Positions 1 through 64,000 of a DNA stretch of 64,000 nt are shown here, piece by piece. The notes beneath the pieces are model-generated. The model was not told the origin of the DNA. It made no database searches and saw only the letters and a list, made by a program, of their open reading frames with translations. The stretch's first letter is position 1, and every line of letters starts with the position of its first letter. The position numbers were made by a program, and so were the translations under genes. The DNA comes from Pseudomonadota bacterium (lineage in GTDB: Bacteria; Desulfobacterota; Desulfobulbia; Desulfobulbales; Desulfocapsaceae). The DNA lies in contig JAHJLI010000255.1 of the NCBI GenBank assembly GCA_018821785.1, forward strand, positions 22,102 through 86,101, written 5' to 3'.

Positions 1-462
1 CTTGCCACCCTCCTCCCCGAGTTGGCCGTATATAAAAAAGCCCTGGCCGGAAAAAAAGCGGCAATCTACGTCGGCGGCGCCTTCAAAGCCTTCTCTCTGG
101 TCAAGGCATTCCGCCTCATCGGCATGGACGTGGTTATGGTCGGCTCCCAGACCGGCACCAGGGAGGACTATTTTGAACTGGAAGAGATCACCGATGAAGG
201 AACCATTATCGTCGACGACTCCAACCCTCTGGAATTGTCTGCTTTTTTAAAGGAAAAGGACGTCGACCTCTTCGTAGGCGGGGTGAAGGAGCGACCGATC
301 GCCTACAAATTGGGGGTGGCCTTCTGCGATCACAACCATGAGCGCAAGGAGATGCTCGCAGGTTTTACCGGAATGCTCAATTTTGCCCGTGAGGTTTACG
401 GCTCGGTGATGAGCCCGGTATGGCAATTTGTCCCGAGAAGAAGAGAGGAGAAAAAATCATGA
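1..462 (+). CDS. nifE: Nitrogenase FeMo-cofactor scaffold protein NifE, C-terminal part (5' end outside window)
   Basis: Open frame from window start; KKAAIYVGGAFKAFSLVKAFRLIGMDVVMVGSQTG and DLFVGGVKERPIAYKLGVAFCDHNHERK are NifE/NifD-type; followed directly by nifN. Confidence 0.85.
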   Translation, partial: LATLLPELAVYKKALAGKKAAIYVGGAFKAFSLVKAFRLIGMDVVMVGSQTGTREDYFELEEITDEGTIIVDDSNPLELSAFLKEKDVDLFVGGVKERPIAYKLGVAFCDHNHERKEMLAGFTGMLNFAREVYGSVMSPVWQFVPRRREEKKS

Positions 463-1811
463 CTAAAATGCCCAGTTATACCGCAACCACCAATGCATGT
501 AAGCTCTGCAAGCCCCTCGGCGCCTCCATCGCCTTTCGCGGCATCGAGGGCTGCGTCCCCTTTCTGCACGGCTCACAGGGCTGCGCTACCTATATACGGC
601 GCTATATCATCAGCCATTTCAATGAACCAATCGATATCGCCTCCTCGTCTTTGGGTGAAAAGAATGCCATCTTCGGCGGTGGACCGAACCTGAAACTGGG
701 GTTAAAAAACGTTACCGCCAAATACAGTCCAACACTGATCGGCATAGCCACTACCTGCCTGACCGAGACCATTGGTGATGACGTGCCGATGCTAATAGCT
801 GAATATCAGAAAGAATTTTCTTCCGCCCAATCGCCGATACTGGTCCATGTGTCAACTCCGAGCTATTCGGGTACGCATATGGAAGGTTTCCATGCGGCGG
901 TTCGTGCCGCAGTTGAACAACTGGCGGGTTCGACCTTGCCAAACGACAGCATCAATCTTCTCTCAGGCTTCGTCTCGCCGGCTGATATCCGCTATCTGCG
1001 GGAGGTCACAAAAGACTTCGGCATTGCCGTAACTATCCTCCCCGACTATTCCGATACCCTCGACGGGCCTGCACTCGATGATTATCCGCTGATCCCGGAG
1101 GGAGGAACAAAGCTTTCGGCCATCAGGACCATGGGCGGGGCGAAAGCAACCGTCGAACTCGGGGCCACCCTGCCGGAAGTGACGGCCGGTACAGTTCTGC
1201 GCGACGTCCACGGCACACCGCTGCATCGTACCCCAATGCCCATGGGTATCCGCGCCACCGACACCTTCTTTCAGCTGCTTACCGAACTCACCGGCCGGAA
1301 GATTCCGACGTGCCATAACGCTGCCCGTGGTCGACTGATCGACAGCATGGTCGATGGCCACAAATACGTGTTCGGCAAGAAAGCGGTGGTCTATGGCGAG
1401 GAGGATCTGGTGGTCGGCATGACTGCTCTGCTCGCAGAAATAGGCGTCCGGCCGGTACTTTGTGCATCCGGCGGCAAGAGCAACAGGATGGCCGAAGGCA
1501 TCGCCGCCGCCCTCCAAGGCCTCGGCTGTCCGCTGCCGATTGTCAAGGAAGATGTCGATTTTTTTGATATCGAGACCCTGGCGGAAGAACTTGGCGTCGA
1601 GCTGGTAGTCGGCCACTCGAAAGGCTATGCCCTGGCCCGCAGACAGAACCTGCCGATGATCAGGGTTGGCTTCCCCATCCATGACCGAATCGGTGGCCAA
1701 CGCATCCTCCATCTCGGCTACCAGGGGGCGCAAACCTTGTTCGATCTGATCGCCAACGCCCTGATCGAAAAAAAGCAGAACGACTCGCCGGTCGGCTACA
1801 GCTATATGTGA
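459..1811 (+). CDS. nifN: Nitrogenase FeMo-cofactor scaffold protein NifN
   Basis: TTNACKLCKPLGASIAFRGIEGCVPFLHGSQGCATYIRRYIISHFNEP; ATGA overlap with the nifE stop, so start set at 459 rather than 420. Confidence 0.9.
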   Translation: MTKMPSYTATTNACKLCKPLGASIAFRGIEGCVPFLHGSQGCATYIRRYIISHFNEPIDIASSSLGEKNAIFGGGPNLKLGLKNVTAKYSPTLIGIATTCLTETIGDDVPMLIAEYQKEFSSAQSPILVHVSTPSYSGTHMEGFHAAVRAAVEQLAGSTLPNDSINLLSGFVSPADIRYLREVTKDFGIAVTILPDYSDTLDGPALDDYPLIPEGGTKLSAIRTMGGAKATVELGATLPEVTAGTVLRDVHGTPLHRTPMPMGIRATDTFFQLLTELTGRKIPTCHNAARGRLIDSMVDGHKYVFGKKAVVYGEEDLVVGMTALLAEIGVRPVLCASGGKSNRMAEGIAAALQGLGCPLPIVKEDVDFFDIETLAEELGVELVVGHSKGYALARRQNLPMIRVGFPIHDRIGGQRILHLGYQGAQTLFDLIANALIEKKQNDSPVGYSYM

Positions 1812-1862
1812 TTTTCCCTACACCTGATAAACGTGATATGTCAATCACCAGAAGGATCCATT

Positions 1863-3140
1863 ATGAATACCCACACACCTAAGGATTTCCGCAACCATCC
1901 CTGCTTTCATGCCGACGCCAAAGGTAAATTCGGTCGGGTGCATCTGCCGGTTGCCCCAAAGTGCAATATCAAATGTAATTTCTGTGACCGCAAATACGAT
2001 TGCGTCAATGAGTCACGGCCAGGCGTTACCTCCACCCTCCTCAGCCCAGAACAGGCGGGAGTGTATATGAATAAGGTTCTGGAGAAGGAGCCACGGATAA
2101 CCGTTGCCGGTATCGCCGGGCCCGGTGACCCCTTCGCCAACGGTCCCGAAACCATCGCCACCCTGCGGACCATCCGCAGAAACCATCCGCATGTCCTGCT
2201 CTGTGTATCATCAAACGGCATGGCAATCGGCCCTTATATAAAAACGCTTGCCGAGCTTGCCGTCTCCCATGTAACCATCACCGTCTGCGCGGTTGATCCG
2301 GCGATAAGTGAGAAGATTTACAGCTGGGTCGAGGACGGCAAGTTAATCTATCGGGGACAACAGGGAGCTGATCTGCTGCTGCGCCGTCAACTGGCGGCAA
2401 TACGCGACTTAAAGGCGCACGGTATCACCGTCAAGGTCAACTGTATCATCATCCCTGGCATTAATGACGGTCATGTCGAAGAGGTGGCCCAAACCATGAA
2501 GGACCTGGGGGTCGACCTACTCAACTGCATGGCGATGTTTCCAAACGTCAACACCCCCTTCGGCACCACGCCCCAGCCGAGCAAGGAGATGATGGAGGAA
2601 ATCAGGGCGAAAGCGGAAAGGTATTTGCCGCAGATGCGCCACTGCACCCGCTGCCGTGCCGACGCGGTTGGCCTTTTGGGCGACGACCGCACCGATGAGT
2701 TCCGCAGTTGCCTCACCGCCTGCTCTACCTTAAAGCCCATGCCAGCTGCGGAACGACCATATGTGGCAGTGGCTACTGAGGAGGGCATCCTGGTCAACAA
2801 ACACCTGGGCGAGGCACGCAGCCTGCAAATCTGGGAACGCACGACGGACGGATTTCGCAAGGTCGAGGAGCGGCCGACGCCGGCCATCGGCGGCGGTATA
2901 AAACGCTGGCACCAGCTGGCCAGGGTCCTCGGCGACTGCCGGGCTGTGCTGGTCAGCGGTGTCGGGCAAACCCCTTTCGATATCCTCACTAAATCCGGGG
3001 TAAAACCTTTAGAGGCAGCCGGATTTATCGAAGAAGGCTTGGCAATCGTCTATGAAAACCGCAACACCGCTCTTCTCCGCGGACGAAAAAACCCTTGTTC
3101 CGATGGCGCCTGCAGCGGCTCAGGCGGTGGCTGCGGTTAA
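1863..3140 (+). CDS. nifB: Nitrogenase cofactor biosynthesis radical SAM protein NifB with NifX-like C-terminal domain
   Basis: HPCFHADAKGKFGRVHLPVAPKCNIKCNFCDRKYDC radical SAM motif; C-terminal AVATEEGILVNKHLGEARSLQIWE domain; Cys/Gly-rich tail. Confidence 0.92.
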   Translation: MNTHTPKDFRNHPCFHADAKGKFGRVHLPVAPKCNIKCNFCDRKYDCVNESRPGVTSTLLSPEQAGVYMNKVLEKEPRITVAGIAGPGDPFANGPETIATLRTIRRNHPHVLLCVSSNGMAIGPYIKTLAELAVSHVTITVCAVDPAISEKIYSWVEDGKLIYRGQQGADLLLRRQLAAIRDLKAHGITVKVNCIIIPGINDGHVEEVAQTMKDLGVDLLNCMAMFPNVNTPFGTTPQPSKEMMEEIRAKAERYLPQMRHCTRCRADAVGLLGDDRTDEFRSCLTACSTLKPMPAAERPYVAVATEEGILVNKHLGEARSLQIWERTTDGFRKVEERPTPAIGGGIKRWHQLARVLGDCRAVLVSGVGQTPFDILTKSGVKPLEAAGFIEEGLAIVYENRNTALLRGRKNPCSDGACSGSGGGCG

Positions 3141-3293
3141 AAAAAGCTCCCTGGAAAAGTGATGGAATGACAATGATCTGCTGACAAATAAGGCGTCAGC
3201 AGCTACAATAGCCCTGGCTTGATTTTTGATGGCAAAGGCCTCATTCCGGCCGCAGCCGCAGAACCCCATCACATTGTTACAGGAGAAAAGACC

Positions 3294-4913
3294 ATGCCCG
3301 ATTTTGTATATCAGGACCCGTTCCCACTCAACAAGGACCAGACCCAATACCGCCTCCTCCCCGACTCCCATAAGTATGTAGAGGTAACCGATTTTAACGG
3401 CCAAAAGATCCTCAAGATCGCCCCCGAAGCCCTGACGGTCCTGGCCAACCAAGCCATGCGCGAGGTCTCGTTTCTGCTGCGTTCCGCCCATAACCAGCAG
3501 GTGGCATCCATTCTTTCCGATCCCGAGGCATCGATGAACGACAAGGGGGTGGCCATCGCCTTCCTACGCAACGCCGAGGTGGCCGCCCGCTTCGAACTGC
3601 CTGTCTGCCAGGACACCGGTACCGCCTCCATCATCGGCAAAAAAGGTCAGAATGTCTGGACCGGCTGCAATGATGCGGAGATGTTGTCAAAAGGGGTATA
3701 TCGCACCTATACCGAAGAAAATTTGCGCTACTCACAGACCGTGGCCCTTGATATGTACACGGAAAAAAACACCGGCACCAACCTGCCGGCCCAGATCGAC
3801 CTGTTTGCCACAGAGGGTGACAGCTACAGCTTCCTCTTCGTCGCCAAGGGTGGCGGCAGCGCCAACAAGACAATGCTCTACCAGGAAACCAAGGCCCTGC
3901 TCAATCCCGAGCGGCTGGAAAGTTTTCTGGTGGAAAAGATGAAGTATCTGGGCACCGCCGCCTGCCCGCCTTACCATATCGCCTTTGTCATCGGCGGCAC
4001 CTCGGCCGAGACTTGCCTGAAAACCGTCAAACTTGCCTCCACCAAATACTACGACAACCTGCCCACCGAAGGCAATATGCACGGCCAGGCCTTCCGCGAT
4101 GTCGCACTTGAGAAAAAACTCCTGGAAAAAGCGCGCGGTCTCGGCATCGGCGCCCAGTTCGGAGGCGTCTACTTCGCCCACGATATCCGGGTCGTGCGCC
4201 TGCCCCGACATGGTGCCTCCTGCCCGGTGGGCATGGGGGTATCCTGCTCGGCAGACCGCAACGTCAAGGCCAAGATAAACCAGGAAGGGTTGTGGCTTGA
4301 AGAACTCGACAGCAACCCCGGTCGCCTCATCCCCGATGTTTACCGCCGCAAGCACGAGCATGGGGTCAAGATCAATCTTGATCAACCCATGGAGAGTATT
4401 CTTGCCGAACTGCGCAAACATCCGGTATCCACGCCGTTGCTGCTCACCGGCACCATCGTCGTCGGCCGGGACATTGCCCACAGCAAATTCAAGGAACTGC
4501 TCGACGCCGGCAAGGAGCTGCCCGAGTATCTGAAAAAACACCCCATCTACTATGCCGGTCCTGCCAAAACACCCAAGGGTAAGCCCTCCGGTTCCTTCGG
4601 TCCCACCACCGCCGGACGGATGGACAGCTATGTCGACCTGCTGCAAAGCAAGGGTGGCTCGCTTATCATGATCGCCAAGGGCAACCGCAGTCAGCAGGTC
4701 ACCGATGCCTGTAAAAAACATGGTGGCTTTTACCTTGGGTCAATCGGTGGCCCGGCGGCCCTCTTGGCTGAAGAAAATATCAAGAAGGTCGAATGTATCG
4801 ACTATCCCGAACTGGGAATGGAGGCGGTCTGGAAAATCGAGGTAATAGATTTCCCTGCCTTTATTCTCGTTGACGACAAGGGCAACGATTTCTTTAAACA
4901 GCTTGGCTGTTAA
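3294..4913 (+). CDS. fumA: Fumarate hydratase class I (4Fe-4S)
   Basis: Full-length class I fumarase: [72 protein letters not shown]. Confidence 0.9.
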
Positions 4914-4925
4914 TTGCCGATATTT

Positions 4926-4960
4926 CCGGTCGGCCCTGCTGGGCTGACCGGACCCTTTCT
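4926..4960 (+). terminator. Candidate intrinsic terminator of fumarase gene
   Basis: CCGGTCGGCCC tgct GGGCTGACCGG stem (one mismatch) followed by T-rich tail. Confidence 0.55.
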
Positions 4961-5078
4961 TTGCTTTTGGATTTGCTATGAATCTGTGTTACTATTTTTT
5001 TCATACTCCCAGCAAAGGGGCTAAGTACCTTGAAAATTCATCGAGGTACCCAAAGACGAGTAAAATATCTCTCTGACC

Positions 5079-5354
5079 GTGCTGCTGAAAAAGCGCGAAG
5101 AAGATCGGGCTATCAAGGCTAAGCAGATACTGTCCAACACCACCAAACTCATCCTGCCGTTTCTCGACCGACTCAAAGGAAGCAGGCTCACCGAACAACA
5201 GGTGGTGCTTGTCGATATCCTCTACACCAATATCGCCGAATTGACATCCCCCTTTGCCAACAATTTTTCCACCAGGCTAGGTCGCCTCACCCCTGCAGAA
5301 ATCCAGGTAGCCAACCTGGTTAAAATCGGAAAGAGAACCGGGATAGAACCTTGA
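5079..5354 (+). pseudogene. Truncated PAS/LuxR-type regulator remnant (linker plus start of LuxR HTH)
   Basis: LLKKREEDRAIKAKQILSNTTKLILPFLDRLKG...LTPAEIQVANLVKIGKRT resembles the linker and first HTH helix of PAS-LuxR proteins; PAS domain and rest of HTH absent. Confidence 0.6.
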
Positions 5355-5419
5355 GATAGATTATTTTTCTTTAAAAAGCCAAGAAAACAATCTGCAAGGT
5401 ACACATAGTTCTAAATGTT

Positions 5420-5458
5420 GGAAAACGCCCTCGTCGATTGATTCGGCGTTTTCCTTTT
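5420..5458 (+). terminator. Candidate intrinsic terminator
   Basis: Perfect 10-bp stem GGAAAACGCC / GGCGTTTTCC followed by TTTTAT. Confidence 0.6.
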
Positions 5459-5857
5459 ATAGGACTGCAATGCCCAAGGCTACTTTGAACTCGTCCTCCA
5501 ACGGCAGGGACCGTCATTATGACCTTCGTCTTCTGCCCTAGCCAACTCCCTAAACCTCGCCAAAAAGAGAATGGCCTTTATTGGTCGGAGACTCATCAAG
5601 ACCCCATCTGCCAACAACTCTCCTTATTAAGCTTCACACTAAGGTCTTTACCGGTAGCGACGCCGCGCGCAACCGCGATTTTGTTGTTATTTCCATCGTC
5701 GAAGCATTCAATTATTCCGATTTTCCTCCTCATCGCACTACCTATCGGTTACAATCACTGCAATCGTGCTGCTGGATGATTGATAGCAGAAACACTGCTA
5801 TAATTCTTGAACTGCAGTCTAAATATTCCTAACAAAACCGACTGGGAGGGGTAACGG

Positions 5858-8800
5858 ATGGGGAAAGATCAGGATCAAACAAACCGTAAAAAAACCACAC
5901 TTTCCCCAGAAAAAGCAATAGTGGTAGGTATTGGTGGCTCGGCAGGAAGTCTTGACGCTCTTGAGCAGTTTCTCTCCGCTCTCCCTGTCGATACCGGTCT
6001 CATTCTAGCGGTCGTTCTTCACTCTGCGTCTGAACGTGCGGAAGGGCTTGCGGAATTTCTCGGAAGATATTCGGCAATGCCTGCACTGGCCGTTAAACCA
6101 ACAGCAAGATTATCGCCAGATACCGTCCATGTCGTCCGTTTTGACAAGAATCAGAACGGCACCCTCCATCGCATCGATCAGTTTTTCTGTCGTCTCGCCG
6201 CCGAATACGGGGAAAAGGTTATTGGCATAATACTCTCCGGTGGTGGTGCCGATGGTGCCGAAGGAGCGAGGGCCATCGCGGCTGGCGGTGGCACTGTCCT
6301 GATTCAGAATCCAGCTGACGCACCGCATCCGGAAATGCCGCAAAACGCACTTCTTGCCTGCCCGACAGCAGAGACCCTGACAGCTACACAAATGGCTGAG
6401 AAAGTTCTTGAAATCGCCCGCGTGCTACAAGACGAACTGCCAAACGAAGAACTCACCGAACAGCTCCGGAAAATTTTTCGCATCGTTAAAATGCGGACAG
6501 GTAACGACTACAGCGCCTATAAACCTAATACAGTTCTACGCCGCATTGATCGGCGGATGAAGGCAAACGGCTTTAACGAGGTGGCGCCCTATGTCAGTTT
6601 TCTCGAGGAAAGCCAGGAGGAAGCGCATGCCCTTTCGCAGGATTTCTGCATCGGCGTGACGGTGTTCTTCCGTGATCCAGAGGCCTTCGATATTCTCTCG
6701 CAACAAGTTATTCCCAGGATATTTGCAGACAAATCTCTCGAAGAAACAGTCCGTATATGGGACACCTGTTGCGCCACTGGAGAAGAGACATATTCCCTTG
6801 CCATGTTACTCCATGAATATATGGAAGAAAGCGGCACCGATGTCACAGCCAAAATTTTTGCCACTGATCTTGACAATCGGGCAATCACCCTCGCCCGCAC
6901 CGGAATATATCCGGAATCGGCCACATTGGACATGGGCGAGAATAGGCTTAACACCTTTTTCAATAAGGTCGATGGCGGCTACCAGGTGGTCAAATTACTC
7001 AGGGAGATGATTGTCTTTGCCGAGCACAATCTGATCAAGGATCCTCCCTTTTCAAGGCTGGACCTGGTGGTCTGCAGGAATTTTTTCATCTACCTCAATA
7101 CCGACATTCAAAGGCGGTTATTGACCCTTTTCCATTCGATGCTTCGACCAGGCGGCTATCTCTTCATGGGCAATTCAGAGAGCGTGGGAACTCTTACCGA
7201 GCTGTTTACTCCCCTGGACAAACGCTGGCGAATATTCAAGAAACGAGATACGGGTCGTGTCGTAGGCGAGAGGTTTGCTATTTCGCGGCATGTGCAGATG
7301 ATGGCCCGGATAGCTAATGATACTTTCAGACAAGAACTCAGTGAACCTGATCCGGGGATAATTGCGGAAAAGATTCTAGTTAAACGATATGCCCCACCCT
7401 GTATCGTGGTCAATGATAAATATGAAGTGGTTCACGTTTCGACTCCGACCAGCCACCTGCTGCAAATTCCTACCGGAGCACCGACCAGCGATCTTTTCAG
7501 AATGGTCCAGGAAGAACTGCGTCCGGCACTCAGGGCAGCTATCCACAAGGCGCTGTCAAAAAGCGAACAGGTAGTATTTCGCGGCCAGAGCATGACCCTG
7601 GATGGTCAAAGGGTTGCAGTCGACGTGACCGCTGAACCGCTCATTATCAGGAATGCATCCCGAAAACTGGCCCTGGTAACATTGCAGCCAATCCCCGTTG
7701 AAAAACATCCCCACCTGATTTCAGGTGACAAGAAACCACCGCTTCTCAGCGAAAACCGCCGCGACGAACTCATTTGCAATCTCGAAGAACAGCTCCATAT
7801 CAGCCAGGAGGAACTCAACGCCACCATTGAACAGCTGGCGGCCTCAAACGACAGTCTGGTATCCACCAATGAGGAGTTGATGTCAGTCAACGAAGAATTC
7901 CAGTCAACCAACGAAGAGCTGGAAACCTCCAGAGAGGAACTTCAAACCCTGAATGAGGAATTAATCACCCTCAACACCGAACTACAAAAAAAGGTGGAGG
8001 CCCTCGATATTGCCAACAATGATATCGAAAACCTTTTGAACGGGACCCAGATCGCCACCCTTTTTCTCGATTGCAATCTGAAAGTTAAACGATACACCCC
8101 TGCTGCTTCTGAAATTTTCAATCTGATTCCCTCGGATATCAACCGTCCTCTTGAACATATTACCGGCAAGATATCTCATATAAACATCTCTGCCGATGCC
8201 CGGCAGGTCATTGACAACGACACCCCCTTTGACCGTTCGGTAAGAAGCATCGGAGGCGACCGGTTATACCTGATGCGCATATTGCCCTATAGGACAGCAA
8301 CCGGTAAGGTTGAAGGAGTGGTGGTAACTTTTGTCGATCTCACCGACCAGCAGCGTATGGAAGAGTCGTTGCGTGAGCAGGCCCATATTCTCGATCTTGC
8401 CCCGGTCATGGTTCGCGACCTCGAAGGGCGGATCGTTCTCTGGAATACTGGAGCCACTCGGCTCTACGGATTCAGCAAGGATGAAGTTGAAGGACGCATC
8501 TCCCATGAAGTCCTCGCGACAATGTTCCCCGAACCCCTCGAAAGCATCATAACTTCCCTGTATGAAAAGGATTCCTGGGATGGCGAATTAGTTCACAGCA
8601 GTCGTGACGGCAAGGAAATATCGGTTATGAGTCAGTGGGTACTCTACCGGGACAGCGAAGGGAAGCCATCTCGAATTATCGAGATCAGCGCCGATTTAAC
8701 CGAGAGGAAAAAGATTGAAGAACAGTATCGCCTCCTTTTCACTGAGATGACCAATGGCTTTTCCCTCAACGAAGTTCTTTTCGATAGCACAGGCAACCTT

Positions 8801-10252
8801 CAGGATTTCCGTGTTGTCAGTGTAAATCCGGCTTTTGAGAGGATCACTGATCTCAGGGCTGACGAAGTTGTAGGCCTTAATCTGTTTGAGGTTATTCCGG
8901 GGATGGATGAATCCGGCGGGATGATCTGCCGGGAGGTTGTGCTCTCCGGGAAACCCGGTCATTTCACTCATAAAAAAATTGGTTCCAATAAACGTTTTGA
9001 GGTGACCTTATTCCGGCCGGCACCGGGCCAGCTTGCCATGGTCCTTCTTGACACATCTATTCAACATCAGGCCGAGTCCGAACGAGAAAAACTTTCCCAA
9101 CAGCTCCGGCAGGCCCAAAAAATGGAATCGCTCGGCGTTCTAGCCGGAGGTATTGCCCATGATTTCAACAACCTTCTGACTGTCATTATTGGTTATTCCG
9201 AGTTTTTCTTACGAGACTTTCCCAAGGGTACCCTCCATGCCCGGGGCTTCAACAATATCTTGGTTTCAGCTCATCGCGCCAAAGACCTGGTAAATCAGAT
9301 ACTCACCTTCAGTCGTCAGTCCAATGCCGATCTCATGCCTTTAAAGATACAGTCCTCGGTCGACGAAGTGTTAAAGATGATTCGGGCCTCCATCCCTACA
9401 ACCATAGCCATCGAGAGCGATATAGAGCCGCAATGCGGCATCATTCTCGGTAACACGACGCAGGTTCATCAAATTATCATGAATCTGTGCACCAATGCCT
9501 ATCATGCTATGGAAAATTCCGGTGGCATTCTCAGGGTCTCGGTTAATATGACCTCCATACTCCCATCAACATCACCAGAGCACCAGACAATCCCTCCAGG
9601 TGAATATGTTAAATTGACAGTGAGTGACACTGGATCTGGAATAGGGCCTGATATAATAGATAAAATCTTTGATCCATACTTCACTACCAAAGAGGTCGGC
9701 AAAGGCAGCGGCATGGGATTGTCGATTGCCCACGGGATCATTAACAGTTATGGCGGTGGCATCACGGTTAAAAGTGCGGTTGGTCAGGGTTCTACGTTTT
9801 CCGTATATTTCCCGGTTATCGAGGAGAAAGTCTTGGAACCTGAAGAGGTTAAGGAGACTCGGGGAGGAAATGAACGAATCCTCTTGGTCGATGATGAGGA
9901 GATGATAGTCGAAATGGGCCAGGATGTACTGGGGCAACTTGGCTATCAGGTGACTACCTACCAAAGCAGCGTTGAGGCATTATCTGCATTCACGGCCGAA
10001 CCAAGCCAGTTCGACTTGGTGATCACCGACCAGGCTATGCCCGACCTGAATGGAGTGAACATGGCGCAACAGATGTTGCAAATTCGGCCTGACCTGCCGA
10101 TCATTCTTTGCACCGGGTTCAGCAACCTCATCAATGAATCTTCGGCAAAAGCCATTGGCATAAGAGAGTTTGCCTACAAACCTCTCACCAGCCAGTCGAT
10201 TGTCCAGCTTATCAGAAAAGTCCTTGAGGATGAGTACAAAACGCCAAAATGA
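5858..10252 (+). CDS. CheB-CheR-PAS-histidine kinase-REC hybrid protein (1464 aa)
   Basis: CheB-like [16 protein letters not shown] and LSGGGADG; CheR-like [23 protein letters not shown]; coiled coil [35 protein letters not shown]; His[16 protein letters not shown]; HATPase; [20 protein letters not shown]. Confidence 0.92.
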
Positions 10253-10354
10253 AGTAAATAGTACTTGGCTTTTTACCCTTTCTGAAATGGCTCATTCCAT
10301 TGATAAGTCATGGAACTCCCCACTTAATAGCCACCGTACGAGGTACTTCTTTAA

Positions 10355-10428
10355 CAAAGTACTTTAGAAATTCGTTTCTTGTTTTTCGAACGTATGTCGT
10401 GAAAGAACCTTTTACCGTTTATTGGAGG
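10355..10428 (-). repeat. Copy B of dispersed hairpin element (divergent)
   Basis: AGTACTTTAGAAATTCGTTTCTTGTTTTTCGAACGTATGTCGTGAAAGAACC aligns with copy A at 58221-58303 in the same orientation. Confidence 0.7.
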
Positions 10429-10494
10429 CATTACCGATAGCGCCAAATGGCTTTCCTCTTAAATATAACGAACTTTTGCTCGATGTATTTTGCA

Positions 10495-10530
10495 ACAAAA
10501 AAACCCGCAAACCATTTCTGGTAGCGGGTT
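10495..10530 (-). terminator. Intrinsic terminator downstream of tRNA-Leu (minus strand)
   Basis: AACCCGC / GCGGGTT stem with flanking A-run, read as T-run on minus strand. Confidence 0.6.
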
Positions 10531-10567
10531 AATTGGACTCCGAGGGAAGTCTATGTACTAACAAACT

Positions 10568-10652
10568 TGGTGCCGAAGGCCGGACTCGAACCGGCACGGG
10601 TCTCCCCACACGCCCCTCAAGCGTGCGCGTCTACCAATTCCACCACTTCGGC
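10568..10652 (-). tRNA. tRNA-Leu (anticodon GAG), CCA encoded
   Basis: Reverse complement GCCGAAGTGGTGGAATTGGTAGACGCGCACGCTTGAGGGGCGTG...GTTCGAGTCCGGCCTTCGGCACCA; class II with variable arm, loop CTTGAGG. Confidence 0.93.
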
Positions 10653-10666
10653 AATCTTGTTATTCT

Positions 10667-11044
10667 CTATTTTGTCGTTTTTTCTGTGTCGGCTTCCGTA
10701 GCGGCCTTGTTCTCTACTGGTGTATCCTTGACAGCGTCATCTTTGCTCTGGGATTGTGTTTCCTGGACCTGAGCCGGTTGACTGACTGCAACATCACTCA
10801 TCACCGATGTGCTTCCAGTCCGAGATGACATATACGCTAACGTCACGGAAGTCAACATAAAAAGTATTGCCGATGCGGTTGTGATTTTATTAAGCAGCGG
10901 CAAGGGGCCTTCCGTTCCGAAAAGTGACTGGCTGGATCCACCGAATGACGCACCGATGTCCGCCCCTTTTCCGTGCTGGAGCAAAACGATGCCAACCAGA
11001 AAAAGGCAGACTATGACGTGTACGACTATGAGTAAGGTATCCAT
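10667..11044 (-). CDS. secG: Preprotein translocase subunit SecG
   Basis: MDTLLIVVHVIVCLFLVGIVLLQHGKGADIGASFGGSSQSLFG. Confidence 0.92.
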   Translation of the reverse strand: MDTLLIVVHVIVCLFLVGIVLLQHGKGADIGASFGGSSQSLFGTEGPLPLLNKITTASAILFMLTSVTLAYMSSRTGSTSVMSDVAVSQPAQVQETQSQSKDDAVKDTPVENKAATEADTEKTTK

Positions 11045-11065
11045 ACTACTTTTGGGTATTTCGAT

Positions 11066-11824
11066 TTATTTGTAATTGATGATTCGCCCGAAAGACTCAG
11101 CATCCAGGGCAGCACCACCAACCAGGGCACCATCTATATCGATCTGAGCCATGAGCTCATCAATATTGGATGGTTTAACCGAGCCACCATACAATATTCG
11201 CGTTTGCTCGGCAATGCTTTTTTCAAATATCTCGCCGATAATTTCACGAATGAAGGCATGGGCTTCCTGGGCCTGTTCCTTGCTCGCGGTTTTGCCGGTG
11301 CCGATCGCCCAAACCGGTTCATAAGCAACGACCACATTTGCCATATCTGTGGCGGTCAGAGACGCCAACCCCTTTCTCAACTGATCCTCGAGCACAGTGA
11401 GCGTCTGACCGCCCTCCCGCTCGCTCAGGGTTTCACCGATACACAGTATGGTCAACAAACCAAAGGCAAGAGACCCCTTCAACCGATTGTTTATCAATTC
11501 ATCGGTTTCACCGAAAATTTGCCGCCTTTCCGAATGGCCGACGATAGCCGCACTGCCGCCCGCAGCCTTCACCATTACCGGAGAGATCTCGCCGGTGAAT
11601 GCACCTTTTTCTGCCCAGCAGACGTTTTGCGAGGCCACAATTATTTTACTGTCGGCAAGAACATGAGCTACTTCACTGAGGATGGTAAAGGGAGGCGCTA
11701 TGAGCACCTCCCGGTCATCAAAATCGCTACAGGCGTTTGCCACATCAAGGGCCAACCGGCATCCATCAACAACAGTGGTATACATTTTCCAATTCCCTGC
11801 AATCAAAGCTTTTCGCTTTCCCAT
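11066..11824 (-). CDS. tpiA: Triosephosphate isomerase
   Basis: GNWKMY, GHSERRQIFGE, VVAYEPVWAIGTGKTA, ILYGGSVKPSN. Confidence 0.95.
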   Translation of the reverse strand: MGKRKALIAGNWKMYTTVVDGCRLALDVANACSDFDDREVLIAPPFTILSEVAHVLADSKIIVASQNVCWAEKGAFTGEISPVMVKAAGGSAAIVGHSERRQIFGETDELINNRLKGSLAFGLLTILCIGETLSEREGGQTLTVLEDQLRKGLASLTATDMANVVVAYEPVWAIGTGKTASKEQAQEAHAFIREIIGEIFEKSIAEQTRILYGGSVKPSNIDELMAQIDIDGALVGGAALDAESFGRIINYK

Positions 11825-11851
11825 ATCATTCTCCTGGCTTATCAGCACTCT

Positions 11852-13030
11852 TTAACAATCCAGCACGGCAACGCCTGGAAGCACCTTGCCTTCCATAAGT
11901 TCCAGGAATGCACCGCCGCCGGTGGACATATAGGAGATGTTTTTTTCCTCCCCTGATTTCTTCACCGCCGCGTTCGAATCGCCACCCCCGACAATTGACA
12001 ATGCATGCGATGCAGCTAAAGTCCGGCACATGGCCATGGTGCCACGGGCAAAGGCATCAATCTCAAAAGCTCCCATCGGGCCATTCCAGATTATAGTCCT
12101 TGCATCCTGCAGGGCCTCATCGAAGAGAATCGTTGAGGCCGGGCCGATATCGAGAGCCATCCATCCGGCAGGAATATCGCGGGAGGTCACGGTTTTTGTC
12201 ACCGCATCGGCGGCAAACCGGTCTGCGACAACAAAATCGACAGGCAGGAAGAGTTTGACTCCCTTGGTGTCTGCTGCTTCAACAAAGCGTCTCGCGGTTT
12301 CCAGCAGGTCATCCTCCACTTTCGATGCACCAACCTCAAACCCCATGCTTTTCAGAAAAGTGTTGGCCATCGCTCCACCGATGATCATGCTGTTTACCTT
12401 CCCCAGCATATTTTCAAGCGCACCAAGCTTAGAGGAGACTTTGGCACCACCGATAACAACTACCAAAGGCCTGATCGGATCAGCCATGGATTTTCTGAAA
12501 TAGTCCATTTCCATCTGCAGAAGAAAACCGGCGCCTTTCTCAGCCACCCGCTCAGCCACCCCAACCACAGAGGCGTGCGCCCGATGGGAAGCGGCAAAGG
12601 CATCATTGATATATACATCGGCAAGTTTTGCCAGTTGTTCGGAGAATCCCGGATCATTAGCAGTTTCTTCCGGATGAAACCGCAGGTTTTCCAGAAGAAG
12701 CACTTCACCTTCGGCCATTTTTTCTACCATTGCTGTTACTTCCGCACCGACACAGTCAGGTGCCAGAGTCACCTTTACACCAAGCAGAGTTTGCAGATGG
12801 CTAGCAACCGGCGCCAGACTGAGGCTTTCGACCTTCTTACCTTTTGGTCGCCCCATATGGGAACAAAGAATAAGTTTTCCTTTCTCCTGCAGGATATAGC
12901 GGATGGTCGGCAAGACCATGCTTACCCGGGTATCGTCGGTGATCCGCCCCTGGTCGTCCATAGGGACGTTGAAATCGGCCCGGAGCAAAACCCTTTTCCC
13001 CGACAAAGAAAGATCGCCAATAGATTTCAT
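11852..13030 (-). CDS. pgk: Phosphoglycerate kinase
   Basis: RVLLRADFNVPMDDQGRITDDTR, LCSHMGRPKG, IIWNGPMGAFE, VGGGDSNAAV. Confidence 0.95.
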   Translation of the reverse strand: MKSIGDLSLSGKRVLLRADFNVPMDDQGRITDDTRVSMVLPTIRYILQEKGKLILCSHMGRPKGKKVESLSLAPVASHLQTLLGVKVTLAPDCVGAEVTAMVEKMAEGEVLLLENLRFHPEETANDPGFSEQLAKLADVYINDAFAASHRAHASVVGVAERVAEKGAGFLLQMEMDYFRKSMADPIRPLVVVIGGAKVSSKLGALENMLGKVNSMIIGGAMANTFLKSMGFEVGASKVEDDLLETARRFVEAADTKGVKLFLPVDFVVADRFAADAVTKTVTSRDIPAGWMALDIGPASTILFDEALQDARTIIWNGPMGAFEIDAFARGTMAMCRTLAASHALSIVGGGDSNAAVKKSGEEKNISYMSTGGGAFLELMEGKVLPGVAVLDC

Positions 13031-13068
13031 AATATCCCCTCAATCTTATTGATTGTTTGCCCGCGATA

Positions 13069-13536
13069 TCAACAGATATCTTTTTTTAAAATAATCGCAT
13101 CGTCCTGAGGGCCAGAATAATACCCTCGTCGCAAACCGACTTTACAAAAACCTTGTTTATAATAAAAACGCAGCGCCGGCTTGTTTTGAACACGAACTTC
13201 CAGAAAAAGTGCTGTACAATTTTGTTCCTGCAAATCTCTTATGAGGTGTTGCAGAAGGGCGATCCCCACACCTTTTTTTCTTTCTCGTAGAGCGACTGTG
13301 ATTCTCAGAAGTTCCGCCTCGGGCCATATCCTGCGACAGGCGCACCAGCCAACCACCCCCTGTTCAATGGCCTCTGCCACCAAACACAATCCCTTCTGCA
13401 CCTGCAATTCCTGCCGGAGTGAGGCCGACGACCATGGCGTCAAGGTATGACACTCAATCTCTCCGACCGCGCCAAGATCATCCAACACCATGGCACGTAC
13501 TGTCAGCAAAGTTTTAAAACATCCCCTCGCTGACAT
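13069..13536 (-). CDS. rimI: GNAT N-acetyltransferase, RimI-like (start uncertain, 13536 or 13491)
   Basis: LRITVALRERKKGVGIALLQHLIRDLQEQNCTALFLEVRVQNKPALRFYYKQGFCKVGLRRGYY. Confidence 0.8.
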   Translation of the reverse strand: MSARGCFKTLLTVRAMVLDDLGAVGEIECHTLTPWSSASLRQELQVQKGLCLVAEAIEQGVVGWCACRRIWPEAELLRITVALRERKKGVGIALLQHLIRDLQEQNCTALFLEVRVQNKPALRFYYKQGFCKVGLRRGYYSGPQDDAIILKKDIC

Positions 13537-14731
13537 GCACAGTGAGATCGCCCAGTATGTTGGTATAACTGCCAAGCTCGTTGTCATACCAGCCGTAAAC
13601 AACGGCTTGCGTGACCGGCACATTGACAATCGGATCGGCTCCTGGCCTCAGACTGTCGGCTTTCACTTTTGCTAGATTGACATGGATACTTGCTGTCCTG
13701 GTGTGAGTTTCCGAGCCTTCAATTACCGCCGCCGCGGCCGGCAGACCTATTATATCCGAAGAAACATTCTGCTCCTCGGAAAACTTCAGATAGGGATTGA
13801 TCCCAGCATATTCTTTGTATATGCCGTTAATAGCATCCCTTTTTATTGGATTATCCTCTTCATCCTGGAGATTGACCACCAAAATAATCAGAGATCCAGT
13901 GGTGGTCGGGATACGTACCGACTCAGCCATAAAACCGATGGAAGACATCTCCGGGATCACCAGGGAGAGTGCCTTTGCCGCACCAGTCGTGGTGAGAATG
14001 ATATTATTCTGAATAGAGCGGTTCTTTCGGAAATCAGTGGCTCCGGTCTTTGGCAATCGATCAAGCACCTGCTGACTTCCAGTCGCAGCATGGACGGTGA
14101 CCATGGAAGCGCTGAGTATTCTATCGGCTCCAATCTTTTCCATGAGTGGCTTGATCATATACGACAAACAGGTGGTTGTGCAGGACGCAGCAGAAAGCAC
14201 GGAGTGTCGCCTCGCGTCGTACATTTCATCATTTATACCCATCACCGTGGTGATGGCGTCGGTCGGCATGTCCAAACCTTTTGATTTGATCTTGAACGGC
14301 GCCGACAGGATAACTTTATCGGCTCCGGCCTGCATGTGGCCCCGCAAAGCTCCTTTTGCAGCATCCGGGTCGGTGGTCGGATCAGTAAATACGCCGGTGG
14401 TGTCAACAACCAGTTTTACCCCATTTTCCTGCCAGGGAATATCTTTTGGGTTCCTTGCAGTGCGAAGGATGGTTACCGGAATACCGTTCACCACCATTGT
14501 GCCCCGCTCATTATTCAACTCTTCAATGACATTGGGGCATTTGTGGCCATAGAGGTAGGAACCCAAGCGGCCGTAGGTTGAATCTTTTTCGAGCATTGAC
14601 GCAAGATCCGTGAGATTTCGCCCTACTTCCCGACCAATATTGACAACAACTCCGGAAAAATGTTTTCTCGCAACATGGTGCCAGAGCGAAAGCTTACCTA
14701 TCCTGCCTAAACCGTTGATACCTAATTTCAT
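13514..14731 (-). CDS. gap: Type I glyceraldehyde-3-phosphate dehydrogenase (divergent, 405 aa)
   Basis: MKLGINGLGRIGKL, SAASCTTTCLSYMIKPL catalytic Cys, TVHAATGSQQVLD, YDNELGSYTNILGDL. Confidence 0.88.
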   Translation of the reverse strand: MKLGINGLGRIGKLSLWHHVARKHFSGVVVNIGREVGRNLTDLASMLEKDSTYGRLGSYLYGHKCPNVIEELNNERGTMVVNGIPVTILRTARNPKDIPWQENGVKLVVDTTGVFTDPTTDPDAAKGALRGHMQAGADKVILSAPFKIKSKGLDMPTDAITTVMGINDEMYDARRHSVLSAASCTTTCLSYMIKPLMEKIGADRILSASMVTVHAATGSQQVLDRLPKTGATDFRKNRSIQNNIILTTTGAAKALSLVIPEMSSIGFMAESVRIPTTTGSLIILVVNLQDEEDNPIKRDAINGIYKEYAGINPYLKFSEEQNVSSDIIGLPAAAAVIEGSETHTRTASIHVNLAKVKADSLRPGADPIVNVPVTQAVVYGWYDNELGSYTNILGDLTVHVSEGMF

Positions 14732-14904
14732 AGCCCTTCTCCCCCTTTTCTATTAGAATTGAACGCCTAGGTCACTTATTCCCATTGGTTTTTCCAGGGA
14801 ATTTTTGATGCGCCGCTTCCACATGCAAATTGTTTTTCTTCAATTTGTATCACTAACTGTGTTTATTAGCAACCTCAAGATAAACTGATATTCCACTCTC
14901 AACC

Positions 14905-15642
14905 ATGCTTTTTGCATCGCCGCTCACAGATGGTATTCTTATAAAAAGATACAAACGTTTTCTTGCCGACATACAACTCGCGGACGGAAACATTGTCACC
15001 GCCCATTGCCCTAATACCGGCACCATGCTCACCTGCTCATCTCCGGGCAGCGCAGTTTGCCTGTCAACAAGCGCTAACCCTGGAAGGAAATACCCATATA
15101 CATTGGAAATGGTAAAGGTCGGGCCGACCTGGGTGGGAGTCAATACCGCAAGAACGAACGGGTTAGTGACAGAGGCAATTATGAATGGACAAATTGCCGA
15201 ATTGAGCAATGTCGACCGGATTGCATCCGAAGTCAAGACTTCCAGTCATACCAGACTTGACCTGCATCTTAGACAGGGGAAATGCAGCACCTATGTGGAA
15301 ATAAAAAACTGTTCTCTGGCAATCGACGGCTGCGCAATGTTTCCCGATGCGGTAACAACCAGAGGCGCCAAACACCTTCAGGAACTGACCCGCCTTGCCA
15401 AGGAGGGTCTAGGAGCTGCCATTTTTTTCCTGGTCCAGCGCATGGACGCATATTGCTTCGCCCCAGCCACCCACATCGATCCCGACTACGGCAAAGCCCT
15501 GCAACTGGCAAACGCCGCAGGTGTTAGGATTATTGTCTATCGGGCAAACGTCAGCCCTGAGGGCATTCACGTCGATAGCCCACTTCCATTCAGCAATGAA
15601 AAGTATCCCGAGGATTTACAGATCAAAGGTCCTGGTAAGTGA
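14905..15642 (+). CDS. sfsA: Sugar fermentation stimulation protein homolog SfsA
   Basis: YKRFLADIQLADGNIVTAHCPNTGTM, CSTYVEIKNCSLAIDGCAMFPDAVTTRGAKHLQEL. Confidence 0.9.
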   Translation: MLFASPLTDGILIKRYKRFLADIQLADGNIVTAHCPNTGTMLTCSSPGSAVCLSTSANPGRKYPYTLEMVKVGPTWVGVNTARTNGLVTEAIMNGQIAELSNVDRIASEVKTSSHTRLDLHLRQGKCSTYVEIKNCSLAIDGCAMFPDAVTTRGAKHLQELTRLAKEGLGAAIFFLVQRMDAYCFAPATHIDPDYGKALQLANAAGVRIIVYRANVSPEGIHVDSPLPFSNEKYPEDLQIKGPGK

Positions 15643-16897
15643 TCCTGCCGGCAAGCATCGTCATAACCGCCTTACCCTGCAACTTCCAGCCATCAAAGGG
15701 AGTGTTTCTGCTCTTTGAGTAGCTTTTTTCTGCAAAAAAGGTGAATTGCCTCTCCGGATCGACAACCGTAACATCAGCTACACCCCCGATACGCAGGGAA
15801 CCGCCCGCCACCCCAAGAATCGCGGCAGGGGCACAGCTCATGAGTTGCACCAGACGGGCTGGGTCAATGACACCTTCACGGACAAGAGCAAGAGAAAGAG
15901 ACAATGAAGTCTCCAGACCGACAATCCCGTTGGCCGCCATATTGAATTCTACATCTTTCTGCAGGATCGAATGCGGCGCATGGTCTGTGGCAATGGCATC
16001 AAGCGTGCCGTCCCTGAGGGCAGTGCGGATTGCCTGCCGGTCTTGTTCCGTTCGAAGCGGCGGATTCATCTTGGCATGGGTGTTATAGCCCAGAACAGCC
16101 AGTTCGGTGAGGGTAAAATAGTGCGGTGCAGTTTCAGCAGTGACTCTAATTCCCCGGGCTTTAGCATTACCGATCAGAGCAAGAGCCTGCTCAGTGCTCA
16201 CATGGGAGATATGCAGGCGGGCACCAGTCAACTCGGCGAGGGCAATCTCGCGAAAAACCATGATACTTTCTGCTGCGGCGGGAATGCCTCTTAACCCCAG
16301 GCGAGTGGAAACTTCGCCCTCGTGCATGCACCCACCCTTACTCAACGAGACTTCTTCTGCATGGGACATGATCAGCAGTTCATGAGAGGAAGCGTATTCC
16401 ATGGCACGGCGCATCAGTCGACTGTCGATGACCGGTCTTCCGTCATCGGTCAAGGCAACAGCTCCTGCCGCCTTCATTTCCCCATACTCGGCAAGTTTTT
16501 CGCCGTTGCTCTCCTGACTGATCGCTCCAACCGGATAAACTCTGGCAGAAGATAAGGCCGCCTGTTCGCATATAAACCTGGTAACCGAACTGTTGTCGTT
16601 TACCGGCTTGGTATTCGGCATACAGGCAACAGCAGTGAACCCGCCAGCCGCAGCTGCACGGCAGCCGCTTTCAATAGTCTCCTTGTATTCCTCACCAGGT
16701 TCGCGAAGATGCACATGCATATCAATGAGGCCGGGAACAATCCATCTGCCGTCAAGGTTGTAGATATCGGCATCTTTTACATCGATCGATTGGTGATCGA
16801 CAATCATCCCATCCTTGATCCACAGATCGGCAATTTCATCTCTTTTTTGTGACGGATCAATAATCCGACCATTTTTCAATTGAATTGCCTTGCTCAT
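15623..16897 (-). CDS. pyrC: Dihydroorotase
   Basis: [42 protein letters not shown]. Confidence 0.93.
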
Positions 16898-17880
16898 CTG
16901 CTCTCACCTTGCCCATCATTGCCTTTGTTTCCGCCAAGCACAAGGTATAAAAGTGCCATGCGGATCGCAACCCCATTGGTAACCTGTTCAAGAATGACTG
17001 ACCTGCCACCGTCGGCAACGTCGGGATTCAACTCCACTCCTCTATTGATGGGGCCAGGATGCATGACTATCACATCTTCTTTGGCCAAATCGAGAAGATT
17101 ACGACTCACACCAAAGAAACGCGAATACTCACGCAAACTGGGAATGAGCGAATCATTTTGTCTTTCCAGCTGAATACGCAGAGCCATAACCACATCGGCA
17201 TCCCTCACCGCATCTCGAACATCAGAGCAAACCGTAGCTCCGAGCAGGGAAATGTGCGCAGGTATAAAGGTCTGTGGTCCGGCGACATGCACATGCGCCC
17301 CCATTCTGGTAAAACCAATGATATCGGATAAGGCTACCCGACTGTGGGCTATGTCGCCGATGATCGCAATCTTAAGCCCATCAAGATGCCCTTTGTGGTC
17401 GATTACGGTCATCATGTCCAAAAGCCCCTGGCTAGGATGTTCATGAGCGCCATCTCCAGCATTAATAACCGATGCCTCTATATATCGGGCAAGTAATTGC
17501 GGAGCACCAGAGCTTGAATGGCGTAATATTATGACGTCCGGGTTCATCGCCTGGATATTCCTGGCGGTATCGATCAGTGTCTCACCTTTGGTGGCAGAAC
17601 TTGTTGAGGCGGAAATATTGAAAGTGTCCGCGCTCATCCGCTTTGCGGCAATCTCAAAAGAGAGTCGAGTTCTGGTAGAAGGCTCAAAAAAAAGATTTAC
17701 AATGGTCTTCCCCCGAAGAGTTGGGACTTTTTTGATAGGCCGGCTCGAAATCTCGCGAAAAGACCGGGCAGTAGTGATAATGTGAGAGATATCGGCAACG
17801 GACAGCTGTTCAATACCAAAGATGTGCTTGTGTTGAAACTGATAATCCTGTTGTGTTAGTTCTACCATATTCGAAGTCAA
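16894..17880 (-). CDS. pyrB: Aspartate carbamoyltransferase catalytic subunit
   Basis: [55 protein letters not shown]. Confidence 0.94.
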
Positions 17881-18575
17881 TCAATGATATTTGCCAATCG
17901 CCCCCACCTTACGGAAGCAATTCGCTCAAAAGACAACAGAGGCTTATCAATATCCCAAGACCAATAGAGAACGAATGCCTTACCAAGAATGTCTTTCTGA
18001 TCTACAAAACCCCAGAAACGGCTATCATAACTATTATCACGATTATCACCCATAACGAAAATGCGCCCTTCAGGGACAAGCACCGGACCAAAATTATCCC
18101 TCGGACTGGCGGTTGCATTCAAAACGACAGGTGAACTGATATGGGCATGTGTATCTTGCACCGGCTCCCCGTTTACAAACACCTTCTTTGTTCGTATTTC
18201 AACGGTATCTCCGGGAGTACCCATTACTCTTTTTATATAATCGATAGATTTATCTTTAGGGTAGCGAAAAACAACTACATCCCCACGAGCAGGTTTTTTA
18301 TATGAAACCAGAACCTTGCCGGAAAAAGGGATCCGAAGGCCGTAAATGAATTTATTGACCAGCAGATGATCACCTATCAACAAAGTTGGCAGCATCGATC
18401 CGGAAGGAATTTTAAATGCCTGAACGACAAATGTCCTTATAAATAATGCCAAGAGAATAGCTATACAGATAGCCTCAAAATATTCTCGAAAAAGATTCTT
18501 TTTCCTTCCTTCTCTGGTCAAACCCCACCTCTTTTCAATTTGGATAACTTTATGAACCCGCAAACGCCACGCCAA
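17877..18575 (-). CDS. lepB: Signal peptidase I
   Basis: [57 protein letters not shown]. Confidence 0.93.
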
Positions 18576-18905
18576 AACTACTTGAAATGCACTTTAATTA
18601 CAAGCGAGTTCCTTGTTATTAATGAAAAACTAGTAATACCGAAACTTAGCATATACCCCACAATATAAAGAGCATAACAGAATCAAGACTTCCATATATT
18701 GTGTAATCCGCATCTTTCAGTGCCTGTTAATGGTTTTTAACGTCTTGTAAAATAAGCATTTTTTTCTCATAATTATCTTTTCTTTTCTTGACAAAATGTT
18801 TTTTCTGTGCCCTAATAGCTATATCTACACGGAAAATAAGGTGTTTTGGTATATTACCATCTCGGGCTCACTGCAGTTCGATTAATCTTCTCCACCTTCT
18901 TAGTC

Positions 18906-19964
18906 ATGAAATTGTCGTTTGGAGCTCAAAAAGACTTGGTGGTTGGCCTTGATATTGGTTCTCATGCTGTCAAGGTATGTCAGCTAAAACGATCGTCAAA
19001 TGGCTACGCTATAGTTACTCTTGGCAGCACCGTTCTTCCGGAAGGCGCGGTAGAAGACGGAACCCTCAATGACGCAGAGGCTGTCAGCAGGTGTATTGCC
19101 GATCTCTTTAAAAACTTGAAAATAAAAAATCGAACAGTCGGTTTTTCTATCTCCGGCTATTCAGTAATAGTTAAAAAAGTGAATCTGGCTATTATGGAAG
19201 ATGCTAAGCTGGAAGAACATATCATGGCCGAGGCTGAACAGTATATTCCTTTTGATATTGAAGATGTTTACCTCGACTTCCAAGATCTGAAGACCAATAC
19301 CAAAGACAGCACTCGTACCGATGTTATGCTGGTCGCCGCCAAAAAAGAGATAGTCGACGATTATCTCGAAATGTTACGGAGCATCAATCTTAATCCAGTT
19401 ATTGTCGATGTTGACGGCTTCGCCCTCGAAAACAGTTACGAATATAACTATCAAAAAAGCGAAAACGTTGCCTTGATCGATATCGGCGCGACAAAAATGA
19501 ATATCAATATTATTTCTCAAGGTATTTCTGTTGTTGCTAGAGATATTATTGTCGGAAGCAGGCAGTTAACCGAGCAAATAATGAACGTTTTTGATATTGA
19601 ATATGATGAAGCAGAAGCTATTAAACTCGGTTTTTTGCCGGCTGAAGGAAAGAAACAAGAAGTGGAAGACATTTTTTCATCCACATGCACCCAGTGGGTG
19701 TTAGAAATAAAAAAGGCCATCGATCTTTACCACTCAAATCATCCGGACCATCCCCTTAATAAACTCATTTTAAGCGGCGGTGGGGCAAAAGTTGCCGGCC
19801 TTATCGATTTTCTTTCTCAGGAAACTGAAGTTGCGGTAGAGCTTTTCAATCCGTTTTTAAACATGGAAAGCAATCGAAAAAAAATTGATCCTGACTACCT
19901 CCTCAGTATAGGACCGGAGATGGCCATAGCCACGGGCATTGCCCTCAGGCCTTCTGCAATATAA
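18906..19964 (+). CDS. pilM: Type IV pilus assembly protein PilM
   Basis: DLVVGLDIGSHAVKVCQLK; ALIDIGATKMNINI; LILSGGGAKVAGLIDFL. Confidence 0.88.
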   Translation: MKLSFGAQKDLVVGLDIGSHAVKVCQLKRSSNGYAIVTLGSTVLPEGAVEDGTLNDAEAVSRCIADLFKNLKIKNRTVGFSISGYSVIVKKVNLAIMEDAKLEEHIMAEAEQYIPFDIEDVYLDFQDLKTNTKDSTRTDVMLVAAKKEIVDDYLEMLRSINLNPVIVDVDGFALENSYEYNYQKSENVALIDIGATKMNINIISQGISVVARDIIVGSRQLTEQIMNVFDIEYDEAEAIKLGFLPAEGKKQEVEDIFSSTCTQWVLEIKKAIDLYHSNHPDHPLNKLILSGGGAKVAGLIDFLSQETEVAVELFNPFLNMESNRKKIDPDYLLSIGPEMAIATGIALRPSAI

Positions 19965-19988
19965 TTTCATTATTGGCAAGGATTCGGA

Positions 19989-20570
19989 ATGCTGAAGATT
20001 AACCTGTTGCCGGTTCGGCAGCTTAAAAAACGCGCAAAAGCCAAGCAGCAACTGTTCGGACTCGTTTTGGTGCTGTTGATGTTCCTTGCTTCTATAGCTG
20101 CCACTGGATTTCTGCAGGTACAGAAAATAAAACGCCTTGAAACTGAGATTAGCAACCTCAATAAGAAAAAAACCTCATACGCTCCTACTCTAAAGAAAAT
20201 TGATCAACTGAAAAAGGACCGGGAAGAGTTGGCCAGGAAAACAGAAATAATCAATAAGCTAAAAACTGATTCCTCACTTACGGTGCGGGTTCTCGACGAG
20301 GTTGCCGCAAAAGTTGACAAACAGAGAATGTGGCTGGAAGCACTTCAGCAGCAAGGTGCCTCACTTACGCTTTCAGGGGTTGCCCTTGACAACCAGACTA
20401 TCGCCCAGTTTATGGATAACATTAAAGATTCTCCCTTTGTAAAAGATGTTGCCCTTACCAATTCCTCACAAAAGGTGGTGTCAGGACGCAATCTTAGAAG
20501 CTTCGCACTTCAATGTGCTGTTGCCCAGCCCGCTCCTAAAACAGTAGAAGTTGCTGATAAAAAGAAATAA
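19989..20570 (+). CDS. pilN: Type IV pilus assembly protein PilN
   Basis: MLKINLLPVRQLKKRAKAKQQL plus TM plus coiled coil; position after pilM. Confidence 0.85.
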   Translation: MLKINLLPVRQLKKRAKAKQQLFGLVLVLLMFLASIAATGFLQVQKIKRLETEISNLNKKKTSYAPTLKKIDQLKKDREELARKTEIINKLKTDSSLTVRVLDEVAAKVDKQRMWLEALQQQGASLTLSGVALDNQTIAQFMDNIKDSPFVKDVALTNSSQKVVSGRNLRSFALQCAVAQPAPKTVEVADKKK

Positions 20571-20599
20571 CGCAATCTAACACTTCCAAATATGACAGC

Positions 20600-21223
20600 A
20601 TGAAAAAAAGCAACGCAGCATTCACAACTTTTATCGACGAGAAATTTATTCCTCTCGCCCCAAAGATAAAACTCGGCATTGCGGTTGTGTCTGCCCTCCT
20701 GCCTTTTGTGATTTTTTATTTCGCAATGTATCAACCAAATAGCGAAAAGATTGGTGGCCTTGAAAAAAAGGTGACAAACCTCACCAAGGAATTAAAAGAG
20801 GTTGAGGCTAAAGCTTCCAATCTCGCAAAATTTGAGAAAGAGCTTGCGGAAGCGTTGGTCGTCTTTGAAGAAACCTCAGACCTCCTTCCAAAAGACAAAG
20901 AAATACCAAAACTGCTCAAGGATATTTCGGCATTGGGAAGATCTGCCGGTCTCGACTTTTTGACTTTCAAGCCGCTTGCCGACATTCCCAAGGACTTTTA
21001 TGCAGAAATTCCTATAAGCATTAATGTCAGGGGACCTTATCACAACATGGGTTATTTCTTTGATCAAGTCAGCAAACTCGAGCGAATAGTATCCGTGTCC
21101 AACATTAAAATGAGCTCCCCGAAAAAAGAAGGCGAAGAAATGCTTCTCAACTCTGATTGCACTCTAGTAACCTACCGTTTCACTAACGTCGAGCTTCCCA
21201 AACCTCCAAAACCAAAAAAATGA
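20600..21223 (+). CDS. pilO: Type IV pilus assembly protein PilO
   Basis: TM then coiled coil and LPKDKEIPKLLKDISALGRSAGLDFLTFKP; GPYHNMGYFFDQVSKLERIVSVSNI. Confidence 0.85.
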   Translation: MKKSNAAFTTFIDEKFIPLAPKIKLGIAVVSALLPFVIFYFAMYQPNSEKIGGLEKKVTNLTKELKEVEAKASNLAKFEKELAEALVVFEETSDLLPKDKEIPKLLKDISALGRSAGLDFLTFKPLADIPKDFYAEIPISINVRGPYHNMGYFFDQVSKLERIVSVSNIKMSSPKKEGEEMLLNSDCTLVTYRFTNVELPKPPKPKK

Positions 21224-21774
21224 GACTCATGAGCCGTTACATTGATCGTTCATTTTTGCCTGTTTTGTCAAGCACCTTCACGAAATTGCTATTAGTCGTG
21301 TCTGTTTGTTTTTGCACACTTTCACTCATGCTAAACATTGCAGTTTCTGCTGACAACGACACAGCTGAACAAGTTACACCTTCCGAACTGAACAAAGTTA
21401 CACCTTTTGAGTATAAACTTGAAAACAGGCCCGACCCTTTTGTTCCGTTTATTACCGAAAAGGCCGCATCATCAAACGTTAACATGGATGAAGTCATCGA
21501 CAACGGAGAGCCACTGACCGGCATGCAACTTTTTGAACCAGGTCAGCTCACCCTCGTCGCATTGATAAAAAAGGGCAGTGAAAGTATGGCCATGGTTCAA
21601 GACTCTTCAGGAAAAGGTTACGTTATTTCACAAGGAACTAAAATAGGACGGCGTGGTCTTGTTAAGGATTTCACACCACAATCGGTGATCGTTGAAGAGA
21701 CCGCTGTGACTCGAGCAGGAAAAAAAACCGTCACCGAGGTCGTTATGCTACTCAAGAAAGAGGGAGAGAAATAG
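21220..21774 (+). CDS. pilP: Type IV pilus assembly lipoprotein-like PilP
   Basis: NRPDPFVPF; MQLFEPGQLTLVALIKKGSESMAMVQDSSGKGYVISQGTKIG. Confidence 0.8.
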   Translation: MRLMSRYIDRSFLPVLSSTFTKLLLVVSVCFCTLSLMLNIAVSADNDTAEQVTPSELNKVTPFEYKLENRPDPFVPFITEKAASSNVNMDEVIDNGEPLTGMQLFEPGQLTLVALIKKGSESMAMVQDSSGKGYVISQGTKIGRRGLVKDFTPQSVIVEETAVTRAGKKTVTEVVMLLKKEGEK

Positions 21775-21777
21775 AAA

Positions 21778-23685
21778 ATGCTTAAATGGCTCGCCAAACT
21801 CCAACCAGCTGTTTTGTTCGCATTTTGTCTGTTGCTCGTCTATCAGACTCCGCCAGCAAGGTCCGAACCCGGTATTTCGTTTGAAATCACCAACATTAAA
21901 GTCGCTGTTTCCGACAACATTCTAGCTTACAATATCTCGGGGTCATCTCCTCCGGTTTACACAGTATCGGAACGATTCGCTCCGTTTAGGGTCCTAGTCG
22001 ATGTTGCCGGTGCCTATTTCGCAAAAGACTTAGACCCTTCAACGACGAAAATCCCAGAAAATAAATTTTCAGAACTATCGGTATCGGATCTTAAGGCCCA
22101 AGACCCTCAGGTTATGCGATTTGAATTCACGTTGGCTGATAGCCATGATTATTCGGTGACTGCCAAGGGAAACGATTTACAGATCAAGTTGCTCCCCGCA
22201 AGTGCAAAGAGTGCTGCTCCATCTGCAAATGCATCAAAAGGTGTACCTCTCTCCTTAAATGACTTCAAGGTTACTAGCACTCCTAACACAACTACCATAT
22301 CCATTATTGCAAGTGCCTCAATAGAGAAATATACCGTTGACACAATAGCTGGTGCAGATGGACGACCACCAAGGATGTATATAGATATTAGTGATGTTAA
22401 AATAAATGAGCTGGTAAACGAAAAGCAAATAGGGACCTCAGTTGCGAAGGTCAGGGTAGCACCAAAAGAAAAAGGTGCCCGCATTGTCTTTGATTCTGCA
22501 AGCTCACAGCTCTTTAAATATTCAGTTGCAACTGCGCCAAATGGATTGAACGTGGTTATTGATGAAACTTCATCCGTTAAAGAGCTCACCCAGACAAAGG
22601 ACCAATCTTCAAATAAACCAGCAGGTGCCGCTGCCGACAGCACTCTTGATGCACTTATTGGATCATCGCAACAACTACTTAGCGGCGGATCAGAAAACCT
22701 CAGCGCTAAATCGCCATCTGCAAAAGCAACTGCTCTTGAAAATGATTTTTCGTTTTCTGGATACAATAAACAACGTATCAGTGTAGATTTTTATAAAATC
22801 GATATTCACAACGTATTTCGACTTTTTAGACAAATCACTGATCTCAACATTATTGTTGACGAACAAGTTCAAGGTTCACTGACTCTTGCACTCAGTGATG
22901 TACCGTGGGATTTCGCTCTAGATATTATCCTCAACCTGATGGATCTCAAAAAAGAGGAACGCTTCAATACTATTGTCATTTATCCGAACAAAAAAGATTT
23001 CATCTGGCCTACTCGAGCTGAAGACAATCTCGCCTTTCAAGCGGATGTGCAGGTTATTGAGCAGGAAGCTCTGGTCATCGAAAAATCTGCCGCTCAGTCC
23101 AAGGAAATCCTTGATGCCAAAGAACTCATGGTCAAGGCTAAGAAACTCGAAGAACAACAATCTTATGAAGAAGCTGCTTCTCTCTATGCAAAGTCGTTTG
23201 AACTTTGGCCGCATAATTATGTGCTCGCCAATCGCTTATCAACCCTGTATCTGGTCAATCTTGGCCAGAACGCCAAAGCTTTATTTGTCGCTAAACAAAC
23301 ATTGCAACGTGATCCATCAAATACACGTGCGGCACTCTACGCCGGAATCGCTTCAGCTAATATGCAGAAAATCAAAGAGGCCTCTGAGTTTTTCACTCAG
23401 AGCATCAGCGGCTCCCCACCGATGAAAGAAGCTCTTATCAGCTATGCCGCCTTTAGTGAAAACAATGGCCAGAACGAGGCTGCGCTTAAGCTGCTTGACA
23501 AGCATCAAACTCATTATGGTGAGTCTGTCGATTTAATGGTCGGCAAGGCTAGGATTCTTGACAAAATAGGCCGCTCAAAAGAAGCAACCCAACAGTATAA
23601 GGCAGTTCTTGCGTCAGGATTTCAGCTTCGGCCCGACTTGAAGAAATATATTGAGGGACGTCTTGCCGCAAAGGATTTACATTGA
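21778..23685 (+). CDS. AMIN domain / secretin N-domain / TPR protein (N-terminal half of a PilQ-like protein fused to TPRs)
   Basis: AMIN-like N-terminal region; ISVDFYKIDIHNVFRLFRQITDLNIIVDEQVQGSLTLALSDVPWDFALDIIL secretin N0 motif; C-terminal TPR helices instead of a secretin barrel. Confidence 0.75.
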   Translation: MLKWLAKLQPAVLFAFCLLLVYQTPPARSEPGISFEITNIKVAVSDNILAYNISGSSPPVYTVSERFAPFRVLVDVAGAYFAKDLDPSTTKIPENKFSELSVSDLKAQDPQVMRFEFTLADSHDYSVTAKGNDLQIKLLPASAKSAAPSANASKGVPLSLNDFKVTSTPNTTTISIIASASIEKYTVDTIAGADGRPPRMYIDISDVKINELVNEKQIGTSVAKVRVAPKEKGARIVFDSASSQLFKYSVATAPNGLNVVIDETSSVKELTQTKDQSSNKPAGAAADSTLDALIGSSQQLLSGGSENLSAKSPSAKATALENDFSFSGYNKQRISVDFYKIDIHNVFRLFRQITDLNIIVDEQVQGSLTLALSDVPWDFALDIILNLMDLKKEERFNTIVIYPNKKDFIWPTRAEDNLAFQADVQVIEQEALVIEKSAAQSKEILDAKELMVKAKKLEEQQSYEEAASLYAKSFELWPHNYVLANRLSTLYLVNLGQNAKALFVAKQTLQRDPSNTRAALYAGIASANMQKIKEASEFFTQSISGSPPMKEALISYAAFSENNGQNEAALKLLDKHQTHYGESVDLMVGKARILDKIGRSKEATQQYKAVLASGFQLRPDLKKYIEGRLAAKDLH

Positions 23686-23740
23686 AAGATACGTTGTCCA
23701 ATCAAATGAATTATACAAAATTTCAGTCCAAGAGGTTGTT

Positions 23741-25672
23741 ATGAAGTCTCTAATGAATGTTTTCTATTGCTGTAGCCTCTTGCTACTCTCGTTTGTTCTT
23801 ACCTCCTGCATAACTGAAACAAAATCACCGAATGAAAATCGCCCAATTGCCAACGATTCTCTCGAACCTGCAGAAATAAATAAGGCGGCTCTTGATGCAG
23901 CGCAATCAGCCAGCTTACCGGTTAAATATCAAACCGCCACATATCTGGTTGATAAGCAAGGGGGGCAAGAAGATCTCATCATTGCCGATGAAGCTAAGCT
24001 CAAGGTAGAAGCTAGAATAACATCCACTCGTGGCCCCCAACCTCTATGGGATATCATTAAAAGACTTGCTGCCCTCAAGGGAATGAATGTTTCATGGGCC
24101 AGTGATGTTGATCAAAACGTTTTGGTAGACGTAAATATCAATGCAAATGATGATTTTTTTGCCGCAATTGATAATCTTCTTCGACAGGTTGATTATTATC
24201 ATGAGATTCAGGGTTCCACTATTATTGTAAAGTACAAAGAGACACGACAGTTCCATATTGCAATGCCGTTTATCAAGCAAACATTTAAGACTAAAACTGG
24301 TGGAGATGTTTTAGGTGGCGGCGATACTAAGAGCAATGTTGCCGGAGAAATTGCATTATCGTCAGAAGGCGTAGCAATTAGCCAGACCAAAGATGGTAAA
24401 CCCGGAGGGGTTGAATTTAATACGTGGAATAGTATTGAGAATAATCTTAATGCTATTCTGAACGTTTGGACAACAGATGATTCAGCCAGTAAGCCTGAGA
24501 AGGAATCCAACCAACCCACGGTTATCATCCAGAACACCAGAAATCCTGGCAAAAGTGATTCCAAGGCTCAACCTACAAGTGATGAGAAAACGACTAGTGC
24601 AACATTTAAACGATCAAAAGGTGGCAATACGTATTTTATAGACAAACCTGTTGGATTAATTACTGTAACAGCCGCTCGTCCTATACTTGAGAAGCTTGAA
24701 GTATATTTCAAATCGCTCCAAAAAGAATTATACAAACAGGTCTCTATTGAAGCAAAAATTCTTGAGGTACAACTAGATGACAATTCTTCTATTGGCCTGA
24801 ACTGGAATTTGATTCTGAAAAATCTTTCAGTTGCCGGCGGTGCGCTTACAGGCACGAAATCCTATTCAAAAACTAACACAGATTCAACAAATAGCTCTAC
24901 TACATTGGATAACACGAATACCGTCACAGATACAACAACCGGAACACGCGACAAAACGTATGACCATTTGGCTGCCGACAGTCTCACTGCAGATAGCGGA
25001 GCCCTTGGCACTAGTAATGTTATAAGCAACGTGGCAAGTGCTGTTGCAACATCAGGAGTTTCAGCTGCCACCATCCTTACCGATGGTGTCACTGGTGCCC
25101 TCGGTGGAACCGTATCACTTGCTGCTTTCACTTTTGATTCATTCCTTAACGCAGTTAGCCAGCAAGGCCAAGCAACCATACTTTCTAATCCAAAATTAAG
25201 TGTTTTAAACGGACAGCCTGCACTTATAACTGTTGGTCGCAATGTTACCTATATAGAAAGTATTGATGCTGATATAACCGCAGAGGGCGCTATAACGTAT
25301 TCAGCCCAAACAGCGCGAGCACTCTCCGGAGTAGGCCTAGCATTAACTGCAAACATTCTTGATGAAAAGCAAATCATCCTCAATCTCGTCCCAGTCACAT
25401 CAGAATTGGTAGAACCCATTGAGTATCGGACCATAGGTCTTGGATCAATAGGACTTCCTATAATCAATGTCCGAGAAATGAGTACAACTGTAAGAATCAA
25501 TAATGGTGAAATGCTTGTTATCGGCGGATTGATCTCAAATGTAGTGGAAAATGACGGCACCTTCGTTCCCGGAACAAGCAATCTCGGTTTCTTCAAGTAC
25601 CTCTTCGGCTATGAACAAAAGTTGTCTAAAAAACGGGAGCTTATCATTCTACTCAAACCACGAATTATTTAA
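23741..25672 (+). CDS. Outer-membrane secretin lipoprotein (MshL / type IVb pilus PilN-like)
   Basis: Lipobox LLSFVLTSC; secretin signatures QGQATILSNPKLSVLNGQPALITVG and VRINNGEMLVIGGLISN, RELIILLKPRII; start at 23741. Confidence 0.85.
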   Translation: MKSLMNVFYCCSLLLLSFVLTSCITETKSPNENRPIANDSLEPAEINKAALDAAQSASLPVKYQTATYLVDKQGGQEDLIIADEAKLKVEARITSTRGPQPLWDIIKRLAALKGMNVSWASDVDQNVLVDVNINANDDFFAAIDNLLRQVDYYHEIQGSTIIVKYKETRQFHIAMPFIKQTFKTKTGGDVLGGGDTKSNVAGEIALSSEGVAISQTKDGKPGGVEFNTWNSIENNLNAILNVWTTDDSASKPEKESNQPTVIIQNTRNPGKSDSKAQPTSDEKTTSATFKRSKGGNTYFIDKPVGLITVTAARPILEKLEVYFKSLQKELYKQVSIEAKILEVQLDDNSSIGLNWNLILKNLSVAGGALTGTKSYSKTNTDSTNSSTTLDNTNTVTDTTTGTRDKTYDHLAADSLTADSGALGTSNVISNVASAVATSGVSAATILTDGVTGALGGTVSLAAFTFDSFLNAVSQQGQATILSNPKLSVLNGQPALITVGRNVTYIESIDADITAEGAITYSAQTARALSGVGLALTANILDEKQIILNLVPVTSELVEPIEYRTIGLGSIGLPIINVREMSTTVRINNGEMLVIGGLISNVVENDGTFVPGTSNLGFFKYLFGYEQKLSKKRELIILLKPRII

Positions 25673-25726
25673 TATTATTGTTCTATTTTGTACTACGATT
25701 CATTTAGAATTCTCAGGGAGAAAAAC

Positions 25727-26743
25727 ATGCAGAAGTTCAAATTCGCACTCTATCTGCTTTCAGCCGTAATGCTTATGGGTTGTGGTCAAACTGTTGTTGA
25801 GACCCTCCATGTACCAGATTCGCCAAGCCCTATTGCCTCTGGCAGAGGCCAGTCGATCATCATCCTCCCTTTTGCTGATTATACCTCTTCAGAAGACCTT
25901 GCTGGTGCCTATCGGCGCAATCTCTCTATCACTGAGGCCCTTACTGATAGATTAGTAGCAAACGGATTCAGCATGACCATTCAAGAAGATGTCTTTGGCT
26001 ACCTTGTTGATGAGAATATCATCAACGTCGCTAACTACGAGGGAAACAATACTGAGAGTTTGTCTGCTGAGCTGGGTGGTGATTGGTCCGATGTCATGCA
26101 AAACGAATTGCAGCGATATATACAGCTGCAAAAGATGCATTCTGAAAAAACTGTTTCCGGAAGCCCTGGGACTCATGCTATCACCCCGAATGCTATTGCA
26201 AAAATGGGACGCAGGTTCAATGCAGATTATATAGTTCGAGGACGGATTTTAGAATATAAAACCAGGCAGGAGGCCACATGGGCTCCATGGAAAAAAGGGG
26301 TTTTGCCTTTTATCAACGGCGGCACAAACAGAATCCTCAATGGATTTGCTAGCTCGGACGCCTATGATGAAAGAAACGAGGCACTCACGGGAATGTTGCT
26401 TGGCGGCATTATCGGCTACAATAACACATCCTGGCCCTGGAATGACGGAAAAACCTTCTTTGGCATGGCCGACGGAACTGCAAACACCGTCACTTGGATG
26501 GGAGCAGGAGCAGGCCTTGGTATGGTCTCACATTCCAGCGGACAAGTTGATCAGGCTGCGGTACAAATGCGTGTATGGGTTCAAGAAGCATCAACTGGAA
26601 ACGTCATCTGGACCAACAGGGTGAGAGTTCTAGTTTCTCCGGAAACCGTATTTGCAGACAAGCAGTATGACACTCTGTTCAACAAAGCTATCGAAAAAGG
26701 GGTTGACGCACTTGTCAACCACTTTGTTACTTACGGCCTCTGA
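25727..26743 (+). CDS. Putative outer-membrane lipoprotein, possibly CsgG/LpoB-like
   Basis: Lipobox LMGC; SIIILPFADYTSSEDLAG and MGRRFNADYIVRGRILEYK; follows the secretin without a terminator. Confidence 0.6.
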   Translation: MQKFKFALYLLSAVMLMGCGQTVVETLHVPDSPSPIASGRGQSIIILPFADYTSSEDLAGAYRRNLSITEALTDRLVANGFSMTIQEDVFGYLVDENIINVANYEGNNTESLSAELGGDWSDVMQNELQRYIQLQKMHSEKTVSGSPGTHAITPNAIAKMGRRFNADYIVRGRILEYKTRQEATWAPWKKGVLPFINGGTNRILNGFASSDAYDERNEALTGMLLGGIIGYNNTSWPWNDGKTFFGMADGTANTVTWMGAGAGLGMVSHSSGQVDQAAVQMRVWVQEASTGNVIWTNRVRVLVSPETVFADKQYDTLFNKAIEKGVDALVNHFVTYGL

Positions 26744-26764
26744 TTTCTCTTTGAGATTGCAATA

Positions 26765-26803
26765 AAAAGGGGCGATTGACAGCAGTCAATCGCCCCTTTT
26801 TTC
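26765..26803. terminator. Bidirectional intrinsic terminator between pilus operon and secB
   Basis: Perfect 12-bp stem GGGGCGATTGAC agca GTCAATCGCCCC with A-run before and T-run after. Confidence 0.85.
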
Positions 26804-26810
26804 TATCCTT

Positions 26811-27296
26811 TTAATTCTTTTGCTCTTCTTTCTTTTTTTGCGCGTTTTGAAAAAGAGCCATAAAATTAACTGGCTCCATTAGAAATGGAATATACCCCCC
26901 GTCAACAGAAACCTGACTGACAATCTGCCTTGTGAATGGGAACAACAGTGTCGGGCAATCAACACTCAGAAGCATCTGGATATGCTCAGCTGGTATGTTT
27001 CGTAACATAAAGACGGCTGCATGTTCAATTTCAAGGATAAAAAGAACTTTATTTTCATCTTTTGATGATACTTTCGCTGTAATTTTCAGTACCACTTCCC
27101 AATGATCATTGTCAATCTGGTTGTTATTAAGTTGCAAATTCACCTCGACACCCGGATCCATTTTTTGCTGTTCAGTGAATATCTGCGGTGCATTGGGATT
27201 TTCAAAAGACAAGTCCTTGATATACATTTTTTGCATGCGAAATTCAGGTCTAGGCGGATTTACATCATTTGTTTTTTCAGTCATTTGATTCTCCAA
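26811..27296 (-). CDS. secB: Protein-export chaperone SecB
   Basis: QKMYIKDLSFENPNAPQIF, EIEHAAVFMLRNIP, CPTLLFPFTRQIVSQVSVDGGYIPFLMEPVNF. Confidence 0.93.
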   Translation of the reverse strand: MENQMTEKTNDVNPPRPEFRMQKMYIKDLSFENPNAPQIFTEQQKMDPGVEVNLQLNNNQIDNDHWEVVLKITAKVSSKDENKVLFILEIEHAAVFMLRNIPAEHIQMLLSVDCPTLLFPFTRQIVSQVSVDGGYIPFLMEPVNFMALFQNAQKKKEEQKN

Positions 27297-27400
27297 AGTT
27301 ATTTAAATGGTGTTTATTGGTGACTCGAGCAAGAATGAAGAGCTATTAAAACGTACTTCAACCTTTGAAGCAAGTCTTGAACGATTTTTCCCGACCTACG

Positions 27401-30238
27401 TTATGTTTTTAAAACTTGGCGCAGAAATTTCCCTGTATGAGACTTTTTTGAATGTATGATTGATTCCGGGGTGCCAACCGCGACCAGTCGACCGCCGCCG
27501 TCTCCTCCCTCCGGACCGATATCTATTATCCAGTCAGCCGTCTTGATTACATCAAGATTATGCTCAATAATGACTGCAGTATTGCCTTGATCCACAAGAC
27601 GATTCATAACGTTTAGCAAATGTTGAATATCAGCCGGATGCAACCCGGTGGTAGGTTCATCCAGGATATAGATGGTTTTCCCGCTGCTCCTGCCTGAGAG
27701 TTCTTTGGCAAGCTTGACCCGCTGTGCTTCGCCACCCGAAAGCGTAACCGAAGACTGACCAAGAGTGATATATGAAAGCCCAACATCATAAAGGGTTTGG
27801 AGTTTTGCATGTATCGCCGGAATATTTTTGAAAAATTTCCAGGCCTCCTCCACGGTCATTGCAAGAATTTCATGGATGTTTTTTCCCCGGTACTGAATCT
27901 CCAAAGTCTCACTATTATAGCGTCTCCCCTTGCAGGTATCACATTCGACGTATATATCGGGAAGGAAATGCATGACAATCTTATTTACTCCTTCGCCTTC
28001 ACACGCCTCGCACCGACCACCTTTTATGTTAAAACTGAATCGCCCCAGCTTATAACCACGAGAACGAGATTCCGGCAATCGGGCAAATAATTCACGAATA
28101 GGTGTGAAAACTCCAGTATATGTTGCGGGGTTTGAGCGAGGCGTCCTGCCAATAGGACTTTGATCGATATCAATAATTTTATCGACAAATTCTAAACCAG
28201 ACAATAATGCTCCATCCTGACGAAATACCGAACTCTTTTTATTTAATCCTCCCTTCACAAGCTCATAGAGAGTTTCAATTACCAGTGAACTTTTTCCTGA
28301 ACCGGAAACCCCGGTAACCGCAGTTATTACTCCTATGGGGAAGGAAACTGCTATGTTTTTCAAATTATTGATTCTGCAATGCTGCAACCGCAACCATTTC
28401 CCGGTCCCTTCCTCTACCGGCCGTCTTACTTTTGGCGTTTCAATGGCCAGTCGTCCGGAAAGATAAGCACCCGTTACTGAGTTTTCACTGTCCAGCAGGC
28501 CCTTTACCGATCCGTTATATACTACGTTACCGCCATGAATTCCTGCACCCGGTCCCATATCAAGGACATGATCAGCTGCCAAAATTGTATCGGTATCATG
28601 TTCCACGACAATGACACTGTTGCCCAAATCACGCAGTTCCAGGAGAGTATTGATCAGTTTCTGATTGTCGCGTTGATGCAGGCCGATACTCGGTTCATCA
28701 AGGATATAAAGTACTCCAGCCAACCGGGATCCAATCTGGGATGCAAGTCGAATTCGCTGTGCCTCGCCACCGGATAGAGTTCCCGCCCTCCTCTCGAGAG
28801 AGAGATATCCTAACCCAACATCTTCGAGAAAAGAGAGCCTATCAACAATTTCCTTAAGAATCGGTTCGCCAATTTTCCTTTCTCGAACGGACAGAGGAAT
28901 CACCGGTAATTCCTCGAGAAATCTTTCGATTGATAAACAGGTGAGTTGGTATATAGACCATTTTCCTACTCGCACTGCAAGAGCTTCGGGTTTTAACCTT
29001 GTACCTGAACAGAGGGTACAGCGCTGCTCATTCATGAATTTTCCAAGTTCTTCGCGAATCATCGCCGACTGGGTTTCATGAAATCGTCTGTCAAGTTGAG
29101 GAATAACTCCTTCAAACCGATTGACTGCCGAAAGAACCCGTTGTCCTTTGCGATAATGAAATGCTATCTCCTGAGTCCCAGAGCCATAAAGGAAAACATC
29201 TTGGATATTTTTGGGGAAATTCTCAAAAGGCGTTTCCAGCGAAATACCGTAATGCTTGGCAACAGATTCAAGCATATGTCCTGTATACGATTCCTCCTTC
29301 CGCCACCCCCAGGGAGCAATTGCCCCAGCACTGATCGATTTTTGTGTATCAGGGACTATAAGCTCAGGATCAAAAAATTGTTTTACCCCTAAACCACTGC
29401 ATTCTGTACATGCACCTTGTGGGTTATTAAACGAAAACAACTGCGTTGAAAGCGGCGGCATAGAGATCCCGCATTTATGGCAGGCAGCAAATTCACTGAA
29501 CAATTTCTCCGATGCATTGTCTGGAAACAAGACTAATAGCAGTCCTTCAGTTAGCTTGACTGCAGTACTCACAGACTCGGCCAAGCGCCGACGCATGGAT
29601 TCTTTGATGACAAGCCTATCAACAACCACTTCTATGGAATGTTTCTTATTTTTATCAAGTGATGTAATGTCATCTGCGTGTAAAATATCTCCATCAATCC
29701 GTACACGCACGAAACCTTCCTTGCGGATTCTCACAAGCAGCTGTTCATGCCGTCCTTTTCGCTCAGTTACCAGGGGGGCAAGGAGGATGACTTTGGTCTC
29801 CTCCGGCAGGTCCATGAGAGCATTCACCATATCTTCAATAGACTGAGCCTGAATTTCACTCCCACATTGGTGACAATGAGGATGCCCGCAACGAGCGAAA
29901 AGCAGGCGCAAATGATCATAAATTTCCGTTATCGTGCCAACTGTAGAACGGGGATTTTTGCTCGTCGTTTTCTGTTCAATCGATACTGCCGGCGACAGCC
30001 CTTCCAAGGCATCAACATCAGGCTTATCCATCTGCCCAAGAAACTGTCGTGCGTAGGTCGAAAGTGATTCTACATAACGACGTTGCCCCTCAGCATACAG
30101 GGTGTCAAATGCCAGCGTTGATTTGCCCGATCCAGAAATCCCGGTGAACACCACAAGACTATTTCTTGGCAAATCGACATCGATGTTTTTCAGATTATGC
30201 ATTCGTGCGCCACGAATGCTGAGAATCGTAGGTTCCAT
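27401..30238 (-). CDS. uvrA: Excinuclease ABC subunit A
   Basis: [53 protein letters not shown]; second ATPase domain; start at 30238. Confidence 0.96.
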
Positions 30239-30281
30239 GATTAGGCAGGCGGGCCAGAAAGGGAAATGTTTACGGTGGTGG

Positions 30282-30713
30282 CTATCGACGAATAAGATTA
30301 CTATGGTCAACCTTTATACAACGATCCATGACTACAAAAACTCCCATGTTTCTTGCAAGTTGCGCTGCTTCTTCGTTTATGATACCTTGCTGCATCCAAA
30401 TTGCCTTAGGAAGAGTATGTAATGCAAGTGCCTCTTCCACAATTGTCATAACTTCCTCTGATTTTCTGAAAATATTAACAATATCAACTGAAAAAGGCAA
30501 AGCCACAAGGGCCGGATAACACTTCTTGCCAAGAACCTCATTCTGCCCGGGATTAATGGGATAGACCGTATATCCGGCAGCAACAAGGTACCGACCAACC
30601 ATATTGCTGGGTCTATTTTCTTTCGGAGACAAGCCGACAATTGCAATGGTGGTTGCCCCCTTAAAAAGGTTTGATATTTCAGAAGATTGAATCAAAGAAG
30701 AAAATGTCTGCAT
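30282..30713 (-). CDS. CoA-binding domain protein (YccU family)
   Basis: [83 protein letters not shown]. Confidence 0.88.
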
Positions 30714-30765
30714 GTTATGAGATCCATGAACGAAAAAGTAGGCCGCGGTTGTGAAACTATATTTA

Positions 30766-30848
30766 TGCTAACCTCAATAACGGGATAAATTTCTTGACGA
30801 AATACATTTACAAGAGACAAGAAACTAATTTCTAAGGTACTAATTTTA
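30766..30848 (+). repeat. Copy C of dispersed hairpin element
   Basis: AACGGGATAAATTTCTTGACGAAATACATTTACAAGAGACAAGAAACTAATTTCTAAGGTACTAA. Confidence 0.8.
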
Positions 30849-30984
30849 CTCCTCCCAGGGCAACACAATGATGACCCCATAGACAAAAGTCAATATAACA
30901 ATTATATACTACGGAATCATTGTAGAGATGTCATACATATATTAACCACATTCCTTGATCCAAGGGAGACCATGAGGAATTATT

Positions 30985-31851
30985 ATGAATTTTCAAAATA
31001 TTATCTTTGAGTTGAGTCAATATTGGGCCGAGCAGGGGTGTGTTATCCAACAACCCTACGACATGGAGGTCGGTGCCGGAACTTTCCATCCCGCCACGCT
31101 GCTTAGGGCTTTGGGCCCAGAGCCTTGGAAATCTGCTTATCCACAACCTTCCCGTCGCCCTACCGACGGCCGCTATGGCAACAACCCCAACCGACTGCAA
31201 CACTATTATCAATACCAAGTTGTCATTAAACCTTCACCTTTGAATGTCCAAGAATTGTATCTTGGCAGTCTCGAAAGATTCGGACTCAATCTGCTTGATC
31301 ACGACATCAGGTTTGTCGAAGATGACTGGGAATCACCAACCCTTGGGGCCTCAGGCCTTGGGTGGGAAGTATGGCTGGATGGAATGGAAATTACCCAGTT
31401 TACCTATTTTCAACAGGCAGGCTCAATAGAGCTCTACCCGACGACGGTTGAAATAACCTATGGCCTCGAGCGTATTGCCATGTATCTTCAAAGCGTTGAA
31501 AGCGTCTATGATATTGCCTGGAATGAGCAAATAACCTATGGAGAGATCTTTCACCAAGCGGAAGTTGAGTTTTCCACCTTTAATTTCGAAGAGGCCAATG
31601 TCGAAAAGCTTCTGATGTTTTTTGACACCTACGAAGCAGAGGCTCTTAGACTCGTTGACAAAAATTTGATACTCCCAGCTTACGACTACTGCCTGAAGTG
31701 TTCACACACCTTTAATCTTCTCGATGCCCGCAAGGCAATCAGCGTTAATGAGCGAACCCGATATATTGGTCGCATTAGAAACATTGCGAGAAAAGTTGCC
31801 GAAGCCTATGTTGAGCAACGTCGAAACATGGGACATCCTTTGTTAACATGA
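30985..31851 (+). CDS. glyQ: Glycine--tRNA ligase alpha subunit
   Basis: [46 protein letters not shown]...[19 protein letters not shown]-type sequence over full length. Confidence 0.95.
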
Positions 31852-31904
31852 TGCCTCAGCATGCAAATTCACAAGGCCAAACTTTCAGATACCATTCTTC
31901 TCGC

Positions 31905-31976
31905 TATCGAGTACAATGTTCTTTCCAAGTTGTGTGCGAGAAAAAACAAGAAATGAATTTCTAAGGTACTGAAACT
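31905..31976 (+). repeat. Copy D of dispersed hairpin element (left arm degraded)
   Basis: AAAAAACAAGAAATGAATTTCTAAGGTACTGAAA right arm matches the family. Confidence 0.7.
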
Positions 31977-32031
31977 GGAAGAACAACAGAAAGGCAATCA
32001 GACGAAAGGAAAATCTTTGATGCCGCGATAA

Positions 32032-32129
32032 TGGCGGAAGTGCATGGGAATCGAACCCACCTAACGGGCTATTAACCCGCTACACCGGATTTGAAGTCCG
32101 GGAAAGCCACCAGTGCCCTATCCACTTCC
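32032..32129 (-). tRNA. selC: Selenocysteine tRNA (anticodon TCA)
   Basis: Reverse complement GGAAGTGGATAGGGCACTGGTGGCTTTCCCGGACTTCAAATCCGGTGTAGCGGGTTAATAGCCCGTTAGGTGGGTTCGATTCCCATGCACTTCCGCCA; long acceptor, long variable arm, 98 nt, loop CTTCAAA. Confidence 0.95.
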
Positions 32130-32298
32130 AAAGATCGCGGTAAAAAGAAGCCACTATACTAATAAGTGTTGACCTTGAAAACAACTATTTATTATACTGG
32201 TGTCCTTTGTCGGCGTATAAATAAAATAATCACGTCTGTTTTTAAAAATTCAAGCAACCCGATTCTTATCCCACATGCAGTGCGAAAGATTAGTTAAA

Positions 32299-32649
32299 AT
32301 GATTAAATCATGGTTTCTTAGCGTTCGCGAAGAGACCATGGCTCCGGCCCGCATGGTCTCATTTATAGAGCAACATGCCGCCACTTGTGAAATTTGTCTT
32401 CAGGATCCAGACCTGAAAGAAGAGATTGCCAAGATCACTGAACTTGTTCTACCAGAATCGAAAATTCCCAAAGCAATCCGGCTGCAAAACGGCCTAGACG
32501 AAGACACAGATCTTGAAGATGACATCTTTTCGGAAAACGACGAAGGCGATGATAGCCTCACCGTCGACGACGACGAAGAAGAAGATATCGAGGACATAGA
32601 CCAAGAAGAAGACAAATTTCTTGAAGATGGGGATGAGGACGAGGATTAG
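32299..32649 (+). CDS. Hypothetical protein with short Cys motif and highly acidic C-terminal tail
   Basis: MIKSWFLSVREETMAPARMVSFIEQHAATCEICLQDPDLKEEIAKI then D/E-rich tail; start could also be 32275. Confidence 0.65.
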   Translation: MIKSWFLSVREETMAPARMVSFIEQHAATCEICLQDPDLKEEIAKITELVLPESKIPKAIRLQNGLDEDTDLEDDIFSENDEGDDSLTVDDDEEEDIEDIDQEEDKFLEDGDEDED

Positions 32650-32763
32650 CACCCCCATTCATCTGATGTCCTCACCAGGGAAAAGTCTGGTGGCCGACAA
32701 CTTCCTTGATTACAAAAGCAGCAATCCAGCCTCGTAGTTCTTCCTCAAGTATTCGAAGAGAAT

Positions 32764-33537
32764 TCACCACCTTTTCAGTGCATCAATGATAAATGTGTTG
32801 ATTTTGTTTTGCTCCTCGTCACCCTTGCCTACAACCATCATTGGAGTGCCAAAGGAATAATACGCTGTCTTGGAAAGATCAAGCCTGCCAAAATCTTTAA
32901 TCCATGAGCCATTCTGCCAGCAGTCGGTTTTCAAAGCCACTGGGATTACCGGGACCCCTGCTTTTTTGGCCAGCTTCACGCCAATCGAACTCATTTGCTC
33001 CGGATCGAATGTGTGTGATCGTGTCGTTTGCGGAAAGACAATTACCGATATCCCGGCATGTAACCTGTTAACCCCCTCAGACATAACCACTTTCAAGTCC
33101 TGCCGGGGATTGGTTCTGCTGACAGCGACGGGATTGCGCGACCGCATTATATGCTTGAAGACGGGATAAGCGAGAAGACTTTCTTTAACTACGAAAGTTA
33201 CCGGTAATATCGGCTGAATAATTCCGGGCAGAAGCATTGTCTCCATCATGCTCATATGATTGCCGATAAAAACAACTGGACCAGTTTGTCGTTCTAAATT
33301 TTCGATACCCGATATTTCTATCTTGACCCCAGCTTGTTCCAACCGCCGCAACACATCCAAGCTACTTTCAACCCAATTATTGTCACCATACACACCCCTT
33401 TTTGCCACCCTGCTTGATCGACATACAATACCAATCAAGTGCAAATAAAACAGCAAAGATGGCAAAATTTTTGAAAGCAGTGATACAGGCCGGTCTGGTG
33501 TCCTATAAAGATATTCAGTGTACTGTAATCTAAACAT
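32764..33537 (-). CDS. 1-acyl-sn-glycerol-3-phosphate acyltransferase-like protein (PlsC family)
   Basis: PVVFIGNHMSMMETMLLPG acyltransferase motif; ISVIVFPQTTRSH; KKAGVPVIPVALKTD. Confidence 0.85.
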   Translation of the reverse strand: MFRLQYTEYLYRTPDRPVSLLSKILPSLLFYLHLIGIVCRSSRVAKRGVYGDNNWVESSLDVLRRLEQAGVKIEISGIENLERQTGPVVFIGNHMSMMETMLLPGIIQPILPVTFVVKESLLAYPVFKHIMRSRNPVAVSRTNPRQDLKVVMSEGVNRLHAGISVIVFPQTTRSHTFDPEQMSSIGVKLAKKAGVPVIPVALKTDCWQNGSWIKDFGRLDLSKTAYYSFGTPMMVVGKGDEEQNKINTFIIDALKRW

Positions 33538-33689
33538 TTGTTTTTAGTCACAAGGCTGAATTAGAAAGTGAAACTCTCTCGCCTGCCGCATGGAAAGTAG
33601 CACGAATAGCACCAGAATATCAAGGATATTTGTGCTGGGTCATATTGATGCGTTGTCAGTTTTTGCCTGACATTGCCGATGATAATTAA

Positions 33690-33723
33690 AAAAAAGGCTC
33701 GCTACAAGAAACCGTAGCGAGCC
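33690..33723 (-). terminator. Intrinsic terminator downstream of tRNA-Met (minus strand)
   Basis: Perfect 10-bp stem GGCTCGCTAC / GTAGCGAGCC with T-run on minus strand. Confidence 0.8.
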
Positions 33724-33758
33724 CTATATATAAAAGCCTTAAAAGGCCAGTGCAATTC

Positions 33759-33835
33759 TGGTGGCGATGCAGGGACTTGAACCCCGGACTCTGCGGATAT
33801 GAGCCGCATGCTCTGACCAACTGAGCTACATCGCC
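33759..33835 (-). tRNA. tRNA-Met (anticodon CAT, probable elongator), CCA encoded
   Basis: Reverse complement GGCGATGTAGCTCAGTTGGTCAGAGCATGCGGCTCATATCCGCAGAGTCCGGGGTTCAAGTCCCTGCATCGCCACCA. Confidence 0.93.
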
Positions 33836-33912
33836 GTGCGACAAGGCGAAAATAATTACCGCATAGGTTGCTACATGTCAATACTTTTCAACAATAATGA
33901 GTATTTATTGCT

Positions 33913-33952
33913 GAAAAAAGAAGACCCCCACGTTCGGGGGCCTTCTTTTTTG
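33913..33952. terminator. Bidirectional hairpin terminator
   Basis: AAAAAAGAAGACCCCC acgtt CGGGGGCCTTCTTTTTT. Confidence 0.75.
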
Positions 33953-33962
33953 CTATGATATC

Positions 33963-34041
33963 CTACCCCCATAAGGGAGGATAAGTACCTTCTCGAAATT
34001 CATACTTAAAAACCCCGCTATGAATTTCTAATGTACTAAGG
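33963..34041 (+). repeat. Copy E of dispersed hairpin element
   Basis: TACCCCCATAAGGGAGGATAAGTACCTTCTCGAAATTCATACTTAAAAACCCCGCTATGAATTTCTAATGTACTAA aligns along its length to copy A reverse complement. Confidence 0.85.
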
Positions 34042-34070
34042 GGAATAAGAAACGAGCCCCAAGGCTCTTC

Positions 34071-35744
<1,674 letters not shown>

Positions 35745-35806
35745 TCAACGAGATGTTATCAATAATAAAAAATCACAGCACAAACATATTCCAGAAGTAT
35801 CTGAAA

Positions 35807-36097
35807 TTATTTAATTACAACTCCAAGGACATCGTCTTCGCGCATGATAAGAAAATCATCGCCATCAATCTTCACTTCGGTCCCACCGTATTTCGAAAAC
35901 AGAACTCTATCTCCGGCAGCAACCTGAAGAGCAACCCTTTCACCTTTATCATTTAATTTCCCAGGACCAACGGCAACCACTTCACCCTCAGCCGGTTTTT
36001 CTTTGGCACTATCAGGAATGATGATGCCACCTGCTGTTTTTGCCTCTTCTGCAAGTCGTTTCACCAAAAGACGATCATTCAATGGACGAATCTTCAT
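35807..36097 (-). CDS. groES: Co-chaperonin GroES
   Basis: [59 protein letters not shown]. Confidence 0.97.
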
Positions 36098-36214
36098 TAC
36101 TACCTCCTAACTAGACAATTGATTTGTTACGGAAAAAGGGACTCTCAACGTAATAAATGGAGTCCCAAATTGATTTTTGCCCGATTTTCAGGGTGATATA
36201 TCGAACTGCGCAAA

Positions 36215-36242
36215 AATATAGGCTGTGATCTTTAAAAATCAA
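36215..36242 (-). promoter_or_regulatory. Candidate sigma70-type promoter for groES-groEL
   Basis: Minus strand TTGATT - 16 bp - TATATT upstream of groES. Confidence 0.5.
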
Positions 36243-36322
36243 GGGGCGCTTTTTAAAAAAAAAGAGAAGCAGTTGACGTTTTATGCAATGCGACACCGAC
36301 GGGTTACGAGGGCCTCACATTC

Positions 36323-37429
36323 TCATCCGACGCGAACTACCCATTTGAAGGGATCCGTCTCGAAACCGTTCTGGATGGCTTGCAGCTCAGTATAGAGCCT
36401 GGCTGAAAGTTCTCCTGTCTGACCGTTATTTATCTTGTAACTGGTGCCCTTAAAAAACAGTTCTCCAACGGGAGAGATAACAGCGGCGGTTCCAGTGCCG
36501 AAAGCTTCCTGCAACCTGCCCTCCTCATTCGCTCTCAGCACCTCATCAATCGAGATCCTTCGCTCAGCCACATCCATTCCCCAACTGGATGCAAGTTTGA
36601 TAACGGAATCTCTGGTAAGTCCCCCCAAAATTGAACCTTCCAATGGCGGGGTCAGCAACTGGTCATCTATTTTAAAAAAAATATTACTGGTTCCGACTTC
36701 CTCAATAAATGTGTGTTCGCAGGCATCAAGCCATAAAACCTGAGTACAGCCCTCTTTCTTGGCAATTTCAGACATATACAGGGATGCTGCATAATTGCCG
36801 GCGGTTTTTACATTGCCGACCCCGCCCTTTACCGCCCTGACGTACTGATCACTGACATAGATCTTGGTAGGATTACATCCTTCAGCATAATATGCTCCAA
36901 CAGGGGACATTATTATATAGAAGTAATAGAGAGACGATGGTTTAACTCCGAGAGTGGGTTCGACGGCAATCATCGTCGGACGAATATACAGAGTTGCCCC
37001 TTTGGCTCGAGGCACCCACTCTCTTTCTAGGTATATAAGCGATTTCAGAACATTAACTATTTTTTCCACCGGAATCCGCGGCATACACATACGCACGGCA
37101 GAAGTATTCATACGTTCGAAATTGTCCTTGGGACGAAAAAGAAACAACTGGTCATCCTTGCCCCGATATGCTTTGAGACCTTCAAATATCGCCTGACCAT
37201 AGTGAAAGACCATTGCCGCAGGATCAACCCGGAACTCCTCTTTTGCACAGATTTTTGCCTCATGCCAGCCATGCTCCCGACTCCATTTCATGAGGAACAT
37301 GTAATCTGTGAAATGAACCCCAAAACCAAGTTTATCGGGTAACGGTTTTTTCTTTAATTTTTCCCTGGGCACCTTCTCCAATGCAACTTCAAGATCTTCC
37401 AACATTTTCCCCAATCTCCTCGGTAACAC
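36323..37429 (-). CDS. ilvE: Branched-chain amino acid aminotransferase
   Basis: MVFHYGQAIFEGLKAYRG, GVGNVKTAGNYAASLYMSEIAKKEGCTQVLWLDACEHTFIEEVGTSNIFF. Confidence 0.93.
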   Translation of the reverse strand: MLPRRLGKMLEDLEVALEKVPREKLKKKPLPDKLGFGVHFTDYMFLMKWSREHGWHEAKICAKEEFRVDPAAMVFHYGQAIFEGLKAYRGKDDQLFLFRPKDNFERMNTSAVRMCMPRIPVEKIVNVLKSLIYLEREWVPRAKGATLYIRPTMIAVEPTLGVKPSSLYYFYIIMSPVGAYYAEGCNPTKIYVSDQYVRAVKGGVGNVKTAGNYAASLYMSEIAKKEGCTQVLWLDACEHTFIEEVGTSNIFFKIDDQLLTPPLEGSILGGLTRDSVIKLASSWGMDVAERRISIDEVLRANEEGRLQEAFGTGTAAVISPVGELFFKGTSYKINNGQTGELSARLYTELQAIQNGFETDPFKWVVRVG

Positions 37430-37606
37430 TTATTTTCTTTGCTTAATCCATGAGAGGATATATATAATTTTATATTCGATACGAGATATTCCCAGGCCTT
37501 GCCAATCAGGTCGCAAGGAAGTTCTCAGAATACCTCAGCAGTTGAAACAATTGCAACTCTATTTCATATGACCCGTTAACCCCCCTAATGTTTCAGGCCC
37601 AACCAA

Positions 37607-38704
37607 ATGAATGACACCGAGACAAACTATCAGACAAACGGGCAAGCCCCAAGCCCTGTAAGTATCAGATACTTTCTCCTGGTATTTGCCATCTCGATCT
37701 TCTTTTTTGGCGTAATCCTCTGGCCATTCTGGTCGATATTAGTGCTGTCCTTTCTCTTGACCAACCTCTTCCGGCCGATATATATCTTCATCAGCAAAAA
37801 ACTTCCCTGTCAACTTGCCTCGGCGCTCACCTGCCTGCTGATTATTGCCATTGTATTTATCCCGCTGATTTTTTTCGTCTTTTCTCTAGCTGACGAAGCA
37901 CTCAATTTGTACAACTGGGGACGGGGCAGCAGGATCGGCCTGAAACTGCAGATATTCATCCAGGAAAGCCCGCTGATCCTGCAATTCCAGGAACAATTGG
38001 ACCAGGTTGGCTTCAAATTCGATCCGTCGCAGATTTCCGACAGTTTTTCCTACCTGGTCAAGGAAAGCGGATTGCAACTTTATAATTATGCCAGTGCCTG
38101 GGCGGCAAACATACTCCAGTTTCTGTTATTTTTCTTCCTCATGATCCTGATCATCTTTTTCCTCCTCATCGATCAACCGAAGCTGATAGAGTATATTATC
38201 CGTATCTCTCCCCTGCCCGAGGATGAAAATCGTCTGCTTTTCGATAAATTTCAGGAAATTGCCAACGCAATTCTCAAGGGAAACGGTATCTGCGGACTCA
38301 TTCAGGGGGTAATGGGCGGCGTCATCTTCTCTATCCTCAGCCTCAATTCTCCGATTCTTTGGGGCTGCGTCATGGCGGTCATTGCTTTCATGCCGATTTT
38401 CGGCATAGGCCTAGTGATGATTCCTGCTGCTATCATTCTCATGATTAGCAGCAGAATGAACGAAGGTATTTTTCTTATTGTTTTCTATTTGATTCTTTCA
38501 TTAGGCGTCGAAAATTTTGTAAAACCGAAGATGGTCGGAACCCAGGTGCACATGCATACCCTGCTGGTCTTTCTTTCTATTCTCGGCGGCATGACGGTAT
38601 ACGGGATTCTCGGAATCATCTATGGTCCGCTCATAATCACCGCTTTCCTTACCCTTTCGGACATCTACTTAAAAAAATACGATCATCACATTCGCCGGAT
38701 ATAA
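37607..38704 (+). CDS. AI-2E family transporter / PerM-like permease
   Basis: Multiple TM segments; KGNGICGLIQGVMGGVIFSILSLNSPILWGCVMAVIAFMPIFG; GGMTVYGILGIIYGPLIITAFL. Confidence 0.85.
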   Translation: MNDTETNYQTNGQAPSPVSIRYFLLVFAISIFFFGVILWPFWSILVLSFLLTNLFRPIYIFISKKLPCQLASALTCLLIIAIVFIPLIFFVFSLADEALNLYNWGRGSRIGLKLQIFIQESPLILQFQEQLDQVGFKFDPSQISDSFSYLVKESGLQLYNYASAWAANILQFLLFFFLMILIIFFLLIDQPKLIEYIIRISPLPEDENRLLFDKFQEIANAILKGNGICGLIQGVMGGVIFSILSLNSPILWGCVMAVIAFMPIFGIGLVMIPAAIILMISSRMNEGIFLIVFYLILSLGVENFVKPKMVGTQVHMHTLLVFLSILGGMTVYGILGIIYGPLIITAFLTLSDIYLKKYDHHIRRI

Positions 38705-38737
38705 TCAAGGCTGAGAAACTGGAAACGCTCTAGGATT

Positions 38738-40057
38738 CTAGGCGAAATCGATGGGAATGACGTCCCAGAACGTGACCTTCTCATCATTCCAGGTAACAAC
38801 GCTGGCTTTGGCGTCCTGGGAAACGATTATTCCCAGGACATCATGCAGCTTATGGCAGAGATAATATAAGGATCGATGCCGGGTGCCGACACTCTCCACC
38901 CGCTCGACCTGCCGGCGGACACCTTCGGGATCAAGGGCTCTGGCAACAATCCCGCCCATTTCCATAGCCCCCTGAATGATCCCGCCAAATCCTATTATCT
39001 CAAGTCCTTCAGTGGTCACGACGGCGCCATCAACCCCGGTAAGGCGCGCGATAAATCTGGCATATTTAAAAACCCGTTCATCGAGCTGAGCCAACTCCTC
39101 AGTCTGCAACGACACATAATCCTTCCACCCCGCCAGATATTCAGGACCATAGAGCCGACCGCAATTTCTCGCCAGAACCTCCATGATTCTCAGCACGATC
39201 TTTCTCAACTGGTTACGAGGAGCCCCTTCATCAAACCGGTATTTAAGATCGATATAGGGATTGTCGTGGGCGACCAGATCATCCATCCCGGCAGGAAAAG
39301 AAATAATGGTTCCACCATGGCCGGACCGTCGCACCGTGCTGATAACATGCTTGAAAAATTCTAGATACAGAGCCGGAATAAAAGAGGGATCGATGCGTGC
39401 CCACGCCTCTGGATCACGGCTCGGGTGCTGCTCGTGCATTGCCGCGAGTTCACTGCGCACCTGACTGAACCGCCTGGCGACCCATTGCGAACGAAAGACG
39501 TTGGTCGACGGGGATATGATGTTGCCACCGCTCAACTGGGCGAGGATTTCGACCCCCCGGCAGACAATCAGCCGGCCAGAGCCAACTATGTTTACGCCAA
39601 GGGCAGGTGGCAAAGGGGTTGCCTGTTTGCTGCCGCCATGAATAACATGCATCCACCGTGACCCTGAATGGATCAATCCCCAGATCTGCAAGCCTTCCCC
39701 CCGCCGGTGGCGAATGCCGATAAGCGAGTTGTTGTAGTCTATAGATGGGCCAAGCTTGAGGAGTTCGTACTCGTTATAAGGACGCGGCACAATAAAACTG
39801 AGGACAAAGAGACCGAGAGCCTCGCCGAACCCGTCTTCATCAACGTCTTCCGGCTCACAAAGCATCAGCCGAAAGCGAATGCCGCGTGCTTCCTCCTGCA
39901 TCTGGCTGACCTGATATGCCGTTGACAGCAGTTCCTCCAGCACCTCGGCATCAGGCAGTCGCCTGTATCCTGGATTGGAAATCTCCATCCCCGGGGGCCC
40001 CAGCCGCCAGAGAGCGAGAAGTGCTTGTACCAAATCCTTTGGATATTTGTGGACCAT
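38738..40057 (-). CDS. Uncharacterised protein with C-terminal diadenylate-cyclase-like (DAC/DACNV-type) domain
   Basis: ARLTGVDGAVVTTEGLEIIGFGGII ... GTRHRSLYYLCHKLHDVLGIIVSQDAKASVVTWNDEKVTFWD carries DGA and GTRHR motifs in DAC order. Confidence 0.65.
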   Translation of the reverse strand: MVHKYPKDLVQALLALWRLGPPGMEISNPGYRRLPDAEVLEELLSTAYQVSQMQEEARGIRFRLMLCEPEDVDEDGFGEALGLFVLSFIVPRPYNEYELLKLGPSIDYNNSLIGIRHRRGEGLQIWGLIHSGSRWMHVIHGGSKQATPLPPALGVNIVGSGRLIVCRGVEILAQLSGGNIISPSTNVFRSQWVARRFSQVRSELAAMHEQHPSRDPEAWARIDPSFIPALYLEFFKHVISTVRRSGHGGTIISFPAGMDDLVAHDNPYIDLKYRFDEGAPRNQLRKIVLRIMEVLARNCGRLYGPEYLAGWKDYVSLQTEELAQLDERVFKYARFIARLTGVDGAVVTTEGLEIIGFGGIIQGAMEMGGIVARALDPEGVRRQVERVESVGTRHRSLYYLCHKLHDVLGIIVSQDAKASVVTWNDEKVTFWDVIPIDFA

Positions 40058-40251
40058 AGCCGATTCTCACCTGGAAATGAACTCACTTGTCGGGCCGATG
40101 ACAATGATACCTGTGAACACATCAACCGAATATACAAAGTATCATTTTGATATATTTTATAAAATTCACAGCAACAAGCAAGGAATTTCACTGTAGATCG
40201 GTTAAAATTATCCCCCCTGAATATAATTAGAAGGAAACTGTTCGTTCACCC

Positions 40252-40683
40252 TCAAGCTTTCAGCGGCAGCCCATACGTATCCTGTCCCAGGAGGTGCATG
40301 GCCTCATCTCCACCGAAAAGGTGGAGAAAACTATCATCGGCGAGGTTACAGCGGAAGCCACGGCAGGTTTTTGGCCGATAGTGATAGATTTTACAACGAT
40401 ATTTGCCATTCCGATGCTCGAGAAAAACGCAGCCCTTGTCGTCCGGGTGAATCATGTACAATTTGTCACCATTCTTTGCAATTTGGACAGCTACCTCAAG
40501 GCCATTTTCCCGGATGTCTTTCATCGTCACGTTAACGCCGATATACCCCCCCATTTTTTCTATAAATGCTGCCTCATCTGGCTGCACAACAATCTTCCGA
40601 TAGCCCTTACAACAGGTGCCGCACTGACGACACTCATGGAAAATGGTCTTCAAGGCATCTTCATCAATGTGATTTTTTTTCAT
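40252..40683 (-). CDS. YkgJ-family cysteine cluster protein
   Basis: FHECRQCGTCCKGYRKIVVQPDE; KGCVFLEHRNGKYRCKIYHYRPKTCRGFRC. Confidence 0.85.
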   Translation of the reverse strand: MKKNHIDEDALKTIFHECRQCGTCCKGYRKIVVQPDEAAFIEKMGGYIGVNVTMKDIRENGLEVAVQIAKNGDKLYMIHPDDKGCVFLEHRNGKYRCKIYHYRPKTCRGFRCNLADDSFLHLFGGDEAMHLLGQDTYGLPLKA

Positions 40684-40694
40684 TTTTCAAATCC

Positions 40695-41726
40695 CTATTG
40701 CAAAGTCCATCTGTTGTGCAGTGGATGATCTTTCAACAACTGATTGGCTCGTTCCGAAAAATACACCCCAATTTTATCGCGCCTTGAGGTCAGAAGACTA
40801 TCTATAGTTGCAACAACTGATGCCTCCAGACTCTCTGGATTATATCCCCCTTCGAGCACCATAAGTAACCGGCCGCCGCAGATTTCCTGGGCATACTGCT
40901 TGAGCATGGCGGCTATCAGTCCAAACCCTTCGGTAGTGAGAGTGGTGCCGCTGATTGTCTCATCCCGATGACCGTCAAAGCCGGCCGAAACCAAAATTAT
41001 CTGTGGCAGATACTGCTCGACTACACTCTGAAGAATGCGACCAAGGAGAAAAGTGTATTCCACATCGCCAAACTGGGCAAAAACCGGCACATTAATGGTA
41101 TATCCTTCACCCTTTCCCGTGCCGATCTCACCCGCCTTGCCGGTAAAAGGAAAGATATCCCGTTGATGCAGGGAGAGAACCAGTACTTCATCATTGTCGT
41201 AAAACACTTCCTGGGTACCATTGCCATGGTGGGCATCAAAATCCACGATCAGTATTCGGCTCAAGTGGTACCTACGTCGCAGATACTCGGCGGTGACAGC
41301 TACATTATTGAAGATGCAGAAGCCCGACCCCCTGCCGGGTTCCGCGTGATGGCCGGGTGGACGAATCATAGCAAAACCTTGATCCAACCCACCCTTCATA
41401 ATCTGATCTGCGAGTTCCAGGCAGCCACCGGCGGCCAACTCAGCCGTTGCCATGGAATGTTCCATCAGGTAAGTGTCGCGATCGTAGGAGTATGGGTTAG
41501 AGCGGATTTGATGTTCTCGCAGTTGCTCCAGATAGAAGCGTGAATGAACCGCCTCTATATCCGCAACGGTTGCTGTTCTTGCCTGGTAAAAAATACAATC
41601 ATTCCGGTACCTCTCCCTGACTGTTGCCGAAAGGTTGCGAATTCTTGCCGGGTTTTCAGGCGAATGGCGGGGAATTGCATGTTTTAACAAACGATCGTCG
41701 ACGACCAAACCAACCCGCTTATTCAT
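40695..41726 (-). CDS. Histone deacetylase-like / acetylpolyamine amidohydrolase family protein
   Basis: IRPPGHHAEPGRGSGFCIFNNVAVTAEYL; ILIVDFDAHHGNGTQEVFY; LVSAGFDGHRDETISG. Confidence 0.93.
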   Translation of the reverse strand: MNKRVGLVVDDRLLKHAIPRHSPENPARIRNLSATVRERYRNDCIFYQARTATVADIEAVHSRFYLEQLREHQIRSNPYSYDRDTYLMEHSMATAELAAGGCLELADQIMKGGLDQGFAMIRPPGHHAEPGRGSGFCIFNNVAVTAEYLRRRYHLSRILIVDFDAHHGNGTQEVFYDNDEVLVLSLHQRDIFPFTGKAGEIGTGKGEGYTINVPVFAQFGDVEYTFLLGRILQSVVEQYLPQIILVSAGFDGHRDETISGTTLTTEGFGLIAAMLKQYAQEICGGRLLMVLEGGYNPESLEASVVATIDSLLTSRRDKIGVYFSERANQLLKDHPLHNRWTLQ

Positions 41727-42291
41727 AGTGATACTGATACACAGGATTATTTAAAAAATTTACAGCATCCATCCTGAATAGGTGGCCGACCCGCTTCACC
41801 TGATGGTCATCATAGTTGAGCGTTTCGAGTAGCTCGAAACCGAGCTTTGCAAGACATCGCTGCTGCGACCTGTTGTTGATGTCGGTATACATCTCGACAC
41901 TCTGGGCTTTTTGCCGCAGAAAAAGATGGATAATGAGATATTTCTGGGCCTCCGTCCCATACCCCTTGTTGCGTTGCTGCGGATCGGCAATTTTTACCGC
42001 CATAACCGCACAACTCCTGCGCTCCGGTCGAAGCCAATAATGCAGAGTGCCGATAGGTCCCGCATCCTTCAATTCGATAAGAAAAACCCTGTTCTGCTCC
42101 TGCCAGCATGCCTCGCTGGTTATAATCTCCCTGCCGTTATGGGAATCAATCCGGTCGGGCGTTAAATATTCTCCATGCGCAATATCACTATTGCTCCAGG
42201 AAATAAAGAGGGGGAGATCTCCTTCAACCAACCGCCGCATCCTGAGACGCGGAGTCATTATTTTATCGCCAAAAATCATAGCCTGCTGCAC
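41719..42291 (-). CDS. GNAT-family (RimJ/RimL-like) acetyltransferase
   Basis: TPRLRMRRLVEGDLPLFISWSNS; QQRNKGYGTEAQKYLIIHLF; NRSQQRCLAKLGFELLETL. Confidence 0.85.
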   Translation of the reverse strand: MQQAMIFGDKIMTPRLRMRRLVEGDLPLFISWSNSDIAHGEYLTPDRIDSHNGREIITSEACWQEQNRVFLIELKDAGPIGTLHYWLRPERRSCAVMAVKIADPQQRNKGYGTEAQKYLIIHLFLRQKAQSVEMYTDINNRSQQRCLAKLGFELLETLNYDDHQVKRVGHLFRMDAVNFLNNPVYQYHYE

Positions 42292-42294
42292 CAG

Positions 42295-42326
42295 CTCAAG
42301 ACAGGCACGACTATGCCTGTCTTGAG
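42295..42326. other. Perfect 13-bp inverted repeat (hairpin) without clear U-tract
   Basis: CTCAAGACAGGCA cgacta TGCCTGTCTTGAG. Confidence 0.8.
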
Positions 42327-42340
42327 GCGAATTGCCAAGA

Positions 42341-42435
42341 GGAGAATTTCTAAGGTTCTAACCCCGACTAACGGGATAAGAACCGTCACGAAAATCTTTC
42401 TTAAAAAAACAAGAACGATTTTCTACGGTTCTAAA
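42341..42435 (+). repeat. Copy F of dispersed hairpin element, preceded by a second partial right arm
   Basis: CCCCGACTAACGGGATAAGAACCGTCACGAAAATC...AAAAAAACAAGAACGATTTTCTACGGTTCTAAAG; extra GAATTTCTAAGGTTCT at 42343-42359. Confidence 0.85.
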
Positions 42436-43243
42436 GATTCTGAACCGCATCCTGAAGATTCTTGTTTGACAACACCAAGCGGTCGAGAGCCCCAACAGTC
42501 TCAGCCAGAGATTTATTGACGACCCCTGTTGACTGCTGATTTTCCTTCGAAGACATCGCCACATTTTCTATCTCCGACATGACGCTTTGGCCGCTGCTGC
42601 AGAGATTTTTCGATTGCTGACTAAGTCCGTCGACAGCCTTGGAGATAGTCTCGATGCCTTTAGAAATTGCCTCCATCGAATTGAGGGCAGTATTAATAAC
42701 CTTGCCACCTTCATCAAGCATGGTCATTCCGCCCTGCATAGCATTGATGGTCTGCAAAGAGTCTTTTTCTACCTTTTTGACAATGACGGAAATGTCAATC
42801 GCCGATTTCGAACTGTTCTCGGCGAGTTTGCGGACCTCATCGGCAACAACCGCAAAACCACGACCGGCGTCACCTGCCCGAGCTGCCTCAATAGCTGCAT
42901 TGAAGGCCAAGAGATTGGTTTTCGAAGCAATATCCTTAATAATATCGACAAACCCGGAAATCTTTTCCAGCTGACTCACCAGACCGCTGACCATCTCATT
43001 GTTTTTCTTCATGGTGGTGTTGATATCCACTAGCTTCTGCTCGGCGTTCTTACCGGCGGCCTTTCCGGTCTCCGCCTCTTTCGACAGGTCAGCGGCAAGC
43101 CGGTTCGACTCTGTCGACAAATTGAGCATTGCCCCGGAACTGTCCACCATCTCCTTGACAGTCTGGCGGGAACCATCGAGCTTTCGCACCTCGGCGTCGA
43201 TAAGTAAGCTCATTTCATCGACTTTGGCCTTGGCCTGGTCCAT
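42431..43243 (-). CDS. Methyl-accepting chemotaxis signalling domain, separated from PAS array by one stop codon
   Basis: [48 protein letters not shown] tip; no TM or HAMP; same frame as upstream ORF. Confidence 0.85.
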
Positions 43244-43252
43244 TTCCCGCCG

Positions 43253-45142
43253 TTATTCACCAACCAGCGCATCAACATCATTGACGGCGGCGCTGATGAG
43301 CCTCTCCACCGCTTTTTCCGCCGTCACATCGGTGATATATTCCAGAGCGCCTTTGATGTTGCCCTTGGCATCCTTGATCGGGGAAGCGGTATATTTGATC
43401 GGCATGACCTTGCCGTTTGGCTTGGCGGTTGTCTCTGCCTGGACGATGGAATCAGTTCGCATGGCCTTGCCGCAGGCGCAGTTATCGGTTCGACAGTGGT
43501 CGGTCATAAAGAGGTCGTAGCATTTCCGACCGACGACTTCATCCGGGGTCCGCCCCAACACCGCCGCACCCGCCGGATTCATAAAGGTGATACTATAATC
43601 GGTATCTATCGACATTATCGGCGTCGGAATGGTATTGAGGTTTTCAATCTTTTCATCGGCCGCCTGCCGCTGTTTGGCCTCCTCGGTCATATCGAGCACA
43701 TATTCCAACGCCCCTTTGATATTGCCTTTGGCGTCTTTAATCGGCGCACCGGTATACTTGATGGGAATAATCACGCCTTCCGTCGGTCGGGCGATAGTGT
43801 GCTCGGTCACCACCGAGTCGGTGCGCATTGCCCGACCACAGGCACATTTATCTGTTTTACAATGGGGTGTCTTAAAGAGATCGTAACATTTTTTACCAAT
43901 CACCTCGTCCGGTGTCGATCCTACAACCGCGGCGCCGGCCGGATTCATAAAGGTGATGGTGAAATCGGTGTCGATAGCGAGAATCGGAGTGGGAATGATA
44001 TTGAGATTTTCAATCTTTTCTTCGGCGGCCTGTTTCTGTTTTGCCTCCTCCGTCATATCGAGAACAAACTCAAGGGCCCCCTTGATATTGCCCTTGGCAT
44101 CCTTGATCGGTGCCCCGGTATACTTGATCGGGATGATCACTCCTTCGGCCGGACGAGCGATGGTTTGCGCGGTGACCACCGAGTCGGTGCGCATGGCTCG
44201 GCCCAGGGCACACTTTTCTGTCCGACAATGGGGCGTCTTGAACAGATCATAGCATTTCCTGCCGATGACCTCATCCGGTGTCTTCCCGACAACGCCGGCT
44301 CCTGCCGGATTCATATAGGTGATGGTATATTCGGTGTCAATGGCCAGCACCGGCGTTGGCAGGGCATTGAGGTTCTCAACCTTCTCGTCGGCCACCTGCT
44401 TTTGTTTCACTTCTTCCGTCATATCGAGGATATATTCAAGGGCACCCGTGATGTTTCCCTTGGCGTCCTTGATCGGTGCACTAGTATATTTGATCGGCAC
44501 AATGACCCCATCCCTCGGCCGGGCGATGGTCTGCTCCGTCACCACGGAATCGGTTTTCATTGCCCGGGCACAGGCACATTTTTCGGTCTTGCAATGCGGC
44601 GTCTTAAAGAGGTCATAACATTTTTTCCCGATCACTTCATCGACTGTCATTCCGGCTACTGCAGCACCAGCCGGATTCATGAAAGTGATGGAAAATTTGG
44701 TATCGATCTCCATGATCGGCGTAGGGATAACGTCCAGGTCCGTCGACAACTGCCTCAATTTGGCCTCGGTGGCCTTTTGGTTGCTGATATCATTCAGGGT
44801 CACAAAGGTGTTGCTGCTGCCATTCATCGGTATGGCATTGCTGGTAAAGAAGGCAATACTTTTATCCCCGTTCTTATATATCACTTCGGAGGAAACCGAT
44901 TTATTGATCCTTCTCGATTTTTCAACCGGACAATCTTTTGTTCCACAAAGCTGCGTGGGACAGGCCTCTTCACAGGTCATCTTGGCCAGGAGCGCCTCCC
45001 TGGTAAGGTTGAATCGTGTCAGAAATGGCTGGTTGGCCCAGGTGACCACCTTTTTTTCATTAACGATATAGCTCGGCTCCAAAAGCAGTTCTAAACATGC
45101 CGTATCCTCTTCCATATTTCTTGTCCTTTGCTTATTTTCCAT
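43253..45142 (-). CDS. Multi-PAS sensor protein (five PAS units, four near-identical, Cys-rich)
   Basis: Repeated ITFMNPAGAAVVGxTPDEVIGKKCYDLFKTPHCKTxKCACxRAMxTDSVV. Confidence 0.88.
   Translation of the reverse strand: MENKQRTRNMEEDTACLELLLEPSYIVNEKKVVTWANQPFLTRFNLTREALLAKMTCEEACPTQLCGTKDCPVEKSRRINKSVSSEVIYKNGDKSIAFFTSNAIPMNGSSNTFVTLNDISNQKATEAKLRQLSTDLDVIPTPIMEIDTKFSITFMNPAGAAVAGMTVDEVIGKKCYDLFKTPHCKTEKCACARAMKTDSVVTEQTIARPRDGVIVPIKYTSAPIKDAKGNITGALEYILDMTEEVKQKQVADEKVENLNALPTPVLAIDTEYTITYMNPAGAGVVGKTPDEVIGRKCYDLFKTPHCRTEKCALGRAMRTDSVVTAQTIARPAEGVIIPIKYTGAPIKDAKGNIKGALEFVLDMTEEAKQKQAAEEKIENLNIIPTPILAIDTDFTITFMNPAGAAVVGSTPDEVIGKKCYDLFKTPHCKTDKCACGRAMRTDSVVTEHTIARPTEGVIIPIKYTGAPIKDAKGNIKGALEYVLDMTEEAKQRQAADEKIENLNTIPTPIMSIDTDYSITFMNPAGAAVLGRTPDEVVGRKCYDLFMTDHCRTDNCACGKAMRTDSIVQAETTAKPNGKVMPIKYTASPIKDAKGNIKGALEYITDVTAEKAVERLISAAVNDVDALVGE
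43280..44740. repeat. Internal tandem repeat, about 366 bp per unit, encoding four PAS domains
   Basis: Four successive near-identical units; antisense ORF starts at 43953 and 44319 are 366 bp apart. Confidence 0.85.
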
Positions 45143-45195
45143 ATTTTTACTCTCCTGACTCCAATCGGTTTAAAAGGCTGTTTGATAAAAACCCG

Positions 45196-46728
45196 TTAAG
45201 CTATATCCACCCCAAGATGGTTCCGGATCAAATTGTGAATGTTGACAACCAGCACATGTTCACTTCTCTTGTCTTCCTGCTCGTAAACTATCAACCTGTC
45301 TAGGGTGTCCCGTCTTTTTGCCAGGTCCTTCTTGATCGATGTCGTGGTCTGATACTGCTCCTGCTTGTAAATCGTCACAATTCCATCCACCTCGAGGGCC
45401 ACCGTAGTTGCTTCACTTCGACAGATAATGAGCTTTCGTTCTCCGGTGTTCTGCTGCCCTCCGGCATAGCCGTAGAATTCCCTGAGATTGATCACCGGAA
45501 CCACCAAGCCGCGGAGATTTATCACTCCACTTTTGAAAGCGCTTGCGCCGGGCAATCCCAGCACTCCCGTCTTTTCGATAATTTCCTGAACATCTTTCAG
45601 TTGCACCGCCATATGCTTACCAATCCAGAAAACCAGGTAGCAGTTTTCGGTAATCAGATGGTGGGCGCTGCTTATCGCTTCTTTGCCTTTATCCTTCACC
45701 ACCTCGGAACCGCTACTTAAACGGGCCAGGGCTTTTAATTCTGTAGAATGGCTTTGAACCAGGTTGTCCATATTCAGCAACAGGATATTCAACCCATCCT
45801 TCTTTTGATAAATCCCTGAAATGAAGTCATTCCCTCCACCTCCAAGAGGCAAAATATCATCTTCGGGAATGGATTCGATTGCCTTCACCTCCTCTACGAT
45901 TAATCCGACCGCAAAGGTGTTGTCCGACACCACTAGAATCCTGGTATTCTCTCCCAGGTATTCGTCGCCTGCGACACCTGGCCCGGCAAGCAGCCTTCTG
46001 GCGTTCAATACCGGAATGGTTCTGCCTCTGAGAGTCAGGGAACCGTCAATATCACCGTGTTTGAAGAGATCTTCGATGGAACTGCTGAACGGTGGGTCTG
46101 GCTCCTCGACCCCGCCTCGATACATCTGATTGACCGCATCGAAAAAGGTGATCTCCTGGGTGTACTCCACCGGAACTCCGTATAATTGCTCAGCAAACGC
46201 AAAAACCACATACCGGGAATAGCGGGTCACCCTGGTCTCTTTGTTGTCATTCAGCAAGGCTTCGCCGATTTTCTCAAGTTCAATGGCATTGCCGGGAAAG
46301 AGATTATTAAGATCAAGGAGTTCGACGGTTCTTTTGCCCTTTTCCAAGGTGATAAGGGAAGAAATTACTTTATCTTCGGTCTGCAGGGCACTATCCACCT
46401 TGTTGATATCCGCCGCCTCCACCGCAAAAACTTCCTGAATATCGTCAAAAAGCAATCCGTAACGACGATGAAAGAGTTTGACAACGGCAACCTTGGCGGT
46501 CTCGTCATACTCCTGCTGGACCAGCCCGAGTCTCTTTTTCAGGTTGATGAGCGGGATAACCTCTTCCCGCAGATGCATTATACCTTCGACGAAATCAAGG
46601 CTGGCGGGCAGCCTCTGAATACGCCCGGTGACTGGAGTTGCCTCGGCAACGCTTTCCGCCTTCAGAGCAATTTCCAAACCTACCGATCTATCGAGGAGAA
46701 AAGATGCAAATAACTGCGGTTGTGTCAT
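45196..46728 (-). CDS. Triple-CheW-domain chemotaxis coupling protein
   Basis: Three CheW units: IQRLPASLDFVEGIMHLREEVIPLINLKKRLGL, GVPVEYTQEITFF...LTLRGRTIPVLNARRLL, AVQLKDVQEIIEKTGVLGLPGASAFKSGVINLRGLVVPVINLREFYG; start set to 46728. Confidence 0.85.
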   Translation of the reverse strand: MTQPQLFASFLLDRSVGLEIALKAESVAEATPVTGRIQRLPASLDFVEGIMHLREEVIPLINLKKRLGLVQQEYDETAKVAVVKLFHRRYGLLFDDIQEVFAVEAADINKVDSALQTEDKVISSLITLEKGKRTVELLDLNNLFPGNAIELEKIGEALLNDNKETRVTRYSRYVVFAFAEQLYGVPVEYTQEITFFDAVNQMYRGGVEEPDPPFSSSIEDLFKHGDIDGSLTLRGRTIPVLNARRLLAGPGVAGDEYLGENTRILVVSDNTFAVGLIVEEVKAIESIPEDDILPLGGGGNDFISGIYQKKDGLNILLLNMDNLVQSHSTELKALARLSSGSEVVKDKGKEAISSAHHLITENCYLVFWIGKHMAVQLKDVQEIIEKTGVLGLPGASAFKSGVINLRGLVVPVINLREFYGYAGGQQNTGERKLIICRSEATTVALEVDGIVTIYKQEQYQTTTSIKKDLAKRRDTLDRLIVYEQEDKRSEHVLVVNIHNLIRNHLGVDIA

Positions 46729-46750
46729 CGCCACACTCCTTGTGTAGTTA

Positions 46751-47152
46751 TCAGTTAACCGACCCGACCATTCTATCAATCACAGCTTCCAGTTCGGCGA
46801 TATTTCGCCCAGCCTGGGTGATATACCTTGGTTCCAACAAATGATATTTTTTATCGTCTGCCCCAGCCAGGTCCGCGACAACCAGAATTTTTTTCAGCCC
46901 CTCAAACGATTCCCTGGCACTCACCATCTTGTCGAGATCATCGACGTCCTTGACATAGAGGATGACCACATCACCATGTTTCGGAGATTCGTCTGCAATT
47001 CGGGACAAACAAGAATGTGCCTCACCGAGGGTCACGATATTTCGCAGGCCATCATTCTTTCGTAAAGCGGCTAGGTAACGCTGCGGGCAATTTCGCCACC
47101 GGCAATCAGCACCGCATGACTCTTTCAAGGTTGAAAAAAAAAATGTCCTCAT
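46751..47152 (-). CDS. Hypothetical alpha/beta protein adjacent to CheW gene
   Basis: MRTFFFSTLKESCGADCRWRNCPQRYLAAL...GDVVILYVKDVDDLDKMVSARESFEGLKKILVVADL; start uncertain. Confidence 0.55.
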   Translation of the reverse strand: MRTFFFSTLKESCGADCRWRNCPQRYLAALRKNDGLRNIVTLGEAHSCLSRIADESPKHGDVVILYVKDVDDLDKMVSARESFEGLKKILVVADLAGADDKKYHLLEPRYITQAGRNIAELEAVIDRMVGSVN

Positions 47153-47336
47153 ATCTATCTCTTCACGTCCCGTGAGACCTGCTGTTAACCATTTCGAACA
47201 TCGCCACCTGCCCATGCTGGCAATGCACCATCTATGCCACCGTATTCTTCGGTCTCTGCTCAATTTTTATCTGACGTTTTTTCAACGCCTTAGGCGGAAA
47301 TCTCGTTTTGACGGGGTTTTTCCTGCAACGGAGATC

Positions 47337-47354
47337 TGTTAACAAAAGTTAACA
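47337..47354. promoter_or_regulatory. Candidate operator: TGTTAAC-AAAA-GTTAACA, with a third GTTAAC at 47367
   Basis: Perfect inverted repeat in a divergent intergenic region. Confidence 0.45.
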
Positions 47355-47553
47355 TTGCACTGTTTCGTTAACAATGGTCGCTGTTCCGGTATCAGTAGAT
47401 GCTTTATTGAAACTAAATGAGGGCCGAAAAGTCATTGGAGAGAATTGGTTTCTTGCTGTACATTCATGCCTCAATCCACCCATTCAAGGAGGGCTATCCG
47501 AAGCTTAAAACTCCATTTTCCCCTAAAAGGGGAATCCCGTTTATCGGGCGCAG

Positions 47554-49008
47554 GTGCCTATGGTATTCAATTCCTATTCATTCATTGTATTTTTTCTCCC
47601 AATTACGCTTCTGGGCTTTTATTTCTTTTCTAGAAAAAGCAGGCAATGGGCGGCAGTTTGGCTGGTTATAGCGTCCCTGTTCTTTTATGGTTCGTGGGAT
47701 TGCCGATTTATCCCAATACTCTTGACGTCCATTTTAATTAATTATTTTACCTGCAAACGGATACTTTCCGCGACCCCGACAAGCGGCAGGTGGTGGTTGA
47801 CCGCTTCAATCACTTTCAACCTCTCACTTCTCGGCTTTTTCAAATACGTTAACTTTTTTATCGTATCCCTCAATGATGTCACCTCCGGCAATATACCTCT
47901 GCTCAACATTATCCTGCCTATCGGCATTTCCTTTTTCACTTTCACTCAGATCTCGTTGTTGGTTGATGCCTATCATGGGAAATTAAAAAATCTGAACTTC
48001 ACCCACTACCTGTTATTTGCATCCTATTTTCCCTATATCGTTGCCGGCCCCATCCTCCATCATGCGGAAATGCTGCCGCAATTTTCCGACCCCGACCATT
48101 ACCAGGTGAAAGCCAATAATTTTGTTATTGGTATTTCTATTTTTGTCTTTGGCCTGGGGAAGAAACTCCTCATTGCCGACAATCTGGCCTTGGCAATTTC
48201 CCCTCTTTTCGCCGACGGGAATCCGCATGTGTTTCAGGCATGGCTCGGGATGCTGGTCTACACTTTGCAACTGTATTTTGATTTTTCCGGCTATTCCGAT
48301 ATGGCCATTGGGGTCTCACGACTCATGGGATTTCACATACCCATCAACTTTAATTCTCCCTATAAGGCCACAAGCGTCAGTGACTTCTGGCAAAGGTGGC
48401 ACATCTCCCTCTCGCGGTTTCTACGCAATTATCTTTACATCCCTCTGGGCGGCAACCGCCGGGGACAGCTGCAGCGCTATCGCAATTTGATTCTCACCAT
48501 GTTGCTCGGTGGCCTATGGCATGGCGCCAACTGGACCTTTGTCATATGGGGCGGCCTGCATGGGTTGTATCTCTGTGTTCAGCACGGATGGCAATCGATG
48601 CAAAAAGAATACAGGCAGCCGACTGCCCTGAGAAACTCGGTTAATAGAATTATTACCTTCATTGCCGTATTGATCGCCTGGTGTTTTTTCCGCGCCCCGG
48701 ATGTCGCCTCGGCATTCAAGGTGCTCGCGGGAATGGTTGGGCAAAATGGTATTTCCCTGGTAACCGAAATTGATACCTGGGGGTTTATCCTGGTATTCAC
48801 AGCCGCACTTGTTGCCTTTTTTATGCCCAATACCAACGAGCTTTTTCTTTTCCCTGAGAAAGTACAGGAGGTGAAAGCCACTTCCCCTTCAATCCTCGCC
48901 GTGAAATGGTCACCGAATATCTTATGGGGCCTTGTTGTAGGCTGCATCTTTGCCCTCTGTATTTTGAGCATCGAGCGGACCAGTGATTTTATTTACGCTC
49001 AATTTTAG
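47554..49008 (+). CDS. MBOAT-family O-acyltransferase (AlgI-like)
   Basis: MVFNSYSFIVFFLPITLLGFYFFSRK; PYKATSVSDFWQRWHISLSRFLRNYLYIPLGGNRRG; LLGGLWHGANWTFVIWGGLHGLYL. Confidence 0.92.
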   Translation: MPMVFNSYSFIVFFLPITLLGFYFFSRKSRQWAAVWLVIASLFFYGSWDCRFIPILLTSILINYFTCKRILSATPTSGRWWLTASITFNLSLLGFFKYVNFFIVSLNDVTSGNIPLLNIILPIGISFFTFTQISLLVDAYHGKLKNLNFTHYLLFASYFPYIVAGPILHHAEMLPQFSDPDHYQVKANNFVIGISIFVFGLGKKLLIADNLALAISPLFADGNPHVFQAWLGMLVYTLQLYFDFSGYSDMAIGVSRLMGFHIPINFNSPYKATSVSDFWQRWHISLSRFLRNYLYIPLGGNRRGQLQRYRNLILTMLLGGLWHGANWTFVIWGGLHGLYLCVQHGWQSMQKEYRQPTALRNSVNRIITFIAVLIAWCFFRAPDVASAFKVLAGMVGQNGISLVTEIDTWGFILVFTAALVAFFMPNTNELFLFPEKVQEVKATSPSILAVKWSPNILWGLVVGCIFALCILSIERTSDFIYAQF

Positions 49009-49021
49009 AGAGCCTGCGCCC

Positions 49022-50212
49022 ATGAACAATTCGAATATATCCACAACAAGCAATGTCACCGTCTATTTTGCAACCATTGGTTTATCGGCTCTCTTGCTCC
49101 TTGGAGCCATTGTCACCCTGAACTATGTGGTTGATCCATATTTCATCCATCAGTGGGACAGCCCCTTGCTGCATCGACTCAGCCCGGCCCAGCAGAAAAT
49201 TATGCCCTGGGCCAAGACCTACGCTGCTTATCGCTACCAGCCCGAGGTCGTTTTCCTTGGCAGTTCAAGAACCGAAATCGGCTTACCGACAGAGAGTCAC
49301 TTGTTTTCCGGCAAACGTGTTTTCAACCTTGCAATAAGCGGTGCCTCCACCGGCGATGCCATCAACATGCTCAGGCACACAGCCTTTTTTCACCGCCCGG
49401 AGATTATTGTCTGGGGTCTTGATTATGGCTGGCAATTCCGGGAGAAAACCGGCAACACCGATTTCGAAAAAGAGTTGGTTGCCAAAGGACCCTACTACTC
49501 GATCCGGCGCGCTTTTCTGAATATTAAACGTTCAGTGTCGATGGCAATGACCGGCGATGCCCTCAATATTGTATTTGGAAAATCCGAGCAAAGCTGCCAG
49601 TCCCTTTTGACATATTACGGCCATAAATCATGGCAGTGCCTTGAAATAATAATGAAAAACGAAGGGGGTACGAAAAAGGCCTTTGAAGAGGTACTCAAGA
49701 AAAAGGAACCCTTGGGAAATCCAGAGGACGTTGCGGCAACGGTCCAGCTTCTCGACCGGGTGATCGGTGATTATTGCCAGGATGGCACGACGTTACGCTT
49801 TTATTTTCAGCCAATTCACGCTCTGGCTGAGTTATCCTATTGGGCGACATTGGGGGCGGACTTAGATAATTGGAAAAGAGCGCTGGTGCAAATGATCGAT
49901 GCCCGAAGGCAAGGAGGTTGTGATGTCCAGCTCTATGATTTTTCCGGTTTTAACAGCATCACCACCGAAGAAATTCCCCAGACCACCGGTAAAGACACCA
50001 TGCAACACTATTGGGAACAGTCCCATTATCGCGGTGAGGTGGGCCTTCGAATTCTTGAAGAAATGTTGGGGAAAGAAAAGCGGGCAGAGGATAACATCTT
50101 CGGCATCGAGTTACGTGGCGACACTATTGAGCAACATCTCCTCAACTTTCGTCAATCGCGCCAGCAGTATATTACCGAACACCCAAAGGAAACTGCCAAC
50201 ATTGTGCAATAA
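49022..50212 (+). CDS. Membrane-anchored SGNH-like protein, partner of the MBOAT acyltransferase
   Basis: N-terminal TM; EVVFLGSSRTEIGLPTESHLFSGKRVFNLAISGAS; immediately downstream of MBOAT gene. Confidence 0.75.
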   Translation: MNNSNISTTSNVTVYFATIGLSALLLLGAIVTLNYVVDPYFIHQWDSPLLHRLSPAQQKIMPWAKTYAAYRYQPEVVFLGSSRTEIGLPTESHLFSGKRVFNLAISGASTGDAINMLRHTAFFHRPEIIVWGLDYGWQFREKTGNTDFEKELVAKGPYYSIRRAFLNIKRSVSMAMTGDALNIVFGKSEQSCQSLLTYYGHKSWQCLEIIMKNEGGTKKAFEEVLKKKEPLGNPEDVAATVQLLDRVIGDYCQDGTTLRFYFQPIHALAELSYWATLGADLDNWKRALVQMIDARRQGGCDVQLYDFSGFNSITTEEIPQTTGKDTMQHYWEQSHYRGEVGLRILEEMLGKEKRAEDNIFGIELRGDTIEQHLLNFRQSRQQYITEHPKETANIVQ

Positions 50213-50253
50213 TGACACAATATCAGAATATTAAATCAATACAATCATTGCCA

Positions 50254-50290
50254 TGATATCAGGAAAACTCCACGCCACGTTTTTAAAAAA
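50254..50290 (-). pseudogene. Short duplicated remnant of the 3' end of an NtrC-type regulator gene
   Basis: GATATCAGGAAAACTCCACGCCACGTTTTTAAAAAAACTGG versus GATATCAGGAAAACTCCACACCATGTTTTTCAAAAAGCTGG at 50991-51031. Confidence 0.55.
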
Positions 50291-50389
50291 ACTGGGACTA
50301 ACAAGCATAACTCTCTAATCCCTTCCCAAGAAGATTGATTCGAGAGCTTCGGGTCATTTATTAAAAGGCCACCTCGGGAAAATATAAAT

Positions 50390-50455
50390 ACGTCCCCTTT
50401 TTCGTATCTCCCCTTTTTCGTATCCTTTTTCGTACTTTTTCGTCTCTCGTATATA
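50390..50455. repeat. Degenerate short tandem repeat (CC)CCTTTTTCGTAT
   Basis: CGTCCCCTTTTTCGTATCTCCCCTTTTTCGTATCCTTTTTCGTACTTTTTCGTCTCTCGTATA. Confidence 0.75.
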
Positions 50456-50490
50456 GGGATTGTTAGAGGTTCTTAATAGCAGCTATTGTA

Positions 50491-50667
50491 TCAAGCTTGA
50501 TTTCCCATCGCATCATTCCCAGGAGATTGACCGTTACCTGTTTCACCCCCAAAAGAATCACTTTTTGCATTATCACCCTGTACCTGATCACCACCGGCAA
50601 ATACAGGAGAGACTGTCAAACTAAAGGCAAGAATTAATGAAATGAACAATGCATATAATTTCTTCAT
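50491..50667 (-). CDS. Small secreted peptide, 58 aa (not in ORF track)
   Basis: MKKLYALFISLILAFSLTVSPVFAGGDQVQGDNAKSDSFGGETGNGQSPGNDAMGNQA; signal peptide; RBS AGGAGG at 50673-50678, 5 nt from ATG. Confidence 0.75.
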   Translation of the reverse strand: MKKLYALFISLILAFSLTVSPVFAGGDQVQGDNAKSDSFGGETGNGQSPGNDAMGNQA

Positions 50668-50690
50668 AATTACCTCCTGTTGAATATCAG

Positions 50691-50708
50691 TAATACTACG
50701 TAGTATTA
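50691..50708. promoter_or_regulatory. Perfect 18-bp palindrome in 5' leader of the small peptide gene
   Basis: TAATACTACGTAGTATTA. Confidence 0.6.
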
Positions 50709-50732
50709 ACAGCTTATGTTGAATATAACTAA

Positions 50733-50760
50733 ATTATACGAGTTTTAGAAATAGAGTCAA
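50733..50760 (-). promoter_or_regulatory. Candidate sigma70 promoter for the small peptide gene
   Basis: Minus strand TTGACT - 16 bp - TATAAT. Confidence 0.65.
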
Positions 50761-50993
50761 CCTTTGAAAAGATAAACTATCTATTTATTTTAATACACCC
50801 CTCGTACCATCAGTGTCAGTCAAAAATAAATTACCTAAAAATTAATTTTCAGTAGCTCAGTTATTAAAATAAGGGACACTTCCCCTAAAAATATAATGAC
50901 CAAGCTTGACTTACACAAAAGAAACAGTCAATTATTTGCAATAAATATCTGTAATACAAAGATTTTAAATCAGGAAGAATCACTCTCCCGATA

Positions 50994-52373
50994 TCAGGAA
51001 AACTCCACACCATGTTTTTCAAAAAGCTGGTATAGACGCGTCCTGGATATCCCTGACAGTCGGGCCGCCTCGGTGACATTGCCGCCGGCGGCAAACTTCA
51101 GCCTGCGCAGATATTCAAGCTCACAGCCATTTTTATGCGCCGACCAGGTCGGCAAGGCATGAGGGGTGTCAAAACCTGCCATAATCTTGGCCTTCACCCC
51201 GGCCCGGGCCTGCTGCACCCGAAATCTTTCCGGCAGATGGATGGCAAAACAGGTCGGCCCCAGCAGCGGATTAGTGAATACATGTTCCATGGTCTGGTAC
51301 AACTCGCGAACATTGCCCGGCCATTTATAGGCCTCTAAGGCTTCGAGAAAATCACCGGCAATTCCTTTAACCTCCATGCCGTAACGCTGACACAGCTTCG
51401 CAGCAAAATGCAATACAAGTTCCCGGATATCCTGTCCGCGACTTTTCAATTCGGGCAGGTCAATGGTAAAGGCCTGAAGCCTGAACAGCAGATCTTCTCT
51501 GAAAGTACCTTTATTAACGCATTCAACAAGATTTCTGTTGGTTGCGGCTACCACCCTGAAATCGCTATACTGGTGCCTTGACGATCCTACCGGCCGATAC
51601 TCGTGCTCCTGCAGGAGACGGAGAAAGGTTTTCTGGATGGAAAGTGGCAGTTCACCTACCTCATCGAGAAAAAGGGTCCCCTGGTGGGCATGCTTGACCA
51701 GACCATCCTGGGAGGAATCGGCATTGGTAAATGCCCCTTTTACATGGCCGAAGAGAGTACTTTCAATGAGCGTTTCCGGGAGGGCTGCGCAATCGACAAC
51801 AACAAAGTTGTTGTCAGCCCTGGCGCTGTTCTCATGAATGGCCCTGGCAAACAGCTCTTTGCCTGTGCCGGTCACCCCACCCACCAGGACGCTGACAGTT
51901 GAGGCAGCAGCCCGGGCTACCAGGTCGAGGCAGCGCCGGATGGCTGGACTGTTGCCAATAATCTTGTCCCGCTTCAAGGACACCAGAACGGTTGCCACCT
52001 TGAGTTTTTCCCGCCGATACTGCAGGACACGGGCAAGTTGCAGGGAAAGCTCACGGATAACATAGGGCTTTTCAATATAACTCCAGGCTCCGCTGACAAC
52101 TGCCTTTTCAGCTCCATCCGCCTCACCCTGGCCGGTGATAATGATCACTTCCGGTTTTGTCGCGGCTCCGGTTATTATTGGAATATATTCCAAGCCGTTA
52201 CCGTCCGGCAACCGGACATCAAGTAAAACAATATCAATTGATTCCTGCCGAAGGAGCAAAAGCCCCTCCTGCAGGGTGCCGGCCGACACCACTCCATGAC
52301 CACCGCCAGTCAACTGGTCGGTTAGCATTTCAACTAAAACACTGTCGTCATCTATTATCAGAATTCTTGCCAT
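50994..52373 (-). CDS. Sigma-54-dependent NtrC-family response regulator
   Basis: REC ILIIDDDSVLVEML; AAA GVTGTGKELFARAIHENS, GHVKGAFTNAD, LFLDEVGELPLSIQ; Fis HTH GNVTEAARLSGISRTRLYQLFEKHG. Confidence 0.93.
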   Translation of the reverse strand: MARILIIDDDSVLVEMLTDQLTGGGHGVVSAGTLQEGLLLLRQESIDIVLLDVRLPDGNGLEYIPIITGAATKPEVIIITGQGEADGAEKAVVSGAWSYIEKPYVIRELSLQLARVLQYRREKLKVATVLVSLKRDKIIGNSPAIRRCLDLVARAAASTVSVLVGGVTGTGKELFARAIHENSARADNNFVVVDCAALPETLIESTLFGHVKGAFTNADSSQDGLVKHAHQGTLFLDEVGELPLSIQKTFLRLLQEHEYRPVGSSRHQYSDFRVVAATNRNLVECVNKGTFREDLLFRLQAFTIDLPELKSRGQDIRELVLHFAAKLCQRYGMEVKGIAGDFLEALEAYKWPGNVRELYQTMEHVFTNPLLGPTCFAIHLPERFRVQQARAGVKAKIMAGFDTPHALPTWSAHKNGCELEYLRRLKFAAGGNVTEAARLSGISRTRLYQLFEKHGVEFS

Positions 52374-54684
52374 AATCCAGCGCCTTGCGAACTGCTTGTT
52401 GAAGTTTCTCCCTCTTCACGGGTTTCAGGATAAGGTCGCGAATTCCGACCTGCCTGGCCCGCTGCGCATCAAAAGTATCACCATATCCTGTGACCATAAT
52501 GACAGGCATATCTTTCCGCAAAGCAAGCACCTCGCGTGCCAGCTCAGCCCCGGTCATATTAGGCATGAGCATATCGGTCAGCACCAGGTCACAGCAGTGC
52601 GGATTTTCCCGAAATTGTTTTACTGCGGCAATACTGTCATTGAAGATTACGACCTGATAACCAACCTGCTCCAATATCCCCCGCAGCACCTCGCCTAACG
52701 GCACCTCATCGTCTATCACCATTATTCTTTCATGACCGCCGATTGCTGCGGCAACGTATTTCTTCCGAGGTGCAACCTCCCGACCATCAACGGCCAAATA
52801 AATATGAAACGTTGTCCCGCCCCCGACTTTGCTGGTAACGCGAATCTCCCCTTTATGCTTTTTAATAATGCCATGGACCACCGCAAGGCCAAGTCCGGTA
52901 CCCTGATCTTTTCTTTTATTGGTGAAAAACGGATCAAAAATCCTGTCCAGTTGTTCAGCCTCTATGCCGCAGCCGGTATCACTTATCTCGAGATCAACAT
53001 AGGCGCCGACCTCACCCCCTGAACTTCCCCTCTGCCAGGCAATTTTATCCCGAACCTCGGACAATCTGATAACAATGCGGCCATGATTACCGCCGATCGC
53101 CTGCCGGGCATTGGTGCAGAGATTCATCACCACCTGATACAACTGCCCCGGATCGGCGAGGATCGAGCCACAGGAATTATCAATGTCATGTTGCAGATCG
53201 ATGGTCGCCGGCAGAGATGGTCGTAGTAATTTAATGATTTCCTTGATGATATGCTGCAGCTTAAACAGCCGGAACTGGCCGTAACTCTCTTTGCGGCTAA
53301 AGGTCAAGATCTGTTTCACCAGATCAACCGCCCGGTCACCGCCGGCAAGCACCTGATCGAGATCCTGTCTTACCGGGTGGTCCGGTGCCAATCGATCCCT
53401 GGCCATCTCCCCATACCCTATCATGGCCGCCAGAATATTATTGAAATCATGGGCGATGCCGCCTGCAAGGGTACCCAGGGCCTCCATCTTCATCGCCTGA
53501 TGCAGCTGCTGCTCCAGCAGTTCCTCCCGGGTTACATCACGTTTTAAGGCTACGAAATTGATTATTTCTCCGGAAGCGTCGAGTACCGGAGAAATGGTCG
53601 CGTCTTCCTTGTACAGGCTGCCATTTTTCCGTCGGTTGGTCAATCGGCCTCGCCATACCTGCTTGTTCTGAAGCGTCTGCCACATGGTCTCATAAAAATG
53701 TCGGCCATGGAGTCCGCTCTTCTGGATATTCGATCTGCTGCCAATGGCCTCGGCCCTGGAATAGCCGGAGCTTTGCTCGAAAGCCGGATTGACATACTGA
53801 ATATCCCCCTGTCGATTAACTATGACCACCGCTTCAGAGGCCTGTTCGATTGCCGCCATCAAACGGTTTTTTTCACTTTCGTTCTGCAGATACTGGCTGA
53901 CATCACGGGCAACATGCACCAGTTGATGCATTTGCCCATCTTCGGCAAAAATCGGAAACGAAGAGACGCTGAAGGTTCTGTCAAGAACGTCGTTATAGAT
54001 GGTGCCCGCATGGGGACAGCAATCCATCCCTGTTTCATGCACCGGACAACCTGTGCAGGGCTCGGTTTTACGAAGAAAAACCTCGTGACATTTTTTTCCT
54101 TTCAACTCCCCGAGCCGATATCCAAAGAGGTCATGCGCCGCCTTGTTGGCCCTGATAATACGCATCTCCCTGTCTTGAATGGTGACGATGTCCTGCAGGG
54201 CGTCAACCGTTGTCTCCCATTCATTCTTGGCTTGAAAAATTTCCGCATGTGCCCGGTTTTTGCTTATGACTTCAGTCACATCGACCAGTGTCATAAAGGT
54301 AGCTATCGCGCCACCCTCACTTATCCGACTCGGTTTCAATGTCGCACTGAACCAAAGGTGCTCAGCCGCAGGTGGCGGCTGCATACCAAAAATAAACGGC
54401 GAACTCCCCCTCTTCCTCCCATCGATATGATAGAAAGGAAAGCAACAATCATGTACTGGAGTTCCGGCCTCGTCGACAAGCCCAAAGCACAAATCACAGA
54501 GGCGGCGACCACTCGCCTGTCCAGCCGGAATTCCCAACAATTGTTCGCAGGCACTGTTACACCCGGCTATAACCGCATCATCACCAAAGACAACAATGGG
54601 GGAACCAAGCTGCTCAAGAACCGCCTGCAGAGTAATAAAATACTGACTTTCCATAGCAAATAAAAAACAACTCCGGCTTTCCAC
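52348..54684 (-). CDS. PAS-domain hybrid histidine kinase with C-terminal receiver
   Basis: PAS units; His[23 protein letters not shown]; HATPase; REC IMVIDDEVPLGEVLRGIL; overlaps the downstream response regulator start. Confidence 0.93.
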   Translation of the reverse strand: MESRSCFLFAMESQYFITLQAVLEQLGSPIVVFGDDAVIAGCNSACEQLLGIPAGQASGRRLCDLCFGLVDEAGTPVHDCCFPFYHIDGRKRGSSPFIFGMQPPPAAEHLWFSATLKPSRISEGGAIATFMTLVDVTEVISKNRAHAEIFQAKNEWETTVDALQDIVTIQDREMRIIRANKAAHDLFGYRLGELKGKKCHEVFLRKTEPCTGCPVHETGMDCCPHAGTIYNDVLDRTFSVSSFPIFAEDGQMHQLVHVARDVSQYLQNESEKNRLMAAIEQASEAVVIVNRQGDIQYVNPAFEQSSGYSRAEAIGSRSNIQKSGLHGRHFYETMWQTLQNKQVWRGRLTNRRKNGSLYKEDATISPVLDASGEIINFVALKRDVTREELLEQQLHQAMKMEALGTLAGGIAHDFNNILAAMIGYGEMARDRLAPDHPVRQDLDQVLAGGDRAVDLVKQILTFSRKESYGQFRLFKLQHIIKEIIKLLRPSLPATIDLQHDIDNSCGSILADPGQLYQVVMNLCTNARQAIGGNHGRIVIRLSEVRDKIAWQRGSSGGEVGAYVDLEISDTGCGIEAEQLDRIFDPFFTNKRKDQGTGLGLAVVHGIIKKHKGEIRVTSKVGGGTTFHIYLAVDGREVAPRKKYVAAAIGGHERIMVIDDEVPLGEVLRGILEQVGYQVVIFNDSIAAVKQFRENPHCCDLVLTDMLMPNMTGAELAREVLALRKDMPVIMVTGYGDTFDAQRARQVGIRDLILKPVKREKLQQAVRKALDYGKNSDNR

Positions 54685-54890
54685 AGGGAAAAATCCAACA
54701 CATTCCTGAATTCACTTCATCGCAATAGAGTATATACCCGGAAAAATAAATACTGAAGAAAATATTGATGGTTTTTCGCACTTTACATCTGCCGGAACAT
54801 GATAATATTTGCCTGTACCAATAATTAGAACATAATTGTATACAGTCTCATTTTCTTAATTTTTCTTTTTTTTACTGGAGGGAGTAACAC

Positions 54891-55283
54891 ATGAAAATTT
54901 TGGTTGGCTACAGAGGCGCCGATGTCGGCAAGGATCTTCTAGAACTTGCAGCACAACATGCCAAAGCCTTTGCCGGTGAGGTACATTTGGTCACTTCCCT
55001 GCAGGGTGGTGATAAAACCACCAAGGAACAGGTCGTGGATGCTGAAACAAAACTGGAGCTGGCCAAGAAATTCCTGACTGACAAGGGGGTCAAAAATGAG
55101 GCCCATCTCCTCATCCGAGGTAAAACCCCTGGAGAAGATATCATCTCCTTTGCAACGGAAACCAATTGCAATGAAATCATGATCGGCGTGAAAAGCAGAT
55201 CGAAGGTAGGCAAGATCCTTTTTGGATCAACCGCCCAATATGTCATTCTTAAATCAGTTTGTCCTGTGGTTTCGGTCAAATAG
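54891..55283 (+). CDS. Universal stress protein, UspA family
   Basis: KILVGYRGADVGKDLLELAAQHAKAF; CNEIMIGVKSRSKVGKILFGSTAQYVILKSVCPVVSVK. Confidence 0.9.
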   Translation: MKILVGYRGADVGKDLLELAAQHAKAFAGEVHLVTSLQGGDKTTKEQVVDAETKLELAKKFLTDKGVKNEAHLLIRGKTPGEDIISFATETNCNEIMIGVKSRSKVGKILFGSTAQYVILKSVCPVVSVK

Positions 55284-55456
55284 ACAGTTTGTCAAAAACC
55301 GCATAGCCAATGTACTGGCGAAAATGGCAGAAGAAGCCGTATGGAAATTGTAAACAATGTCCCATATTTTCTTACGGCTCCTCACCTCCCCCGGTGCGTT
55401 GAAAGAGCCACCGGCTATTGAGCTGTAGAACGTCGACCGCAATCGCTCATTTGCCC

Positions 55457-56479
55457 TTATTCGATGGTTATCGCTTCATCAGGAATAGAGAGCAAAACTC
55501 CTTCACCGATTAAAGGTGGTCTTCTTGCGTATTCCGGCAGAGAGATAAAGATATCTACAGGCACTCCGGTATCAACAGTCGTTTTTATTTGTCCGTTTCC
55601 TCCTACGATTTTCACCACCTTGCCGGGTAACAGGTTTTCATGAGACAGGGCTTGCTCGCCATTTCGAGTGAGGATGATTTTTGCCGGATTGAGAAAAAGT
55701 CGCACTGCACTGGTGCGCGCGGGATAGTAGGCGACGGGGACCGTTATCCGCACGTCGTTATGTAATCGACAGATTATCCGGCCCTCGTTTTGCCCCAATA
55801 TAGTTGCCGGGAGAACATTTTCCCGCGAAAGATCGGAAGGCCTGCCATCTTTGAGAATCACAGTCTTATCCGCCAATCGCTGGGCCTGGGAGAGCGAATG
55901 GGTGGCAAATATAATCGAGATCTTTTCCCTGCCATTGGCGCGCTCCAGGATACTTTGGATTATCTCTTGATTTTCGCTGTCGACGTTTGCTGTCGGTTCA
56001 TCACAAAGCAGTACTTCCGGCTTGACGACAAGGGCTCTTGCCAGAGCGACGCGCTTGGTCTCTCCGCCTGAGAGTTTATGCGCCTCAGCATGAATAAAAT
56101 CCTGCATGCCGACCATCTCCAAAGCTTCTTCTATCAGATGGCTTCGTCTCTTTTTTTCGATCTTCCTCACTTTCAGACCGAACTCGAGGTTCTTATACAC
56201 CGAACCGGTAAAGAGAATCGGATACTGATCAACTAAAACTACCCGCTGCCGCAGAGGATGAAGCTCCTTTTCAACAAACCGCACGGGTCTTGAGCCAAAG
56301 CTGATCTCACCGCTGCTGGGGGTATCGAGAAAAGCGAGAAGGTGCAACAGAGTAGTCTTTCCCGCCCCATTCGGGCCAATGAGGCTTGTGATTTTCCCGG
56401 CGGAGATGACAAGTTCAGGAATATTGAGAATGATCCGCCCCTGATGCTCCCTGGTCAGTTTCTTGATTTTATACAGCAT
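55457..56479 (-). CDS. tupC: Tungstate ABC transporter ATP-binding protein with TOBE-like C-terminus
   Basis: LIGPNGAGKTTLLHLLAFLDTPSSGEI, LSGGETKRVALARALVVKPEVLLCDEPTANVD; next to TupB/TupA. Confidence 0.85.
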   Translation of the reverse strand: MLYKIKKLTREHQGRIILNIPELVISAGKITSLIGPNGAGKTTLLHLLAFLDTPSSGEISFGSRPVRFVEKELHPLRQRVVLVDQYPILFTGSVYKNLEFGLKVRKIEKKRRSHLIEEALEMVGMQDFIHAEAHKLSGGETKRVALARALVVKPEVLLCDEPTANVDSENQEIIQSILERANGREKISIIFATHSLSQAQRLADKTVILKDGRPSDLSRENVLPATILGQNEGRIICRLHNDVRITVPVAYYPARTSAVRLFLNPAKIILTRNGEQALSHENLLPGKVVKIVGGNGQIKTTVDTGVPVDIFISLPEYARRPPLIGEGVLLSIPDEAITIE

Positions 56480-57173
56480 CGGAACCGACCCTCCCCTGAA
56501 AAACCTGGAACAGCAGGTTGATGGCGAAGGCAAGACTCATCAGGATTATCCCCAGAGCCACGGCCAGGATGAACTCACCCTTGTCGTATTCGAGGGCCAT
56601 GGCGGTGGTCATGGTCCGAGTAAACCCCTTGGCATTGCCGCCGAGCATCATGGAGATACCGATTTCGGCAATAACCCGGCCAAAGGCTGCAATGACTGCG
56701 GCGATTACCCCGTAGCGGGCCTCTATGAAGACGACCCAAGCCACCTGACGAGTGTTTGCACCAAGCGTCAAGGCCGTCGTGCGATAGCGTTTATCGATCC
56801 TGCTGATCGCAGCGATGGTCATCGTGGTAATTACTGGAATAATCAGAATAATCTGGCCGATCACCATCGCCTTCTGGGTATACAGCAGATCGAGTGATCC
56901 AAAAATTCCGCGCCGGGAGATGAGGGTGTAGACCAAGAGGCCGATAACCACAGTCGGCAAGGCGAGCAGGGTGTTAAGACAAGTCAGGGTCAGGCGTTTG
57001 CCGGGAAAGGCGGTAAAGGCTATAAGAAAACCTAGCGGCAGCCCGACCGTGGCCGCAAACACAGTCGCCAGGCCACTGACCTTCAGCGAACAGCCGACTA
57101 TTGCCAGGAGTTCGTGATCCCAAGCCAATATGAGCAGAATGGCTGCCTTAAAACTCTCGATTAACAGGTCCAT
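56469..57173 (-). CDS. tupB: Tungstate ABC transporter permease
   Basis: ALPTVVIGLLVYTLISRRGIFGSLDLLYTQKAMVIGQIILIIP; AAFGRVIAEIGISMMLGGNAKGFTRTMTTAMALEYDKGEF. Confidence 0.88.
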   Translation of the reverse strand: MDLLIESFKAAILLILAWDHELLAIVGCSLKVSGLATVFAATVGLPLGFLIAFTAFPGKRLTLTCLNTLLALPTVVIGLLVYTLISRRGIFGSLDLLYTQKAMVIGQIILIIPVITTMTIAAISRIDKRYRTTALTLGANTRQVAWVVFIEARYGVIAAVIAAFGRVIAEIGISMMLGGNAKGFTRTMTTAMALEYDKGEFILAVALGIILMSLAFAINLLFQVFQGRVGSDAV

Positions 57174-57261
57174 GCAGTGTAGAAAGGTCTTCCTTGTATC
57201 TTTAATAACTCTCGAAGGGGTACCTAACCACTATAACCGAGACTGTCCTCAACAACATCGA

Positions 57262-57295
57262 AAAAGCCTCACGGGCCGAAAACTCTCGGCCCGTG
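57262..57295 (-). terminator. Hairpin / candidate terminator between tupA and tupB
   Basis: Perfect 10-bp stem CACGGGCCGA / TCGGCCCGTG with T-run on minus strand. Confidence 0.65.
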
Positions 57296-57309
57296 TCGCC
57301 GACAAGTAT

Positions 57310-58206
57310 TTATTTCACCACATCGGGGAAAAAGAGCTGTTTTCCTTCCAAACGGAAACCAGCAATCACCGCCTGACCCTTTGCCGAAGTCAACCAATTG
57401 GCAAACGTCATTGCCAGATCGTGCTGGACATGCGGGTGTTTTGCTGGATTTACCGGGATAAGGCCGTAAGGATTGGCGAGTAGCTCATCACCCTCGGACA
57501 GTATCTCCAGGTCAACCGCCGGAGTCTTGCCATATTTATAGGAGATGTAGGTGCCGCGATCGGCAAGGGCGTAGGCCTTTTTTTCATCGGCATAGGTGAT
57601 GGTCTTGCCCATACCCTGGCCGATGGACACATACCATTTATCGGAATCGGCCGGTTTTTTCGCTGGAACAGTGGTTTCCTTACCATCCTTGGTGAGTTTC
57701 AGGCCGTGGTCGACAAGGGACAGTCGAGTGGCGGCCCATAGCTCCTGCTCCTTGGTGTGGGTGCCGCTGTCATCGCCACGTGAAATAAACAGGGCCTGCG
57801 CCGCAGCTATTTTCTTCATTGCCTCGGCAGAATTCCTCAAACCTTTGATGCCCGCTGGATCGGTGGCGGGGCCGATTAGGACAAAATCGTTATGCATCAC
57901 GGCAAAACGTTTGGTGCCGAAACCTTTGTCGACAAAATCCTTTTCCCGATCAATGGCATGGACAAAAATCACATCGACGTTTCCATCGATGCCGTCACGG
58001 ATGGCTGCCCCTGTACCCTTGGCGATCACCTTGACTTTGATCCCCTCATCTTTCTCAAAGGCCGGAAGCAGCACACCGAGGAGCCCGGACGATTCAGTGC
58101 TGGTGGTTGTTGACATCTTCAGAATTTTTTCCTCTGCCGCAACCGGCGTGGTAAAACCCGCCGCCAGCACAAACAGACCTGCCACTGCCAAAGCTATTCT
58201 TTTCAT
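57310..58206 (-). CDS. tupA: Tungstate ABC transporter substrate-binding protein
   Basis: LKMSTTTSTESSGLLGVLLPAFEKDEGIKVKVIAKGTGAAIRDGIDGNVDVIFVHA; signal peptide from 58206. Confidence 0.88.
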   Translation of the reverse strand: MKRIALAVAGLFVLAAGFTTPVAAEEKILKMSTTTSTESSGLLGVLLPAFEKDEGIKVKVIAKGTGAAIRDGIDGNVDVIFVHAIDREKDFVDKGFGTKRFAVMHNDFVLIGPATDPAGIKGLRNSAEAMKKIAAAQALFISRGDDSGTHTKEQELWAATRLSLVDHGLKLTKDGKETTVPAKKPADSDKWYVSIGQGMGKTITYADEKKAYALADRGTYISYKYGKTPAVDLEILSEGDELLANPYGLIPVNPAKHPHVQHDLAMTFANWLTSAKGQAVIAGFRLEGKQLFFPDVVK

Positions 58207-58220
58207 GTTGTTACTCTCCG

Positions 58221-58303
58221 TTTTTAGTACCTTAGAAATTCGTTTCTTGTTTTTTTCCCAACGAATTTCGTTTAGGTACTTATCCCGTTTACCGGGGGTA
58301 AAA
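58221..58303 (-). repeat. Copy A of dispersed hairpin element
   Basis: AGTACCTTAGAAATTCGTTTCTTGTTTTTTTCCCAACGAATTTCGTTTAGGTACTTATCCCGTTTACCGGGGGTAAAAT; overlaps the 3' end of the 58272-59222 ORF. Confidence 0.88.
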
Positions 58304-59222
58304 TATCTGGATAAACCATTGTCCCGCAAAGTGAAAGATCGTAGCCGACAAAGGAATCCGCCAGCTGACGAAATGCCCTGTCATGCAAGAGTCCGAGAAA
58401 CTGTTGAACCCCCTGGTCAAAGAAGTGCTCCCGGGCGACAAGCAGATCAAACCGCTCCCAACGGAGCGGCAAAAAATCAAGACCAAGAAGTCCTGCCACC
58501 GGACGGATTGCCGGGCCGGCATCGGCCTGTCCCGCAAGAATCTCCAGCCCCACGTCCAAATGCCGCGAAACTTCAACCTGATAGCCGTCGATATCCGAGG
58601 AGGACACAGACGATTTAGCTATCTCATAGTCAAGCAATAGTCGGGTTCCGGTACCCACTGGTCGATTGACGATGCGCACTCCGGGTCGAGCAAGATCGGC
58701 TATGGACTTGATGTTTTTAGGATTGCCCTTCTGGAGCAGGATGCCCTGCTCGCGTTTGCTGAAATTGACAAAGACCGGCAGCCGGTCCAGTTCCTTTTCG
58801 GCAAAATCAAAATTGTACTCGTTGTTGTCATCCTGGAGCAGATGGCAAACTCCAATATGACACAAGCCCCTGCGCAGACTCTTGATCCCGCCCATGCTGC
58901 CGAGATTGGCAAAAAAAGCGACAACACCTTGAGTTTTTTTATGAAATAGGGTAAGTGCCTGCCCGAAAAGCAGGTCGTCGCTTCCAGCGAGCAGAAGCAT
59001 GCCGGAATCACCTGGTCTCTCTACCCCTTTGTGGTTGAAGTTGAGAATGTTCATCTCCAGCCATTCCTCGACCAAACGGCGGGGAAACATCCATTTCCCG
59101 GTGATCTTGGTCGCCGGCAGACCCTTTTCATTGACCAGGGAATACACCATTTTTTCATTGACCTTGAGGAGCTTTGCGACCTCCTTTGTGGTCAAAAATT
59201 TGGTTTCGTGAGATTGCTCCAT
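58272..59222 (-). CDS. Excisionase-type HTH fused to periplasmic-binding-protein-like domain (putative tungstate/molybdate regulator)
   Basis: FLTTKEVAKLLKVNEKMVYSLVNEKGLPATKITGKWMFPRRLVEEWLE; C-terminal PBP-like domain. Confidence 0.82.
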   Translation of the reverse strand: MEQSHETKFLTTKEVAKLLKVNEKMVYSLVNEKGLPATKITGKWMFPRRLVEEWLEMNILNFNHKGVERPGDSGMLLLAGSDDLLFGQALTLFHKKTQGVVAFFANLGSMGGIKSLRRGLCHIGVCHLLQDDNNEYNFDFAEKELDRLPVFVNFSKREQGILLQKGNPKNIKSIADLARPGVRIVNRPVGTGTRLLLDYEIAKSSVSSSDIDGYQVEVSRHLDVGLEILAGQADAGPAIRPVAGLLGLDFLPLRWERFDLLVAREHFFDQGVQQFLGLLHDRAFRQLADSFVGYDLSLCGTMVYPDILPPVNGIST

Positions 59223-59395
59223 TGCTGCACTTTCCTTGCTGTTGCCGAGATAGGGGAGTGGTTGATCCCGGGAAAAGAACCTGGGCGCGTGGACCAACCA
59301 ACGAGATGGACTTAGCTTGCTATGAAGATTCTGTCAATATTTGTAATATCTCATCCTGCAAACTTACCGATAACAACCAAAACCGACACATCCAG

Positions 59396-60361
59396 TTAAT
59401 TGTTTTGAACTTCCAGAGATAAAAAATCCGCCATCGCCTGGTAAACCGCACGACATCTTTCCGGGGCCAGACTCTCCATATTGAGAAAGGCATGAATCAT
59501 ATCGTCAAAATGAAGATGCCACACAGTCACCCCGCTGTTCCTTAATTTTTGAACATACTGCATTGCCTCATCACGCAACGGGCAGAATCCGGCGGAAACG
59601 ATAAGGGTCTGAGGAAAACATTCAGGGATATCCATATAGAGGGGTGAGGCCGCACCCCTGTCTTCATTATTCTTGAAATACTGCCGTAAATACCAGAGAA
59701 TTCGCTCTTTTTCGAGAAGATATCCCTTGGCCAGAGCTTCAACAGAAGGCAGGCTCAAGGTGTAGTCAAGGCTTGGATACAGAAGAACTAAATGGCTGAT
59801 TATCTTTAAACCCTGGCTCTGTAACACATGAGCAAGTGTTGCGCTCATCGCACCTCCGGCACTGTCGCCGGCCAGGGCCAGGTGGGGCTGGTGAAGCAAG
59901 CCCATCCTCTGGAGCAATTCGGAATATCCGTTGATGACCGCCGACGCATCCTGCAAACCTGCAGGATAAGGATGCTCCGGCGCCAGCCGATACTCAACGG
60001 CAACCACCAGACGTCGCGTGGCCAAGGCCATTTTCCGGCAGAGGGGATCAAATACCGCCACGCTGCCTGCCACATGCCCGCCTCCATGCAGATACACCAG
60101 CACCGGCAGGGCCTTAGTGGGCTCAGGATGAAAAACCCGCACCGGAACAAAGTGATCTGGACCAGCAACGTACTCCTCCCTGATAAGGGGCAGAGACGGA
60201 ACCTCGGTTACCAGGGTTCGAGTCAGTCTTGCCAACCCGTCTCTGGCAATTTCTGGGGTCTGGACACCACCTTTCTCCAGCCAGGCGTCCATCAGTCGAT
60301 TATATTTTTCCAGCCACTCTCCGAGCTGCGGTGCTATTTCACTCATTTTCAGTCCACCCAT
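59396..60361 (-). CDS. Alpha/beta hydrolase (HSL-type esterase)
   Basis: LPVLVYLHGGGHVAGSVAVFD; LALAGDSAGGAMSATLAHVL; AEYRLAPEHPYPAGLQDA-like. Confidence 0.9.
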   Translation of the reverse strand: MGGLKMSEIAPQLGEWLEKYNRLMDAWLEKGGVQTPEIARDGLARLTRTLVTEVPSLPLIREEYVAGPDHFVPVRVFHPEPTKALPVLVYLHGGGHVAGSVAVFDPLCRKMALATRRLVVAVEYRLAPEHPYPAGLQDASAVINGYSELLQRMGLLHQPHLALAGDSAGGAMSATLAHVLQSQGLKIISHLVLLYPSLDYTLSLPSVEALAKGYLLEKERILWYLRQYFKNNEDRGAASPLYMDIPECFPQTLIVSAGFCPLRDEAMQYVQKLRNSGVTVWHLHFDDMIHAFLNMESLAPERCRAVYQAMADFLSLEVQNN

Positions 60362-60548
60362 TTTTCCTCTGCTTTGCCATTATCCAACCAACCGTGTATC
60401 ACTCTTCGACAGTACATTGCAATCGCCGGAGAAAAGTACCAACACTGCTGAGAATATATCCTTCCCCTGGCCGAAATCATACGGTAATGTACTCCATTCA
60501 CCTTTTAGTCATTTTACGTTAACTATCATTAATATTCAGGAGGGAATC

Positions 60549-61841
60549 ATGGAACGAGTTGTGATTGTCAGTGGAGCACGCACCGCCGTCGGCAATTTCG
60601 GTGGCGCATTGAAAGATATTCCGGCGATTGAGCTGGGCGCCGCAGTCATCAAAGAGGTATTGAAACGAAAAAACATCCGCCCGGTACTCAATGGCGCGAT
60701 GGAAGCAGGAAAACCAGAAACACTGAAAGATCAGGGGCCGATTCCTCTTGAAACCGCAGCCGCCACCTGGGATCAGGGTGCCATTCCCCTGACCATCGAC
60801 GAAGTCATCATGGGCAATGTTCTGCAAACCGGCCAGGGCCAAAACCCGGCACGCCAGGCGATGATTCGCGGCGGCATCCCCAAAGAAACCGCGGCCTTCA
60901 CCATCAACAAGGTGTGCGGCTCCGGGCTGAAAGCCATTACCCTGGCCGCCACGGCGATCATGGCCGGACAGGCCGATGCGATCATTGCCGGAGGCATGGA
61001 AAACATGTCGATGGTACCGATGGCCCTGCCGAAAGCCCGGTGGGGATATCGTATGGAAGTAACCGGAAAGGGCGATATTACCGACCTCCTGGTCTTTGAC
61101 GGCCTCTACGAAATCTTTTACGGCTACCATATGGGCATTACCGCCGAAAATATCGTCACCAAATATGGCATCAGCCGTCAAGAGCAAGATGAGCTCAGTG
61201 TCCAGAGCCATGAACGTGCCCGCAGGGCCATCCTTGAAGGCCACTTTAAGCAGGAAATTGTGCCAATAACCATAAAAACGCGGAAGGGTGATATGGTCGT
61301 CGACACCGATGAGCGGCCGATGGAAACAAATATGGAAAAAATGGGCAAGCTTCGACCAGTCTTCAGCAAAGATGGCTCGGTCACCGCCGGCAACGCCTCA
61401 GGTATCAATGACGCAGCGGCAGCCGTATTGCTGATGTCGGCCTCGAAAGCCAAAGAACTTGGACTGCAGCCGATCCTTGAGATCAAGGGTTTTTCCTCCG
61501 GCGGCCTCGATCCGGCCTATATGGGTTTAGGGCCTGTGCCGGCCATTCGCACCGCCCTGCAAAAGACAGGGATGACCATGCGCGACATCGATATGATTGA
61601 GCTCAATGAAGCCTTCGCCGCCCAGGCCATTGGCTGCATGCGGGAGCTGAACATCCCCATCGATCTGCCCAACCAGGTCGGCAGTGCCATCTCCATAGGC
61701 CATCCGATCGGTTGTACCGGCGCCCGCCAGGTGGTAACCGGCATGCACATGATGCAGCGTGAAGGCAAACAAAACGGCCTGTTCAGCATGTGTATCGGCG
61801 GCGGCATGGGTATGGCCATGATCGCCGAGCGCGTCGGCTGA
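60549..61841 (+). CDS. Acetyl-CoA acetyltransferase (thiolase) with N-terminal domain insertion
   Basis: RVVIVSGARTAVGNFGGALKDIPAIELG; NKVCGSGLKAITLAATAIMAGQADAIIAGGMENMS; GHPIGCTGARQVVTGMHMM. Confidence 0.93.
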   Translation: MERVVIVSGARTAVGNFGGALKDIPAIELGAAVIKEVLKRKNIRPVLNGAMEAGKPETLKDQGPIPLETAAATWDQGAIPLTIDEVIMGNVLQTGQGQNPARQAMIRGGIPKETAAFTINKVCGSGLKAITLAATAIMAGQADAIIAGGMENMSMVPMALPKARWGYRMEVTGKGDITDLLVFDGLYEIFYGYHMGITAENIVTKYGISRQEQDELSVQSHERARRAILEGHFKQEIVPITIKTRKGDMVVDTDERPMETNMEKMGKLRPVFSKDGSVTAGNASGINDAAAAVLLMSASKAKELGLQPILEIKGFSSGGLDPAYMGLGPVPAIRTALQKTGMTMRDIDMIELNEAFAAQAIGCMRELNIPIDLPNQVGSAISIGHPIGCTGARQVVTGMHMMQREGKQNGLFSMCIGGGMGMAMIAERVG

Positions 61842-61916
61842 GCCGTCCCTGTTTTATCGGCCCCGCCTGCATGGCGGGGCTAAGCAGCTCGGGTCACCCC
61901 CCGAGAGGAGCCCACT

Positions 61917-62735
61917 ATGACCCTGAAAGAAAAAATCACCGAGAGCACCGCCTATATTCAAGGAAAAACGACAATTCGCCCGACCGCCGGAATTATTCTC
62001 GGCACCGGGCTAGGTCGCCTGGCTGATTCGATTGTCATTGATGCTGAGTTGCCCTATAGCGAGATCCCGCACTTTGTTGCTGCGACGGTCGAACATCATG
62101 CCGGCAAACTGATCCTCGGCATGCTGGGTGATACGCCTGTGGTCTGTATGGCCGGACGGTTTCATACCTACGAGGGCTACTCGGCCAGTGAGATCACCTT
62201 TCCGGTTCGGGTGATGAAGACCCTTGGCTGCAGCCAGCTGCTGATTTCAAATGTCGCCGGGGGGTTAAATCAAATTTACCAGCGCGGCGACATCATGATC
62301 CTTGACGATCATATCAATCTGCTCGGCACCAATCCCCTGATCGGCCCTAATGATCCGGACCTCGGCGATCGCTGGCCGGACATGATCGAACCCTACGACC
62401 AAGGGCTGCAGGAAAAAGGGGTCGCCATTGCCAGAACACTCGGCATTAGGATCCAGCCGAAGGGTGTCTATGCCTGCATGAGCGGTCCTTCACTTGAAAC
62501 CCGGGCGGAGTATCGGATGCTACAGATGATAGGCGCCGATGCCGTTGGCATGTCAACTGTCCCGGAAGTCATTGCCGCCGTCCATGCAGGCCTGAAGGTC
62601 TTCGCTTGCTCGATCATCACCGATCTCTGCTACCCGAGCGCCCTCGGGCCTGTCAATATCGCCGAGATCATCGAAACCGCAGGCCTGGCAGAGCCAAAAC
62701 TGGTGCAGCTCTTTAGCCAACTGGTAAGCCGGTGA
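61917..62735 (+). CDS. Purine-nucleoside phosphorylase
   Basis: GIILGTGLGRLADSI, MAGRFHTYEGYSASEITFPVRVMKTLG, YACMSGPSLETRAEYRMLQMIGADAVGMSTVPE. Confidence 0.93.
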   Translation: MTLKEKITESTAYIQGKTTIRPTAGIILGTGLGRLADSIVIDAELPYSEIPHFVAATVEHHAGKLILGMLGDTPVVCMAGRFHTYEGYSASEITFPVRVMKTLGCSQLLISNVAGGLNQIYQRGDIMILDDHINLLGTNPLIGPNDPDLGDRWPDMIEPYDQGLQEKGVAIARTLGIRIQPKGVYACMSGPSLETRAEYRMLQMIGADAVGMSTVPEVIAAVHAGLKVFACSIITDLCYPSALGPVNIAEIIETAGLAEPKLVQLFSQLVSR

Positions 62736-62760
62736 GCCACAAAAATTTATAAATAACAAA

Positions 62761-62802
62761 AAAAAGCCCCCTCCGGTTAGAAAACCTTCGGGGGCCTTTT
62801 CC
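62761..62802. terminator. Bidirectional terminator between PNP and amt genes
   Basis: A-run GCCCCC...GGGGGC T-run. Confidence 0.75.
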
Positions 62803-62820
62803 TTTTGTATCAGACAACCA

Positions 62821-63996
62821 TCAATATTTATACGCCGACTCACCGTGGCTGATGGTATCCAGACCTTCACGCTCCTCGTCGACCGTGACCCTCAGACCGA
62901 TCGTCATATCCACCAGTTTATACGCGATGAGGGACACAACGCCGGACCAGACGAGCGTTGTACCAATAGCCCAGAACTGGCTGATCATCTGGGCGCTGGT
63001 TGAGTAATCGGCAACCTTGTCGGCAACATAATCATAAACACCCACACCGCCGAGATCGGGGTTGGCAAAGATACCGGTTAAGATGGCACCAAGAATACCA
63101 CCTACCCCGTGTACGCCAAAGACATCGAGAGCATCATCGGCACCAAGCATGCGCTTCAGACCGTTCACACCCCAAAGACAGACCACGCCGGCCAAAAGGC
63201 CGATCACCAGGGCTCCACCAATTCCTACCCAGCCACAGGCCGGGGTAATGGCGACAAGACCTGCGACAGCTCCTGACGCGGCACCAAGCATTGATGGCTT
63301 GCCCTTGAGCATCCACTCGGCAAAGAGCCAGGACAAGGCAGCGGCGGCGGTGGCAGTCATCGTATTACCGAAGGCCAGGGCAGCAAGACCATTAGCTTCA
63401 AGATTGGAGCCGGCATTAAAACCAAACCAACCCACCCAAAGAAGCGATGCACCAATCATGGTCATTGTTAAACTGTGTGGTGCCATGGATTCTTTGCCGT
63501 AACCGACACGTTTTCCAACCATGAAGGCCCCGATCAAACCGGCAATGGCGGCGTTTATATGGACAACTGTGCCACCGGCAAAGTCAATCGCCCCTTTCTG
63601 AAAAAGAAAACCTGCAGTTGCTCCGGCCTTGGCGGCAGCATCGGCGTCGGTATAGGCGTCAGGACCTGCCCAAAACCACACCATATGGGTCATCGGCAGG
63701 TAGGCAAAGGTAAACCACAAGACGATAAAGCCCAACACCGCAGAGAATTTCATGCGCTCGGCAAAGGCCCCGAGAATGAGGGCCGGGGTAATGGCCGCAA
63801 AGGTCGCCTGAAAGAATACATAGACCAGCTCGGGAATCACCACCCCTTTGCTGAACGTCGCCGCTACCGAATCGACCGTGATTCCTTTAAGGAAAATTTT
63901 ACTGAAGCCGCCGAAGAAGGCATTGCCTTCGGTAAAGGCCAGACTGTATCCATAGATAACCCAAAGCACCATACACAGTGAGAATACAGTAAACAC
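62821..63996 (-). CDS. amt: Ammonium transporter (5' end outside window)
   Basis: FAERMKFSAVLGFIVLWFTFAYLPMTHMVWFW; DFAGGTVVHINAAIAGLIGAFMVGKRVGYG; GVHGVGGILGAILTGIFA. Confidence 0.93.
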   Translation of the reverse strand: MFTVFSLCMVLWVIYGYSLAFTEGNAFFGGFSKIFLKGITVDSVAATFSKGVVIPELVYVFFQATFAAITPALILGAFAERMKFSAVLGFIVLWFTFAYLPMTHMVWFWAGPDAYTDADAAAKAGATAGFLFQKGAIDFAGGTVVHINAAIAGLIGAFMVGKRVGYGKESMAPHSLTMTMIGASLLWVGWFGFNAGSNLEANGLAALAFGNTMTATAAAALSWLFAEWMLKGKPSMLGAASGAVAGLVAITPACGWVGIGGALVIGLLAGVVCLWGVNGLKRMLGADDALDVFGVHGVGGILGAILTGIFANPDLGGVGVYDYVADKVADYSTSAQMISQFWAIGTTLVWSGVVSLIAYKLVDMTIGLRVTVDEEREGLDTISHGESAYKY

Positions 63997-64000
63997 CTGC

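Follow-up and report, generated by a model that had tools for sequence, protein, structure and literature searches.

A dispersed, recently mobile REP-like palindrome in the intergenic DNA of a Desulfobulbales bacterium

In a 64,000-nt stretch of bacterial DNA (hereafter the window), similar hairpin-forming sequences lie between genes at several places and on both strands, which raises the question of whether they form one repeat family and, if so, of what kind it is and how it spreads. The preliminary description listed six copies with a consensus read by eye, and proposed a MITE, a REP-like element or a structured intergenic RNA. The window is part of contig C308 in the 5.47-Mb draft genome (315 contigs) of a sulfur-cycle bacterium. 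With a covariance model made from 28 genomic copies and four window copies, the copy number in this genome comes to at least 150. Also, the 18-mer of the right end, with up to three mismatches, gives 164 genome matches compared with 7 for the reversed control, and a 27-base pattern from the left half gives 101 compared with 0. The hairpins are real, are not produced by chance and belong to one repeat family, a mobile DNA element about 74 bases long, which is neither confined to the six listed copies nor without significance.

All six copies align with one another and were recovered by the covariance model, in different states of preservation. The best of the window is a full-length copy at 58224-58301(-) (91.9 bits), just upstream of the Shine-Dalgarno sequence of a PBP_like_2 gene (solute-binding-like, PF12849) that starts at 58206(-). 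A second full-length copy, at 42358-42434(+) (85.7 bits), provides the TAG stop of an MCP-signal-domain gene (PF00015; 42431-43243(-)) through its right end, whose complementary strand reads TTAG. This copy is abutted by a right-end remnant of another one at about 42343-42361 (GAATTTCTAAGGTTCTAA), CTAA being common to both; locus L097 shows the same arrangement of a right-end remnant next to a full copy with a common CTAA. The third full-length copy, 33962-34039(+) (73.0 bits), belongs to the subfamily with CCCCC..GGGG and GAAATTCAT and has a tRNA-Met gene (33759-33835,-) on one side and the GroEL gene (34071-35726,-; PF00118), facing it with its 3' end, on the other. A diverged copy at 30767-30843(+) (63.7 bits) is found between a gene with a CoA-binding domain (30282-30713,-; PF13380) and glyQ (30985-31851,+; PF02091).

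The remaining two listed copies are poorer. The one at 10356-10431(-), downstream of a tRNA-Leu gene (10568-10652,-), is decayed and scores weakly (46.7 bits), its left half being degraded and its right half intact. The other, at 31894-31972(+) between glyQ and a tRNA-Sec gene (32032-32129,-), is a half-copy only (32.3 bits), with a good match in the right ~32 nt (31941-31972; AAAAAACAAGAAATGAATTTCTAAGGTACTGA). Moreover, two weak remnants had escaped the first list, a probable internally deleted one at 5003-5052(+) (CCCAGCAAAGGGGCTAAGTACCTT..GAGGTACC; 19.8 bits, window E-value 0.053) and a probable one of the CAATCTG subfamily at 5311-5405(+) (..AAAAGCCAAGAAAACAATCTGCAAGGTACACA; 18.6 bits, window E-value 0.1), a subfamily common to L083 and L076 from other genera. 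As separate observations, tRNA genes occur near three of the six window copies, the window having three tRNA genes, of which the one for selenocysteine (32032-32129) is beside the half-copy; and the ORF at 43253-45142(-) contains direct repeats of ~366 nt (43317-44502; 3-4 copies, 71-79% identity) that represent a tandemly repeated protein domain.

The consensus read by eye is replaced here by CTAACCCCGGTAAACGGGATAAGTACCTTnACGAAATTCGTTTATAAAAAACAAGAAACGAATTTCTAAGGTACTAA, which in parts reads CTAA/CCCCGGTAAACGGG ATA AGTACCTT nAC GAAATTCGTT TATAAAAAACAAGA AACGAATTTC T AAGGTACT AA, the slash marking the left junction. The element measures 72-74 nt and is laid out as CCCCGGTAAACGGG-ATAAGTACCTTnACGAAATTCGTT-loop-AACGAATTTCTAAGGTACTAA, and the two hairpins noticed at first, a small one of the CCCn/nGGG type and a long one, are retained. 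The left hairpin is CCCG-GTAAA-CGGG, and the right one, which contains a small internal loop, comprises 8 + 10 base pairs. In a second subfamily the corresponding parts are CCCCC..GGGGG and GAAATTCAT/ATGAATTTC, and in a third, from other genera, ACAGATTATTTTCTTG / CAAGAAAACAATCTGT, with a partly paired loop. Some copies have an extra small hairpin, attached through a ACTCTTTTCAG linker, which either precedes the element or, in BRH_c16a, sits in the long hairpin's loop. The copies L245, L282, L285 and L288 of BRH_c16a carry the hairpin CACCCCC-TTGA-GGGGTG and the ACTCTTTTCAG linker within this loop, and in L027, L056, L070 and L124 the CACCCCC-TTGA-GGGGTG module sits upstream instead; since the module is found in either position, the family is modular. 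In several copies (L044, L058, L086, L106, L111 and L117) the nAC internal loop is missing and the long hairpin is a near-perfect palindrome (AAGTACCTTAGAAATTC), so that both strands read nearly alike.

Both hairpins are backed by compensatory base changes. RNAalifold returned no consensus pair from the first alignment, which is why the structure was assigned manually before being tested. Across species, both sides are altered in 11 of the 22 pairs, compared with 4.3 in shuffles. Pairing is present in 96.8% of the alignment cells, and sliding the partner lowers this to about 33-55%; the covariation score is 0.169 in register and 0.012-0.026 after sliding. The contrast is somewhat flattered, since this alignment had been adjusted to the structure; on the original MAFFT alignment, the hand-set structure leads to the same picture. 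Also, both strands fold strongly as DNA or RNA (z about -5 to -6). Within the window, folding is no longer significant for the copies at 30767 and 10356, and the half-copy at 31894-31972 folds no better than shuffled sequence.

The ends of the element and its target can be read from a comparison with same-genus genomes whose flanks are about 80-90% identical. Exact empty sites are found there, an empty site reading CTAA/AGGAG and a filled one CTAA[CCCC...GGTACTAA]AGGAG. At locus L057, genome G004 is empty, with ...GCGTTGAG-CTAA-AGGAGAGGATGACATG (GAG-CTAA-AGGAGAGG), and the host genome is filled, with ...GCGTTGAG-CTAA[CCCCGG...GGTACTAA]AGGAGAGGATGACATG. In addition, the copy of G001 at this locus is internally deleted and 55 nt long, G003 has a variant with two small hairpins, and no copy is present in G012, G006, G010 or G008; this mixed occupancy among relatives shows that the site was struck repeatedly or that copies were lost precisely. 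The L057 occupant of G011 was considered as a second family and rejected, because it is single-copy and its folding does not exceed that of shuffled sequence; a decayed copy is the most likely reading. Locus L115 is a bare TTAA in G001 and G004. For the window itself, the site of the copy at 58224 is empty in G001 and G006, with a net difference of about 73-74 nt, and that of the copy at 30767 is empty in G001 (GATAA/CAATTTCAC, net about 73 nt), this copy being absent in G004 as well. The region of the half-copy 31894-31972 is 104 nt shorter in G004, and the copy at 33962 has no counterpart at that place in G001.

The left tetranucleotide, scored in 108 copies, is rich in CTAA and TTAA (C in 63%, T in 68%, A in 80% and A in 70% at its successive positions), and the right end is CTAA in 63 of these copies. 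Head-to-tail dimers join at CTAA (L251, 692-840; window, 42343-42434). Insertion is precise, 3' of a (C/T)TAA-like tetranucleotide, the element's own last bases being CTAA, and the insertions are recent relative to the species of the genus. Neither the empty sites nor the tetranucleotide comparison reveals a target-site duplication beyond the YTAA-like motif, the left and right tetranucleotides being uncorrelated over the 108 copies (2.53 vs 2.50 shuffled, p 0.30). Moreover, terminal inverted repeats are absent, the ends being dissimilar (5' CCCCGGTAAACG vs TTAGTACCTTAG for the reverse complement of the 3' end).

With respect to genes, 100 of the 108 copies are intergenic, although coding sequence makes up 84.5% of the sampled DNA (binomial p about 1e-70). 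The dispersal in both orientations described for the window holds more widely, orientation to the flanking genes being balanced (31 sense, 25 antisense, 22 divergent and 15 convergent). Many copies lie directly ahead of ribosome-binding sites or just past stop codons. In ten copies the insertion target is itself a TAA stop, and in ten the element gives a TAG stop (from TTAG) to the gene that reads in from the right, so that about 20 of the 108 copies, one of them in the window, are located at a stop codon. Because the element ends in CTAA, which is TTAG on the other strand, a stop codon there survives insertion in either orientation. By one definition the share at stop codons is 18.5% vs 7.2%; under a matched definition the enrichment beyond the YTAA rule is 1.28-fold (p 0.24), and a preference for stop codons is thus not claimed.

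Beyond the host, and in line with the preliminary suggestion to look among related Desulfobulbales, copies occur patchily across this order, in 31 of the 57 genomes searched (host included), and range from 1 to at least 84 per positive genome, these counts being made with stricter filters than that of the host; several genomes of the same genus have 0 copies. When 84,980 species were scanned for an exact 23-mer, matches came from records named Desulfobulbaceae, Desulfocapsaceae, Desulfocapsa, Desulforhopalus, Desulfobulbus and Desulfoprunum, and also from MAGs named 'Desulfobacterales' or 'delta proteobacterium'. The only 'Chloroflexi' match (L262, MGMJ01000095.1, GWC2_73_18) is a full-length copy of 86.9 bits, and its contig is probably a misbinned one from Desulfobulbales. 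No copy was found in plasmids or in the viral contigs of IMG/VR, the latter searched with the exact pattern, and none of 4227 Rfam models matches above its gathering score. In a limited search of the open literature, no REP family described for Desulfobulbales was found.

Regarding the enzyme that moves the element, the host genome has three intact RAYT-like genes plus fragments, and a Y1_Tnp search of the whole genome gives no match on the window's contig, so the early remark that the window holds no transposase stands for the Y1 class, to which it is hereby limited. At about 68 Y1/RAYT loci of the host and its relatives, adjacent copies do not exceed chance (2 found), and the flanks of these loci are not repeated within the sampled DNA. 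In two copy-bearing genomes, G005 (97% complete, 71 copies) and G022 (16 copies), the RAYT search gave no match at E<=1; for Y1_Tnp, G005 again gave none at E<=0.001, and G022 a single weak match. No autonomous IS with the element's ends is present among the Y1 loci read, most genomes having been read only in part. An autonomous element split into halves was also considered and rejected, as the left-only and right-only sites are truncated or decayed copies.

In the single-strand transposition of IS200/IS605, a tetranucleotide target lies at the left end, a terminal tetranucleotide at the right, and the hairpins are subterminal (PMC6006769). The element is best explained as a non-autonomous mobile palindrome of the REP or IS200/IS605-derived sort. 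Since it follows the same insertion rule, we favor, with somewhat better than even confidence, that it is moved in trans by a Y1-class HUH enzyme. Such a tyrosine endonuclease (IS200 TnpA or RAYT-like) would recognize the hairpin on single-stranded DNA, would cleave after CTAA and would join the cleaved strand to another YTAA. Against this speak the lack of copies beyond chance by Y1/RAYT loci, the results for G005 and G022, the missing GTAG tag, the lack of room for a guide sequence, and the orientation of copies, which has no bias with respect to local GC skew although a lagging-strand bias is expected for the IS200/IS605 class.

The same mobile palindrome could instead depend on an enzyme outside the Y1 class, perhaps a tyrosine or serine recombinase with a CTAA crossover core, or another nuclease. 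The many copies of G005 and the Y1/RAYT loci without a cognate neighbor would fit such a mobilizer, and recombination at a 4-nt core would also give CTAA at both ends. However, the left tetranucleotide varies and the right one is conserved, as expected if the left one is the target, and no linked recombinase is seen. Moreover, REPtrons are reportedly deleted in many E. coli strains, where RAYT can go while the REPs stay (PMC3733652); this weakens the argument from G005, whose lack of RAYT is not decisive because a past enzyme, now lost, could have acted. We consider a non-Y1 mobilizer possible but doubtful. Similarly tentative would be the proposal of an orphan Desulfobulbales palindrome, with modular hairpins and its own stop-preserving YTAA target rule, spread by neither a RAYT/IS200-type Y1 nor a DDE transposase, which is suggested by the copies that thrive in a nearly complete genome without a detectable Y1 protein.

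Classical MITEs (ERIC, Correia, NEMIS and the like) are short, non-coding, palindromic and intergenic. The element is alike in all of these traits, is dispersed and has an imperfect long inverted repeat, and a 4-bp YTAA duplication made by a DDE transposase would be one reading of the CTAA found at either end. Nonetheless, a strict MITE, which has both terminal inverted repeats and a target duplication, is quite improbable, given that the ends are not inverted repeats, that the two tetranucleotides are uncorrelated, and that the small left hairpin is outside the inverted repeat yet within the inserted DNA. Finally, a structured cis-regulatory RNA, or a terminator or processing signal, spread by selection and not by transposition, would agree with the compensatory changes, the stable RNA fold and the many copies next to ribosome-binding sites and stops, but is very hard to reconcile with both orientations in every gene arrangement, no T-tract, empty orthologous sites between well-conserved flanks and no Rfam family. 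Accordingly, among the three options of the preliminary description, mobility and dispersal are borne out and REP-like fits best, whereas a strict MITE, or RNA as the primary identity, does not hold.

These results add to the Desulfobulbales a well-delimited, high-copy and recently mobile REP-like element. Close relatives with exact empty sites define where it ends and what it targets, which provides a testable case for the spread of REP families that lack a transposase. Moreover, insertion that preserves stop codons explains how more than 150 copies are tolerated in compact gene arrays.

The known systems closest to the element are REP/REPIN/BIME sequences with their RAYT (TnpA-REP) enzymes, for which the GTAG and CGTC super-families (PMC3733652), the REPINs (PMC3116915) and the HuH survey (PMC6006769) form the comparison set. 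Like them, it is a high-copy extragenic palindrome with compensatory stem changes, which occurs as singlets and in tandem or mosaic forms, is patchy across species and is probably non-autonomous. However, a REP unit has one hairpin in about 20-40 (up to 65) nt, compared with two different hairpins in 72-74 nt here, and the hairpin foot in the consensus is ATAAG (TTAG on the other strand) and not a GTAG (GTRG) or CGTC tag. Unlike GTAG REPs, the element was not found beside RAYT genes and occurs in a genome without a detectable RAYT; CGTC REPs are likewise reported without a dedicated transposase (PMC3733652), although their tag, size and hosts differ. Lacking both tags and a linked RAYT gene, the element is not filed as a known REP family. 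Integron attC sites were also compared and rejected, since the copies stand singly and dispersed and no GTTRRRY core is present in the right end GGTACTAA. With the non-autonomous IS200/IS605 derivatives (peel-and-paste, Y1 HUH) it has in common that insertion takes place 3' of a fixed tetranucleotide and duplicates no target, that the element ends in its own tetranucleotide, and that there are subterminal hairpins at both ends. It differs from them in that one base only separates the YTAA target from the left CCCG stem, so that there is no left guide tetranucleotide, and in that no full-length IS with its ends was found among the Y1 loci read. The element is thus REP/IS200-like, yet lies outside the described REP families by its size and by the absence of their tags and RAYT linkage, and outside strict MITEs by the absence of terminal inverted repeats and of a target-site duplication.
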